From Cellulomonas sp. Root930 (GTDB lineage: Bacteria; Actinomycetota; Actinomycetes; Actinomycetales; Cellulomonadaceae): 64,000 nt of DNA. The stretch is taken from NCBI GenBank assembly GCA_001429255.1, contig LMJI01000001.1, positions 769,882-833,881 of the forward strand, in the 5' to 3' direction. Made by a program: the position numbers and the translations under genes. Below, piece by piece: positions 1-64,000 of this stretch; within the stretch, counting starts at the first letter, position 1; each line of letters starts with the position of its first letter. The notes under the pieces are model-generated. The model did no database searches. It saw only the letters and a list, made by a program, of their open reading frames with translations, and was not told the origin of the DNA.

Positions 1-2
1 CC

Positions 3-80
3 GGTGCCGACGCCCTCACCCGCCTCGCGCTCCCGGGCGACACGGTGTCCGCCGGCGAGCCCCTACTGTCCTGGGCATGA
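3..80 (+). CDS. C-terminal end of an unidentified gene (partial)
   Basis: An open frame enters from the left edge and reads 25 residues ending GEPLLSWA before a TGA at 78-80. That stop overlaps the cutC start as ATGA, which suggests translational coupling with cutC. Too little of the protein is present to identify it. The frame was chosen for the coupling and for its G/C third positions. Confidence 0.5.
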   Translation, partial: GADALTRLALPGDTVSAGEPLLSWA

Positions 81-829
81 CCGCGCTCGAGATCGCCGTG
101 CAGGACGTGGCCGGCGCGGTCGCGTCCGCCGCGCTGGGCGCCGACCGGCTGGAGCTGTGCGCCGCGCTGGCCGCCACCGGCGGGATCACCCCGTCGATCG
201 GCCTGCTCGACGCGATCCTTGCGGCCGTCCCGTCGAGCGTCGGCGTGCACGTCCTGGTCCGTCCGCGCGCCGGGTCGTTCGTCTACTCGCCCGAGGAGCT
301 CGCCGTGCAGGTCGGGGACGTCCGGGCCGCCGTGCGCGCCGGTGCCGCCGGCGTCGTGGTCGGTGCGCTGCGTCCCGACGGCTCGGTGGACCGGGACGCG
401 GTCGCACGGCTGGTGCAGGCCGCCGACGGGCGCGAGGTCACGTTCCACCGGGCGTTCGACACGCTCACCGAGCCGGCTCCGGCCGTCGACCAGCTCGTGT
501 CGCTCGGCGTCGTGCGCGTCCTGACCTCCGGCGGTGCCGCGCGCAGCGTCGACGGCCTCGCACGGCTCACCGACACGGTCACGCACGCCGCCGGCCGACT
601 GCAGGTCATGGCCGGGGGCGGGGTGCGGCCCGACGACATCGCCGCGCTGCTGGGCACCGGCATCGACGCCGTGCACCTGTCCGCCAGCCGGCACGTCGAC
701 GAGTCCGGCGGACCGGGCAGCGGGTCCGCCGGGTACACCACGACCGACCCGGCGGTCGTCGCGGCCGCCGCGGCGGCGCTCGGACGGCGCGGCGGCCTAC
801 ACCCCGTGGATCGCCTCCAGCCGTCCTGA
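77..829 (+). CDS. cutC: CutC family protein
   Basis: A 250-residue protein, the usual length for CutC, which folds as a TIM barrel and has been linked to copper homeostasis; its biochemical activity is not settled. Family landmarks visible are the N-terminal GADRLELCAALAATGGITPS stretch (about residues 21-40), VLVRPRAGSFVYS near residue 60, the VMAGGGV strand near residue 180 and HLSASR near residue 200. The ATG overlaps the stop of the preceding frame (ATGA), so the two are probably co-translated. The 3-prime end overlaps the convergent DUF2252 gene by 33 bp. No copper-related gene is seen nearby, so the role rests on family membership alone. Confidence 0.93.
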   Translation: MTALEIAVQDVAGAVASAALGADRLELCAALAATGGITPSIGLLDAILAAVPSSVGVHVLVRPRAGSFVYSPEELAVQVGDVRAAVRAGAAGVVVGALRPDGSVDRDAVARLVQAADGREVTFHRAFDTLTEPAPAVDQLVSLGVVRVLTSGGAARSVDGLARLTDTVTHAAGRLQVMAGGGVRPDDIAALLGTGIDAVHLSASRHVDESGGPGSGSAGYTTTDPAVVAAAAAALGRRGGLHPVDRLQPS

Positions 830-2290
830 GCCGATCGCCGACGTCAGCGCGGAGTGGTCCTGCTCCGTGCGGTCGGCGTAGTCGGCGGCGAAGTCGGCGA
901 ACGCCTCGTCGGCCACCTTGGACCCACCGAGGTACCGCGCGATCGCGACCCGGTCACCGGACCGGGCGTGTGCGCGGGCCAGCGTCCAGGCGCACAGGCC
1001 GCCGTACCGGCGGAAGCCGTCCGGCTGCATCTCCTCGATGACCGCCGAGCCCTTCCAGTCGCGCAGCTGGCGGATGTAGAAGTCGCGCTCGACACCGTCG
1101 ATGCCCGTGCTCCGCTGCCACCCGAGCAACGCGTCGCTCGCGGCCTGCATGAGCCGCTGCCCCTCGACCACGCGCTGGCCGGAGTGGGTGTACTCGCTGG
1201 CACCCAGGAACTGCTCGAGCACCGACGCCTGCGCCTCCTTGGCCTGCAGGACGAGCAGATCGTCCTCGTCGACACCCTGCAGGAGCAGGATCCACGCCCG
1301 GGTGCCGACGCTGCCGACGCCGACGACCTTGCGGGCCATGTCGATCACCCGGTACTCGCTGAGCAGGTGACGGCGCGCCGGCTCCAGGCTGCTCTGGTAA
1401 GCCCGCATCAGCTCGCCCATCGCCTCGGTGAAGATGCGCGCGGCCGCATCGCCGAGCATCTCCTCGAGCGAGGTGACCAGCGGCGGGTCGGACCGGAACC
1501 GTCGCCGCCCGTCGACGATCTCCGTCAGCTTGCCCACAGCACGCAGGTGGTCGTGGGTCCGTGCCTTCTTCACCGTCGACTCCGTCCGCCTCACCTGCGC
1601 CTTGCCGAGGTCGTCGCGGTGCTCGCGCAGGAAGTCGTCGATGTCGATGCGTGCGTACCAGACCTCGAGGTTCCCCTTGTCGGCGAGGTCGCGGATCGCC
1701 GTCCGGTACGTCTTGGCGACCTCCGTGAGGATCTTCCGCCGCGCCCGGTCGTCGACCCCGATGCTCCGTGCCGCGACCTCGACGCTCGCCACCAGGCGCT
1801 TCACGTCCCACTCGAACGGTCCCGGCAGGGTCTCGTCGAAGTCGTTGAGGTCGAACAGCATCCGCCGCTCGGGGGTGCCGTACACGCCGAAGTTCGACAT
1901 GTGCGCGTCACCGCAGAGCTGGACGTCGAGCCCGGAGTCGGGGACCGCCGCGAGGTCGGACGCCATGAGCAGCGCGGCCCCGCGGTAGAACGCGAACGCG
2001 GAGGTCGCCATGCGCCCGTACCGGAGCGGGACCAGCTCAGGCAGCCGGGTGGTGCCCTGGGACACCAACAGCTCGATCGGCTCGGGCCGGGAGTCCCCCG
2101 CGCCCAGGTGTGCGAGCGCCTCCCGCGGCATCAGCACCCGGGCGGCGGCCCCTCGGGCCTCCCGCTCCTCGCGCGTCAGGTGCGTCACCGGATCGGCTGC
2201 CCGCCGGCGAGCGGGGACCAAGGGCGGCGCGGCCCTGACCGCGCGGGGATCGAGTGCTGGGTCTCGGAGCGCTCCGCCGTCGTGAGTCAC
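797..2290 (-). CDS. DUF2252 family protein
   Basis: A 497-residue protein of the DUF2252 family, which is common in actinobacteria and has a protein-kinase/aminoglycoside-phosphotransferase-like core of unknown substrate. Landmarks are RYGRMATSAFAFYRGAA (about residues 89-105), CGDAHMSNFG (about 126-135) and FDLNDFDETLPGPFEWD (about 146-162), where the Asp-rich loops resemble catalytic and metal-binding segments of kinases. The GTG start is preceded by TAGTTT and six bases with no ribosome binding site, so the mRNA is probably leaderless. The 3-prime end overlaps cutC on the other strand. Function is unknown. Confidence 0.9.
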   Translation of the reverse strand: MTHDGGALRDPALDPRAVRAAPPLVPARRRAADPVTHLTREEREARGAAARVLMPREALAHLGAGDSRPEPIELLVSQGTTRLPELVPLRYGRMATSAFAFYRGAALLMASDLAAVPDSGLDVQLCGDAHMSNFGVYGTPERRMLFDLNDFDETLPGPFEWDVKRLVASVEVAARSIGVDDRARRKILTEVAKTYRTAIRDLADKGNLEVWYARIDIDDFLREHRDDLGKAQVRRTESTVKKARTHDHLRAVGKLTEIVDGRRRFRSDPPLVTSLEEMLGDAAARIFTEAMGELMRAYQSSLEPARRHLLSEYRVIDMARKVVGVGSVGTRAWILLLQGVDEDDLLVLQAKEAQASVLEQFLGASEYTHSGQRVVEGQRLMQAASDALLGWQRSTGIDGVERDFYIRQLRDWKGSAVIEEMQPDGFRRYGGLCAWTLARAHARSGDRVAIARYLGGSKVADEAFADFAADYADRTEQDHSALTSAIGSGRLEAIHGV

Positions 2291-2296
2291 GATCCG

Positions 2297-2302
2297 AAAC
2301 TA
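2297..2302 (-). promoter_or_regulatory. -10 element (TAGTTT) of a leaderless promoter
   Basis: TAGTTT fits TANNNT and ends six bases before the GTG of the DUF2252 gene, so transcription should begin at the start codon. No Shine-Dalgarno sequence intervenes. Confidence 0.6.
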
Positions 2303-2331
2303 GGCCCGCGGGCGCCCGGGCGGAAGGGTGC

Positions 2332-2904
2332 CTACCCTCCGGCCCGCTCCCACCAGCCGGCCGGCCACCCCGGCGAGACGATCGTCAGCCCGTGCAGCGC
2401 CGACGCCTGCGCCAGCTGGAGGTCGTAGGTGGCGACGCCCCCGACCCCCGGGTGCGCCAGCGCGGCCCCCAGGTGGAGCGCGATGAACGGCGGCAGCACG
2501 CCCGAGACCTTGGTGGCCGCCCGGAGCGTCTGGTCGGAGAACCGGATGACCTCGAGGCGCTCCTCCACGTCGTGGGCCACGCCGGTCGCCTCGACGCCGC
2601 GCGGTCGTGCGGCCCGGCGGAGCTCGGTCAGGCCGAGGGGCGTGGTGAGGAGCTCGTCCTCGTGGTCGGCGGTCCACTCGAGCCACTGCGTGCGGCACGG
2701 CGCGCCGACGAGGTACCGGGACAGGGCCGACCCGTCCGCGTACACGCGCAGCGTCGGTGTCGGCACGGGCGCGGGCGCCACGTCCTCCGGCGTCGGCTCC
2801 TCGACAGCGCGGGGTTCGTCGTCCGGTGCCGGCCGCGGCTGCGGCAGGACCGCGTGACCGTCGTCGCGCGGTCGCGGCGACGGGCCGAAGGGCGAGGCGG
2901 TCAC
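2332..2904 (-). CDS. PIN-like domain protein
   Basis: A 190-residue protein with a Pro/Asp-rich N-terminal stretch (about 1-50) followed by a PIN-like fold. Candidate metal-binding acids are the Asp in VYADGSALSRYL (about residue 57), the Glu in LGLTELRRAA and the Asp in VATYDLQLAQA near the C-terminus. PIN domains are RNases, and short ones are often VapC toxins. Here no antitoxin-like gene adjoins it; the upstream neighbour is the conservon. The GTG start at 2904 is chosen because upstream in-frame codons run through the terminator hairpin and into cvnD. The start and the toxin idea are both uncertain. Confidence 0.65.
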   Translation of the reverse strand: MTASPFGPSPRPRDDGHAVLPQPRPAPDDEPRAVEEPTPEDVAPAPVPTPTLRVYADGSALSRYLVGAPCRTQWLEWTADHEDELLTTPLGLTELRRAARPRGVEATGVAHDVEERLEVIRFSDQTLRAATKVSGVLPPFIALHLGAALAHPGVGGVATYDLQLAQASALHGLTIVSPGWPAGWWERAGG

Positions 2905-2934
2905 GCCCCCATGATCCCTCACCTCGTCGGCGGA

Positions 2935-2974
2935 CGACCGCGGCCGGTCCCCCACAGGGAACCGGCCGCGGTCG
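2935..2974 (-). terminator. Probable terminator of the cvn operon
   Basis: A perfect 14-bp inverted repeat (CGACCGCGGCCGGT at 2935-2948 and its complement at 2961-2974) with a 12-nt loop lies just after the cvnD stop. There is no T-tract, as is common for terminators in GC-rich actinobacteria. It separates the conservon from the PIN gene. Confidence 0.6.
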
Positions 2975-2990
2975 GGTGAGACCTCTCGGG

Positions 2991-3602
2991 TCACCGGCTG
3001 CGCAGACGCTCCATCGCGAGCTGCACGAGGGAGATCAGCGCCTGCTTGGTGGCCGCACGCGACCGGGCGTCCGTGTAGAGCACCGGCACGTGCGCCGGGA
3101 TCGCGAGCGCCTCGCGGACGTCGTCCAGCTGGTGCTTGGCGACGCCGTCGAAGCAGTTGACACCCACGACGAACGGGATGCCACGGCTCTCGAAGTAGTC
3201 CACGGCCGGGAAGCACTGGTCGAGCCGGTCGGTGTCGACCAGGACGACGGCGCCGATGGCACCGCGGACCAGGTCGTCCCACATGAACAGGAACCGGTCC
3301 TGGCCAGGGGTACCGAACAGGTAGAGCCAGAGCGACCCCGGCAGGGCGATGCGACCGAAGTCCATCGCCACCGTGGTGGTGGTCTTGCGGTCCGACACAC
3401 CGCCGGCGTCGTCGACGCCGACAGAGTGCTCGGTCATCGCGGCCTCGGTGTTGAGGGGCTCGATGTCCGAGATGGAGCCGATGAAGGTCGTCTTGCCGAC
3501 GGCGAAGCCGCCTGCGACGACGATCTTGACGACGGTGGGTGCGACGCTTCCTGCCGTGCCCGCCGGAGCGGCCACAGCGGCGTCAGAGGGCGGAAATGCC
3601 AT
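2991..3602 (-). CDS. cvnD: Conservon GTP/ATP-binding protein CvnD
   Basis: A 203-residue small GTPase-like protein, last gene of the conservon. The P-loop is GGFAVGKTT (residues 31-39). The switch region contains TVAMDFG and FGTPGQDRF, which corresponds to the DxxG motif of Ras-like GTPases. In Streptomyces, Cvn proteins form a membrane-associated signalling complex resembling eukaryotic G-protein systems. The ATG at 3602 lies inside the end of cvnC (20-bp overlap) with GGAG just upstream, so translation is coupled. An upstream in-frame ATG would overlap cvnC by about 100 bp and was rejected. A strong hairpin follows the gene. Confidence 0.93.
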   Translation of the reverse strand: MAFPPSDAAVAAPAGTAGSVAPTVVKIVVAGGFAVGKTTFIGSISDIEPLNTEAAMTEHSVGVDDAGGVSDRKTTTTVAMDFGRIALPGSLWLYLFGTPGQDRFLFMWDDLVRGAIGAVVLVDTDRLDQCFPAVDYFESRGIPFVVGVNCFDGVAKHQLDDVREALAIPAHVPVLYTDARSRAATKQALISLVQLAMERLRSR

Positions 3603-3960
3603 TGAGAACACTCTCCAGCACGCTGAGGGACAGGGCAGGGGACTCACCGGTGTTGACCTCGACCGGCTGTGAGGTGTGCACACGCACGAACTGCTGGTCG
3701 GCGAGGTCGGACACGAGGATCCGGATCACGCCGAGCGGCAGGTGGAGCAGAGCAGAGAGCTCGGCTACCGAGATGTAGTTGGACGCGGCATGTTGAAGGA
3801 TCGCCCGCTTCTCGGGCGGGAGGCCCTGGCTCGTGACGGCGCCGGGCATTGCCTCGACCAGCGCCTCGAGAGGCAGGTCGGAGCGCGCCGAGCGCACGCG
3901 GCCACCGGTCACGGCGTAGGGCCGGACCGTTCTGGCCTCGTACTCGATGTGCTCGGTCAT
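3583..3960 (-). CDS. cvnC: Conservon DUF742 protein CvnC
   Basis: A 125-residue DUF742 protein. Typical features are the opening region with RTVRPYAVTGGR (about residues 10-21), the central LPPEKRAILQHA segment and the winged-helix-like stretch SVAELSALLHLPLGVIRILVSDL (in pieces, about 64-86). CvnC is the third component of the conserved CvnABCD set and probably bridges the roadblock protein and the GTPase. It sits 22 bp after cvnB and overlaps cvnD by 20 bp, indicating one transcript. Confidence 0.93.
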   Translation of the reverse strand: MTEHIEYEARTVRPYAVTGGRVRSARSDLPLEALVEAMPGAVTSQGLPPEKRAILQHAASNYISVAELSALLHLPLGVIRILVSDLADQQFVRVHTSQPVEVNTGESPALSLSVLESVLNGISAL

Positions 3961-3982
3961 GAGTCTGTCTCTCTCCGTAGCC

Positions 3983-4432
3983 TCAGGCGACCGGCGTGCG
4001 AGTGACGCCGTCGACAGGGAGCTGACCCCGCATCTCGGAGATGAGCTGCGGCGTGAGGGTGGCCTCGGTACGAGAGACGAGCATCGCCATCTCGTAGCCG
4101 ATGAGGCCCACGTCGCAGCTGGACTCCGCGACCACGGCGAGGACGGAGCCGTTCGAGACGCTCATGAGGAAGAGGAACAGTGAGTCCATCTCGATGATCG
4201 CCTGACGCACCTCCCCCGCACGGAGCTGGCGCGCGGCGCCACGGGTCAGGCTTGACATCCCGGAGACGATCGCCGCGAGCTGGTCGCCGCTGGTGCGGTC
4301 GAGCTGCTCGGACATCGCCATGAGAAGACCGTCCGCAGACACCACGAGTGTGTGGCGAGTGCCGGGCACGGTCCGGACGAAGTTGTCCAGGAGCCAGCCG
4401 AAGTTGGCTGCCTCGGTGCTGAGCGCGGTCAC
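3983..4432 (-). CDS. cvnB: Conservon roadblock/LC7 protein CvnB
   Basis: A 149-residue roadblock/LC7 domain protein. Visible features are the LLDNFVRTVPGTRHTLVVSADG opening (in pieces, residues 14-35), the hydrophobic strand SLFLFLMSVSNGSVLAVVA (about 84-102) and the final helix. Roadblock proteins regulate small GTPases, here presumably CvnD. The start is GTG at 4432. It is supported by GGAGG a few bases upstream and by a GTGA overlap with the stop of a 29-codon ORF that fills the gap to cvnA. Confidence 0.93.
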   Translation of the reverse strand: MTALSTEAANFGWLLDNFVRTVPGTRHTLVVSADGLLMAMSEQLDRTSGDQLAAIVSGMSSLTRGAARQLRAGEVRQAIIEMDSLFLFLMSVSNGSVLAVVAESSCDVGLIGYEMAMLVSRTEATLTPQLISEMRGQLPVDGVTRTPVA

Positions 4433-4518
4433 ACTTCCTCCTTGCTGGTGCAGTCGATGACTGCGGGGTCAGACGCCACCATGGCGGTGACGACGGTAGT
4501 GGGGTCGGGGGCAGTCAT
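4429..4518 (-). CDS. 29-residue ORF coupled between cvnA and cvnB
   Basis: This short frame reads MTAPDPTTVVTAMV... and ends CTSKEEV. Its ATG (4516-4518) shares one base with the cvnA stop (TGATG), and its TGA (4429-4431) overlaps the cvnB GTG start as GTGA. It therefore fills the cvnA-cvnB gap exactly in a fully coupled arrangement. The GGAGG of cvnB lies inside its last codons. It could encode a small peptide or serve only to carry ribosomes from cvnA to cvnB. No homologue is known to me and it has no strong ribosome binding site of its own. Confidence 0.5.
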   Translation of the reverse strand: MTAPDPTTVVTAMVASDPAVIDCTSKEEV

Positions 4519-7500
4519 CAGCTCACGCCGTTCTGGCCGGACGGGTCCTCCATGGCGCGACGGCCACGAGAGGTCCCGGACTGGAAGCTCGACAGACGCG
4601 ACCGGAGCTGGTCCGCATCACGCTGCACAGGCTTCCCTTCGTCCTCGGAGACAGTCGTCGCCGGGACAGCTGTGGGGACTCGCTTGGTCAGGCGCTCCGC
4701 GTTGCCACCCGTCGCGGCCGGCCGGTAGGCCGACAGCTGCGAGAGCTCGGAGAGTGCCTGCTCCTGGATGTCCGAACGAAGGGCCAGCATGGCGGCCACC
4801 TCGTCGTCGAGCGTGCCGACGCGCGGGGCGACCGACGGCGGGAGCGCGGGCTGCGGGACCGTCGACGACGGGGCACGGTTGCCACCCGGGCGTGCAGCCC
4901 ACTCCGGCGGCGACCACTGGCCGGCCGCGGCGGGCTCCAGGGGAGCCGGAGCCTTGGGCAGCGGCGCGGCAGGTGCCGGAGCCGACCAGGTGGTCGACGC
5001 CATCCACGACTGCGACGAGTCTGCGCCGGAGGGCGACTGCGGAGCCGCTGCTTCCGACGTCCACGCCGAGGTCCGCACGGGGGCGACCTGGCTGGCGGGC
5101 TCGGGGGCGACCGGTGCCTGCGCGACCGGGGCGGCGAGCTCAGGGGCGACCTCGTCACCCTTCTTCCGACCGAACAGGCCCCAGCGGCGGCGCCCCTTGG
5201 CGTCGTCGGACGGCGACTGCACGAGGTCGGAGAACGGTGCCTCGGGTGCCGGCGCGGCCGGAGCCGACGCCGTCGGCGCCCACGTCGGTGCGGCGACGGG
5301 CTCGGGTGCCGCGAAGGTCACCGGGGCCTCGTAGGCGGGTGCCTGCGGGGCGTACGCGGAGGGCTCGGGCGTGACGGCGGCTGCCGCCTCGATCGGCGTG
5401 AACATCTGCGTCGGCTGGTCGACGTGCGGCTGCGGGGCCTGCGTGGTCGGCCACGCCGGCGCCTCCTGCACGGGAGCTGCCCACAGGGGCGCCTCCTGCA
5501 CGGCGACGGGCTCCGGCTCGGGCGCCACCTCGGGCTCCGGCTCGGCCTCGGCCGCGGTGTCCGTGCCGTACGCGGGCTCGGGGTCGGGCTCGAGGTAGAC
5601 GCGTCGGAACGCGACACCGTCGACCACGGCGAGCTCGGGCTCGGGCTCCGGCGTCACCTCGGCGACCGGGGCAGCCTCGGTCGGCTGCTCCGCCCACTCG
5701 GGCGCCTGCCAGGTCGGCGGCTCCCAGACGGGTGCCGGCCAGGCGGCGTCGTCGGCGGCGGGCGTCTGCTCGTCCGCGGGCGCCACCGGCTCCTCGACGG
5801 CCTCGGCCGTCTCGGCGACGGGCTGGGCCGCTGCTGCAACGGGCTCCGGCACGATCGGCATGGCGCCGGTGTGCCAGGCACGGGCCTCGTCGAGCGTCCG
5901 CTCGAACGGCTGGTACGGCGCAGCAGGGGCGCCCCAGCCGGCGTAGCCGCTGTACGAGGTGAAGCTCTGGACAGGCGCCACGGGCGCGTCCGGCGCGGCC
6001 ACGTCCTCCGCCGGCGCGGCCGCCGGGGCGGGGACGCGTCCTGCGAGGGCGACCGGAGCCGCCTCACCGACGACGGGAGCCTGCCAGGCGGGCTCGTCGT
6101 CGACGATCGCCTGGTCCCAGGCCTGCGCGTCGGAGGCCGAGGGCGCGACCCAGGCCGAGGTCTCGGCACCGGTGGTCTCGTCCCAGGTCCGGGTCTCGGC
6201 AGCCGGGGCGTCGACGCTGTGGGTCTCGGCGACCGCGGGGGCCTCCCACGCCGGGGTCTCCGCCGCGGCGGGCTCGTCCCAGGTCGGGGTCTCCGCGACA
6301 GCCGGAGCGTCCCACGCCGGGGTCTCGGCGACAGCGGGGGCGTCCCACGCGGGGGTCTCCGCGACAGCCGGGGCCTCCCACGCGGGGGTCTCCGCGACAG
6401 CCGGGGCCTCCCACGCGGGGGTCTCCGCGACGGCGGTCTCGTCCCAGGTCGGGGTCTCCGCAGCAGCCGGAGCGTCCCACGCCGAGGTCTCCGCGACAGC
6501 CGGGGCCTCCCACGCGGGGGTCTCGGTCGCGGCGGGCTCGTCCCAGGTCGGGGTCTCTGCGACAGCCGGGGCCGCCCACGCCGGGGTCGACGCGACGGGC
6601 GCCTCGGTCGGCGCCCAGGCGGGAGTCGGCTCCCAGACGGGCGCCTCCTCGGCCGCAGGAGCGGCCGCGGTCAGCTCAGCCTGCGCGGCGGCGGCGTCGG
6701 CTGCGGCGGTCTCGGCGGCCCGCGCCTCACGGTTGCCGGCCTCCTGCACCTCCCACGAGTCGTCCTCGTCGGCGAGCTGCGGCACCACGATCGGCTCGGC
6801 CGGTGCAGCGTGCGCACCGCTCGACATCCACGGGGCGCGGACGGCGTTGGACTGGGCGGGCGGGAGCGCGCGCTCCTCGTCCTCGGACATCAGGCCCGGG
6901 ACGACGAGGTTCTCGCCGGTGTCCGTGGACGCGGGGGTCTCGGTGCGTCCGCGGAAGCCCGAGAACAGACCGGCGCGTGCGGCGGGAGCAGGGGCGGGGG
7001 CGCTCGCCGTGGTGGTCGGCTCCTCCGGCTTCGCCCACGCGGACGTGGCGGCACGGCTACGGCTCGGCAGACCACCCTTGAGCGGGGCCAGCGTCTCCGG
7101 CTTCCAGTCGGAGCCGGCAGCGGAGATCTCGGGCGCGATGTGGCCGTCCGGGGCCTCGGGCAGGACGAGGTTGTCCTCGTCGAACGTCTTCTTCGACCGC
7201 GTCGGCAGCCCGGAGGACTGCGCCAGCTCGGTGACGGGGATCGGGCCGACCGGCTCGTCGGAACCGTCGTCGCGACGACGGCGGTGCGGCAGGCCGAGCG
7301 AGGTCTGGCCGTCCGTCAGGGCGGCGAGGTCGACGGCCTCGACGACGGGGGCCTCGATCTGGGGCAGGCCCGGGTCGTTGCGCGGGGCGGCCAGCTGAGC
7401 CGGTGCACCGTTGCCGTAGAGGTTGGTCTCGGTCATCACGAACAGCGTGGCCGGGAAGCGGACGATCGTCTCGGTGCCGGTGCCGTGGGCGGCCTTGAGC

Positions 7501-9290
7501 AGCTTGACGTCGGCGCCGAGGCGCTGGGCGATGCGGCCGACCACGAAGAGGCCGAGGCGCTGGTTGCCCAGGGAGTCGCTGGCGGAGGTCGAGATGATCT
7601 TCGCGTTCGCGGCCTCGAGCTCGGCGTCGCTCATGCCGAGGCCCTGGTCGAGGATGCGGACGACCACGAACTGGCCCGAGACACCGGTGGTGACCGTGAC
7701 GGGCGTCTCCGGCTCGGAGAAGATCGTCGCGTTCTCGAGGAGCTCGGCGAGCAGGTGGGCGGCGCCGAGGGCGTTGAAGCCGTGCATGTGCGGGTCGACC
7801 TGGAGGTCGAGCTCGACGCGGTCGTACTGCTCGATCTCCGACGAGGCGGTGCGGACGACGTCCGACAGCGGCATCGCGTCGCGCAGACGACGACCGGAGT
7901 CGATGCCGGCGAGCACGAGGAGGGACTCCGCGTTACGACGCATGCGGGTGGCGAGGTGGTCGAGGCGGAACAGGTTCGCCAGGGTGCTCGGGTCTTCCTC
8001 GGCACGCTCCAGCGAGTCGATGAACGACAGCTGGCGGTTGAGGAGCACCTGGTCACGGCGGGCCACGTTGACGAACATCTCCGCGATCGAGCCACGCAGA
8101 GCGGCCTGCTCCTGGGCGACCTGGACCGTGGTCGAGTTCACCGAGTTGAACGCGGCGGCCAGCTGGCCGACCTCGTCGCGGGAGGTCACGGGGATGGGCG
8201 CCAGGGTGATCTGCGGACCCTCACCGGGGATGGCCACCTGCTCGACCAGTCGCGGCAGCTGCTCGCGGACGTCGGCCGCCGCCTTGGTCAGGCGGCGCAG
8301 CGGGACGACGATCCCGCGGGAGACGAGGAGGGCGAACGACAGGGAGGCCAGGAGGGCCAGGATGACGATGCCGATGGTGATGAACGTCCGGCTCCGTGCG
8401 TCGTCGACCGCCTGGCCGGCGACGTCGCTGGCCGTGGTCAGGACGTCGTCGTTGAGCTGCGACAGGGTGCCCAGCTGGTCCTGGATCTCCTTGAGGTAGC
8501 CCGCCACGTCGATCTGGGCGAAGCCCTGCGGGTTGCCCTGCTCGAGGAGGGCACGCATGCGCGTGAAGTTGGAGGTCGGGTCCTTGGTCGGCAGCGCCAG
8601 CTCGTCGACGCCGAGGGCGGTGACGGCGTACTGGGCGCGCCCACGGGCCAGCTCGGTGGCGGAGACCTGGGTCGCGTACTGCCGGACGGAGGCGGGGGCC
8701 GCCGCGCGGGTGGTGAGCAGGGCGATGCCGTCGATCATCTCGACGACCAGGTTGTCGGCGGTGGTGCCGATCTCGCGGTAGGCCGTGACGTGCGCGGCCA
8801 GGTCGCGGTTCTCGAGGCTGTTGGAGACCTGCTCCATCAGCGACAGCTGGCCCTCGATGATCTGCGAGTAGTTGCGCTCGATCTGCGCACGCTGGGACTT
8901 GATGTCGACACCGGTACGGACGGCGGGAAGCATCGTGTTGTGCGCCAGCTGGACCTCGACGAACTGGTCGACGACCGGCTTCGGGAACTGGCTCAGGTCC
9001 AGGTCCGCCGTGATCGGCCGGACCGACGCGAGCGCCTCGTCGGTGGCGGCACGTGCCGCCGCGATCTGCTCGGCGGTGCCGCCGTTGAGCGAGAGGATCC
9101 GCTCGGCCTGCATGTTGGACGAGACCGGCGTGTACGCCTGCAGCACCGTGATGACGCTGTCGGCGGCCTGGGCGTAGCGCAGCTCGGAGAGTGCGTTCCA
9201 CGAGATGTACCCACCGGCTGCGAGCAGCACGATCATGGGGACGGCAAGGACAGCCATCACTTTGGCGCGGATGCCGAGCCGTCGCAGCAT
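4518..9290 (-). CDS. cvnA: Conservon sensor kinase-like protein CvnA with a long repeat-rich tail
   Basis: A 1590-residue membrane protein. The order is TM1 (about 10-30), an extracytoplasmic helical region of the nitrate/nitrite-sensing type (about 35-290), TM2 (about 298-322), HAMP (about 322-395), a helical region without an evident phospho-acceptor His, then HATPase_c (about 500-610). The ATPase domain has the N box AELLENATIF and the G boxes DQGLGMSD and LGLFVVG. The remaining 970 residues are Pro/Ala/Glu/Trp-rich and include fifteen WxAPAVAETPA-like repeats. CvnA proteins are expected to signal through CvnB-D. The ATG at 9290 follows AAGGGA; an upstream in-frame ATG lacks a binding site. 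A tail this long is unusual for the family. Confidence 0.92.
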   Translation of the reverse strand: MLRRLGIRAKVMAVLAVPMIVLLAAGGYISWNALSELRYAQAADSVITVLQAYTPVSSNMQAERILSLNGGTAEQIAAARAATDEALASVRPITADLDLSQFPKPVVDQFVEVQLAHNTMLPAVRTGVDIKSQRAQIERNYSQIIEGQLSLMEQVSNSLENRDLAAHVTAYREIGTTADNLVVEMIDGIALLTTRAAAPASVRQYATQVSATELARGRAQYAVTALGVDELALPTKDPTSNFTRMRALLEQGNPQGFAQIDVAGYLKEIQDQLGTLSQLNDDVLTTASDVAGQAVDDARSRTFITIGIVILALLASLSFALLVSRGIVVPLRRLTKAAADVREQLPRLVEQVAIPGEGPQITLAPIPVTSRDEVGQLAAAFNSVNSTTVQVAQEQAALRGSIAEMFVNVARRDQVLLNRQLSFIDSLERAEEDPSTLANLFRLDHLATRMRRNAESLLVLAGIDSGRRLRDAMPLSDVVRTASSEIEQYDRVELDLQVDPHMHGFNALGAAHLLAELLENATIFSEPETPVTVTTGVSGQFVVVRILDQGLGMSDAELEAANAKIISTSASDSLGNQRLGLFVVGRIAQRLGADVKLLKAAHGTGTETIVRFPATLFVMTETNLYGNGAPAQLAAPRNDPGLPQIEAPVVEAVDLAALTDGQTSLGLPHRRRRDDGSDEPVGPIPVTELAQSSGLPTRSKKTFDEDNLVLPEAPDGHIAPEISAAGSDWKPETLAPLKGGLPSRSRAATSAWAKPEEPTTTASAPAPAPAARAGLFSGFRGRTETPASTDTGENLVVPGLMSEDEERALPPAQSNAVRAPWMSSGAHAAPAEPIVVPQLADEDDSWEVQEAGNREARAAETAAADAAAAQAELTAAAPAAEEAPVWEPTPAWAPTEAPVASTPAWAAPAVAETPTWDEPAATETPAWEAPAVAETSAWDAPAAAETPTWDETAVAETPAWEAPAVAETPAWEAPAVAETPAWDAPAVAETPAWDAPAVAETPTWDEPAAAETPAWEAPAVAETHSVDAPAAETRTWDETTGAETSAWVAPSASDAQAWDQAIVDDEPAWQAPVVGEAAPVALAGRVPAPAAAPAEDVAAPDAPVAPVQSFTSYSGYAGWGAPAAPYQPFERTLDEARAWHTGAMPIVPEPVAAAAQPVAETAEAVEEPVAPADEQTPAADDAAWPAPVWEPPTWQAPEWAEQPTEAAPVAEVTPEPEPELAVVDGVAFRRVYLEPDPEPAYGTDTAAEAEPEPEVAPEPEPVAVQEAPLWAAPVQEAPAWPTTQAPQPHVDQPTQMFTPIEAAAAVTPEPSAYAPQAPAYEAPVTFAAPEPVAAPTWAPTASAPAAPAPEAPFSDLVQSPSDDAKGRRRWGLFGRKKGDEVAPELAAPVAQAPVAPEPASQVAPVRTSAWTSEAAAPQSPSGADSSQSWMASTTWSAPAPAAPLPKAPAPLEPAAAGQWSPPEWAARPGGNRAPSSTVPQPALPPSVAPRVGTLDDEVAAMLALRSDIQEQALSELSQLSAYRPAATGGNAERLTKRVPTAVPATTVSEDEGKPVQRDADQLRSRLSSFQSGTSRGRRAMEDPSGQNGVS
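6084..6578 (-). repeat. 33-bp tandem repeats in the CvnA tail (15 units)
   Basis: Fifteen tandem units span this tract: fourteen of 33 bp and one of 30 bp, translating as W-(D/E)-x-P-A-x-A-E-T-P-x. Units in the middle are nearly identical at DNA level, which points to recent expansion, while both edges are degenerate. The frame is preserved throughout. Confidence 0.9.
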
Positions 9291-9446
9291 GTCGTTCCCT
9301 TCCGTCTTCCGACAACCCGGTGTTGCCACCAGGTCGTGCCGGTCGTTCCGTCTGGGCCGTATGACCCAGGAGTGTCCCGATGGCCTTCATCGGCTGTTGG
9401 ACGCCAGACCATTAGCCCGCGGCAGAGTTTGCCATGGACCTCACCC

Positions 9447-9534
9447 GCGGGGATACGGCGACCGGCCACCCCTTTCGGGTGTCGTGTGCTAGCACTCCGG
9501 TTCCGCCGGCCTGCAGAGTGGCCTGCGGGGATAC
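9447..9534. repeat. Intergenic region cvnA/oxidoreductase with a repeated GCGGGGATAC
   Basis: The 253-bp divergent gap holds two copies of GCGGGGATAC (9447-9456 and 9525-9534) in the same orientation, 78 bp apart. The second merges into the -10 element of the oxidoreductase gene. No clear promoter for cvnA could be assigned. Confidence 0.4.
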
Positions 9535-9537
9535 CGT
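9532..9537 (+). promoter_or_regulatory. -10 element (TACCGT) of a leaderless promoter
   Basis: TACCGT ends six bases before the GTG of the quinone oxidoreductase gene, and no ribosome binding site lies between. Confidence 0.6.
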
Positions 9538-9543
9538 ACGGAC

Positions 9544-10524
9544 GTGCGTGCGGTCGTGATCACGAAGCCGGGCGAACCGGACGTCCTCGCTGTCGAGGAC
9601 GTGCCGGACCCCGTCCCGGGCGCCCGGGACCTTCTCGTGGAGGTCGCCGCGGCCGGTGTCAACAGGGCGGACCTGCTCCAGCGCGCGGGCCACTACCCCC
9701 CGCCGGACGGGGCGCCCGCGTGGCCGGGGCTCGAGGTCGCGGGGACCGTGGTCGGCCGCGGCGCGGACCTGGGGGCGGACGACCTGCAGGTGGGCGACCG
9801 CGTCGCGGCGCTGCTCCCCGGCGGCGGGTACGCCGAGCTGGCCGCCGTGCCGGCCGAGCTGGCGCTCCGCGTCCCGGAGGGACTGCCCCTCGTCGACGCC
9901 GCGGCACTGCCCGAGGCGCTCGCGACCGTGTGGTCGAACCTGCGGGCGGCGCGGCTCTCCCCGGGGGAGAACCTGCTGGTCCGCGGCGGTTCGGGCGGGG
10001 TCGGGTCGATCGCGGTCCAGCTGGCGCACGTCCTGGGCACCCGTGTGATCGCGACGGCCGGGGGGCCGCAGCGCACGGCCCGCGTCCGCGACCTCGGGGC
10101 GGACGTGGCCCTCGACCACCGCGAGCCGGACCTCGTCGCCCGGGTCCTGGACGCGACGGGCGGCCACGGCGTGGACGTGGTGCTCGACGTGCTGGGCGCC
10201 GGTGGCCTCGCGGACAACCTCGCGATGCTCGCCGACGACGGACGCCTGGTCGTGATCGGGATGCAGCAGGGGCGGCGCGCGGAGCTGGACCTGTCGGCGC
10301 TGCTGGCCAAGCGGGCCAGCATCCTCGGCACGATGCTGCGCTCGCGCCCGCTCGACCAGAAGGTCGCGATCATGGACGGCGTCCGCCGGCACGCATGGCC
10401 GTTCGTCGCCGACGGGTCCGTGCACCCGGTCGTGCACGCGCGGCTGCCGTTCGGCCGGGCGGCCGACGCCCACCGGATGCTGGAGTCCGGCGAGGCGTTC
10501 GGCAAGGTGCTGCTGGTCCCCTAG
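9544..10524 (+). CDS. NAD(P)H:quinone oxidoreductase, zinc-type dehydrogenase family
   Basis: A 326-residue medium-chain dehydrogenase of the quinone oxidoreductase (QOR/PIG3-like) branch. It has the N-terminal GroES-like fold with VTKPGEPDVLAVEDVPDP-type residues, AAAGVNRADLLQRAGHYP (about 37-54) and a Rossmann NADPH site LLVRGGSGGVGSIAVQLA (about 143-160). The structural and catalytic zinc ligands of alcohol dehydrogenases are absent, as expected for QORs, which reduce quinones with NADPH. It begins with GTG directly behind a TACCGT -10 element. Its TAG stop shares CTAG with the convergent isomerase gene. The substrate cannot be deduced. Confidence 0.9.
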   Translation: MRAVVITKPGEPDVLAVEDVPDPVPGARDLLVEVAAAGVNRADLLQRAGHYPPPDGAPAWPGLEVAGTVVGRGADLGADDLQVGDRVAALLPGGGYAELAAVPAELALRVPEGLPLVDAAALPEALATVWSNLRAARLSPGENLLVRGGSGGVGSIAVQLAHVLGTRVIATAGGPQRTARVRDLGADVALDHREPDLVARVLDATGGHGVDVVLDVLGAGGLADNLAMLADDGRLVVIGMQQGRRAELDLSALLAKRASILGTMLRSRPLDQKVAIMDGVRRHAWPFVADGSVHPVVHARLPFGRAADAHRMLESGEAFGKVLLVP

Positions 10525-11750
10525 TCGAGCAGGCCCGCCGCGAGGGCAGGCACGATCACCGGGGTGAGCGGGAGCCGCGGGACCAGCGTCGCCTGGACCG
10601 CGTGGTAGAGGTCGGCCTTGCCGGCCCAGACGGTCCGCGACACCTCGTTGTCGGTGCCGAGCTCGTGCCACCACGACCCGCCGACCCGGTCCAGGTGGTG
10701 CGCGCCGATGTACTCCCACCACTGCGTGTACGCGTCGTCGAACCGCTGCTCGCCGGTGGCGGCGTGCAGCGCCGCGGCGGCGGCCACCCCCTCGGCGGCC
10801 ACCCAGTGCATCCGCTCGCGCACGACGGGCGCGCCGGACCAGTCGACCGTGTAGACGAACCCGGGGGCGCCGTCGACGTCCCAGCCCTCGCGCACGGCCG
10901 CGTCGAAGAGCGCGATCGCGTCCTCGAGCATCCAGGCGGGGGCGACGTCGCCGCGGGCGGTGATCGCGGCGCGCGCGTGCAGGGTCAGTCGCGCCCACTC
11001 CAGCCAGTGGCCGATCGTCGCGCCGTAGGGGCGGAACGGGTGCGCCGGCGTGTCCACGTTGTACTCGAGGTCGGGCACCCAGTCGGCGTCGAAGTGCTCC
11101 GGGATCCGCCACTGGTTGCCGGCGGCCAACCCGTGCACGACGCGCTCGACGATCCGCAGCGCCCGGTCCAGCCAGACGCGCTGCCCGGTGACGTCGGCGG
11201 CCGCGAGGTAGGCCTCGACGGTGTGCATGTTGGCGTTGACGCCGCGGTAGCCGTCGAGCGTGCCGAACGCCCGGTCCCACTGCTCGACGACCATGCCGGC
11301 CTCGTCGTCCCAGAACCGCTGCTCGGAGACGGCGAGCGCCTCATCGAGCAGCGCGCGGGCGCCCGGACGGCCCGCGGCGGTGGCGCTGGAGGCCGCCAGG
11401 ACGACGAACGCGTGCGGGTACGCGGCCTTGTCGGTGTCCCGCGGGGTGCCGTCGCGCTCGACCTCGGCGAACCAGCCGCCGTGCTCGTCGTCGTGGAAGG
11501 CGCCGGTCAGCGCGGCGAGGCCGTGGTCGACGATCGCCGCCGACCCCGGGCGGCCCAGCAGGTGCCCGATCGCGTACACGTGGGTCATGCGGCACGCGAT
11601 CCAGAGCTCGAGCGGGCTGTCGACCGCGGCACCGGCCTCGTCCTGGCGGGCGAACCCGCCGGGGACCACCGAGGCCCGTCCGAAGTCGAGGAGCCGGTCG
11701 GTCTCGTCCTCGAGCCACCGGGCATGGGCAGGTGTGGTGAGCCAGGCCAT
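10521..11750 (-). CDS. YihS-type aldose-ketose isomerase (AGE superfamily)
   Basis: A 409-residue protein of the N-acylglucosamine 2-epimerase superfamily. The opening WLEDETDRLLDFGRASVVP, the ARMTH-like CRMTHVYAIG, the RGVNANMHTVEAYL segment (about 165-180) and PAHPFRPYGATIGHWLEW (about 235-255) follow E. coli YihS and bacterial D-mannose isomerases closely. Such enzymes interconvert mannose, fructose and glucose, or sulfoquinovose and its ketose. Conserved His residues in NANMH, EHF and IGHW fit the catalytic His set of the fold. ATG at 11750 was chosen because TAGGGT lies seven bases upstream (leaderless); an open frame continues upstream but runs through bpa on the other strand. No sulfoquinovose pathway gene is nearby, so mannose isomerisation is more likely. 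Confidence 0.85.
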   Translation of the reverse strand: MAWLTTPAHARWLEDETDRLLDFGRASVVPGGFARQDEAGAAVDSPLELWIACRMTHVYAIGHLLGRPGSAAIVDHGLAALTGAFHDDEHGGWFAEVERDGTPRDTDKAAYPHAFVVLAASSATAAGRPGARALLDEALAVSEQRFWDDEAGMVVEQWDRAFGTLDGYRGVNANMHTVEAYLAAADVTGQRVWLDRALRIVERVVHGLAAGNQWRIPEHFDADWVPDLEYNVDTPAHPFRPYGATIGHWLEWARLTLHARAAITARGDVAPAWMLEDAIALFDAAVREGWDVDGAPGFVYTVDWSGAPVVRERMHWVAAEGVAAAAALHAATGEQRFDDAYTQWWEYIGAHHLDRVGGSWWHELGTDNEVSRTVWAGKADLYHAVQATLVPRLPLTPVIVPALAAGLLD

Positions 11751-11757
11751 GGCGCAC

Positions 11758-11763
11758 ACCCTA
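11758..11763 (-). promoter_or_regulatory. -10 element (TAGGGT) of a leaderless promoter
   Basis: TAGGGT lies seven bases before the ATG of the YihS-type isomerase gene without an intervening ribosome binding site. Confidence 0.6.
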
Positions 11764-11823
11764 GCGAGCAGGAAGCGCCGCCCGATCGCTGCGCTCGGGA
11801 CCGGAGTCGGTGAGAATGCCCTG

Positions 11824-12363
11824 GTGACCGACAACGACCCGCAGGACGCCGCCCCGACCGACGAGAAGCCGCGCGTGGTGGTGATCGACCCCGAGAGCGA
11901 CACCGCCGACGACGAACCCGAGGACATCGTGTCGCTGGTCGGCCAGCCCGCGAAGGTCATGCGCATCGGCACGATGATCAAGCAGCTGCTCGACGAGGTG
12001 CGCAGTGCACCGCTCGACGACGCCGCCCGCGCCCGCCTCGCCGAGATCCACGAGCGGTCCCTGCACGAGCTGGAGGAGGGCCTCTCCCCCGAGCTCGTCG
12101 CGGAGCTGCACCGGATCACGCTGCCGTTCGTCGAGGACCAGGCGCCGTCCGACGCCGAGCTCCGGATCGCCCAGGCGCAGCTGGTGGGGTGGCTCGAGGG
12201 CCTCTTCCACGGGATCCAGACCGCGCTCGTGGCGCAGCAGGTGGCCGCGCAGAACCAGCTGACCGGCATGCGGCGCCAGCTGCCCTCCGGTCCGGTGCCC
12301 GGCCTGGATGCTCCAGCGACCGAGGCCACCGGCCGGAACCCCTCCACCGGGCAGTACCTCTAG
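11824..12363 (+). CDS. bpa: Bacterial proteasome activator Bpa
   Basis: A 179-residue Bpa/PafE-type protein (DUF2587). It has an acidic disordered N-terminus (about 1-40), then a helical bundle with VGQPAKVMRIGTMIKQLLDEV (in pieces, about 38-60) and a C-terminal tail ending GQYL. That ending is the motif by which Bpa docks into the 20S proteasome ring and opens the gate independently of ATP. The 20S genes are not in the window. The GTG has no ribosome binding site; GAGAAT six bases upstream is one mismatch from TANNNT, so it may be leaderless. Its TAG overlaps the convergent exporter stop in CTAG. Confidence 0.95.
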   Translation: MTDNDPQDAAPTDEKPRVVVIDPESDTADDEPEDIVSLVGQPAKVMRIGTMIKQLLDEVRSAPLDDAARARLAEIHERSLHELEEGLSPELVAELHRITLPFVEDQAPSDAELRIAQAQLVGWLEGLFHGIQTALVAQQVAAQNQLTGMRRQLPSGPVPGLDAPATEATGRNPSTGQYL

Positions 12364-13223
12364 GCCGGCGGCGGCGCCTCCTCCGTCGGCGGCTCCTCGC
12401 GGTCGAGCCCGGTGAGCACGATCGCGCCCGAGACCAGCAGCAGGCCGACCACCTCGAGCCCGTGCGGCACCTGCTGGAGCATCACGGCCCCGATCACCGC
12501 GGCCGTCGCCGGGAGCATCGCCAGCAGCACGGCGAACGTCGCGGCCCGGACGCGCCGCAGGACCAGCTGCTCGAGCGCGTAGGGGATCACCGACGAGCAC
12601 ACCGCGATCCCGACGACGAGCGCCGCCAGCTGCGGGTCGCGCAGCACGGGACCGGCGCCCCAGGCCAGGAACGGTGCGAGCACCACCGCACCCGCCGCCA
12701 TCGCCACCGACAGGCCGGTGATTCCGCCCGTCGCCGCCCGGGCGACCCGCCGCCCGAGCAGGATGTACGCGGCCCAGCAGGCGGCTGCGACGGAGATCGC
12801 GACGAGCCCGATCACCGCATCCGGCCCGGTGTCCAGGCTGACCCCGGCGAGCAGGACGACGCCGATCGCGGCGATCGCGATGCCCACCCGGTCCCGCCAG
12901 CCGCGGCCCGTGAAGGCGGCGACCGCCACCGGCCCGAGGAACTCGATCGACACCGCGGTGCCCAGGGGCAGGTGGTCGATGGCGATGTAGAACGCCACGT
13001 TCATGACGCCCAGGACGACGCCGAACACCACCGCGGTGCGCAGGTCCTGCCGGGTGAACCGGGACCGCCACGGGCGTCGCCAGAGGACCAGCACGACGGC
13101 GGCGACCGCGATGCGCAGCCACGCCACCGTGGCCGCTGCGACGGTGCCGAAGATGCCGACGGCGAGCGCGGCGCCGAGGTACTGCGTCAGCCCCGAGAGG
13201 ATGAAGAGCAGGGGCGCGGGCAC
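12360..13223 (-). CDS. EamA-family transporter (RhtA-like)
   Basis: A 287-residue integral membrane protein with about ten predicted helices and two EamA repeats. It opens with LLFILSGLTQYLGAALAVGIF and has the internal repeat boundary near residue 135. It resembles RhtA-type exporters of threonine and homoserine, but related proteins export other amino acids or metabolites, so the substrate is open. The C-terminus is charged (REEPPTEEA). GTG follows a TAGATT -10 element by six bases. The stop shares CTAG with bpa. Confidence 0.85.
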   Translation of the reverse strand: MPAPLLFILSGLTQYLGAALAVGIFGTVAAATVAWLRIAVAAVVLVLWRRPWRSRFTRQDLRTAVVFGVVLGVMNVAFYIAIDHLPLGTAVSIEFLGPVAVAAFTGRGWRDRVGIAIAAIGVVLLAGVSLDTGPDAVIGLVAISVAAACWAAYILLGRRVARAATGGITGLSVAMAAGAVVLAPFLAWGAGPVLRDPQLAALVVGIAVCSSVIPYALEQLVLRRVRAATFAVLLAMLPATAAVIGAVMLQQVPHGLEVVGLLLVSGAIVLTGLDREEPPTEEAPPPA

Positions 13224-13229
13224 CGCCTC

Positions 13230-13235
13230 AATCTA
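13230..13235 (-). promoter_or_regulatory. -10 element (TAGATT) of a leaderless promoter
   Basis: TAGATT lies six bases before the GTG of the EamA transporter gene. Confidence 0.6.
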
Positions 13236-13252
13236 GGCGGTGCCCGACGCCC

Positions 13253-14206
13253 TCAGCCCTTGACCGACCCCGCGAGCAACCCGCGCACGAAGTACCGCTG
13301 CAGCGACAGGAACACGACCAGCGGCACGACGAGGGCGATGAACGCGCCCGCCGACAGCAGCTGCCACTGCGACCCGCGCGTACCGCTCAGCTCCGCGAGA
13401 CGCACGGTCAGGGGCGCCACGTCGGTGGTCCCGCCGGCGAACGTCAGCGCGACCAGCAGGTCGTTCCACACCCACAGGAACTGGAAGATCGCGAACGACG
13501 CGATCGCGGGCGTGAGCAGCGGCATGAGCACCTGGAAGAAGATCTTCACGTGCCCGGCGCCGTCCATCCGCGCGGCCTCGACCAGCGACGGCGGGATGTC
13601 CTTCATGAAGTTGTGCAGGATGTAGATGGCCAGCGGCAGCGCGAAGATCGAGTGCGACAGCCAGATCACCCAGAACGACCCGGCGATCCCCCAGTCCACG
13701 TACTGCGAGAGCAGCGGGATGAGCGTGACCTGGATGGGCACCACCTGGAGCGCGAACACCGCGACGAACAGGATGTTGCGGCCCTTGAAGTCGATCCACG
13801 CGAACGCGTAGGCCGCCAGCAGCGCGAGCGCGATGGGGATGATCACGGCCGGCAGGGTGATGACGATCGAGTTCACGAAGTAGGTGGCCAGGCTGGTCGA
13901 CGACCCGAACAGGGCTTCCTGGTAGTTCTCCAGGGTGAGCTCGAAGTTCCACGGCAGGGTCCACCAGCCGGATGTCCGGATCTCCGACCGCGGCCGGAAG
14001 GACGTGATCAGCAGGCCGAACGTGGGCACGGTCCACACGATCGCGATGAGGATCGCGACGAGTGACGTCCACGGCGAGCTCAGCTTGCCCTTGACGGCGG
14101 CCGCGCGGGAATCCGCGCGGGACATCCGCGTGGGCTTGCGGGTGGTGTCGACCTCCTCCGGGTCGACGAGCGTGGCGGGGGGCAGCGGGGCGGACGCGGC
14201 GGTCAT
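13253..14206 (-). CDS. Sugar ABC importer permease, AglG/MalG type
   Basis: A 317-residue permease with six membrane helices and the EAA loop EAARMDGAGHVKIFFQVLMP (about 205-224) that docks with the ATPase. An N-terminal charged stretch precedes the first helix (about 45-65). It is third in the importer operon and its ATG overlaps the stop of the upstream permease (ATGA) behind GGAGGAG. It should take up an alpha-glucoside such as maltose or trehalose, by relation to AglEFG. No ATPase is encoded here, so it probably relies on a shared MsiK-like ATPase elsewhere, which is usual in actinobacteria. Confidence 0.92.
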   Translation of the reverse strand: MTAASAPLPPATLVDPEEVDTTRKPTRMSRADSRAAAVKGKLSSPWTSLVAILIAIVWTVPTFGLLITSFRPRSEIRTSGWWTLPWNFELTLENYQEALFGSSTSLATYFVNSIVITLPAVIIPIALALLAAYAFAWIDFKGRNILFVAVFALQVVPIQVTLIPLLSQYVDWGIAGSFWVIWLSHSIFALPLAIYILHNFMKDIPPSLVEAARMDGAGHVKIFFQVLMPLLTPAIASFAIFQFLWVWNDLLVALTFAGGTTDVAPLTVRLAELSGTRGSQWQLLSAGAFIALVVPLVVFLSLQRYFVRGLLAGSVKG

Positions 14207-15192
14207 CGGATCTCCTCCGAGAGGCGGAGCTGCCGGACGTTGTAGACGATGATCGGGATCACCAGGACGAAGAGGATGACCGCGAGCGCGGCACCCAGTC
14301 CGGCCTGCTGCGCGCGGAAGCTCTGCGTGTAGAACTCGTAGGCCACGACGGACGTGTTGAAGTTGCCGCCGGTCATGGTCCGGACGATGTCGAAGACCTT
14401 GAGCGTGCCCATGGCGATCGTCGTGATCACGACGACGAGCGCGGGACGGATGCTCGGCACGGTGATGAACCGGAACATCCCGATCCCGTGCAGCCCGTCG
14501 AGCCGGGCCGCCTCGGTGATGTCGTCGGGGATCGCCTTGATGGCCGCGGACAGCACCGTCATCGCGAAGCCGGCCTGGATCCAGATCATCACCGCGATGA
14601 GGAAGAACGTGTTCCACGGTTGGTTGAGCAGGAACTGGTACGGCTCCAGCCCCAGCCACACCAGGATCTGGTTGGCCAGGCCGATCTGCTGGATGTTGCC
14701 CTGGTTCGGCTTGTACTCGTAGACGAACTTCCAGATGATGCTGGCGCCCACGAGCGAGATCGACATGGGCAGGAAGATCAGGGTCTTGGCCAGCGACTCG
14801 TAGCGCGTCCGGTCGACCAGCACCGCGTAGATCAGCCCGATCGCCGTCGCGAGGATCGGCACCAGGATCACCCAGAGCATCGTGTTGCGGAGCACGGTCT
14901 GGAACTGGTCCTGCGTGAAAGCGGTGACGTAGTTGTCGAGGCCGACGAAGTTCTTGCTCTTCGCGTCGTACAGCGACAGCTTGATCGTGTTCAGCCCGGG
15001 GTACACCAGGCCGAAGACCACGAAGATCAGCGTGGGCCCGAGGAACCCTGCGACGACCACCCAGGTCGGGACCTTCTTCAGCTTGTCGATCCCGAAGAGG
15101 ATCGCCCCCATGATGCCGACGAACAACAGGATCGCGATGATCATCAACGCGAACTTGTGTCCCACGGAGTCGGCTTCGATGAACCAGTCCAT
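14203..15192 (-). CDS. Sugar ABC importer permease, AglF/MalF type
   Basis: A 329-residue permease with about seven to eight membrane helices, including an extra N-terminal one (about 14-34) before the MalF-like core. The EAA loop is EAARLDGLHGIGMFRFITVP (about 228-247). IFLPMSISLVGASIIWKFVYEY and the VLKVFDIV-like segment match alpha-glucoside permeases. It lies 109 bp after the binding-protein gene, with a hairpin between them, and overlaps the next permease by ATGA. Confidence 0.92.
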   Translation of the reverse strand: MDWFIEADSVGHKFALMIIAILLFVGIMGAILFGIDKLKKVPTWVVVAGFLGPTLIFVVFGLVYPGLNTIKLSLYDAKSKNFVGLDNYVTAFTQDQFQTVLRNTMLWVILVPILATAIGLIYAVLVDRTRYESLAKTLIFLPMSISLVGASIIWKFVYEYKPNQGNIQQIGLANQILVWLGLEPYQFLLNQPWNTFFLIAVMIWIQAGFAMTVLSAAIKAIPDDITEAARLDGLHGIGMFRFITVPSIRPALVVVITTIAMGTLKVFDIVRTMTGGNFNTSVVAYEFYTQSFRAQQAGLGAALAVILFVLVIPIIVYNVRQLRLSEEIR

Positions 15193-15223
15193 TCCTCACC
15201 CTTTCCCTCGTCGTCGAGGTGGC

Positions 15224-15250
15224 GCGTTCCGGACGATACGCCCGGAACGC
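15224..15250 (-). terminator. Hairpin between binding-protein and permease genes
   Basis: GCGTTCCGG (15224-15232) and its complement (15242-15250) form a perfect 9-bp stem with a 9-nt loop inside the 109-bp gap. In many sugar importer operons such a hairpin protects the binding-protein message or partly ends transcription, giving more binding protein than permease. Confidence 0.5.
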
Positions 15251-15301
15251 CGGGATGGGGGCCGCCGAGCCGACGACCCCCACCCCGCCTGCGTCAGCCG
15301 G

Positions 15302-16681
15302 TCAGGACGCCGGCCAGGCCGCCTCGATGTTGTCGAGGGTCTCGGCGTCGGACTGGTTCTCCGCGATCCACGCGGTCATCTGCTTCCAGAACGCGTCGGC
15401 GCCGACGGCACCGGGCATCTGGTCGGACCCGTCGAACCGGAAGGTGTAGCTGTCGTCGGTCAGCAGGTCGAACGACAGCTTGTCGATCGGCGACTGCAGC
15501 AGCTCCGGGTCGAGGCCGCTGTTGGCGCTCAGCCAGCCCTGGCCGGTGGCTGCGGCCTTGGCGTTGGCCCACTCCGGGCTGGACAGGTACGCCTGGAAAG
15601 CCTGGACCTCGGGACGGTCCGCGAAGGCCGTCACGAACTCGCCACCGCCGAGCAGCGGCTTGTCGTCGGCCGACTCACCGGGCAGGTAGAAGGCGTAGAC
15701 GTCGCCGTCCTCGGCGACCGTCAGGCCCTCGTCCCAGTTGGCCTGGTAGAAGTTGGCCGCGCGGTGCAGGAAGCACGTCTGGTCCGGGATGCCGTTCGCC
15801 GACTCGTTCCACGGGGCCGTGGCGATGGACTGGACGTCGCCCAGGCCGCCGTTCACGTAGTCCGGGTTCTTCAGGATGCCGCCGACGGCCTCGAGGGCGG
15901 TCAGGACCTGCGGGTCGTTGAACGGGATCTCGTGGGTGACCCACTGGTCGTAGACCTCGGGGCCGGCCGTGCGGAGCAGCACGTCCTCCAGCCAGTCGGT
16001 GGCCGGCCAGCCGGTGGCGTCACCGGACTCGATGCCTGCGCACCACGGCTTGGCGTCGGGGAAGTCCGCCGCGATCGTGTCGGTGAGGGCAAGGAGGTCG
16101 TCCCACGTGGTGGGGATCTCGTAGCCGTTCTCCTCGAACGCGGCCGGGGAGTACCAGACGAACGACTTCACGTTGGCGCCCAGCGGCGTCGCGTAGAGAG
16201 TGCCGTCGACCGTGCCGTAGTTGACCCAGCCCTCGGTGTAGTACTCGTTCGCGTTGTCGATGACCGCCTGCGGTGCGGCGACGACCGTGTCCGGGTAGTC
16301 GGCGACGATCGACGCCAGGAAGCCGGGCTGCGGGATGTACGCGATGTCCGGCGGGTTGCCGGCCTGCAGACGGACGGGCAGCTGCGCCTCGAACTCACGC
16401 GACCCCTCGTACTCAATGGTCGCGCCCGTGCACTCCTCGAAGGGGATGTACGAGTCGGTCTGCTGGACCGACTCCGGGTCGACGATCGACGTGTACACGC
16501 TGATCGTCTTGCCCTCGAGGTCGCCGTACTGCTCGAACGCCGCACAGTCGGTCGAGCCGGAGGCGTCGTCGCCCCCACCGCCACCGTCGTCATCGCTCGA
16601 GCACGCTGTGAGAACCAGCGCGAGACTCGCCCCCGCCGCTGCCGCTGCCAGGTAGCTGCGGCGCCTGCGTGTGCCGTTCAT
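15302..16681 (-). CDS. Sugar ABC importer substrate-binding lipoprotein, AglE type
   Basis: A 459-residue extracellular solute-binding protein of family 1. It begins with a basic, hydrophobic signal and a lipobox LVLTAC (Cys at about residue 27), followed by a Ser/Asp/Gly linker, so it should be lipid-anchored outside the membrane. The C-terminal region with LSSPEWANAKAAATG, the SANSGLDPE stretch and MPGAVGADAFWKQM matches alpha-glucoside binding proteins. It is first in the importer operon. Palindromes of LacI type lie 50-80 bp upstream of the ATG. Confidence 0.92.
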   Translation of the reverse strand: MNGTRRRRSYLAAAAAGASLALVLTACSSDDDGGGGGDDASGSTDCAAFEQYGDLEGKTISVYTSIVDPESVQQTDSYIPFEECTGATIEYEGSREFEAQLPVRLQAGNPPDIAYIPQPGFLASIVADYPDTVVAAPQAVIDNANEYYTEGWVNYGTVDGTLYATPLGANVKSFVWYSPAAFEENGYEIPTTWDDLLALTDTIAADFPDAKPWCAGIESGDATGWPATDWLEDVLLRTAGPEVYDQWVTHEIPFNDPQVLTALEAVGGILKNPDYVNGGLGDVQSIATAPWNESANGIPDQTCFLHRAANFYQANWDEGLTVAEDGDVYAFYLPGESADDKPLLGGGEFVTAFADRPEVQAFQAYLSSPEWANAKAAATGQGWLSANSGLDPELLQSPIDKLSFDLLTDDSYTFRFDGSDQMPGAVGADAFWKQMTAWIAENQSDAETLDNIEAAWPAS

Positions 16682-16733
16682 GAGACCTCCACGTCGTCAT
16701 GCTCCGGTATGGCGCCGGCGGTTCCCCGGCGCC

Positions 16734-16763
16734 CTTGCAAGCGATGCAAGCCTTTACGCAAAG
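16734..16763 (-). promoter_or_regulatory. LacI-type operator pair upstream of the sugar importer
   Basis: CTTGCAAGCGATGCAAG (16734-16750) has CTTGCA/TGCAAG arms, and CTTTACGCAAAG (16752-16763) has CTTT/AAAG arms. Both have the CG-centred look of LacI-family operators and sit just upstream of the binding-protein gene. The regulator is not adjacent. Confidence 0.55.
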
Positions 16764-16903
16764 CAGACGCAACCGTTGGGACCGGGCAATACGGTCACGA
16801 TTGAGTCACAGGTCGACCTCGATGCAGGTGGACGACGGAAATCGTGCGGAAACACCCGCGGAACGCACGAGATCGTCAGCCGCGTGGACGGTCCACGGGG
16901 ACG

Positions 16904-17701
16904 TCAGACGAGCAGGCTGCGCAGGACCGCGAGGGCGCCGTCGTCGTCGATGGTGCCGGTGACCTCGTCGGCGGCCGCGCGGACCGCCTCGGGCGCGTGG
17001 CCCATGGCGACCCCGCGGGCCGCCCAGCGCAGCATCTGCACGTCGTTGCCGCCGTCGCCGATCGCGACGGTCGCGTGCGGCTGCACGCCGAGGTGCTGGC
17101 GCACCTCCTCGAGCGCGCTCGCCTTGGACACCCCGCCCGGGGTGAGGTCCAGCCACGCGGACCACCCGACGGCGTACTCGACCTCGTGCAGGCCGACGCG
17201 CTCGACGAGCTCGTGGAACTCCTCGGGCGTGCCCTGCGGGTTGCGGATGACCACGCGGGTGGCGGGCGTCGCGGTCAGCTCCTCCCAGGACACCACCTCG
17301 AGGTCGCCGGACAGCTCGCCGTCCGGGAAGTCGGCGGAGACCCGGAAGCCCAGGCCGAGGTCCTCGACGGCGAACAGCGCGTCGGGCAGCTCCATCGCGA
17401 TGGCCCGCAGCGCGGGGCCCGGGTCGAACGTGACCACCCGGACGATCTCGTAGCCGTTCTCCGCGGCGGGGTCGAGGCGGGCGGTGACCGCGCCGTTCGA
17501 GCAGACGACCCACCCCTCGGTGAGCCCGAGCTCCTGGGCCACCGCCGCGGCGGAGTGCACCCCGCGGCCGGTCGCCAGGACCACGTGCAGGCCCGAGTCG
17601 CGGACCTGCAGGACCGCCTCGCGCACCTCGTCGGAGATCGTGCCGTCGTAGGACATGAGGGTCCCGTCGACGTCGAGCGCCACGAGGCGGCAGCGGGTCA
17701 T
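16904..17701 (-). CDS. HAD-superfamily hydrolase, Cof type
   Basis: A 265-residue HAD phosphatase of the Cof/IIB subgroup. Motif I is [10 protein letters not shown] (residues 8-17, nucleophile Asp10), motif II is VVLATGRG, the motif III lysine is in [10 protein letters not shown] (about 196-205) and motif IV is [12 protein letters not shown] (about 217-228). These enzymes dephosphorylate sugar phosphates or flavin phosphates; the substrate is unknown. The ATG overlaps the serS stop (ATGA), so it is co-translated with serS. A long open frame continues upstream but is antisense or out of frame with serS. Confidence 0.9.
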
Positions 17702-18963
17702 CGCACCGGCTCCAGCACCTCGAGGCCGCCCAGGTACGGGCGCAGCCCTTCCGGGACGCGCACCGATCCGTCGGCCTGCTGGTGGTTCTCCAGGAGCGCG
17801 ACGATCCAGCGGGTGGTGGCCAGCGTGCCGTTGAGCGTGGCCACCGGGCGCATCGACCCGTCGGCCGTGCGCTCGCGGATGCCGAGGCGACGGGCCTGGA
17901 ACGTGGTGCAGTTCGAGGTGGACGTGAGCTCGAGGTACCGCTCCTGGCTGGGCAGCCACGCCTCGCAGTCGAACTTGCGGGCGGCGCTCGAGCCCAGGTC
18001 CCCGGCGGCGGTGTCGATCACGCGGTACGGCAGCTCCGCGAGCGCGAGCATCTCCTCCTCCCAGGCGAGGATGCGGCGGTGCTCGTCGAAGGCGTCCTCG
18101 ATCGTCGTGTAGGTGAAGGCCTCGACCTTGTGGAACTGGTGGACGCGGATGATCCCCCGGGTGTCCTTGCCGTACGAGCCGGCCTCGCGCCGGTAGCAGG
18201 CCGACCAGCCGGCGTACCGCTTGGGGCCCTTCGACAGGTCGAGGATCTCGCCCGAGTGGTAGCCCGCGAGCGCCACCTCGCTGGTGCCGACGAGGTACAG
18301 GTCGTCGGCCGGCAGGTGGTAGATCTCGTCCGCGTGGGCACCGAGGAAGCCCGTGCCGGCCATGATCTCCGGCTTGACCAGCGTCGGCGTGATGACCGGC
18401 GTGAACCCGGCGCTCAGGGCCTTGTCGACCGCGGCGTTCAGGAGCGCGAGCTCGAGGCGCGCGCCGATGCCGGTCAGGTAGTAGAACCGCGCGCCGGACA
18501 CCTTGGCCCCGCGCTCGGTGTCGATGGCCGCGAGGCCCTCGCCCAGCTCGAGGTGGTCCTTGACGGGGAAGTCGAAGTCGCGCGTCTCGCCGACGTACTT
18601 GAGGACCACGTAGTCGTCCTCGCCACCGGCGGGCACGCCCTCCTCGACGACGTTCGAGATCCGGCGGCTCAGCTCGGTGGCGCGCGTCTCGGCGGCGTCC
18701 GCGTCGGACTGCAGCCCCTTGACCTGCTCGGCCAGGTGCTTGGCACGGGTCAGCAGCGCCTTCTTCTCCTCGCCCTGCGCCTGCGCCACCAGCTTGCCCA
18801 GGGACTTCTGCTCGGCCCGCAGCGTCTCGAACTCGGTCAGCGCGGACCGCCGGAGCGCGTCGGCGCCCAGCACCTCGTCGACGAGGTGAGGGTCGTCGCC
18901 GCGCGCCACCTGGCTGGCCCGGACAAGGTCGGGATCCTCCCGCAGGAGCCGCAGATCGATCAC
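17698..18963 (-). CDS. serS: Seryl-tRNA synthetase
   Basis: A 421-residue class II synthetase that charges tRNA-Ser and tRNA-Sec with serine. It has the N-terminal antiparallel coiled-coil arm (about 30-105, rich in Lys/Glu/Ala) and then the catalytic core with [14 protein letters not shown]-type motif 2 context, [21 protein letters not shown] (motif 2, in pieces, about 255-275) and [16 protein letters not shown] (motif 3 region, about 378-393). GTG at 18963 follows TAGGGT by six bases, so the mRNA should be leaderless. The HAD gene is coupled downstream. Confidence 0.97.
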
Positions 18964-18969
18964 CCAAGA

Positions 18970-18975
18970 ACCCTA
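18970..18975 (-). promoter_or_regulatory. -10 element (TAGGGT) of the serS leaderless promoter
   Basis: TAGGGT lies six bases before the serS GTG. The divergent diacylglycerol kinase gene also has a TANNNT element, 51 bp away, so two leaderless promoters stand back to back. Confidence 0.6.
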
Positions 18976-19025
18976 CAGACCCGCGGGTGACCACCCGAAC
19001 CGGGAGGGCGTGGCCTGGTGGGCCG

Positions 19026-19031
19026 TAGATT
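19026..19031 (+). promoter_or_regulatory. -10 element (TAGATT) of a leaderless promoter
   Basis: TAGATT lies six bases before the ATG of the diacylglycerol kinase gene. Confidence 0.6.
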
Positions 19032-19037
19032 CTGCCC

Positions 19038-20183
19038 ATGACATGGGAGGCGTGGGTGGCCGTGTGCGCGGCCGTCGCCGCGCTGTCCGCGCTCCTGCTG
19101 GTGCTCGTCCTGTGGTTGCGGCAGCGCGAGCTGCGTCGCCGGATCGAGTCGCCGCGGTCCGGGGCGAACGAGCGGGCGCTGCGGCTGGCACGGGACGTGG
19201 ACGAGACAGGGCAGCAGGTCGCGTTCGTCGCCAACCCCTCCAAGCAGGACGTCCCCGCGCTCCGGGCGGCGGTGCAGCGCGCGTGCGAGGAGCAGGGGCT
19301 GCCGGCGCCGCTGTGGTTCGAGACGACCATCGCCGACCCCGGCGTCGGCCAGGCGCGCAAGGCGATCGCGGAGGGCGCCGACGTCGTCGTCGCGATGGGC
19401 GGGGACGGCACGGTCCGGGCGGTGGCCGAGGGACTCGTCGGCACCGGGGTGCCCATGGGGCTGATGCCGCTGGGCACGGGGAACCTGCTGGCCCGCAACC
19501 TCGACCTGCCGCTCAGCGACCCGCTGGCCGCCATGCGGATCGCGCTCGAGGGACGGGACCGCACCATCGACGTCGGCTGGCTGCGGGTGCACCGGTGGGA
19601 GTCCGAGTCCGAGGACGACGACGACCCGGCGGACGAGGTCGACCTGCCGCGCGACCACATCTTCCTCGTGATCGCCGGCCTCGGGTTCGACGCCGCGATG
19701 GTGGCGGACACCGACGAGCACCTCAAGGCCCGGGTCGGCTGGATCGCCTACTTCGTCTCCGGCATGCGGCACCTGCACGGCCGCCGCACCCGCGTGCACG
19801 TCCGGCTCGACGACCAGCCGATGACGTCCACCCGGCTGCGCAGCCTGCTCATCGGCAACTGCGGAAAGCTGCCCGGCGGCATCACGCTCCTGCCCGACGC
19901 GCTGGTCGACGACGGGTGGCTGGACGTCGCGGCGATCGACACGCGCGGCGGGATCGCCGGGTGGGCGCAGCTGTTCGGCGAGGTGGTGCTGCAGGGCGCC
20001 GGTGTGCGCAACGACCTGCCGGCCAAGATCGGCCGCATCGACCACACCCGCGCGCAGGAGGTCCGCGTGGTGGTGCAGGGCGGCGAGCACGTGCAGGTGG
20101 ACGGCGACATCGTGGGCCGGGTGACCGAGCTGTCCGCTCGGGTGGACCACGCGGCGCTCGTGGTGCGGGTCGCCGCGACCTGA
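19038..20183 (+). CDS. Diacylglycerol/lipid kinase family protein
   Basis: A 381-residue protein with one N-terminal membrane helix (about 5-27) and a DAGK catalytic domain. ANPSKQ (about 64-69), the glycine-rich VVVAMGGDGTVRAVAEGL (about 118-135) and MPLGTGNLLARNLDLP (about 146-161) are the signature motifs for ATP binding and catalysis. Members phosphorylate diacylglycerol or related lipids, acting in phospholipid recycling. The membrane anchor is not universal in the family. It is divergent from serS and begins at a leaderless ATG. Confidence 0.9.
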   Translation: MTWEAWVAVCAAVAALSALLLVLVLWLRQRELRRRIESPRSGANERALRLARDVDETGQQVAFVANPSKQDVPALRAAVQRACEEQGLPAPLWFETTIADPGVGQARKAIAEGADVVVAMGGDGTVRAVAEGLVGTGVPMGLMPLGTGNLLARNLDLPLSDPLAAMRIALEGRDRTIDVGWLRVHRWESESEDDDDPADEVDLPRDHIFLVIAGLGFDAAMVADTDEHLKARVGWIAYFVSGMRHLHGRRTRVHVRLDDQPMTSTRLRSLLIGNCGKLPGGITLLPDALVDDGWLDVAAIDTRGGIAGWAQLFGEVVLQGAGVRNDLPAKIGRIDHTRAQEVRVVVQGGEHVQVDGDIVGRVTELSARVDHAALVVRVAAT

Positions 20184-20294
20184 TCCGGACGTCGACGGGC
20201 AACCCGGTCATCCACCCCCGCGGTGCTGGTCCCGACCGCTACGATCCCCGGCGAACGAGGCCGCGACGGCGCGGCTCGCACCGGAAGGACCCCC

Positions 20295-22136
20295 GTGACC
20301 ACCACCCTGCGCGCCGCCCTGTCGGCGGTCCTGCTGGCCGGCTTCTACGTCGTCGCGCTCGCGATCATCGTCGGCATGGGGGCCCTCAGCTGGTGGGCGT
20401 TCCAGTCCGACGCGGAGGCGGCCGCCGCCAAGCTCGGCTTCTTCACCGCGGCCATCGCCGTCGGCGTCGTCGTGGCGCTGTGGAAGGTCGCGCGGGCGCG
20501 CCCGGAGCCCGACGCGGGCCCGACGCTGACGCCCGCCGACGCGCCCGCGCTCTGGGAGACCGTCCGCGAGCTCGCCGCCGAGGCCGGCACCCGCGCACCC
20601 GACGACATCCGCCTCCTCCCGGACGTCAACGCGGCCGTCTCCGAGGACACCCGCCTGCTCGGTCTGGTCGGCGGCACCCGCCACCTCTACCTCGGGGTCC
20701 CGCTGCTGCAGACGCTCGACGTGGGCCAGCTCCGGTCGGTGCTCGCGCACGAGCTCGGCCACTACTCCCACAGCCACACCCGCCTCGGTCCGCTGACGTA
20801 CCGCGGCGGGCAGGCGATCGTCGCCACGCTCGAGCAGCTGTCCGGCAACGTGGTCGGCTGGTTCCTGCGCCTGTACGCGCGACTCTTCTTCGTCGTGTCC
20901 GCCGCCGTGAACCGTCGTCAGGAGCTCGAGGCGGACGAGCTCTCCGTGCGGATCGCCGGGCGCGCGACCGCGCAGAGCGCGCTGCGCGAGCTGCCCGTCG
21001 CGGACGCTGCCTGGTCGTTCTACCTGCACAACTACCTCGACGACGCGTGGGAGTCGGGGTACGCGCCGACCGCGCACGGCTTCTTCGGCGGCTTCGGGCA
21101 CCTGGTCACGGCGCGGACGGCCGAGCTGGCGGAGATGCGCGACGACGCGCCCCCGGCCGAGCAGTCGCGGTGGGACAGCCACCCGTCCATCGCCGTCCGC
21201 GTGGCGGCGATGGACCGCATGCCCGACGTGGCGGTGGGCCGGGACACGCGTCCGGCGTGGGCCCTGATCCCCGGCTTCGAGCGGCACGCCACCGAGCTGG
21301 CCGCCCGCGTCGTCAACGTCGAGGGCCGCACGCAGCTCGACTGGGAGGAGCTGACCGCCACCTCCCTCGTGCTCTCCCGTCAGCGGACCGCCGACATCGT
21401 GTACCGCGCGGCGGCCCGGGTGGCCGGCCAGCAGCGCGCGAACCTGGGCACCGTGCTGGACGTGGTCGCCGGTGGCCGGCGCGCCGAGCTGGAGAAGGAC
21501 CTCGGCACCGAGGGCGACCAGCTCGCCGACCTCGTGGAGCTGCTCGTCTCGCAGGCCGCCGTCCAGGCCGGGGTCGCGCGGTGGCAGCACTCGTGGAGCG
21601 GCCCCGCCCAGCTGGTGGACCGCGACGGCCAGGTGCTCGACCTGGCGCCGGTCGCGCGCGCCGCACTGCAGCCGGAGACCGCCGACGCCGCCCGCGCGCG
21701 GCTGGCCGAGATCGGTGTCGACGTCACGTCCACCGGCCAGGTCGCCGACTCCGCCACAGCCCACGGCGGCGAGGTGCTCGGCGGGCTGGCGAGCGTGAAG
21801 GTCGACGGCGCGAAGCACGACGTGATCGTGCTCGACATCGGCATCATCCTCGTGCCGACGCCGAAGAAGGACGAGTACGGCAAGGCGCGGATGATCTCGC
21901 TGCTGCAGTCGGGGTCGGTCGTGCAGCTCGCGTCCTACCACCGGTTCCTCGCCTACGAGCAGATCGCCACCGCGCGCATCGTGAAGCGGACCCCCCTGCA
22001 GGCCGAGCTCACCCTGCACGACGGCCGGACGGTGTCCCTCAAGGAGACGTGGACGGGCGAGACGCTCGACAAGGAGAGCTCGCTGCGGCTCCTCGAGCGC
22101 CTGCTCGCGTACGAGCCCGAGGGCGCGCAGCCCTGA
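20295..22136 (+). CDS. M48 family membrane metallopeptidase
   Basis: A 613-residue membrane protease. Two N-terminal helices (about 10-32 and 48-64) precede the zinc motif LAHELGHYSHSH (HELGH at 152-156) and the downstream Glu in RRQELEADELS (about 215-222), the third zinc ligand, as in HtpX/Oma1 peptidases. The final 250 residues, with a second hydrophobic stretch, are not part of the protease core and are unidentified. GTG at 20295 is preceded by GGAAGGA. It likely degrades or trims membrane proteins under stress. Confidence 0.88.
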   Translation: MTTTLRAALSAVLLAGFYVVALAIIVGMGALSWWAFQSDAEAAAAKLGFFTAAIAVGVVVALWKVARARPEPDAGPTLTPADAPALWETVRELAAEAGTRAPDDIRLLPDVNAAVSEDTRLLGLVGGTRHLYLGVPLLQTLDVGQLRSVLAHELGHYSHSHTRLGPLTYRGGQAIVATLEQLSGNVVGWFLRLYARLFFVVSAAVNRRQELEADELSVRIAGRATAQSALRELPVADAAWSFYLHNYLDDAWESGYAPTAHGFFGGFGHLVTARTAELAEMRDDAPPAEQSRWDSHPSIAVRVAAMDRMPDVAVGRDTRPAWALIPGFERHATELAARVVNVEGRTQLDWEELTATSLVLSRQRTADIVYRAAARVAGQQRANLGTVLDVVAGGRRAELEKDLGTEGDQLADLVELLVSQAAVQAGVARWQHSWSGPAQLVDRDGQVLDLAPVARAALQPETADAARARLAEIGVDVTSTGQVADSATAHGGEVLGGLASVKVDGAKHDVIVLDIGIILVPTPKKDEYGKARMISLLQSGSVVQLASYHRFLAYEQIATARIVKRTPLQAELTLHDGRTVSLKETWTGETLDKESSLRLLERLLAYEPEGAQP

Positions 22137-22139
22137 CCC

Positions 22140-23087
22140 TCAGGTGGACGAGCCGCCCCGGAGCGCCTGCAGCCACGCGCGAGCGCCGACGAAGTCGGTG
22201 TCCGCGGTGCCCACGTGCACGGTCGGCTCGACCGCGTCGGCCCGCGGGTAGGAGCCGAGGAACCGCACGAACGGGCAGCGACGGCGCAGGCCCATGACGG
22301 CCTCACCGACGCGCTCGTCGGTGATGTGGCCCTCGGCGTCGAGGGAGAACGAGTAGCGGCCGAGGGCGTCCCCGATGGGGCGGGACTCGATCCGGGACAG
22401 GTTCACGCCCCGGACCGCGAACTGCTCGAGCATGGCGAGCAGCGCGCCCGCCTCGTTGTCGGGCAGGTGCACGACCAGGGTCGTCTTGTCCGCGCCGGTG
22501 GGCGGCGGCACGTGGCCGGGGTGCCCGACCACGACGAACCGGGTCTGCGCCGAGACGTTGTCGGCGATGTGCTCGGCCAGCGGGACCAGGCCGTACGAGT
22601 CGACCGCAGCAGGCGGCACCAGCGCGGCGTCGAAGCCCAGCTCGGCCCCACCCGCCGCGATGAGCGCCGCGGGAGCCGTGTTGGACGTCGCCGGCACGTG
22701 CACCACGGACGGCAGGTGGTGCGCCAGCCAGCGTCGGCACTGCACCCACGCGTGCGGGTGCGCGGAGATCCGCCGCACGTCCGCGAGCCGGACCCCGGGC
22801 GCCGCGGCCAGCGTGAACTGCACCGGCACGAGCATCTCGCGCAGGATCACCAGGGGATCGCCCGCGGCCAGGCTGTCGAGCGTGGCCGTGACCCCGCCCT
22901 CGACGGTGCTCTCGATGGCCACCACGGCGAAGTCGGCCTCGCCCGTGCGGACGGCGTCGATGGCCGACGCCACGTCGGACACCGGGAGGTCGACGCACTC
23001 GCCCGCGGGCGCGACCTGGCGCAGCGCGGCCTCGGTGAACGTGCCGGCCGGACCCAGGTAGGCGTACCGCGGTAGGCCCTCGGACAT
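22140..23087 (-). CDS. pheA: Prephenate dehydratase
   Basis: A 315-residue monofunctional prephenate dehydratase converting prephenate to phenylpyruvate for phenylalanine synthesis. The catalytic domain begins YLGPAGTFTEAAL (residues 9-21) and contains VVAIESTVEGGV (about 56-67) and the S/T-rich TSNTAPAA near residue 145. The ACT regulatory domain holds the ESRPIGDALGRYSFSLDAEG stretch (about 237-256), where phenylalanine binds. GGGAGGGA lies before the ATG. It is convergent with the M48 gene, with three bases between stops. Confidence 0.95.
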   Translation of the reverse strand: MSEGLPRYAYLGPAGTFTEAALRQVAPAGECVDLPVSDVASAIDAVRTGEADFAVVAIESTVEGGVTATLDSLAAGDPLVILREMLVPVQFTLAAAPGVRLADVRRISAHPHAWVQCRRWLAHHLPSVVHVPATSNTAPAALIAAGGAELGFDAALVPPAAVDSYGLVPLAEHIADNVSAQTRFVVVGHPGHVPPPTGADKTTLVVHLPDNEAGALLAMLEQFAVRGVNLSRIESRPIGDALGRYSFSLDAEGHITDERVGEAVMGLRRRCPFVRFLGSYPRADAVEPTVHVGTADTDFVGARAWLQALRGGSST

Positions 23088-23165
23088 GGCGTCCCTCCCG
23101 TGCAGATGATGTGCACGCTGCACGGATACCCCGCAGCGCCGCCGGGGTCGAGGGTAGTGCGCCCG

Positions 23166-23171
23166 TAGGCT
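23166..23171 (+). promoter_or_regulatory. -10 element (TAGGCT) of a leaderless promoter
   Basis: TAGGCT lies six bases before the GTG of the phosphatase-like membrane protein gene. Confidence 0.6.
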
Positions 23172-23177
23172 GGAACG

Positions 23178-25478
23178 GTGCTGACCCCTGCCCGCCCGCG
23201 CGCGTCCCTGCTTCGCGGCGCGGTGCTCTCCCTGGTGCTGAGCCTGGCGGGCATCCTCCTGGCGACCCCCGCCCAGGCGGCAGACGAGCCTCCGGTCCTC
23301 CTCGTCGGCATGACCGGGGTGCGCTGGGACGACGTCACCACCCTGACCACCCCAGCCCTGTGGAGCATGTCCCGGGAGGGCTCGATCGGTCTGGTCGCCG
23401 CCCGGAGCGTCGCGTCCCGGTCCTGCCCCGCGGACGGCTGGCTGGCGGTCTCCACCGGGACCCGCGCGGCCGACCTGCGGGCCGACGACGGCACGTGCCG
23501 CACCCTGCGCGACCCCGGCGAGAGCGGCGAGGTGCCGGGCTGGGACGACTACGTCGCGGCGGCCGACGCCGAGTCGTACGGCGCCACCCCCGGGCTGTTC
23601 GGGGACATGCTCGCGGAGGCCGGTTCCGCCGTCACCGGGATCGGTCCCGGGGCGGCCATCGCGCTCGCGGACACCGACGGCATCCCGGTGGGCACCCACG
23701 AGACCCTCCCGACGAACTCCCTCGGCCTCACCCGCGCGGTGCGCGACGCCCTCGACGCGTCGCAGCTCGTGGTCGTCGACGCCGGCTCGCTGCGCGACCC
23801 CGGGTACGCCACGACGGCCCGGCCCAGCACCCCGCAGCCCACCGAGACCGCGCCGGGGGACGTCCTCGAGGAGCCGACCCCGCCCGAGGTGTCCACGCCC
23901 GACGCGATCACCGAGCCGTCCCGGGCACTCCAGGCGCAGGTCATCGACGCCCGGATCGGCGCCGCCATCGCCGGCGCCCAGCGCTCCGGTGCGACCGTGC
24001 TCGTGGTCTCGCTCGCCGACTCCGGGCGCACCGCGCTCCAGCTCGCCGCCGCCACCGGGCTCGCGCCGAACGGTGAGGAGTACGCCGACAGCCTGCTGAC
24101 CTCGGGCTCCACGCGGCAGGCGGGCGTGCTGCAGACCGTCGACGTGACGCCGACCCTGCTGGCGGGGATCGGGCTGGACAACAGCGCCGCGGCCCTCAGC
24201 GGAGCGGAGATCCTGCCCGGCCCGCCGACGTCCGCGGCGACCGCCCGCGTCGCGCACCTGCTGGACGTCCAGCGCCACGCCACCATGGTCACGCGGGTGA
24301 GCGGTGCCTTCTCGACCCGGCTGGTGCTCATCCAGGCGGTCCTGTTCATCGCCGCCGCGATCATCCTCACGCGCACCGGCCGTTCCGACCGCCCGCCCCT
24401 GCGTCCCGCGCTGCGCGTGCTGCAGGTCTCCGCGCTCGCCCTGGCCGCCGCGCCGGTGGCCTCCTTCCTCACCAACACCGTCCCGTGGTGGCGCTCGAGC
24501 ATGCCGGTCACCGCGTTCTGGTGGGTGCTGCTCGGCTGGATCGCCGTCATCACGGTCCTCGCCCTGGTGGGACCGTGGCGGCGCAACCTGCTGGGCCCCG
24601 CGGGGCTCGTCGCGGGTGTGACCGTGGCCGTGCTGGTGGTCGACGCCTGCACCGGCTCCACGCTGGTGATCGACTCCCCGATGGGCGCCCACCGGATCCT
24701 CGCGGCCCGGTTCTACGGGATGAGCAACCAGGCGTTCGCGCTCCTGACGGCGGCCGGCCTGCTGCTCGCCGTCGCCATCGCCGACCCGCTCCTGCGGCGC
24801 GGCCGGCGGGGGCTCGCGACCGCCGTCGTCGCCGGGCTCGGCCTGCTGCTCGTGGTCGTCGACGGCGCCCCGGGTCTGGGCAGCGACTTCGGCGGCCCGC
24901 CCGCCCTGATCCTCGCGTTCGCGATGCTGACCATCGTGGTGAGCGGCCGGCAGGTCAGCTGGAGGTGGATCGGGCTGATCGCGCTGGTCGGCGTCGTGGT
25001 GGTCGGCGGGTTCGCGGTCCTCGACTGGATGCGTCCGGCAGCCGACCGCACGCACCTCGGCCGGTTCTTCGCCACCGTGCTCGACGGCGGGCTGTGGGAC
25101 GTCGTCGGGCGGAAGATCGCCGTGAACCTGCGCGTGCTGACGTCCTGGCGGTACCTCGTCACCGCGATCGGAGGCATCGCGCTCACGTGGCTCGTCGTCG
25201 TGGGCGGCCGGCCGCGGCGCGGCGAGCTGATGGGCACCGGCAGCCCCCTGGCCGGGCTGACCCGCGCGGTTCCCCTGCTCCGGCCGGCGTTCGCGGCGAT
25301 CGCCGCTGCGCTGACGGTCGGCTTCCTCATGAACGACTCGGGCATCGTCGTGCCGGCGACGGGCATCGCGGTCGCGGTCCCGTGCCTGGTCGCGGCGGCC
25401 GCGCAGTGGCGGCTCGGGGCACCGGACGGGGAGCTGGCCCCCGCGGAGCCCGCGAAGGAACCCGCGCGCGCCGACTAG
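23178..25478 (+). CDS. Secreted-domain membrane protein, alkaline-phosphatase-like
   Basis: A 766-residue protein. A signal sequence (about 1-34, ending TPAQA) leads into an extracytoplasmic domain (about 35-375) opening PPVLLVGMTGVRWDDVTT, similar to the first metal site of the alkaline phosphatase superfamily. About nine or ten membrane helices follow (from about 380). The substrate is unknown. Its stop shares CTAG with a convergent GT2 glycosyltransferase gene, and the pair may act together on a cell-envelope polymer, which is inference from position. The start is GTG behind a TAGGCT -10 element. The enzymatic assignment is tentative because the other metal ligands were not traced. Confidence 0.75.
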   Translation: MLTPARPRASLLRGAVLSLVLSLAGILLATPAQAADEPPVLLVGMTGVRWDDVTTLTTPALWSMSREGSIGLVAARSVASRSCPADGWLAVSTGTRAADLRADDGTCRTLRDPGESGEVPGWDDYVAAADAESYGATPGLFGDMLAEAGSAVTGIGPGAAIALADTDGIPVGTHETLPTNSLGLTRAVRDALDASQLVVVDAGSLRDPGYATTARPSTPQPTETAPGDVLEEPTPPEVSTPDAITEPSRALQAQVIDARIGAAIAGAQRSGATVLVVSLADSGRTALQLAAATGLAPNGEEYADSLLTSGSTRQAGVLQTVDVTPTLLAGIGLDNSAAALSGAEILPGPPTSAATARVAHLLDVQRHATMVTRVSGAFSTRLVLIQAVLFIAAAIILTRTGRSDRPPLRPALRVLQVSALALAAAPVASFLTNTVPWWRSSMPVTAFWWVLLGWIAVITVLALVGPWRRNLLGPAGLVAGVTVAVLVVDACTGSTLVIDSPMGAHRILAARFYGMSNQAFALLTAAGLLLAVAIADPLLRRGRRGLATAVVAGLGLLLVVVDGAPGLGSDFGGPPALILAFAMLTIVVSGRQVSWRWIGLIALVGVVVVGGFAVLDWMRPAADRTHLGRFFATVLDGGLWDVVGRKIAVNLRVLTSWRYLVTAIGGIALTWLVVVGGRPRRGELMGTGSPLAGLTRAVPLLRPAFAAIAAALTVGFLMNDSGIVVPATGIAVAVPCLVAAAAQWRLGAPDGELAPAEPAKEPARAD

Positions 25479-26392
25479 CGGTGCGTCTGCGGCGGCTTCT
25501 GGGCGGGCGCGACGCTGCGCTTCACGGCCCCGGCGGCGCGGCGCACCCGGCGCGCGTTGACCGCCAGCTGCACGTCCCGGTACTGCGCCGCACGGTGCAG
25601 CTGACCCTTCAGGTCGGACCCGGACGGCCGGTGCCGCAGGTCGCAGGGCACCTCGACCACGCGGAACCCGCGACGCAGCAGGTCGATGGTCATGCCGGTC
25701 TCGACGCCCCAGCCGTGGGCCAGCGGGGTGGCGGCCTCGAACGCCGCGCGCGTCAGGCAGCGCATGCCCGAGAGCGGCTGCGTCGGGGTCCAGCCGGTCA
25801 TCGAGGCGATGGCGCGGCGGGCGGCGCCGACGACGATGCCGCGGCCTCCGGCACCGGGCTGCGGCGGGATCAGGGCGATGGAGAGGTCGGCGTGGCCCTC
25901 GAACACCGGCGGCACCAGCGGGGCGGTGTTGACCGCGGTCTCCCCCAGGTCGCCGTCGATGAACAGCAGGATGCGGGGCTGGCGGTCGGGGGCGTCGCGC
26001 ATGGCGACGACGGCGGCACCGGTCTCCATGGCCGCAGCCTTGCCGCGATTGTGCGAGTGCCGGACCACCACCGCACCGGCCTCGCGGGCCACGTGCTGGG
26101 TGTCGTCCTCCGAGCCGTCGTCGACCACGAGCACCAGGTCCACGTGCGGGATCGCGCGCGCCGAGCGGACCGTGGCCGCGATCCGCCGGGACTCGTCCTT
26201 CGCGGGGATGATCACGGCGACGCGCTGGCGGGCCTTGTGGACGGCCGCCTTCCGCTCGTCGACGGCTGCCTTGCGGGCCGCCGCGGGCGAGTCCGGCACC
26301 GGCGCGGCCACCCCGTCGGCGGTGGGGTCCGCAGGGGCCGTCGTCGCCTGGTCGTCGGCGGCCTTGCCGCCCGTGCGCGTCACGTCCGCCAC
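25475..26392 (-). CDS. Family 2 glycosyltransferase
   Basis: A 305-residue cytosolic GT-A glycosyltransferase. An Ala/Pro-rich N-terminus (1-55) leads into VAVIIPAKDESRRIAATVRS (about 58-77), the nucleotide-binding VVDDGSEDDT (about 88-97), NRGKAAAMETG and the metal-binding LLFIDGDLG (DxD, about 142-150). It lacks membrane helices, unlike polysaccharide synthases. It resembles dolichyl-phosphate or glucosyl-3-phosphoglycerate synthase-like enzymes, but the acceptor is unknown. The GTG start has no clear ribosome binding site. Confidence 0.88.
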   Translation of the reverse strand: MADVTRTGGKAADDQATTAPADPTADGVAAPVPDSPAAARKAAVDERKAAVHKARQRVAVIIPAKDESRRIAATVRSARAIPHVDLVLVVDDGSEDDTQHVAREAGAVVVRHSHNRGKAAAMETGAAVVAMRDAPDRQPRILLFIDGDLGETAVNTAPLVPPVFEGHADLSIALIPPQPGAGGRGIVVGAARRAIASMTGWTPTQPLSGMRCLTRAAFEAATPLAHGWGVETGMTIDLLRRGFRVVEVPCDLRHRPSGSDLKGQLHRAAQYRDVQLAVNARRVRRAAGAVKRSVAPAQKPPQTHR

Positions 26393-26419
26393 CCTATCTA
26401 TCTGAGCGGAGCCTGCCGG

Positions 26420-27244
26420 TCAGCGCAGGGTGACCTGACGGGCCACCAGCCCGGCGCGGGCACGGCGCTCGTTGGCGTCGAGCGCCGTGGTGTCGGCGAG
26501 CGCGGCCTCGAACGCCGGCACGAAGTCGGCCAGCGGCTTCTCGATGTCCTCGGCCTCCGACCCCTTGGCCAGCTCCCACACCGGGACGACCAGGCCGGCC
26601 GAGCGGAAGTAGCCGACGAACTTGGCACCCTCGAACCCAGACGCGCGCTTGGCGTGCAGGCGCGCCAGCCCGTCGAGCACCACCTGCTCCTCGTGCGGCT
26701 GCGCCCAGCGCAGGAACTCGCGCGCGCCCATGCGGCACCAGTAGGCGGCGTCGGCGGCCTCGAGCTTGACCGTGTCGATGATGCCGCCGTCGGCCTCCTC
26801 GATCGCGGCCTGCAGGTCCGGGGTGCGCTCGGTGTCCGGGGCCAGCCAGTACGCGAACGAGTCCTGGACGGTGACCTCGAACGGCACGCTCAGGTCGAGC
26901 ACGTCCTGCAGGCGCGGGCCCGGCTCGGGCAGCCCGATGGTCTCGACCGCGGTGCCGGCCTCGACCTCGATGGCCTCGAGCAGCGCGTGCGCCAGGTCGC
27001 GGCTGACGTCGTTGGAGCTGCTGGTGGTCTGCAGCGCCAGCAGGATCACGCCGTCGGCGCGGTGCAGGGCGGGCCAGCTCGTCGGGAGCACCGTGGTGAC
27101 CAGCACGTCGCGGGAGCCGTGCTCCTTGGTGGTGCGGGCGGTCGCCGTCGCCGCCGGGACGAGCTCCTTGAGCGCCACCCAGTCGGGCTCAGCGGGGAGC
27201 CCCTCGAACGGGCGCAGCACGAAGTCGGACGAGTTCTTGGCCAT
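26420..27244 (-). CDS. DUF5926 family protein
   Basis: A 274-residue protein that fits the actinobacterial DUF5926 family: FVLRPFEGLPAEPDWVALKE (about 8-27), VPAATATARTT and a C-terminal VVPVWELAKG segment. No enzymatic motif or membrane helix is visible and the function is unknown. ATG at 27244 was chosen because TAGCCT lies seven bases upstream; the longer in-frame start overlaps pgm. Confidence 0.85.
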   Translation of the reverse strand: MAKNSSDFVLRPFEGLPAEPDWVALKELVPAATATARTTKEHGSRDVLVTTVLPTSWPALHRADGVILLALQTTSSSNDVSRDLAHALLEAIEVEAGTAVETIGLPEPGPRLQDVLDLSVPFEVTVQDSFAYWLAPDTERTPDLQAAIEEADGGIIDTVKLEAADAAYWCRMGAREFLRWAQPHEEQVVLDGLARLHAKRASGFEGAKFVGYFRSAGLVVPVWELAKGSEAEDIEKPLADFVPAFEAALADTTALDANERRARAGLVARQVTLR

Positions 27245-27251
27245 GGCGGAA

Positions 27252-27257
27252 AGGCTA
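27252..27257 (-). promoter_or_regulatory. -10 element (TAGCCT) of a leaderless promoter
   Basis: TAGCCT lies seven bases before the ATG of the DUF5926 gene. Confidence 0.6.
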
Positions 27258-27314
27258 CCGGTCGGTGCGGGCAGGGGTGTGCGGGACCTCGGGGCGTAGG
27301 GGAGGATCAGGGAC

Positions 27315-28988
27315 ATGGACCCGCGCGCCGGAACACCTGCCCAGCCGTCCGACCTCGTCGACCTGGACGCCCTGACCGGCGCCTACTACGACCGTGAACC
27401 CGACCTGGACGACCCCGCGCAGCGCGTGGTGTTCGGCACCAGCGGCCACCGGGGATCGGCCCTGGACTCGGCGTTCAACGAGGCCCACATCGTCGCGATC
27501 ACCGCAGCGATCGTGGAGTACCGCCGGTCGCAGGGCACCGACGGTCCCCTGTTCATCGGCCGCGACACGCACGCGCTGTCCGACCCCGCCTGGCGCTCGG
27601 CGCTCGAGGTCCTGGCGGCGGCGGACGTCGAGGTGCACGTGGACGCGCGCGACTCGTGGACCCCCACGCCGGGCGTCTCGCACGCGATCCTGCGGCACAA
27701 CGGCGCCGGCAGCTCCGAGGGCGTCCGCACGCAGGGGCCCGGCCTGGCGGACGGCATCGTCGTGACGCCGTCGCACAACCCGCCGCGCGACGGGGGCTTC
27801 AAGTACAACCCGCCGGACGGGGGCCCCGCAGGCTCGGAGGCCACCGGCTGGATCGCCGACCGCGCCAACGCGATCCTCGCGTCCGGCTGGAAGTCGGTCC
27901 CGCGCGTGAGCGCCGAGGCGGCCCTGGCGGCGGACACGACGCTCAAGCACGACTACCTGTCCGCCTACGTGGCGGACCTCGCCAACGTCATCGACGTCGA
28001 CGCCATCCGCTCGGCCGGCGTGCGCATCGGCGCGGACCCGCTGGGCGGCGCGTCCGTCGAGTACTGGGGCGAGATCGGCGAGTACTACGGGCTCGACCTC
28101 ACCGTGGTGAACCCGACGGTCGACCCGCAGTGGGGGTTCATGACGCTCGACTGGGACGGCAAGATCCGGATGGACTGCTCGTCGCCGTACGCGATGGCCT
28201 CGCTGGTCAGCCGCATGGCAGGGGACCCGGCGCCGTTCGACATCGCGACCGGCAACGACGCCGACTCCGACCGGCACGGCATCGTCACGCCCGACGGGCT
28301 GATGAACCCGAACCACTACCTCGCGGTCGCCATCTCCTACCTGTACGGCGGCGCGCGCCCGGGCTGGCCGGACGGGACCGCGATCGGCAAGACGCTGGTC
28401 TCCTCCAGCCTCATCGACCGGGTGGCCGCCAAGCTGGGCCGGCGCCTGCTCGAGGTGCCGGTCGGGTTCAAGTGGTTCGTGCCCGGTCTCGTGGACGGGT
28501 CGGTCGGGTTCGGCGGCGAGGAGTCCGCGGGGGCGTCGTTCCTGCGCAAGGACGGCACCGTGTGGACCACCGACAAGGACGGGATCCTGCCGGCGCTGCT
28601 GGCCTCGGAGATCCTGGCGACCACCGGCAAGTCCCCCTCGGTGCACCACCGCGAGCTCGTCGCCGAGTTCGGGGAGAGCTGGTACGCCCGGGTCGACGCG
28701 GCGGCCACCCGCGAGGAGAAGGCGACGCTGGCCAGGCTCACGCCGGAGCAGGTCACCGCGACCACGCTGGCGGGCGAGGCGATCACCGCGCGGCTGACCG
28801 AGGCGCCCGGCAACGGCGCGTCGATCGGCGGCCTGAAGGTCACCACGGAGAACTCCTGGTTCGCCGCCCGGCCGTCCGGCACCGAGGACGTGTACAAGAT
28901 CTACGCCGAGTCGTTCGTGTCCGCGGAGCACCTGGCGCAGGTGCAGGCGGAGGCGAAGGACGTGGTCTCGGCGGCGCTGGGCGCCTAG
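27315..28988 (+). CDS. pgm: Phosphoglucomutase (alpha-D-glucose phosphate-specific)
   Basis: A 557-residue mutase interconverting glucose 1-phosphate and glucose 6-phosphate, linking glycogen and envelope sugar nucleotides to glycolysis. [12 protein letters not shown] (about 37-48) is the N-terminal signature, the phosphoserine loop is [12 protein letters not shown] (Ser153), the Mg loop is [11 protein letters not shown] (about 312-322), the sugar loop holds GGEESAG (about 397-403) and the C-terminal phosphate loop is RPSGTED (about 518-524). The ATG follows GGAGG. All catalytic parts are intact. Confidence 0.96.
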
Positions 28989-28994
28989 CGCGCC

Positions 28995-29291
28995 TCAGTG
29001 CTGGGGCGCGCGCACCAGGTCCTGGTAGTCGGGGTGCCGCGCGATCCACGCCTTCACGTAGGGGCAGAACGCCACGACGTCCCGGCCGCTGGCCCGGACC
29101 GCGTCGAGCGCGGCCTGCACGAGCGTGGACGCGATGCCCTGTCCCTCGAACGCCGGGTCCACCTCGGTGTGCGTGAACACGACCGTGGCGCCGATCGTGT
29201 CGTACACCGTGAACCCGAGGAGCTCGCCGTCGGGGGTGCGCGCCTCGAACCGGTGCTCGTCGCGGGCGTCGCTGACCTGCACGTCCGTCAT
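28995..29291 (-). CDS. Small GNAT-like N-acetyltransferase (YidJ-like)
   Basis: A 98-residue minimal GNAT fold of the YidJ/GCN5-related type. It has FEARTPDGELLGFTVYD, then the acetyl-CoA segment FEGQGIASTLVQAAL (about 50-64) and the ending FCPYVKAWIARHPDYQDLV (about 75-93), typical of this tiny family. The substrate is unknown. ATG at 29291 is preferred because the residues upstream are antisense to the MFS gene. It is convergent with pgm, with six bases between stops. Confidence 0.88.
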   Translation of the reverse strand: MTDVQVSDARDEHRFEARTPDGELLGFTVYDTIGATVVFTHTEVDPAFEGQGIASTLVQAALDAVRASGRDVVAFCPYVKAWIARHPDYQDLVRAPQH

Positions 29292-29349
29292 GCCTTGAAT
29301 GGTGAGGCACGGCGCGCCCGCGCGGTAGACCTGATGACACACTGACTGC

Positions 29350-30663
29350 ATGCTCCAGCCGTACCGCGACGTGCTGACGCGTCCCGGGGCCCTCGCGTTC
29401 TCCGGTGCGGGTGTGCTCGCCCGGCTGCCCATGTCCATGGTCGGCATCGGCATCGTCCTCATGGTCTCCACGGTCTACGGCTCCTACGGCCTGGCCGGTC
29501 GCGTGTCCGCGGTGTACGTCGTCGCGCAGGCCCTGTGCTCCCCGCAGCTGGCCCGGCTGGTGGACCGGCACGGGCAGGGCCGCATCATGCGCCCGGCCGT
29601 GGCGATCGCGGCCGTGGGGCTCGTCGGCGTCATCGTCGCGGCGTCGCAGGAGGCGCCCGAGGGGTGGCTGTACGCCGCCGCGGTGGTCACCGGCGCGGGG
29701 ATCGGGTCGTTCGGGTCGCTGGTCCGGGCGCGCTGGGCCCGCGTGCTGGGTGCCGAGCCGCACCGGATGCACACCGCGTACTCGCTGGAGTCGGCGCTCG
29801 ACGAGCTCGTGTTCATCGTCGGCCCCGTCCTGGCCACCGTGCTCGCCACGGGCGTCGCCCCGGCGGCCGGCCTGATCGTCCCACTGGTCGCCATGCTCGT
29901 CGGCGGCTACTGGTTCCTCTCCCTGCGCACCACGGAGCCGCCGCCCGCCCCGGTCGGCAGCCCGCGGCCGAAGGGGTCCGTGCTGCGCAAACCGGGGATG
30001 GTCGTGCTGGCGATCGTCTTCGTCGCGATGGGCTCGATCTTCGGCGCCACCGACGTGTCCACCGTGGCGTTCGCGGAGGAGTCCGGCTCCAAGGGGTCCG
30101 CGGGGATCATCCTGGCGATCTTCGCGCTCGGGTCCCTCATCTCGGGGCTGCTCTACGGCACGCGGGTGTGGAAGCGGCCCCTGTACCTGCGGTTCGCCAC
30201 CGGGATGGTCGCGCTGGCGGTCGGCGTCTGCTTCTTCTTCCTCGTGCAGTCGCTCGTCGCGCTCGCCGCGGTCATGTTCGTCGCCGGGTTCGCCATCGCT
30301 CCCACGCTCATCAACGGCAACGCGCTGGTGCAGGACCTCGTGCCGCGCGAGCGGCTGACCGAGGGACTGACCTGGGTGGGGACGTCGCTCGGCGTCGGGG
30401 TGTCGGTCGGGTCGTCGATCGCGGGCGCACAGATCGACGCCGACGGGTCGCACGCCGGGTTCCTGGTGGTCGTCGTCTCCGCGGGGCTCGCGGTGGTGGC
30501 CACGCTCGCGGCGCTGCGCACCCTGCGCGGCGACGCCGGCGAGCACGTGCACGACTCCGTGGAGGCCGGCTCGCCCTCGTCGACCGGCGGCGCAGCGGTG
30601 GCGGCGTGCGAGGTCGCGGAGTCCGTCGAGCCGGCGCGCTCGGTCGGTACCCTCGACGCGTGA
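29350..30663 (+). CDS. MFS transporter
   Basis: A 437-residue major facilitator protein with about twelve helices, beginning YRDVLTRPGALAFSGAGVLARLP (in pieces). It has the loop ARLVDRHGQGRIMRP corresponding to motif A between helices 2 and 3 (about 70-84). The substrate is unknown. Its TGA overlaps the GTG of a kinase-like gene (GTGA), so the two are co-translated and may act on the same compound. The start lacks a ribosome binding site; CACACT upstream is one mismatch from a leaderless -10. Confidence 0.88.
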   Translation: MLQPYRDVLTRPGALAFSGAGVLARLPMSMVGIGIVLMVSTVYGSYGLAGRVSAVYVVAQALCSPQLARLVDRHGQGRIMRPAVAIAAVGLVGVIVAASQEAPEGWLYAAAVVTGAGIGSFGSLVRARWARVLGAEPHRMHTAYSLESALDELVFIVGPVLATVLATGVAPAAGLIVPLVAMLVGGYWFLSLRTTEPPPAPVGSPRPKGSVLRKPGMVVLAIVFVAMGSIFGATDVSTVAFAEESGSKGSAGIILAIFALGSLISGLLYGTRVWKRPLYLRFATGMVALAVGVCFFFLVQSLVALAAVMFVAGFAIAPTLINGNALVQDLVPRERLTEGLTWVGTSLGVGVSVGSSIAGAQIDADGSHAGFLVVVVSAGLAVVATLAALRTLRGDAGEHVHDSVEAGSPSSTGGAAVAACEVAESVEPARSVGTLDA

Positions 30664-31601
30664 ACAACGCCCTGACCTCGCTCGTTGCTCCGATCGGACC
30701 GCTCTCGGACGTCGAGCGCCTCACCGGCGGGCAGTTCGCGACGACGTACCGGGTCACGCTCGCCGACGGCACCCGCGTCGTCGTGAAGACCGCGCCGGTC
30801 GGCACGGACGGGCTGCTGACCTACGAGCACGACCTGCTGCGCGCCGAGGCGCTGGTCTACGGCCTCGCCGCCGACCGGCCCGCGCTTCGCATGCCGCAGG
30901 TGCTGCACACGGACTTCTCGCGGACGCTGCTGCCGAGCGATGCGCTCGTGGTCAGCCACCTGCCGGGGGTGCCGTGGGTCGACGCGGGCTTCGGGCCGGC
31001 GTCGTCGGACCCGAGGACCGTGCGCGCGGAGCGGGAGACCGGAGCCGTGCTGGCAGCGCTGCACGCGATCGAGGGGCCGGCGTACGGCTACCCGTGCGGG
31101 CGGCAGGAGGCCACCTGGACCGAGTCGTTCACCGGCATGATCGACGAGCTCCTGGACGACGCCTCACGGTGGTCGGTGCCCGTACCGGCGGCCGAGGTCC
31201 GTGCGGCGCTCGAGGCGCACCGGCACGTGCTCGACGACGTCCGCCGTCCGGCGCTGGTGCACACCGACCTCTGGGCCGGGAACGTGTTCGTCGACACGGG
31301 CACCGGTGAGGTCGTCGGGATCATCGACCCCGAGCGCGCGTTCTGGGGCGACCCGCTGGCCGACCTGGTGGGCGTCGACCCCATGGGCCGCGAGCCCGGC
31401 ACGCCCGCGCTGCTCGAGGGCTACGGTCCGCTGGACGTCGACAGCCCGTCCGCCCGGACCCGTCTGGACCTGTACCGGATGCGGTTGTGCCTGGTGATGA
31501 TGATCGAGATCACGCCGCGGAAGTTCGAGGGCGACTGGGTGGAGCCGCACCGCGCGGCGGTCACGGCGAACCTGCACGCGGCGCTCGCGTCCCTCGGCTG
31601 A
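30660..31601 (+). CDS. Fructosamine kinase / aminoglycoside phosphotransferase-like protein
   Basis: A 313-residue kinase-fold protein. It has the nucleotide-binding lysine in TRVVVKTAP (about 40-48), the catalytic loop LVHTDLWAGNVFVD (about 200-213) and the metal loop GIIDPERAFWGDPLADL (about 220-236). These fit the fructosamine-kinase family, which phosphorylates glycated amines for repair, although choline/aminoglycoside kinase-like roles are possible. The GTG overlaps the MFS stop, suggesting uptake or export coupled to phosphorylation. Confidence 0.85.
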   Translation: MNNALTSLVAPIGPLSDVERLTGGQFATTYRVTLADGTRVVVKTAPVGTDGLLTYEHDLLRAEALVYGLAADRPALRMPQVLHTDFSRTLLPSDALVVSHLPGVPWVDAGFGPASSDPRTVRAERETGAVLAALHAIEGPAYGYPCGRQEATWTESFTGMIDELLDDASRWSVPVPAAEVRAALEAHRHVLDDVRRPALVHTDLWAGNVFVDTGTGEVVGIIDPERAFWGDPLADLVGVDPMGREPGTPALLEGYGPLDVDSPSARTRLDLYRMRLCLVMMIEITPRKFEGDWVEPHRAAVTANLHAALASLG

Positions 31602-31662
31602 CCGGGTGACGTCAGGCTCGACGCCGACGTGGGCGCACCCGCGTGTAGGTGAGGATGGGCGG

Positions 31663-32475
31663 ATGCTCCCGCTGTGCCTCTCCCGTCCTGCCCGCGGTGC
31701 CGCCGTCGCCCTCGCGATCGTGGTCCTCGCCGGCTGCTCCGCGGACGGCGGCGGCGGCCCGGCGGCGGCCCCGTCGACCTCCTCGACCCCGACGCCCGCG
31801 CCGCTGACGTTCGAGGAGGCGACGACCGCGCTCACCGAGACGCTCCTGCCCACCGCGACAGTCCAGCGCTGCGACGAGTACGAGCCGGGCTCCCCCGAGG
31901 CGCAGGAGTACCTCGACCAGCTCGCTGCGGAGATGGCCGCCACGGAGGCCGAGGAGGCCGCCGCGCCGAGCCCGACCCTGCCCCAGTGCGGCAGCCCGAC
32001 GCTCGGCGACCTGCGGGCCGCGTCCCTCGCCGGCCACGCCTTCGCCGTGGGTGACCCGGTCGCGCTGCCCGTCGCCGGCGGCGCTGCGCGGGCGGTCGAG
32101 GTGTACGAGATGAGCGACGCGGACTCGGCGCAGACCGCCGTCGCGACCGAGGCCGCCGACCTCGACGGCTGGGCCGCCGACAAGGAGACGCCTCGGGTGG
32201 ACAACGCCGACGGCACCTACCTGCCGCGGACCGTGATCTCCGCGGCCGGCGTGGGCGAGGTGGACCTGCCCGGCTGGACGGCGTGGGTGCTCTCGCGCGA
32301 CGAGGCGTCGTTCCAGGACGACGGCAGCGCCGCAGCGGACCCCTACTCCACGGCGTTCCTCTGGGCCGCGCGCGACAGCCTCGTGATCCGCGTGCAGGTC
32401 GTCGGCGACACACCCGGCCAGGCCGTTGCGACGGCCCTCGACACCGCGACCCGGTACACCGAGGCCCTCGACTGA
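31663..32475 (+). CDS. Putative lipoprotein of unknown function
   Basis: A 270-residue exported protein. The signal peptide contains VALAIVVLAGC (lipobox LAGC, Cys at about residue 25) followed by a Gly/Pro/Ser linker, so it should be lipid-anchored on the outside. The mature part (about 55-270) has no motif I recognise. ATG at 31663 is preferred over an upstream ATG because GAGG precedes it and the signal peptide then begins properly. Confidence 0.8.
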   Translation: MLPLCLSRPARGAAVALAIVVLAGCSADGGGGPAAAPSTSSTPTPAPLTFEEATTALTETLLPTATVQRCDEYEPGSPEAQEYLDQLAAEMAATEAEEAAAPSPTLPQCGSPTLGDLRAASLAGHAFAVGDPVALPVAGGAARAVEVYEMSDADSAQTAVATEAADLDGWAADKETPRVDNADGTYLPRTVISAAGVGEVDLPGWTAWVLSRDEASFQDDGSAAADPYSTAFLWAARDSLVIRVQVVGDTPGQAVATALDTATRYTEALD

Positions 32476-32551
32476 CGTTCGTGCCAGGTAGTGCGAGGTC
32501 GCCGCCTCGGGCCGACCATGGGGGATCCGCCCAGCACCCCGGAGGTCACCC

Positions 32552-34309
32552 GTGGCACGACGTCGCTCCATCGCCGACCTGCTCGTCGCCCAGCTCGTCG
32601 CCGCCGGTGCGCGGCACATCTACGGGATCGTCGGCGACAGCCTGAACCCCGTGGTCGACGCCGTGCGGCGGGCGCGCGAGGACGGTGTCGACATCGCGTG
32701 GGTGCACGTGCGGCACGAGGAGGCCGGGGCGTTCGCGGCCGCCGCGGAGGCCGAGCTCACGGGCCGGCTGGCCGTCTGCGCCGGGTCGTGCGGACCGGGC
32801 AACCTGCACCTGATCAACGGCCTGTACGACGCCAACCGATCACGCGTCCCGGTCCTGGCCATCGCGTCGCACATCCCCAGCGCGCAGATCGGCACCCAGT
32901 ACTTCCAGGAGACCCACCCCGACCGGCTGTTCCTGGAGTGCTCGGTGTACTCGGAGATGATCTCGACCGCCGCCCAGGCCCCGCGGGTCATCCGGTCGGC
33001 CATCCACCATGCCTACGGCGCTCCCGGGGTCGCGGTGCTGACCCTGCCCGGTGACATCGCGGACCTCGACGCGCCCGACGCCGGCATCGACGTGCTCACT
33101 CCCCCACCGGCCCCGCGGGTGGTGCCCGACGACGGTGCCGTGCGCGCGCTCGCCGAGGCGATCGACGCGGCGGGCAAGGTGACGATCTTCGCCGGGGCCG
33201 GTGTGCGCGGCTCGCGCACCGAGGTGCTGGCGCTGGCACGGGCGCTCAACGCACCGGTCGGACACAGCCTGCGCGGCAAGGAGATCATCCAGGTCGACAA
33301 CCCGTACGACGTCGGCATGTCCGGGCTGCTCGGGTACGGCGCGTGCCAGTCGGCCATGGAGGGCGCCGACCTGCTGCTCCTGCTCGGTACCGACTTCCCG
33401 TACGACCAGTTCCTGCCGTCCGGCGTCCGCACCGCGCAGGTGGACATCGACCCGACGCGCCTGGGCCGGCGGACGCGCAACGACCTGGTCGTCCTCGGCG
33501 ACGTCGGCGAGACGGCCACGGCGCTGCTCGCGCTGGTGAAGCCGAAGCGGAGCCACCGGTTCCTCGACCAGATGCTCAAGAAGCACCACCGGGCCATGAG
33601 CGGCGTGATCGGCGCGTACACCAAGGACGTCGAGCACACCGAGCCCATCCACCCCGAGTTCGCTGCCGTGGTGCTGGACGAGGAAGCACCCGAGGACGCC
33701 GTGTTCACGGTCGACACCGGCATGTGCAACGTCTGGGCCGCCCGGTACATCACGCCCAACGGTCGTCGGCGGGTGATCGGGTCGTTCCTGCACGGGTCGA
33801 TGGCGAACGCCGTCCCGCACGCGATCGGCGCGGCCCTGTCCGGCGGAGGTCGGCACGTGGTCGCGATGGCCGGGGACGGCGGCCTGTCGATGCTCCTGGG
33901 CGAGCTCATCACGGTGAAGGCCCTGGACCTGCCGGTGAAGATCGTCCTGTTCGACAACGCGACGCTCGGCATGGTCCGGCTCGAGATGCTCGTCGACGGG
34001 CTGCCCTCCTACGCCACCGACAGCCCACGGATCGACTACGCCGCGATCGGGTCGGCGATCGGCATCCCGTCGGTCCGCGTCGAGAAGCCCACCGAGATCC
34101 GGGCCGCGCTGCGTCAGGCGTTCTCGCACGACGGTCCCGCGCTGATCGACCTGGTCACCGACCCGCGGGCCCTGTCGCTGCCGCCGAAGATCACTCGCGC
34201 GCAGGTCTCCGGGTTCACCGCGGCGATGAGCAAGGAGGTGCTCGGCGGCGGGCTGGGCGAGGTCATGGCGATGGCCCGCTCGAACCTGCGGAACGTGCCC
34301 AGGCCCTAG
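32552..34309 (+). CDS. poxB: Pyruvate dehydrogenase (quinone) / pyruvate oxidase
   Basis: A 585-residue thiamine-diphosphate enzyme. The N-terminal PYR domain has HIYGIVGDSLNPVVDAV (about 22-38) and the catalytic Glu in VRHEEAGAFAAAAEAEL (about 54-70). A central FAD-binding-like domain follows, then a C-terminal PP domain with the ThDP/Mg motif AMAGDGGLSMLLGELITVK (about 437-455). It should decarboxylate pyruvate to acetate with electrons passed to quinone, as in E. coli PoxB, with a C-terminal segment for membrane interaction. GTG follows GGAGG. Its TAG shares CTAG with the convergent MFS gene. Confidence 0.93.
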   Translation: MARRRSIADLLVAQLVAAGARHIYGIVGDSLNPVVDAVRRAREDGVDIAWVHVRHEEAGAFAAAAEAELTGRLAVCAGSCGPGNLHLINGLYDANRSRVPVLAIASHIPSAQIGTQYFQETHPDRLFLECSVYSEMISTAAQAPRVIRSAIHHAYGAPGVAVLTLPGDIADLDAPDAGIDVLTPPPAPRVVPDDGAVRALAEAIDAAGKVTIFAGAGVRGSRTEVLALARALNAPVGHSLRGKEIIQVDNPYDVGMSGLLGYGACQSAMEGADLLLLLGTDFPYDQFLPSGVRTAQVDIDPTRLGRRTRNDLVVLGDVGETATALLALVKPKRSHRFLDQMLKKHHRAMSGVIGAYTKDVEHTEPIHPEFAAVVLDEEAPEDAVFTVDTGMCNVWAARYITPNGRRRVIGSFLHGSMANAVPHAIGAALSGGGRHVVAMAGDGGLSMLLGELITVKALDLPVKIVLFDNATLGMVRLEMLVDGLPSYATDSPRIDYAAIGSAIGIPSVRVEKPTEIRAALRQAFSHDGPALIDLVTDPRALSLPPKITRAQVSGFTAAMSKEVLGGGLGEVMAMARSNLRNVPRP

Positions 34310-35589
34310 GGCACCGGGTGGCGGGCGTCGTAGTCCCAGAACGAGCGCTGCGTCCGGACGAGCACCCACAGGAGCACCACGCACAGGCAACCGCCGACCA
34401 CCGCAGCCCATCCCTCGCCGACCTTCTCGGCCGCCCCGCCGAGCAGCGCCTCGCCCAGCCGGGGTCCACCGGCGACGACGACGATGAACACGCCCTGCAG
34501 CCGGCCGCGCATGTCGTCGGGCGTCGCGGTCTGCAGGATGGTCTGCCGGAACACCGAGCTGATCGCGTCCGCCGCCCCGGCGACCACCAGCATGAGCACC
34601 GCGATCGCGAGGGCCAGCCAGAGCACCTGGTCCGGATGCCCCTGGCCGGCGAGCACGAGGACCAGCCCGAACCCGGCGATGGCCAGCCCCCAGACCGTGA
34701 TGGCCACCGCGATGATCCGGCCCTGCCAGCGGATCCGGGTCAGCCCGCCGGAGAACAGCCCCGCCAGCCCGACGCCGACCGCCGCCGCCGCGGCCATCAC
34801 CCCGGTGGTCGTCGCGCCCCCGCCCAGGTAGACCAGCCCGACCGCCGGGAAGAGCACGCGCGGCGACGAGGTGATCATGGCGACCAGGTCCACGGCGAAC
34901 GTCATGCGCACGTTCTTCTGGGTGCCCAGGTACCGGAACCCGTCGACCACGGACGCGAACCCGGCACGCCCCCGGCGCGTCTCGGACGGCAGCGGCGGCT
35001 GCGCGGGGAGCTGGAAGACCGCGAACAGGGCCGCAGTGAACAGGACGGCGTCGACCGTGTACGCGACGGCGTAGTCGAACGCGGCCACCAGGAACGCCCC
35101 CAGCAGCGGGCCGACCGTGAACGCGACGCTGAACCCGAGGGTCTGCAGGGCGTTCGCCGCCGGCATGAGCTTCGGGTCGAGCAACCGGGGGATGATCGCG
35201 GACCGCGCCGGCGAGCTCACCGCGAACGCCCCGGACTGCACCGCGACCAGCGCGAACAGCACCCACACCTGCGTGTTGCCCAGCCAGGCCTGCGCGGCCA
35301 GCCCGAGGGTGACCACCCAGGTCACGACGGACGCCACCAGCGCGACGGTGCGACGGTCGTAGTGGTCGGAGATCGCGCCGCCGTACAGCCCGAAGAACAC
35401 CAGCGGGACCAGCGCACACAGGCCGAGGATGCCGACCGAGGCCGTCGACCCCGTGATCCCGTACACCTGCAGCCCGACCGCGACCACAGTCAGCTGCGCG
35501 CCGAGGTTCGAGACGGACAGCCCCCACCACAGCCGTCGGAACGCCGGGCTGACACGCAGGGGTGTCGTGTCGACGACGAGCGAGGGCAT
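34306..35589 (-). CDS. MFS transporter, EntS-like
   Basis: A 427-residue major facilitator with about ten to twelve helices, starting PLRVSPAFRRLWWGLSVSNLG, a beginning shared with EntS-type siderophore or drug exporters. The motif-A loop GGAISDHYDRRTVAL (about 70-84) is present. The substrate is unknown; siderophore export is only suggested by family resemblance. ATG at 35589 follows TAAACT by six bases, so it should be leaderless. Confidence 0.87.
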   Translation of the reverse strand: MPSLVVDTTPLRVSPAFRRLWWGLSVSNLGAQLTVVAVGLQVYGITGSTASVGILGLCALVPLVFFGLYGGAISDHYDRRTVALVASVVTWVVTLGLAAQAWLGNTQVWVLFALVAVQSGAFAVSSPARSAIIPRLLDPKLMPAANALQTLGFSVAFTVGPLLGAFLVAAFDYAVAYTVDAVLFTAALFAVFQLPAQPPLPSETRRGRAGFASVVDGFRYLGTQKNVRMTFAVDLVAMITSSPRVLFPAVGLVYLGGGATTTGVMAAAAAVGVGLAGLFSGGLTRIRWQGRIIAVAITVWGLAIAGFGLVLVLAGQGHPDQVLWLALAIAVLMLVVAGAADAISSVFRQTILQTATPDDMRGRLQGVFIVVVAGGPRLGEALLGGAAEKVGEGWAAVVGGCLCVVLLWVLVRTQRSFWDYDARHPVP

Positions 35590-35595
35590 CGGGCG

Positions 35596-35601
35596 AGTTT
35601 A
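35596..35601 (-). promoter_or_regulatory. -10 element (TAAACT) of a leaderless promoter
   Basis: TAAACT lies six bases before the ATG of the EntS-like MFS gene. Confidence 0.6.
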
Positions 35602-35627
35602 GTTGCCCGAGCGACGCGGACTGTCGG

Positions 35628-35695
35628 CGAGCTCGGTGCTTCGCGCCCGGCTCGGTGGCTGGAGTCACCGAGCCGGGCTGTAGCCACCGAGCTCG
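35628..35695. repeat. 68-bp nested palindrome, copy 1 (upstream of gntK)
   Basis: Two inverted repeats are nested: an outer pair CGAGCTCGGTG (35628-35638) with its complement (35685-35695) and an inner pair CCCGGCTCGGTG (35646-35657) with its complement (35666-35677), with an 8-nt loop. All pairs are perfect. The element lies in the gap between the MFS and gntK genes. A second 68-bp element of the same plan lies after gntK. Confidence 0.85.
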
Positions 35696-35726
35696 TCGTC
35701 CCGGGTGCGCGTGCGAGGCTGTCGCC

Positions 35727-36239
35727 GTGAGCAGCCAGCCCGAGCACCTCGTCGTGATGGGGGTGTCTGGCACCGGGAAGTCGACGACCGCCCTCCTGCT
35801 GGCCGCGCGCCTCGGGATCCCGCTGATCGAGGGCGACGACCTGCACCCTGCGGCCAACGTCGAGGCCATGCGCGCCGGCCGGGCGCTCACCGACGACGAC
35901 CGCGGTCCGTGGCTGCGCGCCATCCGAGACGCGATGACGGCGGCCGACGGACCGACCGTCGTGACCTGTTCGTCGCTGCGCCGGTCCTACCGCGACGTCC
36001 TGCGCACCGCGCAGGGCCGCGTGCGGTTCGTGCACCTGGTGGTCCCGCCCGACGAGCTCGCCCGCCGGCTGACGGAGCGCACCGGCCACTTCATGCCGGC
36101 GACCCTGCTGGCCAGCCAGCTGGCGACCCTCGAGCCGCTGGCGGCCGACGAGGACGGGGTGGACGTCCCGGTGACCGGCCCGCCGGAGTCGGTCGCGGAG
36201 GAAGCCCTCCACCTGCTGGCACGCCCGCCGAGTTCGTGA
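35727..36239 (+). CDS. gntK: Gluconokinase
   Basis: A 170-residue small gluconate kinase phosphorylating gluconate to 6-phosphogluconate for the pentose phosphate pathway. The P-loop is MGVSGTGKSTTA (about 11-22), the substrate region EGDDLHPAANVEAMRAGRAL (about 35-54) and the lid RTGHFMPATLLASQLATLEP (about 130-149), all typical of GntK. GTG at 35727 is the start that gives the family length. The stop codon lies inside the left arm of the second 68-bp palindrome, and another such element precedes the gene. No gluconate permease is nearby. Confidence 0.93.
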   Translation: MSSQPEHLVVMGVSGTGKSTTALLLAARLGIPLIEGDDLHPAANVEAMRAGRALTDDDRGPWLRAIRDAMTAADGPTVVTCSSLRRSYRDVLRTAQGRVRFVHLVVPPDELARRLTERTGHFMPATLLASQLATLEPLAADEDGVDVPVTGPPESVAEEALHLLARPPSS

Positions 36240-36296
36240 GTTCGGGTCGAGCTCGGCAGTTGCAGCTACCGAACTCGGCGGGGACTCACGAACTCG
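36229..36296. repeat. 68-bp nested palindrome, copy 2 (downstream of gntK)
   Basis: The outer arms are CGAGTTCGTGAG (36229-36240) and its perfect complement (36285-36296). The inner arms, TCGAGCTCGG (36247-36256) and CCGAACTCGG (36269-36278), pair with two imperfect positions. Length and layout match copy 1 and the CGAGYTCG core is shared. The gntK stop codon is in the left arm. Confidence 0.8.
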
Positions 36297-36313
36297 CGCT
36301 CCCAGGCAGCGCG

Positions 36314-36343
36314 ACGGGCCGGCCGCCTGAGCGACCGGCCCGT
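36314..36343 (-). terminator. Probable terminator between gntK and the ArsR-SRPBCC gene
   Basis: ACGGGCCGG (36314-36322) and CCGGCCCGT (36335-36343) form a perfect 9-bp stem with a 12-nt loop, eleven bases after the stop of the minus-strand regulator. It lacks a T-tract and could work in either direction. Confidence 0.5.
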
Positions 36344-36353
36344 GCGACAGCCC

Positions 36354-37181
36354 TCAGGCCTCCAGCGACGTGCCCGTCTCCAGGAGGGTCTTGAGGTCCG
36401 ACAGGATCTGCGGCCAGCCGCCGCCGAACTGCGGCAGGTCGCCGGAGATGAGCGCCGCGGTGCGCGGTGCGCCGGTCACGTCGTGCACCAGGGTCAGCTG
36501 CGTGACGCCCTCGCCGCGGGGCTCGATCTCGTAGGTGAGCCGCGTGAACCCTTCCGCGCGGGCCTCGTCGTCCCACAGGGTCCGCCAGGTGAGCACCAGT
36601 CGTGAGTTCTCGACGACCTCGACCACCTCGCCGTCGAGGATCGGCTGGTCGGCGGGGGTGCCGTAGGCGACCATGTCCGCCGACGGGAGCGTGGTGAACG
36701 CGCCGCCGGGCGTGAGGTCGAACGTCGAAGGGCTCTTGTAGCCGTAGCGGGCGGTCCACTCCGGCGAGGTGATGGCCTTCCACACGGTGGCGGCGTCGGC
36801 CTTGATCCAGATGCGGTTGACGAGAACGGTCGTGGTGGCCGTGGCGGTCTGCGAGGACATGGTGGTCTCCAGGGCTGTCTTGAGGTCGGTCAGCGCGTGC
36901 AGGCGCTCGGCGCCGAGCACGTCGTACTTGTCGATCCACCGCTCGTGGATCAGCTGGATCGGGACGGCGTTGAGGAAGTGGAGCTTCTCCCGCCCCGATC
37001 GGCGCGTGACGACGAGGCCCGCCTCCTCGAGCACCTTGAGGTGCTTCATGACCCCGAACCGGGTCATCTCGAGGCCCTGCTCGAGCTCTGTCAGCGTGCG
37101 GCCGTCACGCGTGTAGAGCTGGTCGAGCAGGTGGCGACGGGTGGCGTCCGCAAGTGCCTTGAACACCAGGTCCTCGTCCAT
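36354..37181 (-). CDS. ArsR-type regulator fused to an SRPBCC (AHSA1-like) domain
   Basis: A 275-residue two-domain protein. The N-terminal winged helix (about 1-90) includes FKALADATRRHLLDQLY and LEMTRFGVMKHLKVLEEAGLV, the recognition helix region of ArsR regulators. The C-terminal part (about 110-265) is an SRPBCC hydrophobic-ligand fold with VWKAITSPEWTARYG and GGWPQILSDLKTLLETG. These domains are usually encoded by adjacent genes; here they are one chain, implying that ligand binding controls DNA binding directly. The ATG follows TATCGT by seven bases, and a perfect 16-bp palindrome abuts that promoter, indicating autoregulation. Confidence 0.9.
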   Translation of the reverse strand: MDEDLVFKALADATRRHLLDQLYTRDGRTLTELEQGLEMTRFGVMKHLKVLEEAGLVVTRRSGREKLHFLNAVPIQLIHERWIDKYDVLGAERLHALTDLKTALETTMSSQTATATTTVLVNRIWIKADAATVWKAITSPEWTARYGYKSPSTFDLTPGGAFTTLPSADMVAYGTPADQPILDGEVVEVVENSRLVLTWRTLWDDEARAEGFTRLTYEIEPRGEGVTQLTLVHDVTGAPRTAALISGDLPQFGGGWPQILSDLKTLLETGTSLEA

Positions 37182-37188
37182 GCCGACA

Positions 37189-37211
37189 ACGATAGGTGAC
37201 TAATTAGTCAC
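37189..37211 (-). promoter_or_regulatory. Leaderless promoter with abutting palindromic operator
   Basis: TATCGT (complement of 37189-37194) ends seven bases before the ATG of the ArsR-SRPBCC gene. GTGACTAATTAGTCAC (37196-37211) is a perfect 16-bp palindrome just upstream and unusually AT-rich for this region. A bound regulator would block RNA polymerase. Confidence 0.7.
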
Positions 37212-37221
37212 ATGTCAACGA

Positions 37222-37713
37222 CTACCAGCCCCAGCTGCCCGGCGACCCCTTGAACGGTCCGACGACGCGCGACGTGATCCAGCCGCCGTAGAACTCCCCG
37301 GCCTGCGGCACCACCAGCTCACCGTCGACCGTGCAGGTCAGGTCCGTGGCGTACAGGGCGACCCGGTCGGTGAGCGACTCGTACCCCGGCAGCGGCGCCG
37401 GGTAGGTCCAGCCGACCCGCGACAGCAGACGTCCCCCGACGCGCAGGGACACGTACGACGCCCGACCCTTGAACTCGCACACCGACGAGCCCACCGCCGG
37501 CTCCAGCACCCCCGGCTCGAACGCGTCGACCGGCAGGTAGTACACCGGCGGATGGCTGGTCTCGAGCACGCGGACCGCGCCGGTGGTGCTCGCGACCGGG
37601 ACACCGTCCAGCGTCACGACCACCCGCTCGGACGTCGGCTCCACCCGTGGCGGCCGCGGGTAGTCCCAGACGGACTCCTGACCGGGAGCGGCCGGAAGCG
37701 GGGTGGGGGTCAC
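37222..37713 (-). CDS. DUF427 domain protein
   Basis: A 163-residue DUF427 protein. Visible family residues are RVVVTLDGVPVASTTGAVRVLETSHPPVYYLP (in pieces, about 29-60), SSVCEFKGRASYVSL (about 77-91) and the C-terminal EFYGGWITSRVVGPFKG stretch (about 140-156). The fold is a small beta-sandwich of unknown function. GTG at 37713 overlaps the stop of the upstream gene (GTGA). It is the second gene of a two-gene unit. Confidence 0.87.
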   Translation of the reverse strand: MTPTPLPAAPGQESVWDYPRPPRVEPTSERVVVTLDGVPVASTTGAVRVLETSHPPVYYLPVDAFEPGVLEPAVGSSVCEFKGRASYVSLRVGGRLLSRVGWTYPAPLPGYESLTDRVALYATDLTCTVDGELVVPQAGEFYGGWITSRVVGPFKGSPGSWGW

Positions 37714-38033
37714 CGCTGCCCGGGGTTGGCGTCGTCCGCGTCCATCAGCGGCTCGACCACCGTCGGCGACGCGTCGTCGGTCGGATACTTCGTGGTCGAC
37801 GACGACACCGCGCTCTTGGCCGTGTCGACGGCCTTCTCCCACGCGGCGGCGCCCTGCTTCTTGGCGAACGCGGTGGCCTGCGCCTCGTACTCCTGCACGT
37901 AGTCCTGCACGCGCGGGTCGTGCCAGACGTCCCCCGCCCAGACCTTCATCTTCTCCAGCTGACGGCGCCCGGACGGCGTACCGAGCAGGTACCCCGCGGA
38001 GACGCCGGCGACGAACACCACTCGCTTGATCAT
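37710..38033 (-). CDS. Small YtxH-like membrane protein
   Basis: A 107-residue protein with one N-terminal hydrophobic segment (VVFVAGVSAGYLLGTPSG, about 5-22) containing the small-residue pattern of YtxH-like proteins, then an amphipathic Ala/Lys/Glu-rich helix to about residue 80 and an acidic tail. It is probably a membrane-anchored stress-related protein. ATG at 38033 has GGGAGGA upstream. It is coupled to the DUF427 gene by GTGA. Confidence 0.78.
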   Translation of the reverse strand: MIKRVVFVAGVSAGYLLGTPSGRRQLEKMKVWAGDVWHDPRVQDYVQEYEAQATAFAKKQGAAAWEKAVDTAKSAVSSSTTKYPTDDASPTVVEPLMDADDANPGQR

Positions 38034-38135
38034 GCGTAGTCCTCCCGAACTCGGCTGAGTGTCCGAGCGTAGGCACGGTTCCGCGTCGACGCGCGGTGGA
38101 GTGCTCCGCGCACAAGACTGGAGGGGGAGGCGACG

Positions 38136-39482
38136 ATGAGCGAGCAGACGGTGACGACGACACCCCTCAAGCGGTCCATCGGCCGCAGGGTGCTCCTGCT
38201 GTTCGTCGTCGGAGACATCCTCGGTGCCGGCATCTACGCGTTGACCGGCAAGGTCGCCGCCGAGGTGGGCGGCGCGATCTGGCTGCCGTTCCTGTGCGCG
38301 TTCGTGCTGGCCGGACTGACCGCGGCGTCGTACGCGGAGCTCGTCGGCCGGTTCCCGCAGGCCGCCGGCGCCGCGCTCTACGCCAACCGCGCGTTCAAGC
38401 GCCCGTTCCTCACGTTCATGGTCGCGTTCGCCGTGATGATGTCCGGGATCACCAGCGCGTCCGCGGCAGCCCGCGCGTTCGGCGGGGACTACCTGGCGGA
38501 GTTCGTCACGGTCCCGACGCTCGCCGCCGCGTGGTTCTTCCTCCTCGCCATCACGGCGGTCAACCTCATCGGCATCTCGGAGTCGGTGCGGGTCAACGTG
38601 GTGCTCACCCTCGTCGAGGCCACCGGCCTGCTGGTCATCCTGGCGATCGGCGTGTGGGCCCTGGTCAGCGGCGACGGTCAGCCCGGTCGCACGATGGAGC
38701 TGGAGACCGACGGGACGCCGTGGGTCGCGGTCCTCGGCGCCACCGCCCTCGCGTTCTACGCGCTGCTCGGCTTCGAGGACTCGGTCAACCTGGCGGAGGA
38801 GACCAAGAGGCCCCGCCGCGACTTCCCGCGCGCCCTGTTCGGCGGCCTCGCGATCGCCGGCCTCATCTACCTCGGGGTGGCGTTCACGACGTCGATGCTC
38901 GTGGACACCGAGACCCTCGCCGGGTCCACCGGTCCGCTGCTCGAGGTGGTCAAGGTGGCCGGCCTGACGTTCCCGCCCGGACTGTTCGCGGTCATCGCGC
39001 TCCTGGCGGTCACCAACACCGCGCTCATCAACATGATCATGGCGTCGCGCCTCGTGTACGGGATGTCCACCGAGGGCATCGTGCCGAAGGTCCTCGGGCG
39101 GGTGCACGAGCGCCGACAGACCCCGTACGTGGCGATCGCGTTCACCGTGCTCATCGCGCTGACCCTGGTGAGCACCGGCGACCTGGCCGGGCTCGCCGAC
39201 ACCACCGTGCTGCTCCTGCTGCTGGTGTTCGTCGTGGTCAACATCTCCGTGCTGGTGCTGCGCAAGGAGCCCGACGACGAGCCCGCCGAGGACGACGACG
39301 GCCCCTCGTTCCGCGCGCCCACCTGGGTCCCCGTGGTCGGCGCGGTCGTGTCGCTACTGCTCGCATCCCCGCTGACCGGCCGCGAGGCCGACGTCTACCT
39401 CCGCGCAGGCCTGCTGCTGGCCATCGGCGTGGTGCTCTACGTGATCAACCGGCTGGTGGTCGGGCACGTGTCCACGAACTGA
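38136..39482 (+). CDS. APC family amino acid permease
   Basis: A 448-residue amino acid/polyamine transporter with about twelve helices. The first helix region has LLLFVVGDILGAGIYALTGK (about 21-40), the unwound glycine motif of APC proteins. LLGFEDSVNLAEETKRPRRD (about 209-228) is the conserved loop after helix 6. The substrate is unknown. ATG follows a GGAGGGGGAGG-like binding site. Confidence 0.9.
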   Translation: MSEQTVTTTPLKRSIGRRVLLLFVVGDILGAGIYALTGKVAAEVGGAIWLPFLCAFVLAGLTAASYAELVGRFPQAAGAALYANRAFKRPFLTFMVAFAVMMSGITSASAAARAFGGDYLAEFVTVPTLAAAWFFLLAITAVNLIGISESVRVNVVLTLVEATGLLVILAIGVWALVSGDGQPGRTMELETDGTPWVAVLGATALAFYALLGFEDSVNLAEETKRPRRDFPRALFGGLAIAGLIYLGVAFTTSMLVDTETLAGSTGPLLEVVKVAGLTFPPGLFAVIALLAVTNTALINMIMASRLVYGMSTEGIVPKVLGRVHERRQTPYVAIAFTVLIALTLVSTGDLAGLADTTVLLLLLVFVVVNISVLVLRKEPDDEPAEDDDGPSFRAPTWVPVVGAVVSLLLASPLTGREADVYLRAGLLLAIGVVLYVINRLVVGHVSTN

Positions 39483-39503
39483 GGGCGCGCGCGGGTCACG
39501 CCG

Positions 39504-40511
39504 TCACCGGCGCTCCTCGCCGGTGGTCTCGTCGAAGGCTTCGTCCTGGATCTCGCGGAGGGCTCTCTGCAGGTCCACGCGCTCGTGCAGGCGCTTCTCG
39601 AGCCGCCTCATCCCCCAGCGAGTTCGGGGTAGGAGCTCGGGGATGTGCAGAGCGGTCAGGTCGTCGAGGGGTTGGCTCTGGTTGAAGGCGTCCTCGACCA
39701 TCAGCGCTTGCTGCTTCCGCGCGAGCCTCCGTGCCATCCGCTGCAAGCCGTACCTGGTCCGGGGCGCATAGTCGGGGCGCTTCGTCCGGTTCAGGGATGG
39801 TGCGGCGTCCATGATCGCGTAGAGCCTGATCTCGAGATCTTGCAGATCGCTGGCCATTCCGGCCAGCCGCTCGCTCGTGAGTCCGGGAGGTCCGACCCAC
39901 CGGCCTCGGTAGGCACCGTCTGCATACACGGTCTCCTCGTGCCCGGAGATGAGCGACATGGTCTCTGTGGCCAGCGCCCCGAGGTCACGGGCCAAGGGGC
40001 GGTAGTCCGCGGCGGCCCGACGGTTCCTTCCCTCCTTCTGGGCTGGCTCCAGCGCGGCGTTCAGCGCCGACGCGACAGCGGTCAGCACCGACAGAGTCGC
40101 CGTGACGATGGCGCTGGACGTCACGAGGCTCAAGGCGCTCAGCGACGCCGCAACGGCAACCAGGAGACGAGCCCACGTGTCGACCAGGCCCCACAGGGTG
40201 GCGCGGCTGTCGTGCCACCTGCTCGCGTACTCGGCGTACCTGGCCCCTCCGTCCGCTCGCTGGAAGAGCTGGTCCCCCGTCGCTGGCGCCCGACTTCGAT
40301 CAGGACGACCGTTCGCCGCCGTCGACGCCGATCCGCCCGACATCGCCGAGTCGGCACCGGCGCCTGGACCCCCGGCGAGTGCGCCCTCGCGCGTTCGCCC
40401 CGCTCCGCTTCGCGGCGGCGGCGTGTTCGCGGCAAGGCGTGTCACCGCGACATCCAGAGTGTTCGGCAGCAGCGTGCGGCCCGCTTGTGCAGCGGTGTCG
40501 GTGTCGGTCAT
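39504..40511 (-). CDS. SLATT-type two-helix membrane protein
   Basis: A 335-residue protein. Residues 1-85 are a low-complexity Ala/Gly/Arg region. Residues 90-185 match the SLATT plan: a charged amphipathic lead (ARYAEYASRWHDSRATLW), two membrane helices (about 106-128 and 133-153) joined by a short turn, then EPAQKEGRNRRAAADYRPLARDL (in pieces), the post-membrane helix with its conserved basic/aromatic pattern. A further helical part (185-335) is unidentified. SLATT domains serve as pore-forming effectors in nucleotide-signalled defence systems. No cyclase, SLOG or other sensor adjoins it. ATG follows AGGGGGA. SLATT membership is judged by eye and needs a profile search. Confidence 0.7.
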   Translation of the reverse strand: MTDTDTAAQAGRTLLPNTLDVAVTRLAANTPPPRSGAGRTREGALAGGPGAGADSAMSGGSASTAANGRPDRSRAPATGDQLFQRADGGARYAEYASRWHDSRATLWGLVDTWARLLVAVAASLSALSLVTSSAIVTATLSVLTAVASALNAALEPAQKEGRNRRAAADYRPLARDLGALATETMSLISGHEETVYADGAYRGRWVGPPGLTSERLAGMASDLQDLEIRLYAIMDAAPSLNRTKRPDYAPRTRYGLQRMARRLARKQQALMVEDAFNQSQPLDDLTALHIPELLPRTRWGMRRLEKRLHERVDLQRALREIQDEAFDETTGEERR

Positions 40512-40721
40512 CGGATCCCCCTACCCTCGACTCCGGCGTGCCGACGGACCGGCACTCCGGCCGGGCGGTGCACGAAACGGCGAGGTGGCGGGCCTTGCTC
40601 ACCGCATGCCGCACCGCTCGCGTGGCGTCGTCCTCCCTTCACGCTGCTCGTGCGCCGGCCACCCCTGAAGGGCCGAAGGTCCCTGACCGCGCTCCGACGC
40701 TGCGGGAGGCAGTCGAGATGC

Positions 40722-41558
40722 TCAGCGGACCCGCAGCCGTCGGGCCTCGTCCTCGAGGTCGAACGAGCGCGCGATCGCGGTCTCCACCCGACCGGCGTCC
40801 CAGACCACGTGGGGGTCCGGCTCGAGGTAGGACAGCACGGTCGCGACGACCGCGTACGCCTCGGTGGTCCACGGCGACTCGGTGGTGGATCCGAGCGCCC
40901 GCATGAGCAGCGGCGGCTTCGACGGGACGATGGCGGCGCGCGCGACGAGACCGCTCATCAGCGCTCCCGTCGCCTCGGCCATGAGCGTGAACCCGGTGTC
41001 GGGATCGAGCCACGGGACGAGCCGGTAGCCGACGACGTCCGGGAGCCGGGCGTACACACGCGCGCGGCGGTCGGTGAAGGCGCGCTCGGAGCTGGCGAGC
41101 TCGGCGGCGACGGCGTCGCGCAGGTCGCCGGGCGGCAGGCTCGAGCAGGTGGCCCGGAGCGCCAGGTGGTCGCGCCACGCGCTCGAGCCGGCAATGCGGC
41201 CGAAGTCGCTCTCGGTGGCCACCCGCAGGCTCTCGACCACGAGCGTCCGCCTGCCCGCGGGCGTCGCCAGCACCTCGCGGTGCTCGACCACCAGGTCGCG
41301 GACCGCGGCGATGTCCTCGTCGGACTCGGGCTCGAGCTCGGCGTTGCGCACCACGCGCAGGAGCACCTGCTGCAGGAAGTCCGCCTTCGTCGGCCAGTGC
41401 CGGTACGCGGTGGCACGGGAGACGCCGGATGCGGCGATGGCCTCCTCGAGGCTGATGTGGTCGAGGCCGACCGTGAGCCCGCGCTGCCGGATGAGCTCGA
41501 CCGCGGCGTCGATCACGCGGGAGCCGGCGCTCCCGGTGCGTTGACTCGTCTGAGACAT
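40722..41558 (-). CDS. TetR family regulator
   Basis: A 278-residue regulator. The DNA-binding domain (about 12-60) has VIDAAVELIRQRGL, the helix-turn-helix ISLEEAIAASGVSRATAYRHW (in pieces) and PTKADFLQQVLL. The ligand domain (about 65-278) is longer than average and unassigned. The ATG lies within one of two palindromes built on AGACAT/ATGTCT, so it should repress itself and the divergent membrane protein and flavodoxin genes. A 210-bp gap follows on the downstream side, towards the SLATT gene, in which I see nothing identifiable. Confidence 0.9.
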   Translation of the reverse strand: MSQTSQRTGSAGSRVIDAAVELIRQRGLTVGLDHISLEEAIAASGVSRATAYRHWPTKADFLQQVLLRVVRNAELEPESDEDIAAVRDLVVEHREVLATPAGRRTLVVESLRVATESDFGRIAGSSAWRDHLALRATCSSLPPGDLRDAVAAELASSERAFTDRRARVYARLPDVVGYRLVPWLDPDTGFTLMAEATGALMSGLVARAAIVPSKPPLLMRALGSTTESPWTTEAYAVVATVLSYLEPDPHVVWDAGRVETAIARSFDLEDEARRLRVR

Positions 41559-41591
41559 GATGTCTATTCTGCATGAGACATCATGTCTCAT
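41553..41591. promoter_or_regulatory. Two TetR-type operators between divergent genes
   Basis: AGACAT-G-ATGTCT (41553-41565) overlaps the TetR start codon. ATGAGACAT-C-ATGTCTCAT (41573-41591) is a perfect 9-bp-arm palindrome 23 bp further along. Both share the same half-site, as expected for paired operators of one TetR regulator. Confidence 0.8.
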
Positions 41592-41609
41592 CGACTCGGG
41601 AGACCTTCC

Positions 41610-42077
41610 GTGCCTGCTCATGCCGTCCTCGGTCTGGTCGCGCTGCTGCTGTCCGTGCTGGCGGCGCTGACCGCACTCGTCTACGTCGCGGCGCCGCAGG
41701 CCCGGCGCACGATGCGATGGCCCGTCGTCATCGCCGGCGTCCTGGCGATGGCGGCCATCGCGTTCGCCGGCGGGACGGGCACGACGCTCCTGACCGCCGT
41801 CGAGTCCCTGGGGTCGGCCGGGGAGGTCGCCGCCGCGCAGGCGCACGGGCACGGATCCGACGCGCTGACCACCTCGGTGTTCCTGCTGCTCGCCTCGACG
41901 CTGGCCACCGTCTGGGGGCCGCTGCGCCCGGCGCGGCCCGCCGGGGGCACCGCAGCGCGCTGGTGGGCCGCGGTCGTGGGCGTGCTCGCCGCGGCGACGC
42001 TCGTCTCGGCGGCTGTCGTCCTCGGGGCGGCCCTCGAGGCCGTCACGGCCGGCAACCCGGCATGGCAGGTGGGCTGA
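41610..42077 (+). CDS. Small membrane protein of the TetR-controlled unit
   Basis: A 155-residue protein with about four membrane helices (about 5-25, 37-57, 82-103 and 120-142) and a His-containing loop QAHGHGSDA (about 74-82). No family is recognised. GTG at 41610 was chosen because GGGAG lies seven bases upstream; an in-frame ATG at 41583 lies within the operator palindrome and has no ribosome binding site. It is one base from the flavodoxin gene, so they form an operon. Confidence 0.75.
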   Translation: MPAHAVLGLVALLLSVLAALTALVYVAAPQARRTMRWPVVIAGVLAMAAIAFAGGTGTTLLTAVESLGSAGEVAAAQAHGHGSDALTTSVFLLLASTLATVWGPLRPARPAGGTAARWWAAVVGVLAAATLVSAAVVLGAALEAVTAGNPAWQVG

Positions 42078-42078
42078 C

Positions 42079-42555
42079 ATGCGGGTCCTGATCGTGGTCG
42101 AGTCGCTGTTCGGGAACACCCACGTCATCGCCCAGGTGGTCGCCGACCGGCTGCGGGAGGACGGCGTCGAGGTCGAGCTGGTCGACGCCGCGTCCGCCAC
42201 CCCGCACCTCGACGACGCGGATCTGGTCCTGGCGGGCGCGCCGACGCACAACCTCGGCCTGCCGACCGGCACGTCGCGCGCGTCGGCCGTCCACCGCGGG
42301 GCGCACCCCGTCAGCTCCGGCCTGCGCGAGTGGATCGGCACGCTCGGGGCGTCGAGCACGCCGGTCGTCACGTTCGCGACCAAGGTGCAAGGCCGGTTCT
42401 CCGGCTCCGCCAGCAAGGCGGCCGTCACGATGCTGCGGCGCCGAGGGCTGAGTGCCCGGCAGGGCACGGACTTCGTCGTCGCCGGCACCACCGGGCCGCT
42501 GACCGACGGCGAGACGGACCGCGCGCGGAAGTGGGCCGGCACCCTGCAGGGATGA
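42079..42555 (+). CDS. Flavodoxin-like protein
   Basis: A 158-residue flavodoxin fold. The FMN phosphate loop is VVESLFGNTHVIA (about 6-18), and LAGAPTHNLGLP (about 50-61) is the second FMN-contacting loop. It should carry electrons or act as an NAD(P)H-dependent reductase; its partner is unknown. It starts one base after the membrane protein stop and shares its TetR control. A 234-bp gap follows that holds the promoter region of the next lipoprotein gene but no other feature I can support. Confidence 0.85.
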   Translation: MRVLIVVESLFGNTHVIAQVVADRLREDGVEVELVDAASATPHLDDADLVLAGAPTHNLGLPTGTSRASAVHRGAHPVSSGLREWIGTLGASSTPVVTFATKVQGRFSGSASKAAVTMLRRRGLSARQGTDFVVAGTTGPLTDGETDRARKWAGTLQG

Positions 42556-42789
42556 CGGCAGGACCCGGCTGGGCGCCCGACGCGCGGAGCTCGTCTCACG
42601 CTGTGTGCAGCAGATGTCCACGGCGACGCGCGTCTGATCACGATCGCGCAACGACCCCGTCGTAACTGTCCTGGGATGCCCGGCAATGGGTGCCGGCCGC
42701 GTGCTGCGAGCCGACAGAGCGGCGCACGGCTCGCGCTTCACTGTGTCCTCGGAACTTCACTCCGGAGCTCCCTGACTGAGGAGCTTCTG

Positions 42790-43524
42790 GTGCGCGTCAC
42801 GCGTCGTAGTGCATTCGTTTCCCTGACCGCTGCTGCGCTGCTGGTTCTCGCCGGCTGCTCGGGCGATGCGCCTGCGAGCACGGACCGCGTCGAGTCCACC
42901 CCCGACGAGCAGGTCGAGTCCAGCGCACCGGCGACGGACGAGGCGTCGCAGGAGACTGGCGAGGTCGCTCTCGGATCGGTGGGCTTCGTCGCCGACGACA
43001 TCCTTCCGACGGTCTACGCGACCCTGGTGAACTCGACGCTCGACGTCGTCATGGTCGAGGTGAACTACGCCGCTTACGACGCCGCGGGGGCGGTGCTGGG
43101 AACGACCGCGTCGTACGACGTCATCGCGTCGGAGACGACGTCGCAGACCGCGACGTACATCAGCGTCCCGGATGGCTCCGCCATCGCCAAGGTCGACGCC
43201 CAGGTGACGGTCTCCGACTCCCAGCCGGATGCGCACCCTGACATCGCGATGACCGCCGGGAACATCACGATCCTGGCCGACGAGTGGTCGACCAAGGTCA
43301 CCGGCACGATCGACTCGACGTACAGCCAGTCCGTCACGAACGTGGCCGCGGCAGCGATCTGCACGGACGCCGCCGGCACCGTGGTCGCAGCCGGATCCAC
43401 GTACCTGAGCGGAACGGTCGTGCCGGGCACACCGGCGCCGTTCGACATCAGCCTCACGGCCGCGTCCGTGCCGACGGCCTGCACCGTGACAGCGGGTGTC
43501 TCGAACATCTCCGAAGGCAGCTAG
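42790..43524 (+). CDS. FxLYD-like putative lipoprotein
   Basis: A 244-residue exported protein. The signal peptide ends in LLVLAGC (lipobox, Cys at about residue 22), followed by a Ser/Thr/Glu linker. Two beta-rich repeats follow, resembling FxLYD domains: VGFVADDILPTVYATLVNST (about 61-80) and the later GTIDSTYSQSVTNVAAAA. Such domains occur in extracellular proteins of unknown role. GTG at 42790 has GAGGAG six bases upstream. A strong hairpin terminator follows. Confidence 0.8.
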   Translation: MRVTRRSAFVSLTAAALLVLAGCSGDAPASTDRVESTPDEQVESSAPATDEASQETGEVALGSVGFVADDILPTVYATLVNSTLDVVMVEVNYAAYDAAGAVLGTTASYDVIASETTSQTATYISVPDGSAIAKVDAQVTVSDSQPDAHPDIAMTAGNITILADEWSTKVTGTIDSTYSQSVTNVAAAAICTDAAGTVVAAGSTYLSGTVVPGTPAPFDISLTAASVPTACTVTAGVSNISEGS

Positions 43525-43543
43525 CTCGCCGCGTCCGCCCGCC

Positions 43544-43573
43544 CGGGCCCGATCGCGCCTGCGATCGGGCCCG
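43544..43573 (+). terminator. Terminator after the FxLYD lipoprotein gene
   Basis: CGGGCCCGATCGC (43544-43556) and its perfect complement (43561-43573) form a 13-bp stem with the loop GCCT, 20 bases after the stop. No T-tract follows. Confidence 0.75.
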
Positions 43574-43590
43574 CCGCGTGCCCGCGAAGG

Positions 43591-43605
43591 GGGACCTTTA
43601 GCCCT
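43591..43605 (+). promoter_or_regulatory. DosR/DevR-like box upstream of fucO
   Basis: GGGACCTTTAGCCCT resembles the GGGAC-N5-GYCCC pattern bound by DosR/DevR-type oxygen and redox response regulators of actinobacteria. It lies 82 bp before the fucO ATG. The similarity is by eye. Confidence 0.45.
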
Positions 43606-43638
43606 GCCCGACTGCCGAACGCGCGCGCTTGAATGGAG

Positions 43639-43650
43639 CCTGAATCGATT
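43639..43650 (+). promoter_or_regulatory. LacI-type operator upstream of fucO
   Basis: TGAATCGATTCA is a perfect 12-bp palindrome with the TGAA-N-CG-N-TTCA form of many LacI-family operators, 37 bp before the fucO ATG. The cognate regulator is not adjacent. Confidence 0.6.
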
Positions 43651-43687
43651 CACGGCGTCATCGACGACGCCAGAAGGAGGCTGCACG

Positions 43688-44839
43688 ATGTCGCACCGCA
43701 TGATCTGGAACCAGACGGCGTACTTCGGCCCCGGCTCGATCGAGGTCGTCCCCGACGAGCTGACCCGGCGCGGGTTCACCAAGGCGTTCGTCGTGTCCGA
43801 CGCGGTCCTCGTCGAGACCGGCGTGACCGCGCGCGTCACCGACCTGCTGGACACGGCCGGCTTCCCGTACGAGGTCTACAGCGACGTCCAGGCGAACCCG
43901 ACGATCGAGAACGTGCAGGCGGGTGTCGCGGCCTTCGCAGCGGCCGGCGCGGACGTGCTCGTCGCGATCGGTGGCGGCTCTCCTCAGGACACGTGCAAGG
44001 CGGTCGGGATCATCTCGGCCAACCCCGAGTTCGCCGACGTCCGCTCGCTCGAGGGCGTGGCCCCGACCACGCACCCGTCGGTCCCGATAGTCGCGATCCC
44101 CACGACGGCCGGCACCGCGTCCGAGACGACGATCAACTACGTCATCACCGACGTCGAGCGCCAGCGGAAGTTCGTCTGCGTCGACCCCCACGACATCCCC
44201 GTCCTGGCCGTCGTCGACCCGCAGATGATGGCCACCGCCCCGCGCTCGCTCAAGGTCGCCACCGGCCTGGACGCCCTGACGCACGCGATCGAGGGCTACA
44301 TCACGCAGGGCGCGTGGGAGCTGTCCGACCTGTTCCACCTCAAGGCCATCCAGGTCATCGCGGCATCGCTGCAGGCTGCGGCGGACGGCGACGAGTCCGC
44401 GGCCGAGCGGATGGCGCTCGGGCAGTACGTGGCCGGCATGGGCTACTCGAACGTCGGCCTCGGCCTCGTGCACGCCATGGCGCACCCGCTCGGTGCGTTC
44501 TACTCGGCGCCGCACGGCGTGGCCAACGGGATCCTGCTCGCGCCGGTCATGGCGTTCAACGCGCCGGCCAGCGGGGAGAAGTACCGCGACATCGCCGCCG
44601 CGTTCGGGGTCGCCGACGCCCAGACGATGCCGCTCGACGACGCCCGCACGGCCGCGGTCGCCGCCGTCGCGGCGCTCACCCGTCAGCTGGGGAACCCGAC
44701 CGCTCTGCGCGAGGTCGGCGCCACCGAGGCCGACATCGCCGCGCTGGCCAAGGCGGCGTTCGAGGACGTGTGCGCCGGCGGCAACCCGCGCGAGGCTTCG
44801 GTGGCGGACATCGAAGACCTCTACCGCTCGCTGCTCTGA
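43688..44839 (+). CDS. fucO: Lactaldehyde reductase (iron-containing alcohol dehydrogenase)
   Basis: A 383-residue group III alcohol dehydrogenase following E. coli FucO along its whole length. The NAD loop is AIGGGSPQDTCKAVGIIS (about 97-114), IPTTAGTASETTINYVITD (about 138-156) is the second signature, and the metal ligands lie in TGLDALTHAIEGY and GLVHAMAHPLGAFYSAPHG. FucO reduces L-lactaldehyde to 1,2-propanediol during fucose or rhamnose fermentation. ATG follows AAGGAGG. The upstream gap has a LacI-type palindrome and a DosR-like box, suggesting both sugar and oxygen control. No fucose genes are adjacent. Confidence 0.95.
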   Translation: MSHRMIWNQTAYFGPGSIEVVPDELTRRGFTKAFVVSDAVLVETGVTARVTDLLDTAGFPYEVYSDVQANPTIENVQAGVAAFAAAGADVLVAIGGGSPQDTCKAVGIISANPEFADVRSLEGVAPTTHPSVPIVAIPTTAGTASETTINYVITDVERQRKFVCVDPHDIPVLAVVDPQMMATAPRSLKVATGLDALTHAIEGYITQGAWELSDLFHLKAIQVIAASLQAAADGDESAAERMALGQYVAGMGYSNVGLGLVHAMAHPLGAFYSAPHGVANGILLAPVMAFNAPASGEKYRDIAAAFGVADAQTMPLDDARTAAVAAVAALTRQLGNPTALREVGATEADIAALAKAAFEDVCAGGNPREASVADIEDLYRSLL

Positions 44840-44866
44840 CGGGAGCGGCTGGCGGTCGTCGGGCCG

Positions 44867-45277
44867 TCAGCCGCAGTCGTCGCAGATGCCGGTCGCGGGG
44901 AGCGCCATGGCGCAGGTCGGGCAGATCGCGGCCACCCGCTCGGGGGCCGCGGGGGCGCGCCGGGCGGCCGGTGCTCTCCGGACCGGAGGGGCGGGTGCGC
45001 GGCGTGCGGACGGCGGCTCGGTCACGTCGAACCCGCGCTTGCGCAGGACCGCGGAGCCGCCCGAGCCCACCTCGTCGGCGCTCGCGAGCCTGCCGGTCGC
45101 GTACCGGTGCGCGACCCCGAGGATGGCGGTCGAGTCGTAGCTGCGGCCCTCGTGCACGAGCGGGTACCCGCCCGGGGCGAAGCCGTAGACGCCGAGGAAG
45201 TCGTCGCCGCCGCGCGAGTCGTACTCGGCGATGGCCTGGAGGATGTGCTGCCGGGTGACGGCGGAGAACGTGGCCAC
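44867..45277 (-). CDS. ScoMcrA-head-like domain with C-terminal zinc ribbon
   Basis: A 136-residue protein. Residues 1-85 (AVTRQHILQAIAEYDSRGGD, then VHEGRSYDSTAILGVAHRYATG) resemble the N-terminal head domain of the modification-dependent endonuclease ScoMcrA. A Pro/Arg/Ala linker follows, then a zinc ribbon formed by CPTC and CDDC (about 118-135). No SRA or HNH nuclease domain is present, so this is the head alone joined to a ribbon. The GTG start follows TACCCT by seven bases and should be leaderless. The function is unknown; a DNA-binding or adaptor role is only a suggestion. Confidence 0.72.
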   Translation of the reverse strand: MATFSAVTRQHILQAIAEYDSRGGDDFLGVYGFAPGGYPLVHEGRSYDSTAILGVAHRYATGRLASADEVGSGGSAVLRKRGFDVTEPPSARRAPAPPVRRAPAARRAPAAPERVAAICPTCAMALPATGICDDCG

Positions 45278-45284
45278 GAGGACG

Positions 45285-45290
45285 AGGGTA
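45285..45290 (-). promoter_or_regulatory. -10 element (TACCCT) of a leaderless promoter
   Basis: TACCCT lies seven bases before the GTG of the ScoMcrA-head-like gene, beside the stop of the pseudouridine synthase gene. Confidence 0.55.
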
Positions 45291-45292
45291 CG

Positions 45293-46216
45293 TCAGCCCT
45301 CCGCGCTCAGCGGGAGTCGCCGGACGCTGCGGAACCGGCGCGGGGTGCCGTCGACCGGGTCGGTGAACGCGATCTCCCCGGCGAGCAGCTGGAGCGGGCG
45401 GCTGAAGTCGTCGACCTCCACCTCGTGCACCACCGGGTACAGCGGGTCGTCGACGATCGGGATGCCGAGCCCGTGCAGGTGCACGCGCAGCTGGTGGGTG
45501 CGGCCCGTGCGCGGGGTCAGCCGGTAGACCCCGCGGCCGTCCACCCCCGACTCGAGCTCGACGAGCGTCTCCGCGTTCACCGGGGCGCCGGGCACCACCT
45601 CGGCCTGCCAGGCGCCGCGCTCCTTGTGCAGGTGGTCACGGACCACGACCGGGAGGACCAGGTCCTCGCGCAGCGGTGCCAGCGCCCAGTAGGTCTTCTC
45701 CACCGCCCGGTGCTCGAACAGGGTCTGGTACGGCCCGCGCCACCGGGGCTCGGTCGCCAGCATCAGCAGGCCGGACGTGACCCGGTCCAGACGGTGCAGC
45801 GGCGACAGGTCCGGCAGGCCCAGCTCGGCACGCAGCCGGACGACGACGCTCTGGGTGACGTGTCGGCCGCGCGGGATCGTGGACAGGAACGCCGGCTTGT
45901 CGACGACCACCAGGCGCTCGTCGCGGTGGACCACGTGGATCGGTGCGGTCACCTCGGGCTCCTCGCGCAGGTCGCGGTGGAACCACACGAACCGGTGCGG
46001 CGCGTAGGGGTCCTCGGAGCGCACCGGGCGGCCGTCCTCGTCGACGAAGCGGTGCGCCTCCAGCATCTGCGGCACGTCGACGTGCTCGGGCAGCCGGTCC
46101 CGCAGCCAGGCGCCCATCGTCGCCCACTCGTCCGTGCGGGAGCGGTCGCGATCAGGGGTCCGCAGCCAGGCGGCGCTGAGGCCGTGCCGTGCCGGGAGCG
46201 GTGATCTGGGGGGCAC
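45293..46216 (-). CDS. RluA-family pseudouridine synthase
   Basis: A 307-residue enzyme converting uridine to pseudouridine in RNA. The catalytic Asp is in SPLHRLDRVTSGLLML (about 138-153), and RLTPRTGRTHQLRVHLHGLG (about 232-251) is the second signature. VVDKPAFLSTIPRG precedes the core. An N-terminal stretch (1-60) without an S4 domain suggests a target other than that of RluC/D. GTG follows TAGCAT by six bases. The rRNA or tRNA target is unknown. Confidence 0.9.
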   Translation of the reverse strand: MPPRSPLPARHGLSAAWLRTPDRDRSRTDEWATMGAWLRDRLPEHVDVPQMLEAHRFVDEDGRPVRSEDPYAPHRFVWFHRDLREEPEVTAPIHVVHRDERLVVVDKPAFLSTIPRGRHVTQSVVVRLRAELGLPDLSPLHRLDRVTSGLLMLATEPRWRGPYQTLFEHRAVEKTYWALAPLREDLVLPVVVRDHLHKERGAWQAEVVPGAPVNAETLVELESGVDGRGVYRLTPRTGRTHQLRVHLHGLGIPIVDDPLYPVVHEVEVDDFSRPLQLLAGEIAFTDPVDGTPRRFRSVRRLPLSAEG

Positions 46217-46222
46217 CTGCCG

Positions 46223-46228
46223 ATGCTA
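46223..46228 (-). promoter_or_regulatory. -10 element (TAGCAT) of a leaderless promoter
   Basis: TAGCAT lies six bases before the GTG of the pseudouridine synthase gene, which gives that gene its own promoter after the iron operon. Confidence 0.55.
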
Positions 46229-46248
46229 CGGGCCGCCTGAGCAGCGGC

Positions 46249-47241
46249 TCAGTTGGCCTCGGAGCGCCCCGCGCGCCAGTACCCCATGAACGCCACCGAC
46301 GTGCGGTCCACGCCGCACTCGGCCACCAGGTGGCGGCGCAGCGTCTTGATGACGGCGGCCTCACCGGCGAGCCAGGCGTACAGCGCGGCGTCGGCTCGCA
46401 GGGGCTGGCCCTGGGCGTCGACCGGGACCTCCCACAGGAGCCCCTCGTCGATGTCGACGTCCTCCAGCTCGACGTCCGGCGCGGGTGCCTGACCGGGCAG
46501 CAGTCGCGCGCACGCGGCCTGCACGGCAGGGACGAGCAGCTCGCCGTGGGGGCGACCGTCGCGGCCGTACCAGCGGACCGTCACCCCGTCCGGCGCCACA
46601 AGGTCGAGCCGGTCGCCCGAGAGCGGCATCTCGATCAAGGCCTCGCCACGGGCGTCGGCGGGCAGGCGCTCGAGGATGCCCGCGATGGCCGGCAGCGCGG
46701 TCTCGTCGCCGGCGATGAGCAGGCGGTCGGTGTGCGCCGGGGGCACGAAGTCGACGCCGCCGTGCGGGCCCTCGGCCTCGGCGTTGGGGCCGAGGATCAC
46801 CAGGTCGTCGCCGGGGGCCGCGTTCAGGGCCCAGCGCGACGCCGGTCCCAGGTCACCGTGCAGGACGATGTCGACGTCCACCTCGCGGCGGTCCTGGCGC
46901 ACCCCGCGGGCCGTGTAGGTGCGGATCGGGTGGCGCTTGTCGTCGGGCATCGCGCGCCAGCGGCCGTACCAGTCGGCGCTGGACTCGAGGCTGAGCAGCT
47001 CGTCGTACGGGGAGTTCTCCAGCGGGAGGAAGAACTTGATCCGCTGGTCGAACCCGTTGTCCGCGAACCTGTCCAGGTCGTCGCCGGTGAACGTCACGCG
47101 CAGGACGCTCGGGCACATGGTCTGCACGGCAGCGACCTGCACGGCGAACATGCGGAAGGGCAGCGCGGGGGCTTCGACCGAGACGGGCACGTCGCCCAGG
47201 GTAGAGGAAGGTGAGGCTGTCCTCACTACCGAGTTCGTCAC
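46249..47241 (-). CDS. Siderophore-interacting protein (ferric-siderophore reductase)
   Basis: A 330-residue flavoprotein of the ViuB/SIP family. An FAD-binding barrel includes RVTFTGDDLDRFADNG and the RTYTARGVR motif (about 105-113). The NAD(P)H domain has LLIAGDETALPAIAGILERLP (about 180-200), and the end contains YAWLAGEAAVIKTLRRHLV and FMGYWRAG. It reduces ferric siderophores in the cytoplasm to free iron. GTG at 47241 overlaps the permease stop (GTGA) behind GAAGGAG. An alternative GTG at 47191 would remove 17 non-conserved residues, and an iron-box-like repeat lies between the two. Confidence 0.92.
   Translation of the reverse strand: MTNSVVRTASPSSTLGDVPVSVEAPALPFRMFAVQVAAVQTMCPSVLRVTFTGDDLDRFADNGFDQRIKFFLPLENSPYDELLSLESSADWYGRWRAMPDDKRHPIRTYTARGVRQDRREVDVDIVLHGDLGPASRWALNAAPGDDLVILGPNAEAEGPHGGVDFVPPAHTDRLLIAGDETALPAIAGILERLPADARGEALIEMPLSGDRLDLVAPDGVTVRWYGRDGRPHGELLVPAVQAACARLLPGQAPAPDVELEDVDIDEGLLWEVPVDAQGQPLRADAALYAWLAGEAAVIKTLRRHLVAECGVDRTSVAFMGYWRAGRSEAN
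47207..47225 (-). promoter_or_regulatory. IdeR/DmdR-like iron box inside the SIP gene start
   Basis: The 19 bp from 47207 match the TTAGGTTAGGCTAACCTAA iron-box pattern at 13 positions and contain a perfect GTGAGG/CCTCAC inverted repeat. The site lies within the first codons of the SIP gene and could serve an internal iron-controlled promoter. Confidence 0.45.
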
Positions 47242-49361
47242 AGTGCGCTCCTTCGCGTCCGCCACAGCAGGGAGATGAAGTAGGGGGTGCCGATCATGGC
47301 CGTCAGCAGGCCCGCGGGGATCTGCGCCGGGGCGATCACCGTCCGGCCGAGGGTGTCCGCCACGCTGACCAGCAGCGCGCCCAGCAGGACCGCGACCGGG
47401 ATCACCCGCGTGTGCGAGGAGCCGACGAGCGAGCGGGCCAGGTGCGGGGCGATGAGGCCGACGAACCCGACGACCCCGATCGCCGACACCGCGGCCGCCG
47501 TGAGCAGCGCGGTGACGATCAGCAGACCCAGCCGGGTGCGTTCCAGCTGGACCCCCAGCACGCGGGCCACGTCGTCGTCGACCGCCAGCACGTCGAGGTC
47601 CCGGCGCCAGCGGACCACCAGCGGCACGATCACGAGGAGCGCGACCGCGACCGGCCACACCTGCTCCGCCGTCCGTCCGTAGGTCGAGCCGGACAGCCAG
47701 GTGAGCGCCATCGTCGTGTTCCACGGGCTGGTGAGCACCACGAGCAGGGTGATCAGCGACGTCGCCACGGCCGACACCCCGATGCCGACGAGCACGAGCC
47801 GGTCGGAGCTGAGCCCTCGCCGGTTGGCCAGCGTGTAGACGAGCGCGAACGTGGCGAGCGCACCGACGCAGGCCGCGGCGGACACGATCCAGAAGCTGCC
47901 ACCGGGCAGCAGGACGATCGCGAGCACGGCACCGACGCCGGCGCCGCCGGTGATGCCGAGCAGCGACGGCTCCGCGAGCGGGTTTCGCGCGACCGCCTGC
48001 ACCGTCGTGCCCGCGAGGCCGAGGGCCGCGCCGGCAAGAAGGGCGGCGAGCACGCGCGGGCTGCGCTGGTCGAGGACGAAGCTGACCTGCCGGCCGCTGA
48101 CGCCCGCGAACCAGTTGGCCACGTCGCCCGTGAGGAGCAGGCGGTCGCCCAGCAGGAACCCGGCCACCAGCGCGGCGATGACCGCGAGCGCGAGCACGAC
48201 GACCACGAGCGCCACCCGGGCACGCGTCGCGGGGTGGGCGCCGACGGACGCGGTGCTGCGGGCAGGACCGGAGTCGCGCAGCCGACGGGCCAGCCAGACC
48301 ATCACGGAGGCGCCGAACAGGGTGGTGACGATGCCGGTGGGGATGGCCACGCCCGCGACCCCGGGCACCGCCAGCCGCAGCAGGACGTCGGCGCCGAGCA
48401 CCACGACGCAGCCGGCGAGCGCCGCCAGCGGCAGGAGCAGCCGGTGCCGCGCCAACCCCGGGACGCGCCCGGCGACCAGTCGCGCGATGACCGGTGCGGT
48501 CAGACCGACGAACCCGATGGGCCCGGCGACCGTGACCGCGACCGCGGCGAGCAGGACCGCCAGCAGGACTGAGACCACGCGGGTGCGCCGCACGTCGAGG
48601 CCGAGCACCGCGGCGGTGTCGTCGCCGAGGGCGAGGACGTCGAGCCGGCGCGCCCAGACCACGAGGGCGACCCCCGCGAGCAGCACGACCGGCGCCGCCT
48701 GGGCCACCTTGGACGTGCCGGACTGCACGATCGAGCCCTCGCCCCACGCGAACATCCCGGCCGTCTCCTGCTCGAACAGGAGCATGAGCAGGATGGTCAG
48801 GGACGAGAGCGCGAGCATGGTCGCGGACCCCGCGAGCACCAGCCGGGTGGGTCCTTCGGCGCCGCCCCGCGCGATGGCGAGCACCAGTGCGGCGGCCCCG
48901 AGGCCACCGACGAACGCGAGCGCGCCGTTCACCGCGAACGGCAGCGTCAGGCCGGTGACGGCGGCGAGCACGACGGTGAAGTAGGCGCCGGCGTTGACCG
49001 CCAGGGTGTCGGGCGAAGCCAACGGGTTGCGCGCCACGGACTGCAGCGCGCTGCCCGACAGGCCCAGAGCGGTGCCGACGATCAGCGCGGCGAGCACCCG
49101 TGGCGCGCGCGAGGCGACGAGCACCGCGAGGGCCTCGTCGTCACCCGATCCCGTGAGCAGGCCCAGGAGGTCGCCGACCCCGATCCGGGAGGTGCCGAGC
49201 GTCAGGTCCACCAGCGCGAGGAGCACCACCGCGACGACCGCGGCGGCGAACACGGCGACGATCCGCGCCGGCTGCGCGCCGCGGGTACGCGCGGGCACGG
49301 CGGCAGGATCCGCCACGCCCAGCGCGGCGGATCCTGCCTCCATCGGTGCGTCGACGCTCAC
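47238..49361 (-). CDS. Fused iron-siderophore ABC permease (two FecCD domains)
   Basis: A 707-residue protein made of two FecCD permease units in tandem (about 35-345 and 375-700), as in FhuB, with about twenty helices in all. Both halves carry the GxxLQxxARNPLA pattern (LQSVARNPLASPDTL in the first and VQAVARNPLAEPSLLG in the second) and a GFVGLxxPxxAR loop (GFVGLTAPVIARL, GFVGLIAPHLARS) that contacts the ATPase. It therefore forms the whole transmembrane channel as one chain. The GTG start is 10 bases after the binding-protein stop, and its stop overlaps the SIP start. Confidence 0.93.
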   Translation of the reverse strand: MSVDAPMEAGSAALGVADPAAVPARTRGAQPARIVAVFAAAVVAVVLLALVDLTLGTSRIGVGDLLGLLTGSGDDEALAVLVASRAPRVLAALIVGTALGLSGSALQSVARNPLASPDTLAVNAGAYFTVVLAAVTGLTLPFAVNGALAFVGGLGAAALVLAIARGGAEGPTRLVLAGSATMLALSSLTILLMLLFEQETAGMFAWGEGSIVQSGTSKVAQAAPVVLLAGVALVVWARRLDVLALGDDTAAVLGLDVRRTRVVSVLLAVLLAAVAVTVAGPIGFVGLTAPVIARLVAGRVPGLARHRLLLPLAALAGCVVVLGADVLLRLAVPGVAGVAIPTGIVTTLFGASVMVWLARRLRDSGPARSTASVGAHPATRARVALVVVVLALAVIAALVAGFLLGDRLLLTGDVANWFAGVSGRQVSFVLDQRSPRVLAALLAGAALGLAGTTVQAVARNPLAEPSLLGITGGAGVGAVLAIVLLPGGSFWIVSAAACVGALATFALVYTLANRRGLSSDRLVLVGIGVSAVATSLITLLVVLTSPWNTTMALTWLSGSTYGRTAEQVWPVAVALLVIVPLVVRWRRDLDVLAVDDDVARVLGVQLERTRLGLLIVTALLTAAAVSAIGVVGFVGLIAPHLARSLVGSSHTRVIPVAVLLGALLVSVADTLGRTVIAPAQIPAGLLTAMIGTPYFISLLWRTRRSAL

Positions 49362-49371
49362 GGGGCTGCTG

Positions 49372-50361
49372 TCAGGCCGCGGTCAGTGCCGCGACGGCCG
49401 CGTCGATGAACGCCGACGCCGACTGCGGGCCGCCGAACATCCAGATCCCGTCGGGCAGGCGGGCGGTGTTGCCCGCGACGACGAACGGCAGCTGCTCCCA
49501 GATCGCGTTCCCGGCGAGCCCGTCCTTGAACGCGTCGCCGCCGTCGGTGTCGTTGCCGACGTAGAGGAAGTGGATGTCGCCCAGGCTGGTGAGGCCCTCG
49601 ACGTCCGTCTGCGCCAGGCCGTAGTCGGGGTCGCCCTCGCCGGTCCACGCGTTCGTCAGACCGAGCTCGCTGGCGACGCCGCCGAGGAACGAGCCGGGCG
49701 TGTACATCCGGATCGACACCGCACCGTCGGACACCCAGCCGTCGGCCATGGTGAACTCGGCGCCGGCCAGGCCGGCCTCGTCGAGCTGCGCCTTGGCGTC
49801 CTCGACCGTGGAGTCGAAGTCCGCGAGCGCGGTCTCGGCCTCGTCGGAGGTGCCGGTGGCCTCGCCCAGGATCTCCAGCGTGCTGCGCATCTTGCCGATC
49901 GGGTCGGTCGCGTCCGAGCCGCGCAGCGCGATGACCGGGTACTCGGCCTCGATCTGCTCGATGACCTCGGCCGGCAGGTCGGTGGTAGTGACCACCAGGT
50001 CCGGGTCCAGGGCGGCGATCGCGTCGAGCGACGGCTCGCCGCGGAAGCCGACGTCCGGCGTCGACTCGTCGAGCGGCACGACGGTCGCCCAGGTGTTGTA
50101 GCCCGCGACGTCCGCCGCGCCGACCGGCGTGACCCCGAGCGTGAGCAGGTTCTCCGTCAGGCCCCACTCGAGCGAGACGACCTTGGTGGCGGGGCCGTCG
50201 AGCTCCACGGTGCCGCGGTCGTCCGTGATCGTGATCGGTCCACCGGCGGCGGACTCGGACGCCGAGGCGTCCGGCGCGTCCGCTGCGTCTTCGGTGGTGC
50301 CGCAGGCGGCCAGGAGCAGGGCTGCTCCGGCGAGCAGGGCGGGGAAGGCTGTCTTGCGCAC
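49372..50361 (-). CDS. Iron-siderophore ABC binding lipoprotein
   Basis: A 329-residue FhuD/FecB-type binding protein. The signal peptide ends LLLAAC (lipobox, Cys at about residue 20) and a Ser/Asp/Ala linker follows. The class III fold shows ITDDRGTVELDGPATKVVSLEWGLTENLLTLG (in pieces, about 44-76) and LDPDLVVTTT (about 118-127). It captures ferric siderophores outside the cell for the fused permease. No siderophore synthesis gene is in the window, so it may use siderophores of other species. GTG start. Confidence 0.92.
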   Translation of the reverse strand: MRKTAFPALLAGAALLLAACGTTEDAADAPDASASESAAGGPITITDDRGTVELDGPATKVVSLEWGLTENLLTLGVTPVGAADVAGYNTWATVVPLDESTPDVGFRGEPSLDAIAALDPDLVVTTTDLPAEVIEQIEAEYPVIALRGSDATDPIGKMRSTLEILGEATGTSDEAETALADFDSTVEDAKAQLDEAGLAGAEFTMADGWVSDGAVSIRMYTPGSFLGGVASELGLTNAWTGEGDPDYGLAQTDVEGLTSLGDIHFLYVGNDTDGGDAFKDGLAGNAIWEQLPFVVAGNTARLPDGIWMFGGPQSASAFIDAAVAALTAA

Positions 50362-50395
50362 AGGGGTGTCCTCAGAGGTAGGTGAGACGGGGGGA

Positions 50396-51223
50396 CTAGA
50401 CGGAGGTCAGGTGCTGGCGGTGCGTGTGCTTGCCGACCGGGCGGGTGTGCACGCGGCCGGTGTGCTCGTCGCGCACCACGTCGATGCGGATGCCGTACGT
50501 CTCGGTGAGCGCGTCGGCGGTGAGCACCTCGTGCGGGCGGCCGGAGCCGACGACCACGCCCTGGCGCAGGAGCACCACGTGGTCGGCGACGGCGGCGGCC
50601 TGGTCGAGGTCGTGCAGGACGACACCGACGGCGACCCCGTGGTCGTCGGCCAGGTCCCGCACCAGATCGAGGATCTCCACCTGGTAGCGCAGGTCGAGGT
50701 AGGTGGTCGGCTCGTCGAGCAGCAGGACGCGGGTGTCCTGCGCGAGGCAGGTGGCCAGCCACACGCGCTGGAGCTCGCCGCCGGAGAGCTCGTCGACACC
50801 GCGGTCGGCCATCGAGCCGACGCCCGTGACCTCCATGGCCCAGGCGATCGCGCGGGGGCCGTCGGCGTCGTTCTGGCGCCAGCGGCCGCGGTACGGGTGC
50901 CGGCCGTAGCCGACGACGTCGCGGACGCTCACCCCCGAGGGCGTCGGCCGCGACTGCGACAGGAGCGTGACCCGGCGTGCGAAGTCCTTGGCGGACAGCG
51001 TGTGGGCGTCGGGGACGTCGGGGAGGCTGACCGTCCCCTCCTGCGGGGCGTGCAGCCGGGCGAGCGCGCGCAAGAGGGTCGACTTGCCGGAGCCGTTGGG
51101 CCCGATGAGCGCGGTCACCTGACCGGGCTGCAGGCACAGGTCCGCGGCGGTCACCACGACGGTGCCGTGGTACGCCAGCGTGAGGCTGTCGCCGCGGAGG
51201 GCGTCCTGCTCGGGGGTGGTCAC
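50396..51223 (-). CDS. Iron-siderophore ABC ATPase
   Basis: A 275-residue FecE/FhuC-type ATPase powering the importer. Walker A is GPNGSGKST (41-49), the Q loop is in LLSQSRPTPSG (about 87-97), the signature is ELSGGELQRVWLA (about 143-155), Walker B is VLLLDEPTTYLD (about 164-175) and the switch His is in VLHDLDQA. It is the first gene of the operon, directly behind two iron-box-like repeats, so the operon should be switched off when iron is plentiful. Confidence 0.94.
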   Translation of the reverse strand: MTTPEQDALRGDSLTLAYHGTVVVTAADLCLQPGQVTALIGPNGSGKSTLLRALARLHAPQEGTVSLPDVPDAHTLSAKDFARRVTLLSQSRPTPSGVSVRDVVGYGRHPYRGRWRQNDADGPRAIAWAMEVTGVGSMADRGVDELSGGELQRVWLATCLAQDTRVLLLDEPTTYLDLRYQVEILDLVRDLADDHGVAVGVVLHDLDQAAAVADHVVLLRQGVVVGSGRPHEVLTADALTETYGIRIDVVRDEHTGRVHTRPVGKHTHRQHLTSV

Positions 51224-51227
51224 ACGG

Positions 51228-51265
51228 TGAGGTTAGCCTGCACTAAGTAAGGGTTGGCAAACCTT
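51228..51265 (-). promoter_or_regulatory. Two tandem IdeR/DmdR-like iron boxes
   Basis: TGAGGTTAGCCTGCACTAA (51228-51246) matches the actinobacterial iron box TTAGGTTAGGCTAACCTAA at 14 of 19 positions. AAGGGTTGGCAAACCTT (51249-51265) is a second related inverted repeat. Both lie directly upstream of the importer ATPase gene, where an iron-loaded repressor would block transcription. Confidence 0.7.
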
Positions 51266-51281
51266 GTTCGTATGATGGGCG

Positions 51282-52394
51282 TCACACCGTGGCGCCGAAC
51301 GCCAGCCCCAGAAGGTACGTGGCCGCCGCGGCGCCGTACCCGATGGCCAGCTGACGGAGCGCGCGCTTGACCGGCGACGCCCCCGAGAGCACCCCGACGG
51401 TCGCACCCGTGGTCAGCAGCGCGAGCCCCACCAGCACCGACGCCCACACCACCGCGGTCAGGCCCTCCGCACCCAGCAGGTACGGCAGGACCGGGATCGC
51501 CGCGCCCGAGGCGAAGAAGCAGAAGCTGGCCGCCGACGCACCGACCGCGGTGCCGACGGCCTCGTGCTCGTCGACCTCGTCGGCGCTCGTCGGCGCGACC
51601 GACCCCGGATCGCCGAGCGTCCGCAGCCGCTCGTCTGCCCGTGCCTGCGCCTCCGCCGGCTCCATGCCGCGGGCGCGGTAGACCAGCGCGAGCTCGTTGG
51701 CGTCGACGTCCAGGTAGGGCAGCGCCGCGCGGGCCGCCTGCCCCGGGCGGGACGCCTCGAGCAGCTCCCGCTGCGAGCGCACCGACACGTACTCCCCCGC
51801 GGCCATCGACAACGCTCCCGCCAGCAGACCGGCCAGGCCGGTCAGCAGCACGATCGACGCGGACGCCCCGCTGGCCCCGATGCCGAGCACCAGCGCCAGG
51901 TTGCTCACCAGCCCGTCGTTGGCGCCGAACACCGCAGCCCGGAACGTGCCCGAGATCCGGTTGCGCCCCCGGGTGGCCAGACCGCGGACGACCTCCTCGT
52001 GGATGGCCTCGTCGGCCGCCATCGTCGGCGTCGCGTCGGCCTCGCCGTCGTATCCCGACCGCGCCTCCGCGCGCTGCGCCAGGGCCAGGACGAACACCGA
52101 CCCGAACCGGCGGGCGAGCACACCGAGCACCCGGGTCCGGAAGTCGCCGCGGCGGGGCTTGCCGACGTCGTCGCCGAGCAGGTCCAGCCAGTGCTGCTCG
52201 TGACGACCCTCCGCCTCGGCCAGGGCGAGCAGGATCTCCCGCTCCTCGCCCGTGCGGCGCGACGCGATGTCCCGGTAGACGGCCGCCTCCGCGCGCTCGT
52301 CGGCCAGATACTGCCGCCACCGCCGGATCTGGGAGCTCGAGGGCGTCTGACGTGCGGGAACGTCCGCGCCCGACGAGGTGGAAGAGGTCTGCAC
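51282..52394 (-). CDS. Ferritin-like/VIT1 fusion transporter (MbfA-like iron exporter)
   Basis: A 370-residue protein. The N-terminal helical domain (about 25-140) has the ferritin-like acids EAAVYRDIAS and EAEGRHEQHW. The VIT1/CCC1 domain (about 150-370) opens RAAVFGANDGLVSNLALVLG and has about five helices with SMAAGEYVSVRSQRELLE. This is the architecture of membrane-bound ferritin A, which exports iron or manganese when it is in excess. Its 3-prime end lies close to the iron importer promoter. The GTG start lacks a strong ribosome binding site. The import and export genes are adjacent but separately transcribed. Confidence 0.88.
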   Translation of the reverse strand: MQTSSTSSGADVPARQTPSSSQIRRWRQYLADERAEAAVYRDIASRRTGEEREILLALAEAEGRHEQHWLDLLGDDVGKPRRGDFRTRVLGVLARRFGSVFVLALAQRAEARSGYDGEADATPTMAADEAIHEEVVRGLATRGRNRISGTFRAAVFGANDGLVSNLALVLGIGASGASASIVLLTGLAGLLAGALSMAAGEYVSVRSQRELLEASRPGQAARAALPYLDVDANELALVYRARGMEPAEAQARADERLRTLGDPGSVAPTSADEVDEHEAVGTAVGASAASFCFFASGAAIPVLPYLLGAEGLTAVVWASVLVGLALLTTGATVGVLSGASPVKRALRQLAIGYGAAAATYLLGLAFGATV

Positions 52395-52535
52395 GCACTC
52401 ATCGTCCCAGCCGCGAGGGCGAGAAACTGGCTCCAGGGCGGTGTTCAGGTTGCCGAATCATCAGTTGTGCACAACCGTGGCCGGGACCGACGGGGGGCCG
52501 ATGCGGCCTTCCGACCACTCCCCGGGAGGCTCCCG

Positions 52536-52949
52536 ATGTACGCCGAGACGGCCGTGTCGCCCTCGCTCTCCGCGATCGCGCCCGCACGGCACTGGGCGCG
52601 GGACCGACTGGCCGAGGCAGGTGTGGACGACGGACGTCTCGAGCTGCTCGTCCTGCTGGTCAGTGAGCTGGTCACCAACGCCGTCGCGCACGCCGACCCG
52701 CCCGTGACCCTGCGCGTGCACGTGGACGACGAGCGCACCCGCGTCGAGGTCACCGACGGCGTCCGCGAGGTGCCCGTGGTGCGCAACCCGCCGCCGACCG
52801 CGTTCGGGGGCCGGGGCGTCATGTTCGTCGACCGGCTGTCCAGCAGCTGGGGGACGGTCGAGGAGGAGGGCGACGCCGCGAAGGCGGTCTGGTTCGAGCT
52901 CCGGCACGACGACGTCAGCGAGCTCGGCGCCTTCTCCACCGAGCGCTGA
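52536..52949 (+). CDS. HATPase-domain regulatory protein (anti-sigma factor-like)
   Basis: A 137-residue GHKL ATPase of the RsbW/SpoIIAB-like type common in actinobacteria. The N box is LVSELVTNAVAHADPPV (about 45-61), the G1 box VEVTDGVREV (about 75-84) and the G2 box GGRGVMFVDRLSSSWG (about 92-107). Such proteins bind sigma factors or anti-anti-sigma factors and may phosphorylate the latter; no partner gene is adjacent. ATG follows GGGAGG. The region before it (52395-52535) shows no other feature. Confidence 0.88.
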   Translation: MYAETAVSPSLSAIAPARHWARDRLAEAGVDDGRLELLVLLVSELVTNAVAHADPPVTLRVHVDDERTRVEVTDGVREVPVVRNPPPTAFGGRGVMFVDRLSSSWGTVEEEGDAAKAVWFELRHDDVSELGAFSTER

Positions 52950-53046
52950 CGCCCGCGGCCTGAGGTCGGACCAGGACCACGGCCCGACCGCTCCCGGCGT
53001 CCGGTAGGTTGCGACCGCCCGTGCCGTGGGACGCGAAGGAGGGGCT

Positions 53047-54081
53047 GTGGCGACGATGGCGGACGTCGCACGGCACGCCGGTGTGTCCGTGAAGACGGTG
53101 TCGAACGTGCTCAGCGGCTACCCCCACGTCCGCGACACGACCAGGGACCGGGTGCTCGTCGCTGTCGACGAGCTCGGCTACGAGATCAACGTGACGGCGA
53201 AGATCTTCCGCTCCGGCCGCAGCGGAGTGGTGGGTCTTGCGGTCCCCGAGCTGGGTCAGCCCTACTTCGGCGAGCTGGCCGACGAGATCCTCTCGGCCGC
53301 CCGCAGCCACGGCCTGCAGGTGCTCATCGAGCCGACGGGATTCACGCGCGAGGGTGAGCTCGCCGCGCTGCGGGTACCCCGCCGTGGCCTCGTCGACGGT
53401 CTGATCTTCAGCCCCGCGGCGCTCGTCCAGAGCGACGCGCACCTCCTCGACGACCTCGGCTACCCGCTCGTCCTCCTCGGCGAGCAGCTGTTCTCACCGA
53501 GCGTCGACCACGTCACCATGCGGAACATCGACGGCGCCCGGGCGGCGACCGACCTCCTCCTCGACGCCGGCCGACGCCACATCGCCGTGATCGGCATGCT
53601 GCATGCGGAGACCGCCGGATCCGCCTCTCTGCGCTACGCCGGGTACCGGCAGGCGCTCGAGGCACGCGGGATCCAGGTGGACACGCGTCTGCTCGGCTGG
53701 TCGGACGAGGCCTGGCACCGGGCCAATGGCGCGCGCGCGATGGCCGCCGTGCTCGACTCCGGCGTGCGGGTCGACGGCGTGGTCGCGTTCAACGACGCGC
53801 TGGCCATCGGCGCGATGTACGAGCTGCAGACGCGCGGCCTGGCGATCCCGCAGGACGTCGGCGTGGTCGGCTTCGACGACATCGAGGACTCGCGCTACTC
53901 CGTGCCGACGCTCACCACCGTCGACCCCGGCCGACGGGAGATCGCGCACGTCGCCGTCGACATCCTCCGCCGCCGGGTCCGCGAGCGGCTCGACCCGAGC
54001 GCGGTGGACAGCGCGCCGGTGCTCTACCTCGCCGGCATGCGCCTCGTGGAGCGAGAGAGCACGCCGCGACGCGACGGCTGA
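53047..54081 (+). CDS. LacI family regulator, probably of the xylanase
   Basis: A 344-residue repressor. The helix-turn-helix is MADVARHAGVSVKTVSNVL (4-22) followed by the hinge region RDRVLVAVDELGYEINVTAK. The periplasmic-binding-like sugar domain (about 60-335) has GVVGLAVPELGQPYFGELAD and the late VGVVGFDDIEDSRYS segment. It lies directly before the xylanase gene in the same direction, 246 bp apart, and palindromes of LacI/CebR type stand in that gap. It should sense a xylo- or cello-oligosaccharide. GTG at 53047 is chosen for AAGGAGG just upstream. Confidence 0.9.
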   Translation: MATMADVARHAGVSVKTVSNVLSGYPHVRDTTRDRVLVAVDELGYEINVTAKIFRSGRSGVVGLAVPELGQPYFGELADEILSAARSHGLQVLIEPTGFTREGELAALRVPRRGLVDGLIFSPAALVQSDAHLLDDLGYPLVLLGEQLFSPSVDHVTMRNIDGARAATDLLLDAGRRHIAVIGMLHAETAGSASLRYAGYRQALEARGIQVDTRLLGWSDEAWHRANGARAMAAVLDSGVRVDGVVAFNDALAIGAMYELQTRGLAIPQDVGVVGFDDIEDSRYSVPTLTTVDPGRREIAHVAVDILRRRVRERLDPSAVDSAPVLYLAGMRLVERESTPRRDG

Positions 54082-54206
54082 CCAGGACGCGGGTCCGATA
54101 CTTGCGTGCTCCGCTCGGCGTTCACGGCCGAGCGTTCGATGCCATCGCTGCGCCTTCACCGCCCAGGGCATTGTTTACACCGATGGAAGTCACCCATAAG
54201 AGTTAA

Positions 54207-54249
54207 GAAACGTTTCGCTGGAGTTATCGCAACTACCGGAGCGCTCCCA
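54207..54249 (+). promoter_or_regulatory. LacI/CebR-like operators upstream of the xylanase
   Basis: GAAACGTTTC (54207-54216) is a perfect palindrome of general LacI form. CCGGAGCGCTCCCA (54236-54249) matches the CebR/CelR box TGGGAGCGCTCCCA at 12 of 14 positions. TTTACA and CATAAG at 54174 and 54195 may be -35 and -10 elements, though with short 15-bp spacing. Confidence 0.65.
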
Positions 54250-54267
54250 TCCCTTGACCGTGCCTGA

Positions 54268-55710
<1,443 letters not shown>

Positions 55711-55739
55711 CGATCTGAGGGCAGGTCCGCACGCGCGAC

Positions 55740-55766
55740 GGGCGCGGCACCGATGGTGTCGCGCCC
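55740..55766. terminator. Bidirectional terminator after the xylanase
   Basis: GGGCGCGGCACC (55740-55751) and GGTGTCGCGCCC (55755-55766) form a 12-bp stem with one G-T pair and a GAT loop, midway between the xylanase stop and the stop of the convergent small gene. There is no T-tract. Confidence 0.7.
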
Positions 55767-55776
55767 GCCGGTGCGT

Positions 55777-56142
55777 CTAGTCCTCCCAGGGCGGCGTCTC
55801 GTCGAGCTTCGTGTAGTACTTCGCCAGGTGGCTCTTGATACGGTCGCGGTCCTTGTCCGGCACGTCGACCCCGCCGCGCGAACCCTGCATGACGGCCGCG
55901 GCGGCGAACACTCCCCGCGGTACGGCCTTCAGGCGCCCGTCGATCACGTCGGCGACCAACAGCTTGTACGCGGTGAAGTTCTGCTTGTTCTCGGCGTCGT
56001 ACCAGACGTGCGCGTCGCGGTACCTCTCGTTCGGCTCGTCCTCGGCCTCGGCCCAGGCGCGGACGCGCTTCTCGGCGGCGTCCCCGTCCCAGGCCCGGTC
56101 GCGGTCGGCCAGCGGGAGGTCGCCGAATGCGGTGACAGCCAT
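55777..56142 (-). CDS. Small protein resembling phage-associated sequences
   Basis: A 121-residue soluble protein opening FGDLPLADRDRAWDGDAAEKR and containing YRDAHVWYDAENKQNFTAYKL (in pieces) and the ending RIKSHLAKYYTKLDETPPWED. The spacing of RDRAWD, WYD, AYKL and the C-terminal KSHLAKYY segment recalls a conserved stretch found with phage head-maturation proteins; that link is from memory. No other phage gene is nearby, so it is a domesticated remnant or a cellular relative. ATG at 56142 has AGGAG eight bases upstream. Confidence 0.7.
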   Translation of the reverse strand: MAVTAFGDLPLADRDRAWDGDAAEKRVRAWAEAEDEPNERYRDAHVWYDAENKQNFTAYKLLVADVIDGRLKAVPRGVFAAAAVMQGSRGGVDVPDKDRDRIKSHLAKYYTKLDETPPWED

Positions 56143-56205
56143 GTGCGGACTCCTCTCGGTCGGTCGTCTCACGACCGTGGCACCGGCGTCGCCGGCTCGC
56201 ATCCG

Positions 56206-57309
56206 CTACGCGTCCGCCCAGGCCTCCCGGCCGGTCCGGACGGTCTCGCCGGTGCGCGCCGCCTCCTCGATGGCCAGACCGAGCAGGTGGTCCTGGCAGC
56301 CGTCGGCCAACGGGTAGGGCGCCGGGCCCTCCCCGCGTACCCACGCACCGGTCGCGTCGAGCAGCGCGGCCACGGCGATGTCGTCGTCGGCCAGACGGGC
56401 GCCCTGGAACGCGTTCCGGTACAGGACCCGGCCGTCCAGGCTCAGGTGCTCGAGGTCGAAGCCGTCGAGGTTCTGCTCCAGGCCGGTGACCCGTCGGACG
56501 ATCGGCGACGTGATGACCGTGCGCTCGTCGACCCACCGCGTGACCGCGTCGTCGACGATCTCGCCGTGCGATCCGCGGACGACGATCCGGTTGGTCCGCA
56601 GCGGGTTGTGCCACTGGTTGTCGGTGAAGTCGTAGAGCGCGCTGCGCCCGTTGCCGAAGTCCAGCGTGGCCAGGATGTTCCACGCGTCGGCCGGCTCCGT
56701 GGCACCGGTCCAGCCGTCGCGACCGAGCGGTCCGAGGAGGGGCGCGGTGAACGTCGAGGCGCGCACGGTGACCTCGCCGCGGCCGGCGTCGAGCAGCCGA
56801 CGGATGAGCCCGACCGCGTGGTACAGATGCGTGGAGCTGATCTGTACGCTCGTCGGTCGGCCGATGGTCCCGGCGTCGACCACCGCGATCCGGGCCGCGT
56901 GAGACGGCATCGACGGGCTGTGCTCGGCCACCTGGACGAGTCCCGACGAGCCGACCTCGGCCCAGAGCTCGCGCAGCCCGTCGGCATCCGGTGCGGGCGG
57001 GGTCTCGGCGAGCATCGGGATGCCCAGCGACACCAGCTCGGCGGTTGCCTCCGGGGTCACGGGCCACGGGACCGAGACGACGACGAACTCCGGGCGGTCC
57101 GTCCCCGAACCGGGGAGCGCGCTGGTGACCAGCTCCTCGATCGTCCGGACGGTCGGCACGCCCCACGCGCGCTCGACCTCGGCACCCCGCTCGGCGGAGC
57201 GCGTGACCACGCCGGTGACCTGGAACCGCTCCGGCATCAGCCGCGCCATGCGGACGAAGAACTCCGCCCGCCACCCGCTGCCGACCACGCCGAACCTGAT
57301 GGGTGCCAT
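56206..57309 (-). CDS. Gfo/Idh/MocA family oxidoreductase
   Basis: A 367-residue NAD(P)-dependent dehydrogenase. The Rossmann motif is FGVVGSGWRAEFFVRMA (6-22) and the EKP-like position is in MLAETPPAPD (about 100-109), where the usual Lys of EKP is replaced. The C-terminal domain (about 125-360) is the sugar-binding part. Members oxidise or reduce sugars and cyclitols, but the altered EKP motif makes activity uncertain. It lies 63 bp upstream of the small phage-like gene and is read in the same direction. Confidence 0.88.
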   Translation of the reverse strand: MAPIRFGVVGSGWRAEFFVRMARLMPERFQVTGVVTRSAERGAEVERAWGVPTVRTIEELVTSALPGSGTDRPEFVVVSVPWPVTPEATAELVSLGIPMLAETPPAPDADGLRELWAEVGSSGLVQVAEHSPSMPSHAARIAVVDAGTIGRPTSVQISSTHLYHAVGLIRRLLDAGRGEVTVRASTFTAPLLGPLGRDGWTGATEPADAWNILATLDFGNGRSALYDFTDNQWHNPLRTNRIVVRGSHGEIVDDAVTRWVDERTVITSPIVRRVTGLEQNLDGFDLEHLSLDGRVLYRNAFQGARLADDDIAVAALLDATGAWVRGEGPAPYPLADGCQDHLLGLAIEEAARTGETVRTGREAWADA

Positions 57310-57349
57310 GGAACCGTCCTCGTCGTCGGTGGGTGCGTCGGCGTCGAGA

Positions 57350-58996
57350 CTAGTCGGCGGTCACCTCGGTGACCCGGCCGTCCTCCACGTGCCACCGGCG
57401 GGTCAGCCGGACCGTCTCCAGCATCCGCCGGTCGTGCGTGACCAGCAGGATCGTCCCCTCGAAGCTGTCGAGCGCCTGCTCCAGCTGCTCGATCGCGGGC
57501 AGGTCGAGGTGGTTGGTCGGCTCGTCCAGCACCAGCAGGTTCACGCCGCGGGCCTGCAGGAGCGCGAGCGCGGCGCGGGTCCGCTCCCCCGGTGACTGCG
57601 ACGACGCGGGTCGGTGGATGTGGTGGCCGCCCAGACCGAACTTGGCCAGCAGCGTGCGGACGTCGGCGGTCGGCCAGTCCGGCACCTCGCGGGAGAAGGC
57701 GTCGACCAACGGCTCGTCGCCCTCGAACGCGCGACGCGCCTGGTCCACCTCACCGACCAGCACGCCCGAGCCGAGGTCGACCGCGCCGGACGTGGGCTCC
57801 AACCGCCCGAGCAGCAGAGCGAGGAGGGTCGACTTGCCGGCGCCGTTCGGACCGGTGACCGCGACGCGGTCCTTCCAGTCGAGCTGCAGGTCGACCGGGC
57901 CCAGGGTGAACGCTCCGCGCGTGAGGACGGCGTGCCGCGCGACGGCGACGACGGCACCGGAGCGGCCGGCCGTCGCGATGCTCATCTGCAGCTGCCACTC
58001 CTTGCGCGGCTCGTCGACCACGTCCAGGCGGGCGATCATCTTGTCGGTCTGCCGCGCCTTCGCCGCCTGCTTCTCGGACGTCTCGCCGCGGTGGTGCTTG
58101 ATGTGCTTGTCGTTGTCGGTCGCCTTGCGACGTGCGTTGCGCACGCCCTTCTCCATCCACGCGCGCTGCATGCGGGCGCGAGCGTTCAGCGCGTCGCGCC
58201 GGGCGGCGTACCCCTCGTACGCCTCGCGGGCCTGGCGGCGGGCGATCGAGCGCTCGTCGAGGTAGGAGTCGTAGCTGCCGCCGTACGTGGTGACGCGCTG
58301 GAGGCTCCGGTCGATCTCGACGACGGCCGTGACCGTGCGGCTGAGGAACTCGCGGTCGTGGCTGACCACCACGATCGCAGCCTCCGACCGGTCGACGAAC
58401 TCCTCCAGGAGATCCAGCCCGGCGGCGTCGAGGTCGTTGGTCGGCTCGTCGAGCAGGTACAGGTCGTACCGCGAGAGGAGCAGCGCCGCGAGACCGACCC
58501 GGGCGGCCTGCCCGCCGGACAGCGCGGTCATCGGGTGGTCGAGGTCGACGGTCAGCCCGAGGTCGTCGGCCACCGTGCCGAGCCGGGCCTCGAGGTCGGC
58601 GCCGCCGAGTGCGAGCCAGCGCTCGAGGGCCTCGGCGTAGACGTCGTCGGCACCGTCCTGGCCCGCGCCGAACGCGTCCGCGGCGTCGTCGAGCGCGCGC
58701 TGCGCGTCCGCGACACCCGTCCGCCGCTCGAGGTGGGCACGCACGGACTCCCCGTCGACACGCTCGATCTCCTGCGCCAGGTAGCCCAGCTGCGCGTGCG
58801 ACGGCGACACCGCGACGCTCCCGGAGTCCGGCTGCCGACGGCCGCCGAGGATCTGCAGGAGCGTGGACTTGCCAGCGCCGTTGGGGCCGACGAGGCCGAG
58901 CACGTCCCCGGGCGCGACGACGAGGTCAACACCGGAGAACAGCTCACGATCGCCGAAGCCGGCCCCGACACCCTTGGCCTGCACTGTTGCGGTCAT
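57350..58996 (-). CDS. ABC-F family ATPase (antibiotic-resistance type)
   Basis: A 548-residue soluble twin ATPase without membrane helices. The first Walker A is GPNGAGKST (37-45), its signature is ALSGGQAARVGLA and its Walker B LYLLDEPTNDLD. The linker (about 230-335) has basic helices with RRKATDNDKHIKHH and SEKQAAKARQ. The second ATPase holds GPNGAGKST (about 376-384) and LLVLDEPTNHLD. ABC-F proteins bind the ribosomal E site, and this linker type resembles actinobacterial resistance proteins that displace antibiotics. The ATG at 58996 is preceded by AAGGAG, which lies in the base of a long hairpin. Confidence 0.9.
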   Translation of the reverse strand: MTATVQAKGVGAGFGDRELFSGVDLVVAPGDVLGLVGPNGAGKSTLLQILGGRRQPDSGSVAVSPSHAQLGYLAQEIERVDGESVRAHLERRTGVADAQRALDDAADAFGAGQDGADDVYAEALERWLALGGADLEARLGTVADDLGLTVDLDHPMTALSGGQAARVGLAALLLSRYDLYLLDEPTNDLDAAGLDLLEEFVDRSEAAIVVVSHDREFLSRTVTAVVEIDRSLQRVTTYGGSYDSYLDERSIARRQAREAYEGYAARRDALNARARMQRAWMEKGVRNARRKATDNDKHIKHHRGETSEKQAAKARQTDKMIARLDVVDEPRKEWQLQMSIATAGRSGAVVAVARHAVLTRGAFTLGPVDLQLDWKDRVAVTGPNGAGKSTLLALLLGRLEPTSGAVDLGSGVLVGEVDQARRAFEGDEPLVDAFSREVPDWPTADVRTLLAKFGLGGHHIHRPASSQSPGERTRAALALLQARGVNLLVLDEPTNHLDLPAIEQLEQALDSFEGTILLVTHDRRMLETVRLTRRWHVEDGRVTEVTAD

Positions 58997-59007
58997 GCGG
59001 TCATTCT

Positions 59008-59051
59008 CCTTCGGCCGAGCCCCGCCGACGGACGGCGGGACTCGGAGAAGG
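59008..59051 (-). promoter_or_regulatory. Leader hairpin masking the ABC-F ribosome binding site
   Basis: In the minus-strand RNA CCGAGUCCCGCCG (59045-59033) pairs with CGGCGGGGCUCGG (59027-59015) around a 5-nt loop. Outside a small internal loop CCUUC (59051-59047) pairs with GAAGG (59012-59008), which is part of the ABC-F ribosome binding site. The 18-bp structure could regulate translation or, alternatively, act as a terminator for the upstream gene. Confidence 0.65.
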
Positions 59052-59082
59052 TACGCGGACGTCCGACCGTGCTGCTCCCTGA

Positions 59083-59934
59083 TTAGGAGTCGAGCGCCGC
59101 ACGCAGACCGTCGACAAGGGGTGTCGTCGGCCGACCGATGAGCGTCCGCAGGTCCGACGTCGCGTCCGCCAGGTCGCCGCGGCGGATGCCTGCGTCGAGC
59201 GTCGCGACGAAGCCCGCGGTGCCCTCGTCGAGACCCACGCCGAGCAGGATCGCGCGGTGCGCGTCGAACGAGACCTGCTGGGCGACGACGGGGACGCCGA
59301 GCAGGGTGGACGCCGCCTCGGCGAGCTCGTCGAACGTCCAGGCGACGTCGCCCGAGAGCTCGTACACGCGGCCGTCGTGGTCGCCGCCGAGCAGCACCGC
59401 GGCGGCGCCGGCGGCGTAGTCGCTGCGGGTGGCGCTGGCGACGCGGCCGTCGCCGGCGCTGGTGAGGATGACGCCCGTGGTCCGGGCCTGCTCGACGGCG
59501 CCGACGTAGTTCTCCGTGTACCAGTTGTTGCGCAGGATGGTCCACGCCAGCCCGGACGCCCGGAGGAGCTCCTCGGTCGCCTTGTGGTCCGGCGCGAGGA
59601 CGAGCTCGGTCGTGTCGGCGTGCGGGGCGCTCGTGTAGACGACGCGGCGGACACCGGCGGCCTTGGCGGCGTCGATGACCCGGCCGTGCTGCGCGACCCG
59701 CCGGCCGACGTCGCTGCCGGAGACGAGCAGGACGGTCTCGGCGCCGGCGAACGCGGTCTCCAGCGACGCGGCGTCGTCGTAGTCGACGGCGGCGGTCCGG
59801 ACGCCCAGGTGCGCGAGCAGCTCGGGGCGGCGGCCGCCCGCGACGATCTGGTCGGCGGCGAGCCCGCCGGCGAGGAGGTGCTGGACGACCAGCGGGCCGA
59901 GGTGGCCGGTGGCACCGGTGACGACGACGGACAT
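59083..59934 (-). CDS. qorB: NAD(P)H:quinone oxidoreductase 2-like, NmrA family
   Basis: A 283-residue atypical short-chain dehydrogenase resembling E. coli YtfG/QorB. The NADPH motif is VVTGATGHLGPLVVQHLL (3-20), followed by AGGRRPE (about 32-38) and the substrate region LRNNWYTENY (about 138-147). It reduces quinones. It is divergent from an HxlR regulator, exactly as ytfG is from ytfH. It is followed after 86 bp by the ABC-F gene. Confidence 0.9.
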   Translation of the reverse strand: MSVVVTGATGHLGPLVVQHLLAGGLAADQIVAGGRRPELLAHLGVRTAAVDYDDAASLETAFAGAETVLLVSGSDVGRRVAQHGRVIDAAKAAGVRRVVYTSAPHADTTELVLAPDHKATEELLRASGLAWTILRNNWYTENYVGAVEQARTTGVILTSAGDGRVASATRSDYAAGAAAVLLGGDHDGRVYELSGDVAWTFDELAEAASTLLGVPVVAQQVSFDAHRAILLGVGLDEGTAGFVATLDAGIRRGDLADATSDLRTLIGRPTTPLVDGLRAALDS

Positions 59935-60007
59935 GGGGAGTTCCTCTCGGTGGAGCGACTGGGTGTCGTCCGCCGCAACCGGCCGCGTGCCGGGAACCTT
60001 CCAGATC

Positions 60008-60034
60008 GTGGGTACCCACTTTGGCGTAAGGTAC
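60008..60034. promoter_or_regulatory. HxlR operator and leaderless promoter
   Basis: GTGGGTACCCAC (60008-60019) is a perfect 12-bp palindrome. GTACC (60012-60016) and GGTAC (60030-60034) form a wider inverted repeat. TAAGGT at 60027-60032 is a -10 element six bases before the HxlR GTG, so a bound regulator would cover its own promoter. Confidence 0.65.
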
Positions 60035-60038
60035 GCAC

Positions 60039-60410
60039 GTGACGGTGAGCAACGAGGTCAGCGCCCTGGAACGCCTGATGACCGACGGAGTTCTCGCGGC
60101 CGCGTGCCCGTCGCGCGTCGTCCTCGACCACGTGACCAGCAAGTGGGGGGTCCTGCTGCTGGTCGCCCTGTCCGAGCGCACCATGCGGTGGGGCGAGCTG
60201 CGACGGATCGTCGAGGGCATCAGCGAGAAGATGCTGGCCCAGACCCTGCGCACCCTCGAGGCCGACGGGATCGTGCACCGCGAGGTGACCGCCAGCATCC
60301 CGCCGCGCGTCGACTACTCCCTCACCGAGCGCGGGTCCGAGCTCGTGGCCCGGCTGCTGCCGCTGATGGAGTGGATCATGGACAACGCCGAGGAGATCGT
60401 CGCCGGCTGA
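60039..60410 (+). CDS. HxlR family redox-type regulator
   Basis: A 123-residue HxlR winged-helix regulator. It has Cys at residue 23 in the ACPSRVVLDHVTSKW stretch (about 22-36), a position used for thiol sensing in YodB/QorR-type proteins. LRRIVEGISEKMLAQTLRTLEADGIVHREV (in pieces) forms the recognition helix and wing. It probably represses the divergent qorB in response to quinones or electrophiles. GTG start, leaderless. The 174-bp gap that follows it holds nothing I can identify. Confidence 0.9.
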   Translation: MTVSNEVSALERLMTDGVLAAACPSRVVLDHVTSKWGVLLLVALSERTMRWGELRRIVEGISEKMLAQTLRTLEADGIVHREVTASIPPRVDYSLTERGSELVARLLPLMEWIMDNAEEIVAG

Positions 60411-60584
60411 GCGGCAGCCAGGCGCTCATCGGCGTCGACAGGGGCTTGCCCGAGCGTGCCCTGAGGTGTTCCGTCGGACGAGTGAGGGTCCGCGACTGAA
60501 CTCGGGCCCCTCGGATGCCGACAACTAGGCGTGGGCTCCGCGATCCGGGCCCGCCTCGCACGTCGACGTCTTGGAGGGCAGGCC

Positions 60585-62657
60585 GTGTCTACGCCGAACG
60601 ACGCGTTGCACGCTGCTCTGATCGCTCGCCCGCAGCAGACCGCGCGGGAGCTGGCGCAGGCACTCGCGGTCGCCGGGCACCCCGGCCTGACGGATGCCGA
60701 GGTGGAACAGGTCCTCCACCGCGACCCGCGCCTCCGGTACGACGGGAGCACGCCGCCGCGGTGGCGCGCCCTGGGTGCCGGCCACCCGAGCACGGTCCTG
60801 CAGATCCCGACCCCGCACCACCCCGCGACGCAGGTGCTCGCACCCGCGGCGTCCTTCGGCCACCGGGCTGCGGCCGACGCCTCCCCGCCGGTCACGCCGC
60901 GCGGGATCCTGCCTGCGGCCGCGTTCGCGGGCAGGCCGTCGGTGCGGCTCCTGGACGACGCCGCACCCGCAGAGACGATCCCGGACGCCGCCGTCCCACC
61001 CCTGGCAGCGCCGATGCCGGTCCGCGTCCCCGTGATCGCCCGCCTCGCGGCCATCGACCCGCCGCCCGCAGCCGTCGAGGCTGTCGCACCCCCGGTCACG
61101 ACGCCGCCGGCACTGCCCGCCCGTCCGGTCGCGACGCCTCCCGCCCTGCCGGCACGGCCGGTCCCGATCCACTCCTCCAGCGCGACGGCGACGCTCCCGG
61201 CACACCAGACGACGCACCCCGTCGCCCGGATCGCCGAGCCTGTCGCCCCGGTCGCGCCGGTCGAGTCCCTCGCACCTGTGACCAGGACCGTCGCGGCTCC
61301 CTCCGTCGCGCCGGTCGCCCCTGTCCGCGCCGCTCCGCCGGTCGCCGACCGCGGCCCCCTCCCGCCCGGCGGCGAGGTCCGGTACGTCGGACCCCAGCTG
61401 CGCCGGTGGCAGAAGGACGTGCTCGACGCGTGGCTGGCCGCGGGCCGTCGCGGGATCGTCGAGGCGGTGAGCGCGCAGGGCCGAGGTGTCGTCGGCGTCC
61501 TGGCCACCTGGGACGCCCTGACGCGCGGCGAGAAGGTGCTCGTCCTGGTCCCCACGACGGACCTCCTCGAGCAGTGGCTGACCACCCTGACGGTCCAGCT
61601 GCCCGGCCTGTCGCTCGGTCGTCGTGACCTCACGACCGCGCACACGTTCGACGAGTGCGACGTGCTGGTGTCGTTGGTCAGCAGCGCGTTCGGGCGTGAC
61701 CTCCTGGAGGACCGGGCGGGCCTGCTGGTCGCGGACGAGGTGCACAAGTACGGCTCGGCCCGTCCCGCGGAGACGCTGCGCGAGGGGTTCGGCGCGCGCC
61801 TCGGCCTGACGACGTCGGTCGAACGCCAGGACGCCGGGGTCGACGAGGTGCTGCGGCCGTACTTCGGCACGGTGCTCGACGGCTGTGACCTGCGCCGCGG
61901 CCGTGCGGAGGGCGTGCTCGGCCGGTTCCGGCTCGCCCTCGTCCCCGTGGACCTCGACCTCGCCGACCGGGCGGAGTACGACTCACTGTCCGCGCAGCTC
62001 ACCGCGCTGCACGAACGCCTGGCCGCGTACGGCTGTGCGCCGGACACGTTCCACGACGACGCGATCCGGCTGCAGGGCGGCTGGCGGGAGAACGCGCGCG
62101 CCGCGGCCGACGCCAGCGCGTGGCTGCGCGCGGTGAGCAGCCGGCGCGACCTGCTGGCGACGTCGGCGGCCAAGATCGATGCCGTGGCGCAGCTCGCGCC
62201 CCTGCTCGCCCGGTCGGCCCGCGGCCTGGTCTACACGCACACGAAGGACGACGCCGACACCGCCGCCGCGCGACTGCGGTCGGTCGACGTCACCGCCTCG
62301 TGGTTCCACAACGGTCAGGAACCCGAGGTCCGTCGGAACACCCTGCGCGACCTGCGCAGCGGCGGCGTCACGGTGCTGTCCGTCCCGAAGGTGCTCGACG
62401 AGGGCCTCGACCTGCCGGCGATCGACGCGGTGGTGATCCTCGCCGGGAGCCGGACCCGCCGACAGCTGGTGCAGCGCGTGAGCCCGGTCCTGCACCCGGC
62501 GCAGGCGGACCGGCTTCCCGTGGTGGTCGTCGTGCACGCCCGGGGGACGGTGGACGCGGACGACGGCTTCCTCGCGGAGCTCACCGAGGTCGCCACGGAG
62601 GTCCGCGTGTTCGACGAGGACGCCGCCGCGGTCACCGACTGGTTCGTCGGCGCCTAG
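60585..62657 (+). CDS. Superfamily II helicase-like protein with degenerate ATPase motifs
   Basis: A 690-residue protein. Residues 1-62 form a winged-helix-like domain resembling HARE-HTH (ALHAALIARPQQTARELAQAL). A Pro/Ala/Val-rich linker (about 63-255) follows, then an XPB/RadD-like helicase core. Walker A reads EAVSAQGRGVVGV, where the usual GxGKT has R300 and G301 in place of Lys-Thr. Motif II is intact (DEVH, 384-387) and motif Ia is VLVLVPTTDLLEQW. Motif VI reads QRVSPVLHP (630-638) where QRxGRxLRP is expected, so two arginines are missing. It probably binds DNA but should not hydrolyse ATP well. GTG at 60585 follows GGAGGG. The function is unknown. Confidence 0.85.
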   Translation: MSTPNDALHAALIARPQQTARELAQALAVAGHPGLTDAEVEQVLHRDPRLRYDGSTPPRWRALGAGHPSTVLQIPTPHHPATQVLAPAASFGHRAAADASPPVTPRGILPAAAFAGRPSVRLLDDAAPAETIPDAAVPPLAAPMPVRVPVIARLAAIDPPPAAVEAVAPPVTTPPALPARPVATPPALPARPVPIHSSSATATLPAHQTTHPVARIAEPVAPVAPVESLAPVTRTVAAPSVAPVAPVRAAPPVADRGPLPPGGEVRYVGPQLRRWQKDVLDAWLAAGRRGIVEAVSAQGRGVVGVLATWDALTRGEKVLVLVPTTDLLEQWLTTLTVQLPGLSLGRRDLTTAHTFDECDVLVSLVSSAFGRDLLEDRAGLLVADEVHKYGSARPAETLREGFGARLGLTTSVERQDAGVDEVLRPYFGTVLDGCDLRRGRAEGVLGRFRLALVPVDLDLADRAEYDSLSAQLTALHERLAAYGCAPDTFHDDAIRLQGGWRENARAAADASAWLRAVSSRRDLLATSAAKIDAVAQLAPLLARSARGLVYTHTKDDADTAAARLRSVDVTASWFHNGQEPEVRRNTLRDLRSGGVTVLSVPKVLDEGLDLPAIDAVVILAGSRTRRQLVQRVSPVLHPAQADRLPVVVVVHARGTVDADDGFLAELTEVATEVRVFDEDAAAVTDWFVGA

Positions 62658-64000
62658 TCCGGCTGCCGCACGTCCGCCCGCTCGAGGCGCCTGCGGACTC
62701 CCTCGCCGCCGATGCGCTCGATCTCGGCGCGCGGTCCCACCACGACGAGCAGCACCCGGGCCCGTGACAGGCCGGTGTACAGGAGGGTGCGGGCGCGCTG
62801 CGCCTCCCGGAACCCGTTCACCGCCAGGATCACGACCGTCCGCTCGAGGCCCTTGAACCCGAGCACGTGGCCGTAGAAGACCTCCTCCCCGGCGAAGAAG
62901 CCGTCCCAGTAGCCCGTGTGCCCGGCGCCGCTGACGAGCTCGACCTGGAGCGGGTGCCGCGAGCCCGTGGCGAGGAGCGCGACCTGTCCGGGCAGCCAGC
63001 CCTCCTCGAGCAGCGCGTCCACCGTGTCGTCAGCCACGTCGATCGCTCGGTCGTACGGCACGTCGAGGATCCGTACGGGGGCACCGTCCATCCCGCGCGG
63101 GCGGGTCACGTCGTCCCGGAGCGAGCCACACAGCTGCGCGATCTGCTTGGTGGAGCGCAGGTTCTCGTCGAGCCGGACCGGTGGCGTGGCGATGGGCGCG
63201 ACACCGTCCCGGCCGAACACCCTCTGGGCCTCGTCGAGAAACACGAACAGCCCGCCGTTGTCGGGGTCCCGGAGGCACCGGACGAGCGACGGCCACCACT
63301 GCTCGCCGAAGTCCTGCGCCTCGTCGACGACGACGGTGTCGAACAGCTCGCTCCGCGGCCGGCTGTCCGCCAGCTCGCCGAGACGCACCGGGAGGATGCG
63401 CTCGAAGAAGTCCACGTCGTCATCCGCACCCTGCTGGGCGCCCCACGCGATGGGCAGGTCGTGGAACAGCCCGACGAATGCGGGGCGCTCCTTCGGCTTC
63501 CACGTCTGCGTGATCCGCTGGAGGTACCTGCCGAGCCCGCGCGAGTAGCAGAGCAGCGCCACCCGCTCGCCCCCTGCGGCTCGTCGCCGGGCCTGCTCCA
63601 GCGCGAGCCACGTCTTCCCGGTGCCCGCACCGCCCACCACCTGCAGCCGGTTGAACGAGGTGAAGTGCTCGAGCATCCGGGCCTGGTCGCGGGTGAGGTG
63701 GTCCAGGTGGTCCTCGAACTGCGCCGCGTGCGCCAGCACCTCGACCTGGGACGGGAAGCTGCCGGCCAGGTAGTCGACCAGGTCCTCCAGGGCGGTCTCG
63801 CCGAGCGGGACGTGCCCCGCGCCGTGCCCGTCGATCGCGTGCTTCACGAGTCCCGCGGCGCTGCCGACGTCGTTGCGGTCCATGAGCATCGTGCGCGGCA
63901 GGTCGGTGGCCGACCAGTCCTGAGGGACGTAGACGTGAGGGAGCGCGACGACGTGCACCGAGCGCGCCCGGGCGGCGTCGAGGCCGTGTCGCGACAGCAG
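62654..64000 (-). CDS. UvrD/Rep-like superfamily I helicase (partial)
   Basis: The frame is open to the right edge, so the N-terminus lies outside the window; a GTG at 63958 is not a convincing start. Visible are Walker A VVGGAGTGKTWLA, Walker B VVVDEAQDFGEQWW, DENLRSTKQIAQLC (motif IV region), VLGFKGLERTVVILAVNG (motif V) and LLYTGLSRARVLLVVVG (motif VI), all intact. The preceding part (LPHVYVPQDWSATDLPRTMLMDRND) could be the end of a NERD-type nuclease-related domain, but most of that domain would lie off the window. The stop shares CTAG with the helicase-like gene. Confidence 0.85.
   Translation of the reverse strand: MLSRHGLDAARARSVHVVALPHVYVPQDWSATDLPRTMLMDRNDVGSAAGLVKHAIDGHGAGHVPLGETALEDLVDYLAGSFPSQVEVLAHAAQFEDHLDHLTRDQARMLEHFTSFNRLQVVGGAGTGKTWLALEQARRRAAGGERVALLCYSRGLGRYLQRITQTWKPKERPAFVGLFHDLPIAWGAQQGADDDVDFFERILPVRLGELADSRPRSELFDTVVVDEAQDFGEQWWPSLVRCLRDPDNGGLFVFLDEAQRVFGRDGVAPIATPPVRLDENLRSTKQIAQLCGSLRDDVTRPRGMDGAPVRILDVPYDRAIDVADDTVDALLEEGWLPGQVALLATGSRHPLQVELVSGAGHTGYWDGFFAGEEVFYGHVLGFKGLERTVVILAVNGFREAQRARTLLYTGLSRARVLLVVVGPRAEIERIGGEGVRRRLERADVRQPD

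Follow-up and report, generated by a model that had tools for sequence, protein, structure and literature searches.

What two nested palindromes of equal length are doing on either side of a kinase gene is the question raised by a stretch of 64,000 nucleotides from Cellulomonas sp. Root930 (contig LMJI01000001.1, positions 769,882 to 833,881; the whole stretch is called the window below). A sequence-only reading had taken the pair for members of a mobile or structural REP-like family in which folding and not sequence is kept, had pointed to a RAYT-type transposase as the possible partner, and had considered that the pair might mark how the gene between them, named gntK, was acquired. This interpretation is partly supported by the results described here.

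Two nested palindromes beside a kinase gene

The palindromes occupy positions 35628-35695 (copy 1) and 36229-36296 (copy 2), exactly the coordinates and 68-bp lengths first assigned to them. The shared nested layout noticed earlier is 8-N11-8-N14-8-N11-8 in both copies, with four units, two direct and two inverted, and the core of each unit is the 8-mer CGAGNTCG or near it. Copy 1, of the CGAGCTCG/GGTG subtype, lies in the divergent region between an MFS transporter gene (34306-35589, minus strand) and the gntK-like gene (35727-36239, plus strand); its cores are CGAGCTCG at 35628-35635 and CCGGCTCG at 35647-35654 on the plus strand, followed by inverted cores at 35669-35676 and 35688-35695 on the minus strand. 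Copy 2, of the CGAGTTCG/TGAG subtype, separates the gntK-like gene from a convergent gene for an ArsR-type HTH and AHSA1 protein (36354-37181, minus strand), with CGAGTTCG at 36229-36236 and CGAGCTCG at 36248-36255 (plus) and inverted cores at 36270-36277 and 36289-36296 (minus). All three genes are regarded as bystanders. According to Pfam, the gntK-like product is an AAA_33 and shikimate-kinase-like P-loop kinase, the name gntK being that of the sequence-only reading. It had also been noticed that copy 2 contains the stop codon of this gene; it supplies the last two codons and the stop, the gene ending ...PPSS* within CGAGTTCGTGA and the TGA lying at 36237-36239.

The two palindromes are real and go beyond chance. 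In each copy, 27 of the 34 half-positions are Watson-Crick complementary, and G-T pairs number 2 and 3. In DNA-strand folding that included 3-5 flanking bases, copy 1 gave z values of -8.6 and -7.5 and copy 2 of -4.6 and -4.9 against shuffles, and none of 200 shuffles folded as well in any of the four folds. A scan of the window for palindromes of 66-70 bp ranked the two copies one and two, with a complementarity of 0.79; two others reached 0.74 and 0.73, and the maximum in five Markov-shuffled windows was 0.70.

The repeat family and its conserved fold

Within the Cellulomonas sp. Root930 genome, 13 copies were found by BLAST and 15 by a covariance model, all of 68 bp, and the gap in the latter search was wide (weakest copy E 2e-7, next candidate E 0.016). 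By gene calls made with our own script, all 15 are intergenic or touch a gene's last 11 bases, with 9 in tandem, 5 in convergent and 1 in divergent position. Three overlap the last 11 bases of the neighbouring gene and give it the final codons and the TGA stop, always in the same frame and with the ending ...SS* (window 36229-36239, L009:1580-1590 and L010:1598-1608). The copies span an origin-proximal arc from -0.33 to +1.21 Mb around dnaA (C1:1010244), and an arc as short as this had a p of about 0.0002 in a simulation where the two contigs were treated as one circle and near neighbours were merged. No copy was found on the second contig by the covariance-model search. In another genome (G253), the eight copies listed are likewise no more than about 1 Mb from dnaA.

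A three-core pattern searched over a collection of 84,980 species gave at least 115 stretches. Among the matches listed, all 115 loci belong to Cellulomonas, Actinotalea, Pseudactinotalea, Cryobacterium, Sanguibacter or Arthrobacter, or to bins titled Micrococcales or Actinomycetales, and of 297 genomes sampled from the window's order, 42 have palindrome matches at E 1e-4. What emerges is a family of hairpin-shaped 68-base repeats dispersed between the genes of soil actinobacteria, and the suggestion of a REP-like family has held. The spacing of the three cores is fixed by the search pattern itself; in the 83 complete copies of the pattern set (genome_contigs), both outer cores stand at their 68-bp places with at most one mismatch in 67 and exactly as in the pattern in 46.

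Covariation was followed in an alignment (A2), gap-free over 68 columns, in which 13 copies of the Root930 genome stand beside 66 of the 83 from genome_contigs. Among the 17 omitted are copies whose outer core is shifted or degenerate and those of MAG62, which are 69 bp long, and for this reason the outer columns of the alignment look cleaner than those of the whole set. In these 79 sequences, 84% of the cells are paired, as against 72% in shuffles, and 439 paired cells are doubly changed, as against 197; with the partner shifted by one base, the pairing falls to 33-39%. In the 13 own copies alone, further pair types showed no excess (27 vs 26.9 in shuffles), and the remaining covariation measures exceeded the shuffles or nearly so. 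The complementarity amounts to 0.90 and 0.85 in the units and to 0.58 in the spacer, for which 0.44 is expected between different copies, and the units inside one copy change together.

By gene calls made in the same way, the 128 genome_contigs copies comprise 49 in tandem, 39 in convergent and 22 in divergent position, 5 inside a predicted gene and 13 at an edge; the convergent share is 39 of 115 classed copies, compared with 151 of 809 junctions at the same loci. No common tetranucleotide is present at the foot of the 83 complete copies. GCG adjoins the left end in 27 of the 83 and the right end in 39, and the idea of an oriented GCG mark was dropped as it occurs on both sides. Some copies are lengthened into arrays by tandem units of about 19 bp (L051:2861-2990, L075:5209-5290, L109:7661-8000 and L269 of genome G024). 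In Actinotalea caeni, pairs of copies lie 233-235 bp apart in two loci (L071:4934-5234 and L072:1393-1695).

A predicted nuclease gene with palindromes on its flanks

Clustering of the genes around the copies gave one family with all six members at most 230 bp from a copy; among the 15 largest gene families near copies, no other had more than three members kept within 300 bp. The member in the Root930 genome lies exactly between copies C1:1345040 and C1:1346131, 0.54 Mb from the window pair. It is a single gene between palindromes, with an Nramp-type gene and a sigma-70/DUF6596 gene as neighbours and no AbiEii gene beside it, and it also ends inside its palindrome (...PELSS*). It is this gene, and not gntK, that is bracketed by an alike pair in the genome, and relatives missing one palindrome (copy 1 in G030, copy 2 in G059 and G024) still have the gntK-like gene between unchanged neighbours. 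Both results speak against the pair as a mark of gntK acquisition, and its position around that gene looks coincidental. A second, distant homologue in the Root930 genome (L244, G000:C1:1264798-1265661) contains a stop codon in frame, is not flanked by strong palindromes and is perhaps a relic.

The partner protein is predicted to combine an AbiEi-like winged-helix domain with a C-terminal nuclease domain of the Vsr/I-Bth0305I kind. In four proteins scanned with Pfam, the matches (AbiEi_4, AbiEi_1, REase_MTES_1575 and DUF559) were weak and mostly below the cut-off; AbiEi_1 exceeded it in one protein, and REase_MTES_1575 (PF18741) was matched in one of the four, weakly (E 2e-5) and under the curated cut-off. 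PADLOC AbiEi models matched all six proteins scanned. The four proteins had no NCBIfam matches, and a sequence search of the PDB gave just two weak, unrelated ones. A structure was modelled for the homologue from C. humilata, which shares 91% identity with the Root930 protein. In this model (pLDDT 90.5), residues 1-176 resemble 6y8q, an AbiEi antitoxin (Z 11.4, rmsd 6.0, 163 aligned), residues 181-284 resemble I-Bth0305I 3r3p (Z 10.7, 3.0 Å, 96 aligned) and residues 179-283 resemble Vsr 1cw0 (Z 9.1, 3.1 Å, 100 aligned). This fold assignment comes from the VIA-align comparison; Foldseek against the PDB gave no match at E ≤ 0.001, the best being 1zel at E 2e-3. Residues E192, D223, E234, D236, K240 and R255 are kept in 47-48 of 48 homologues, and the conserved acidic residues and lysine, being of the kind that such nucleases use, are probably catalytic.

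The association with palindromes was assessed at 66 of 70 nuclease loci, the other four having no HMM match; they come from 25 genomes, most of which had been chosen for holding palindromes. A strong palindrome (64-72 bp with at least 70% complementarity) is present on both sides in 30 of the 66 loci as against 5 of 288 control genes, and in 27 of the 48 nuclease loci scoring above 120 bits; one or both sides lack it in 36 of the 66. On at least one side it is found in 53 of 66 nuclease loci and 84 of 288 control genes, the control rate being raised because these genes come from loci picked for holding the element. In a sample across the phylum, with no control set, 27 of 29 loci were scored and 8 had palindromes on both sides, in a length range of 56-79 bp; 6 of these 8 lie outside the window's order (as do 22 of the 27 loci), some of them with near-identical flanks of 56-79 bp.

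The two flanks of one gene are cognate. In 46 loci with at least 65% complementarity on both sides, their median identity is 0.80, while across different genes it is 0.39, with a 99th percentile of 0.68; it is at least 0.7 in 36 of the 46 loci and at most 0.55 in 10. From locus to locus, the motifs are highly varied, such as CGAGATCGACGTAC in L207, GAGTCAGACCC in L211 and GTTCGGCA in L210. In 30 matched loci, the flanks are direct in 18, inverted in 8 and undecided in 4, the orientation often being decided by 1-2 bases. At one locus (L350, genome G403), the flanking palindromes are identical after reverse-complementing one of them; the loop is inverted and the orientation around the gene is an inverted one.

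The dispersed copies often match the resident gene. Compared with the flanks of 24 genomes, 56 of 88 rows fit the nuclease flanks of their own genome best, which was reached in 0 of 5000 permutations. One G331 copy is counted twice among these rows (L342 and L085), five of the 60 loci taken for this comparison (two of G208, and one each of G221, G031 and G002) were left unscored as no flank is available for those genomes, and two-copy loci are represented by their best palindrome only, the window of L291, which spans two copies, being counted as a miss. Best matches to the resident flanks were absent in several genomes (0/7 in G278, 0/4 in G055, 0/3 in G015, 0/2 each in G160 and G321, and 0/1 each in G086, G201 and G030), and 5 of the 13 dispersed Root930 copies, of the CGAGCTCG/GGTG and CGAGATCG kinds and including copy 1, fit other genomes better. 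In the 297 genomes, taken as the same set for palindromes and for the gene (presence at E 1e-60), both were found in 29, the palindrome only in 13, the gene only in 14 and neither in 241. The gene is present in 29 of 42 palindrome genomes as against 14 of 255 others (Fisher p 7e-20; 8e-9 outside the window's own family), and a close nuclease is missing in 13 of the 42. Protein distance and motif distance are moderately correlated (Mantel rho 0.37); the AbiEi part does no better than the nuclease part, and the reading domain is therefore not pinned down. Taken as a whole, the association between palindromes and nuclease is well supported.

Of the 11 Cellulomonas relatives searched, 10 have the nuclease gene at one and the same syntenic intergenic position (G056 by a 268-bp match only), and in G059 it is absent from there. 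This distribution looks like inheritance and loss and not like transposition. In G051 (L272), the gene at this position points the other way, as though it had been inverted between its palindromes or inserted anew. The flanking palindromes at this site differ in motif among species, and at the two window sites relatives have a palindrome of another motif or none. The closest relative, the sister species G030, is about 92% identical in this region, and seven shared copy sites were compared with it. The motif differs at three of the seven (L379/L012, L382/L013 and L383/L018); at L381/L017, only 2 of 68 bases differ, and copy 2 and both nuclease flanks keep their motif. Such differences and the doubly changed pairs described above bear out the earlier view that folding is kept while sequence changes. 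Site differences of this kind would be left by in-place rewriting, or by the loss of a copy and its re-insertion where it had stood. G030 has a 68-bp copy where the window has a palindrome-free stretch (18984-19023), and two further G030 copies (L378 and L384) have no counterpart among the stretches compared. At the sites compared with relatives, no target-site duplication, clean empty site or insertion scar was read, and no duplication was visible by eye at the palindrome ends; occupied and empty intergenic regions are strongly diverged, and sites where a sister has no copy (G059; window 18984-19023) also differ in the intergenic DNA around them, which is too changed for the ends to be read.

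Proposed system and rival explanations

In the reading that we favour, and hold to be fairly probable, the palindromes are dedicated DNA sites of a one-gene AbiEi-Vsr nuclease system, REP-like in its arrangement and built around an unrelated enzyme. The winged-helix domain would read a unit of about 12 bp, present four times per palindrome (two direct and two inverted), and at least two protein chains would occupy the whole 68 bp. The AbiEi-like domain is proposed as the reader because AbiEi is described (PMC3985639, part of the text) as binding the inverted repeats TGTTGCTTTTA-N27-TAAAAGCAACA in its own promoter, and the Vsr-like domain as the cutter because I-Bth0305I is described (PMC3943268, likewise in part) as dimerising on a target of nearly 60 bp. 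The nuclease would nick or cut the palindrome in duplex, cruciform or hairpin form, and the cut palindrome would be repaired from, or copied off, another copy, by which copies would spread or be rewritten in intergenic DNA. Each lineage would come to carry palindromes of its own motif, and the nuclease gene would mostly stay at one locus, like a RAYT gene. More tentatively, with the balance slightly against it, the gene may stand for an unnamed selfish or domesticated one-gene class, widespread in Actinomycetota, in which nested palindromes throughout the genome would be recognised and cut by their own nuclease and rewritten by conversion; enzyme and motif would then change together at a constant hairpin geometry.

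Two explanations need no mobility. It is rather doubtful that the palindromes are operators only, through which an AbiEi-type regulator would repress its own and other genes, the nuclease acting elsewhere, for example in defence, and nothing moving. The binding of AbiEi antitoxins to their own promoter (PMC3985639), the PADLOC matches, the confinement of the own copies to the arc around dnaA and the better pairing of units than of spacer, as if the units are read, are all in line with this; but many loci have a second cognate palindrome downstream of the gene, dispersed copies are more frequent at convergent ends than in divergent regions (39 vs 22 of 115), and close species differ in whether a given site has a palindrome. 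It is quite unlikely that they are RNA hairpins or transcription terminators whose folding is kept. Strong folds, compensating changes and the convergent excess would suit terminators, whereas copy 1, like 22 of the 115 copies, is placed between divergent genes, neither window copy is followed by a T-run (by eye), and a separate GC-rich terminator-like hairpin, delimited partly by eye, stands beyond copy 2 at 36314-36343 and has a like in the relatives G024 and G059, both without copy 2. Rfam gave no family at gathering score for positions 35400-36500 (eight matches fell below it), and the motif is specific to a nuclease gene, for which a terminator has no need.

That an ordinary MITE or REP family is moved here by a known transposase, whether RAYT/HUH or DDE, is very improbable. 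The short, dispersed, intergenic palindromes with their patchy presence among genomes would fit it, but there is no visible duplication at the ends, no second large gene family kept close to the copies, and a match of flanks to gene that points to the nuclease. The Y1 class was searched with PF01797, which had no match in the genome and was positive in 5 of 14 control genomes; the RAYT-type transposase of the sequence-only reading was rejected as partner, and an AbiEi-Vsr-type nuclease was found in that role. DUF222-HNH (13E12-like) genes were likewise rejected; of the four that the genome carries, none comes closer to a copy than about 32 kb. Sites of the attC kind were set aside, as the core motif that we take them to carry is absent from the palindromes. 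It is scarcely credible that the palindromes are a mutational by-product, quasi-palindromes kept alike by template switching and slippage with no partner enzyme: the joint change of units within a copy and the extra tandem units of the same period in some copies are of this nature, yet the 68-bp length over many genera, the match to the flanks of the resident nuclease and the co-occurrence with the gene would all be left unexplained.

The closest known system to the arrangement that we favour is the REPtron, in which, according to the published description (PMC8266576), REP palindromes go with a cognate TnpA-REP (RAYT) whose gene is not visibly mobile. Both have dispersed intergenic palindromes, a low-copy partner gene next to cognate ones, and a motif that goes with the partner, here a nuclease. 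Unlike the REPtron, the present family has an AbiEi-Vsr-type enzyme in place of an HUH one and four units in 68 bp (the length of all 15 own copies) in place of 20-50 nt and a GTAG tag; it was not filed as a REPtron because the defining HUH enzyme and the tag are absent. With the EDxHD/Vsr-like homing endonuclease I-Bth0305I, it shares the predicted C-terminal fold and, as proposed, a long target (nearly 60 bp in I-Bth0305I; PMC3943268), but the N-terminal domain is AbiEi-like here, and intact palindromes stand on both sides of the gene in place of a split target. The AbiE type IV toxin-antitoxin system is alike in the predicted N-terminal fold of AbiEi, in the PADLOC matches and, as proposed, in inverted-repeat binding (shown for AbiEi in PMC3985639), and unlike in its bicistronic AbiEii nucleotidyltransferase partner; in the Root930 genome a single gene stands between the palindromes, the nuclease is fused and the sites are dispersed. 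Apart from the weak Pfam match in one protein, the MTES_1575 Vsr-type REase differs in that the named protein is described (PMC3710099, in part) as a giant fusion with HEPN, transglutaminase, helicase and wHTH domains.

Among the matches listed in the literature search (titles and the starts of abstracts, with few subscription journals), none linked AbiEi, Vsr or DUF559 proteins to palindromic repeats, and no description of the palindrome-plus-nuclease system, whose activity is putative, was found there. If the proposal is true, the arrangement of REP palindromes with a partner enzyme has also arisen with an unrelated nuclease, and a function is suggested for numerous, poorly named AbiEi/Vsr-type genes of actinobacteria. 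Many genomes would provide proteins naturally paired with a DNA motif, from which motif reading could be learned, and the question of how short palindromes hold their shape while their sequence is replaced becomes testable. The partner gene is of low copy number, with one to five close members in each of 43 genomes. Three genomes of a family of the same class (f22; G387, G422 and G443) have 10-12 homologues each at E ≤ 1e-20, and at the locus L357 palindromes of the GAGTGTGCGG type were observed.
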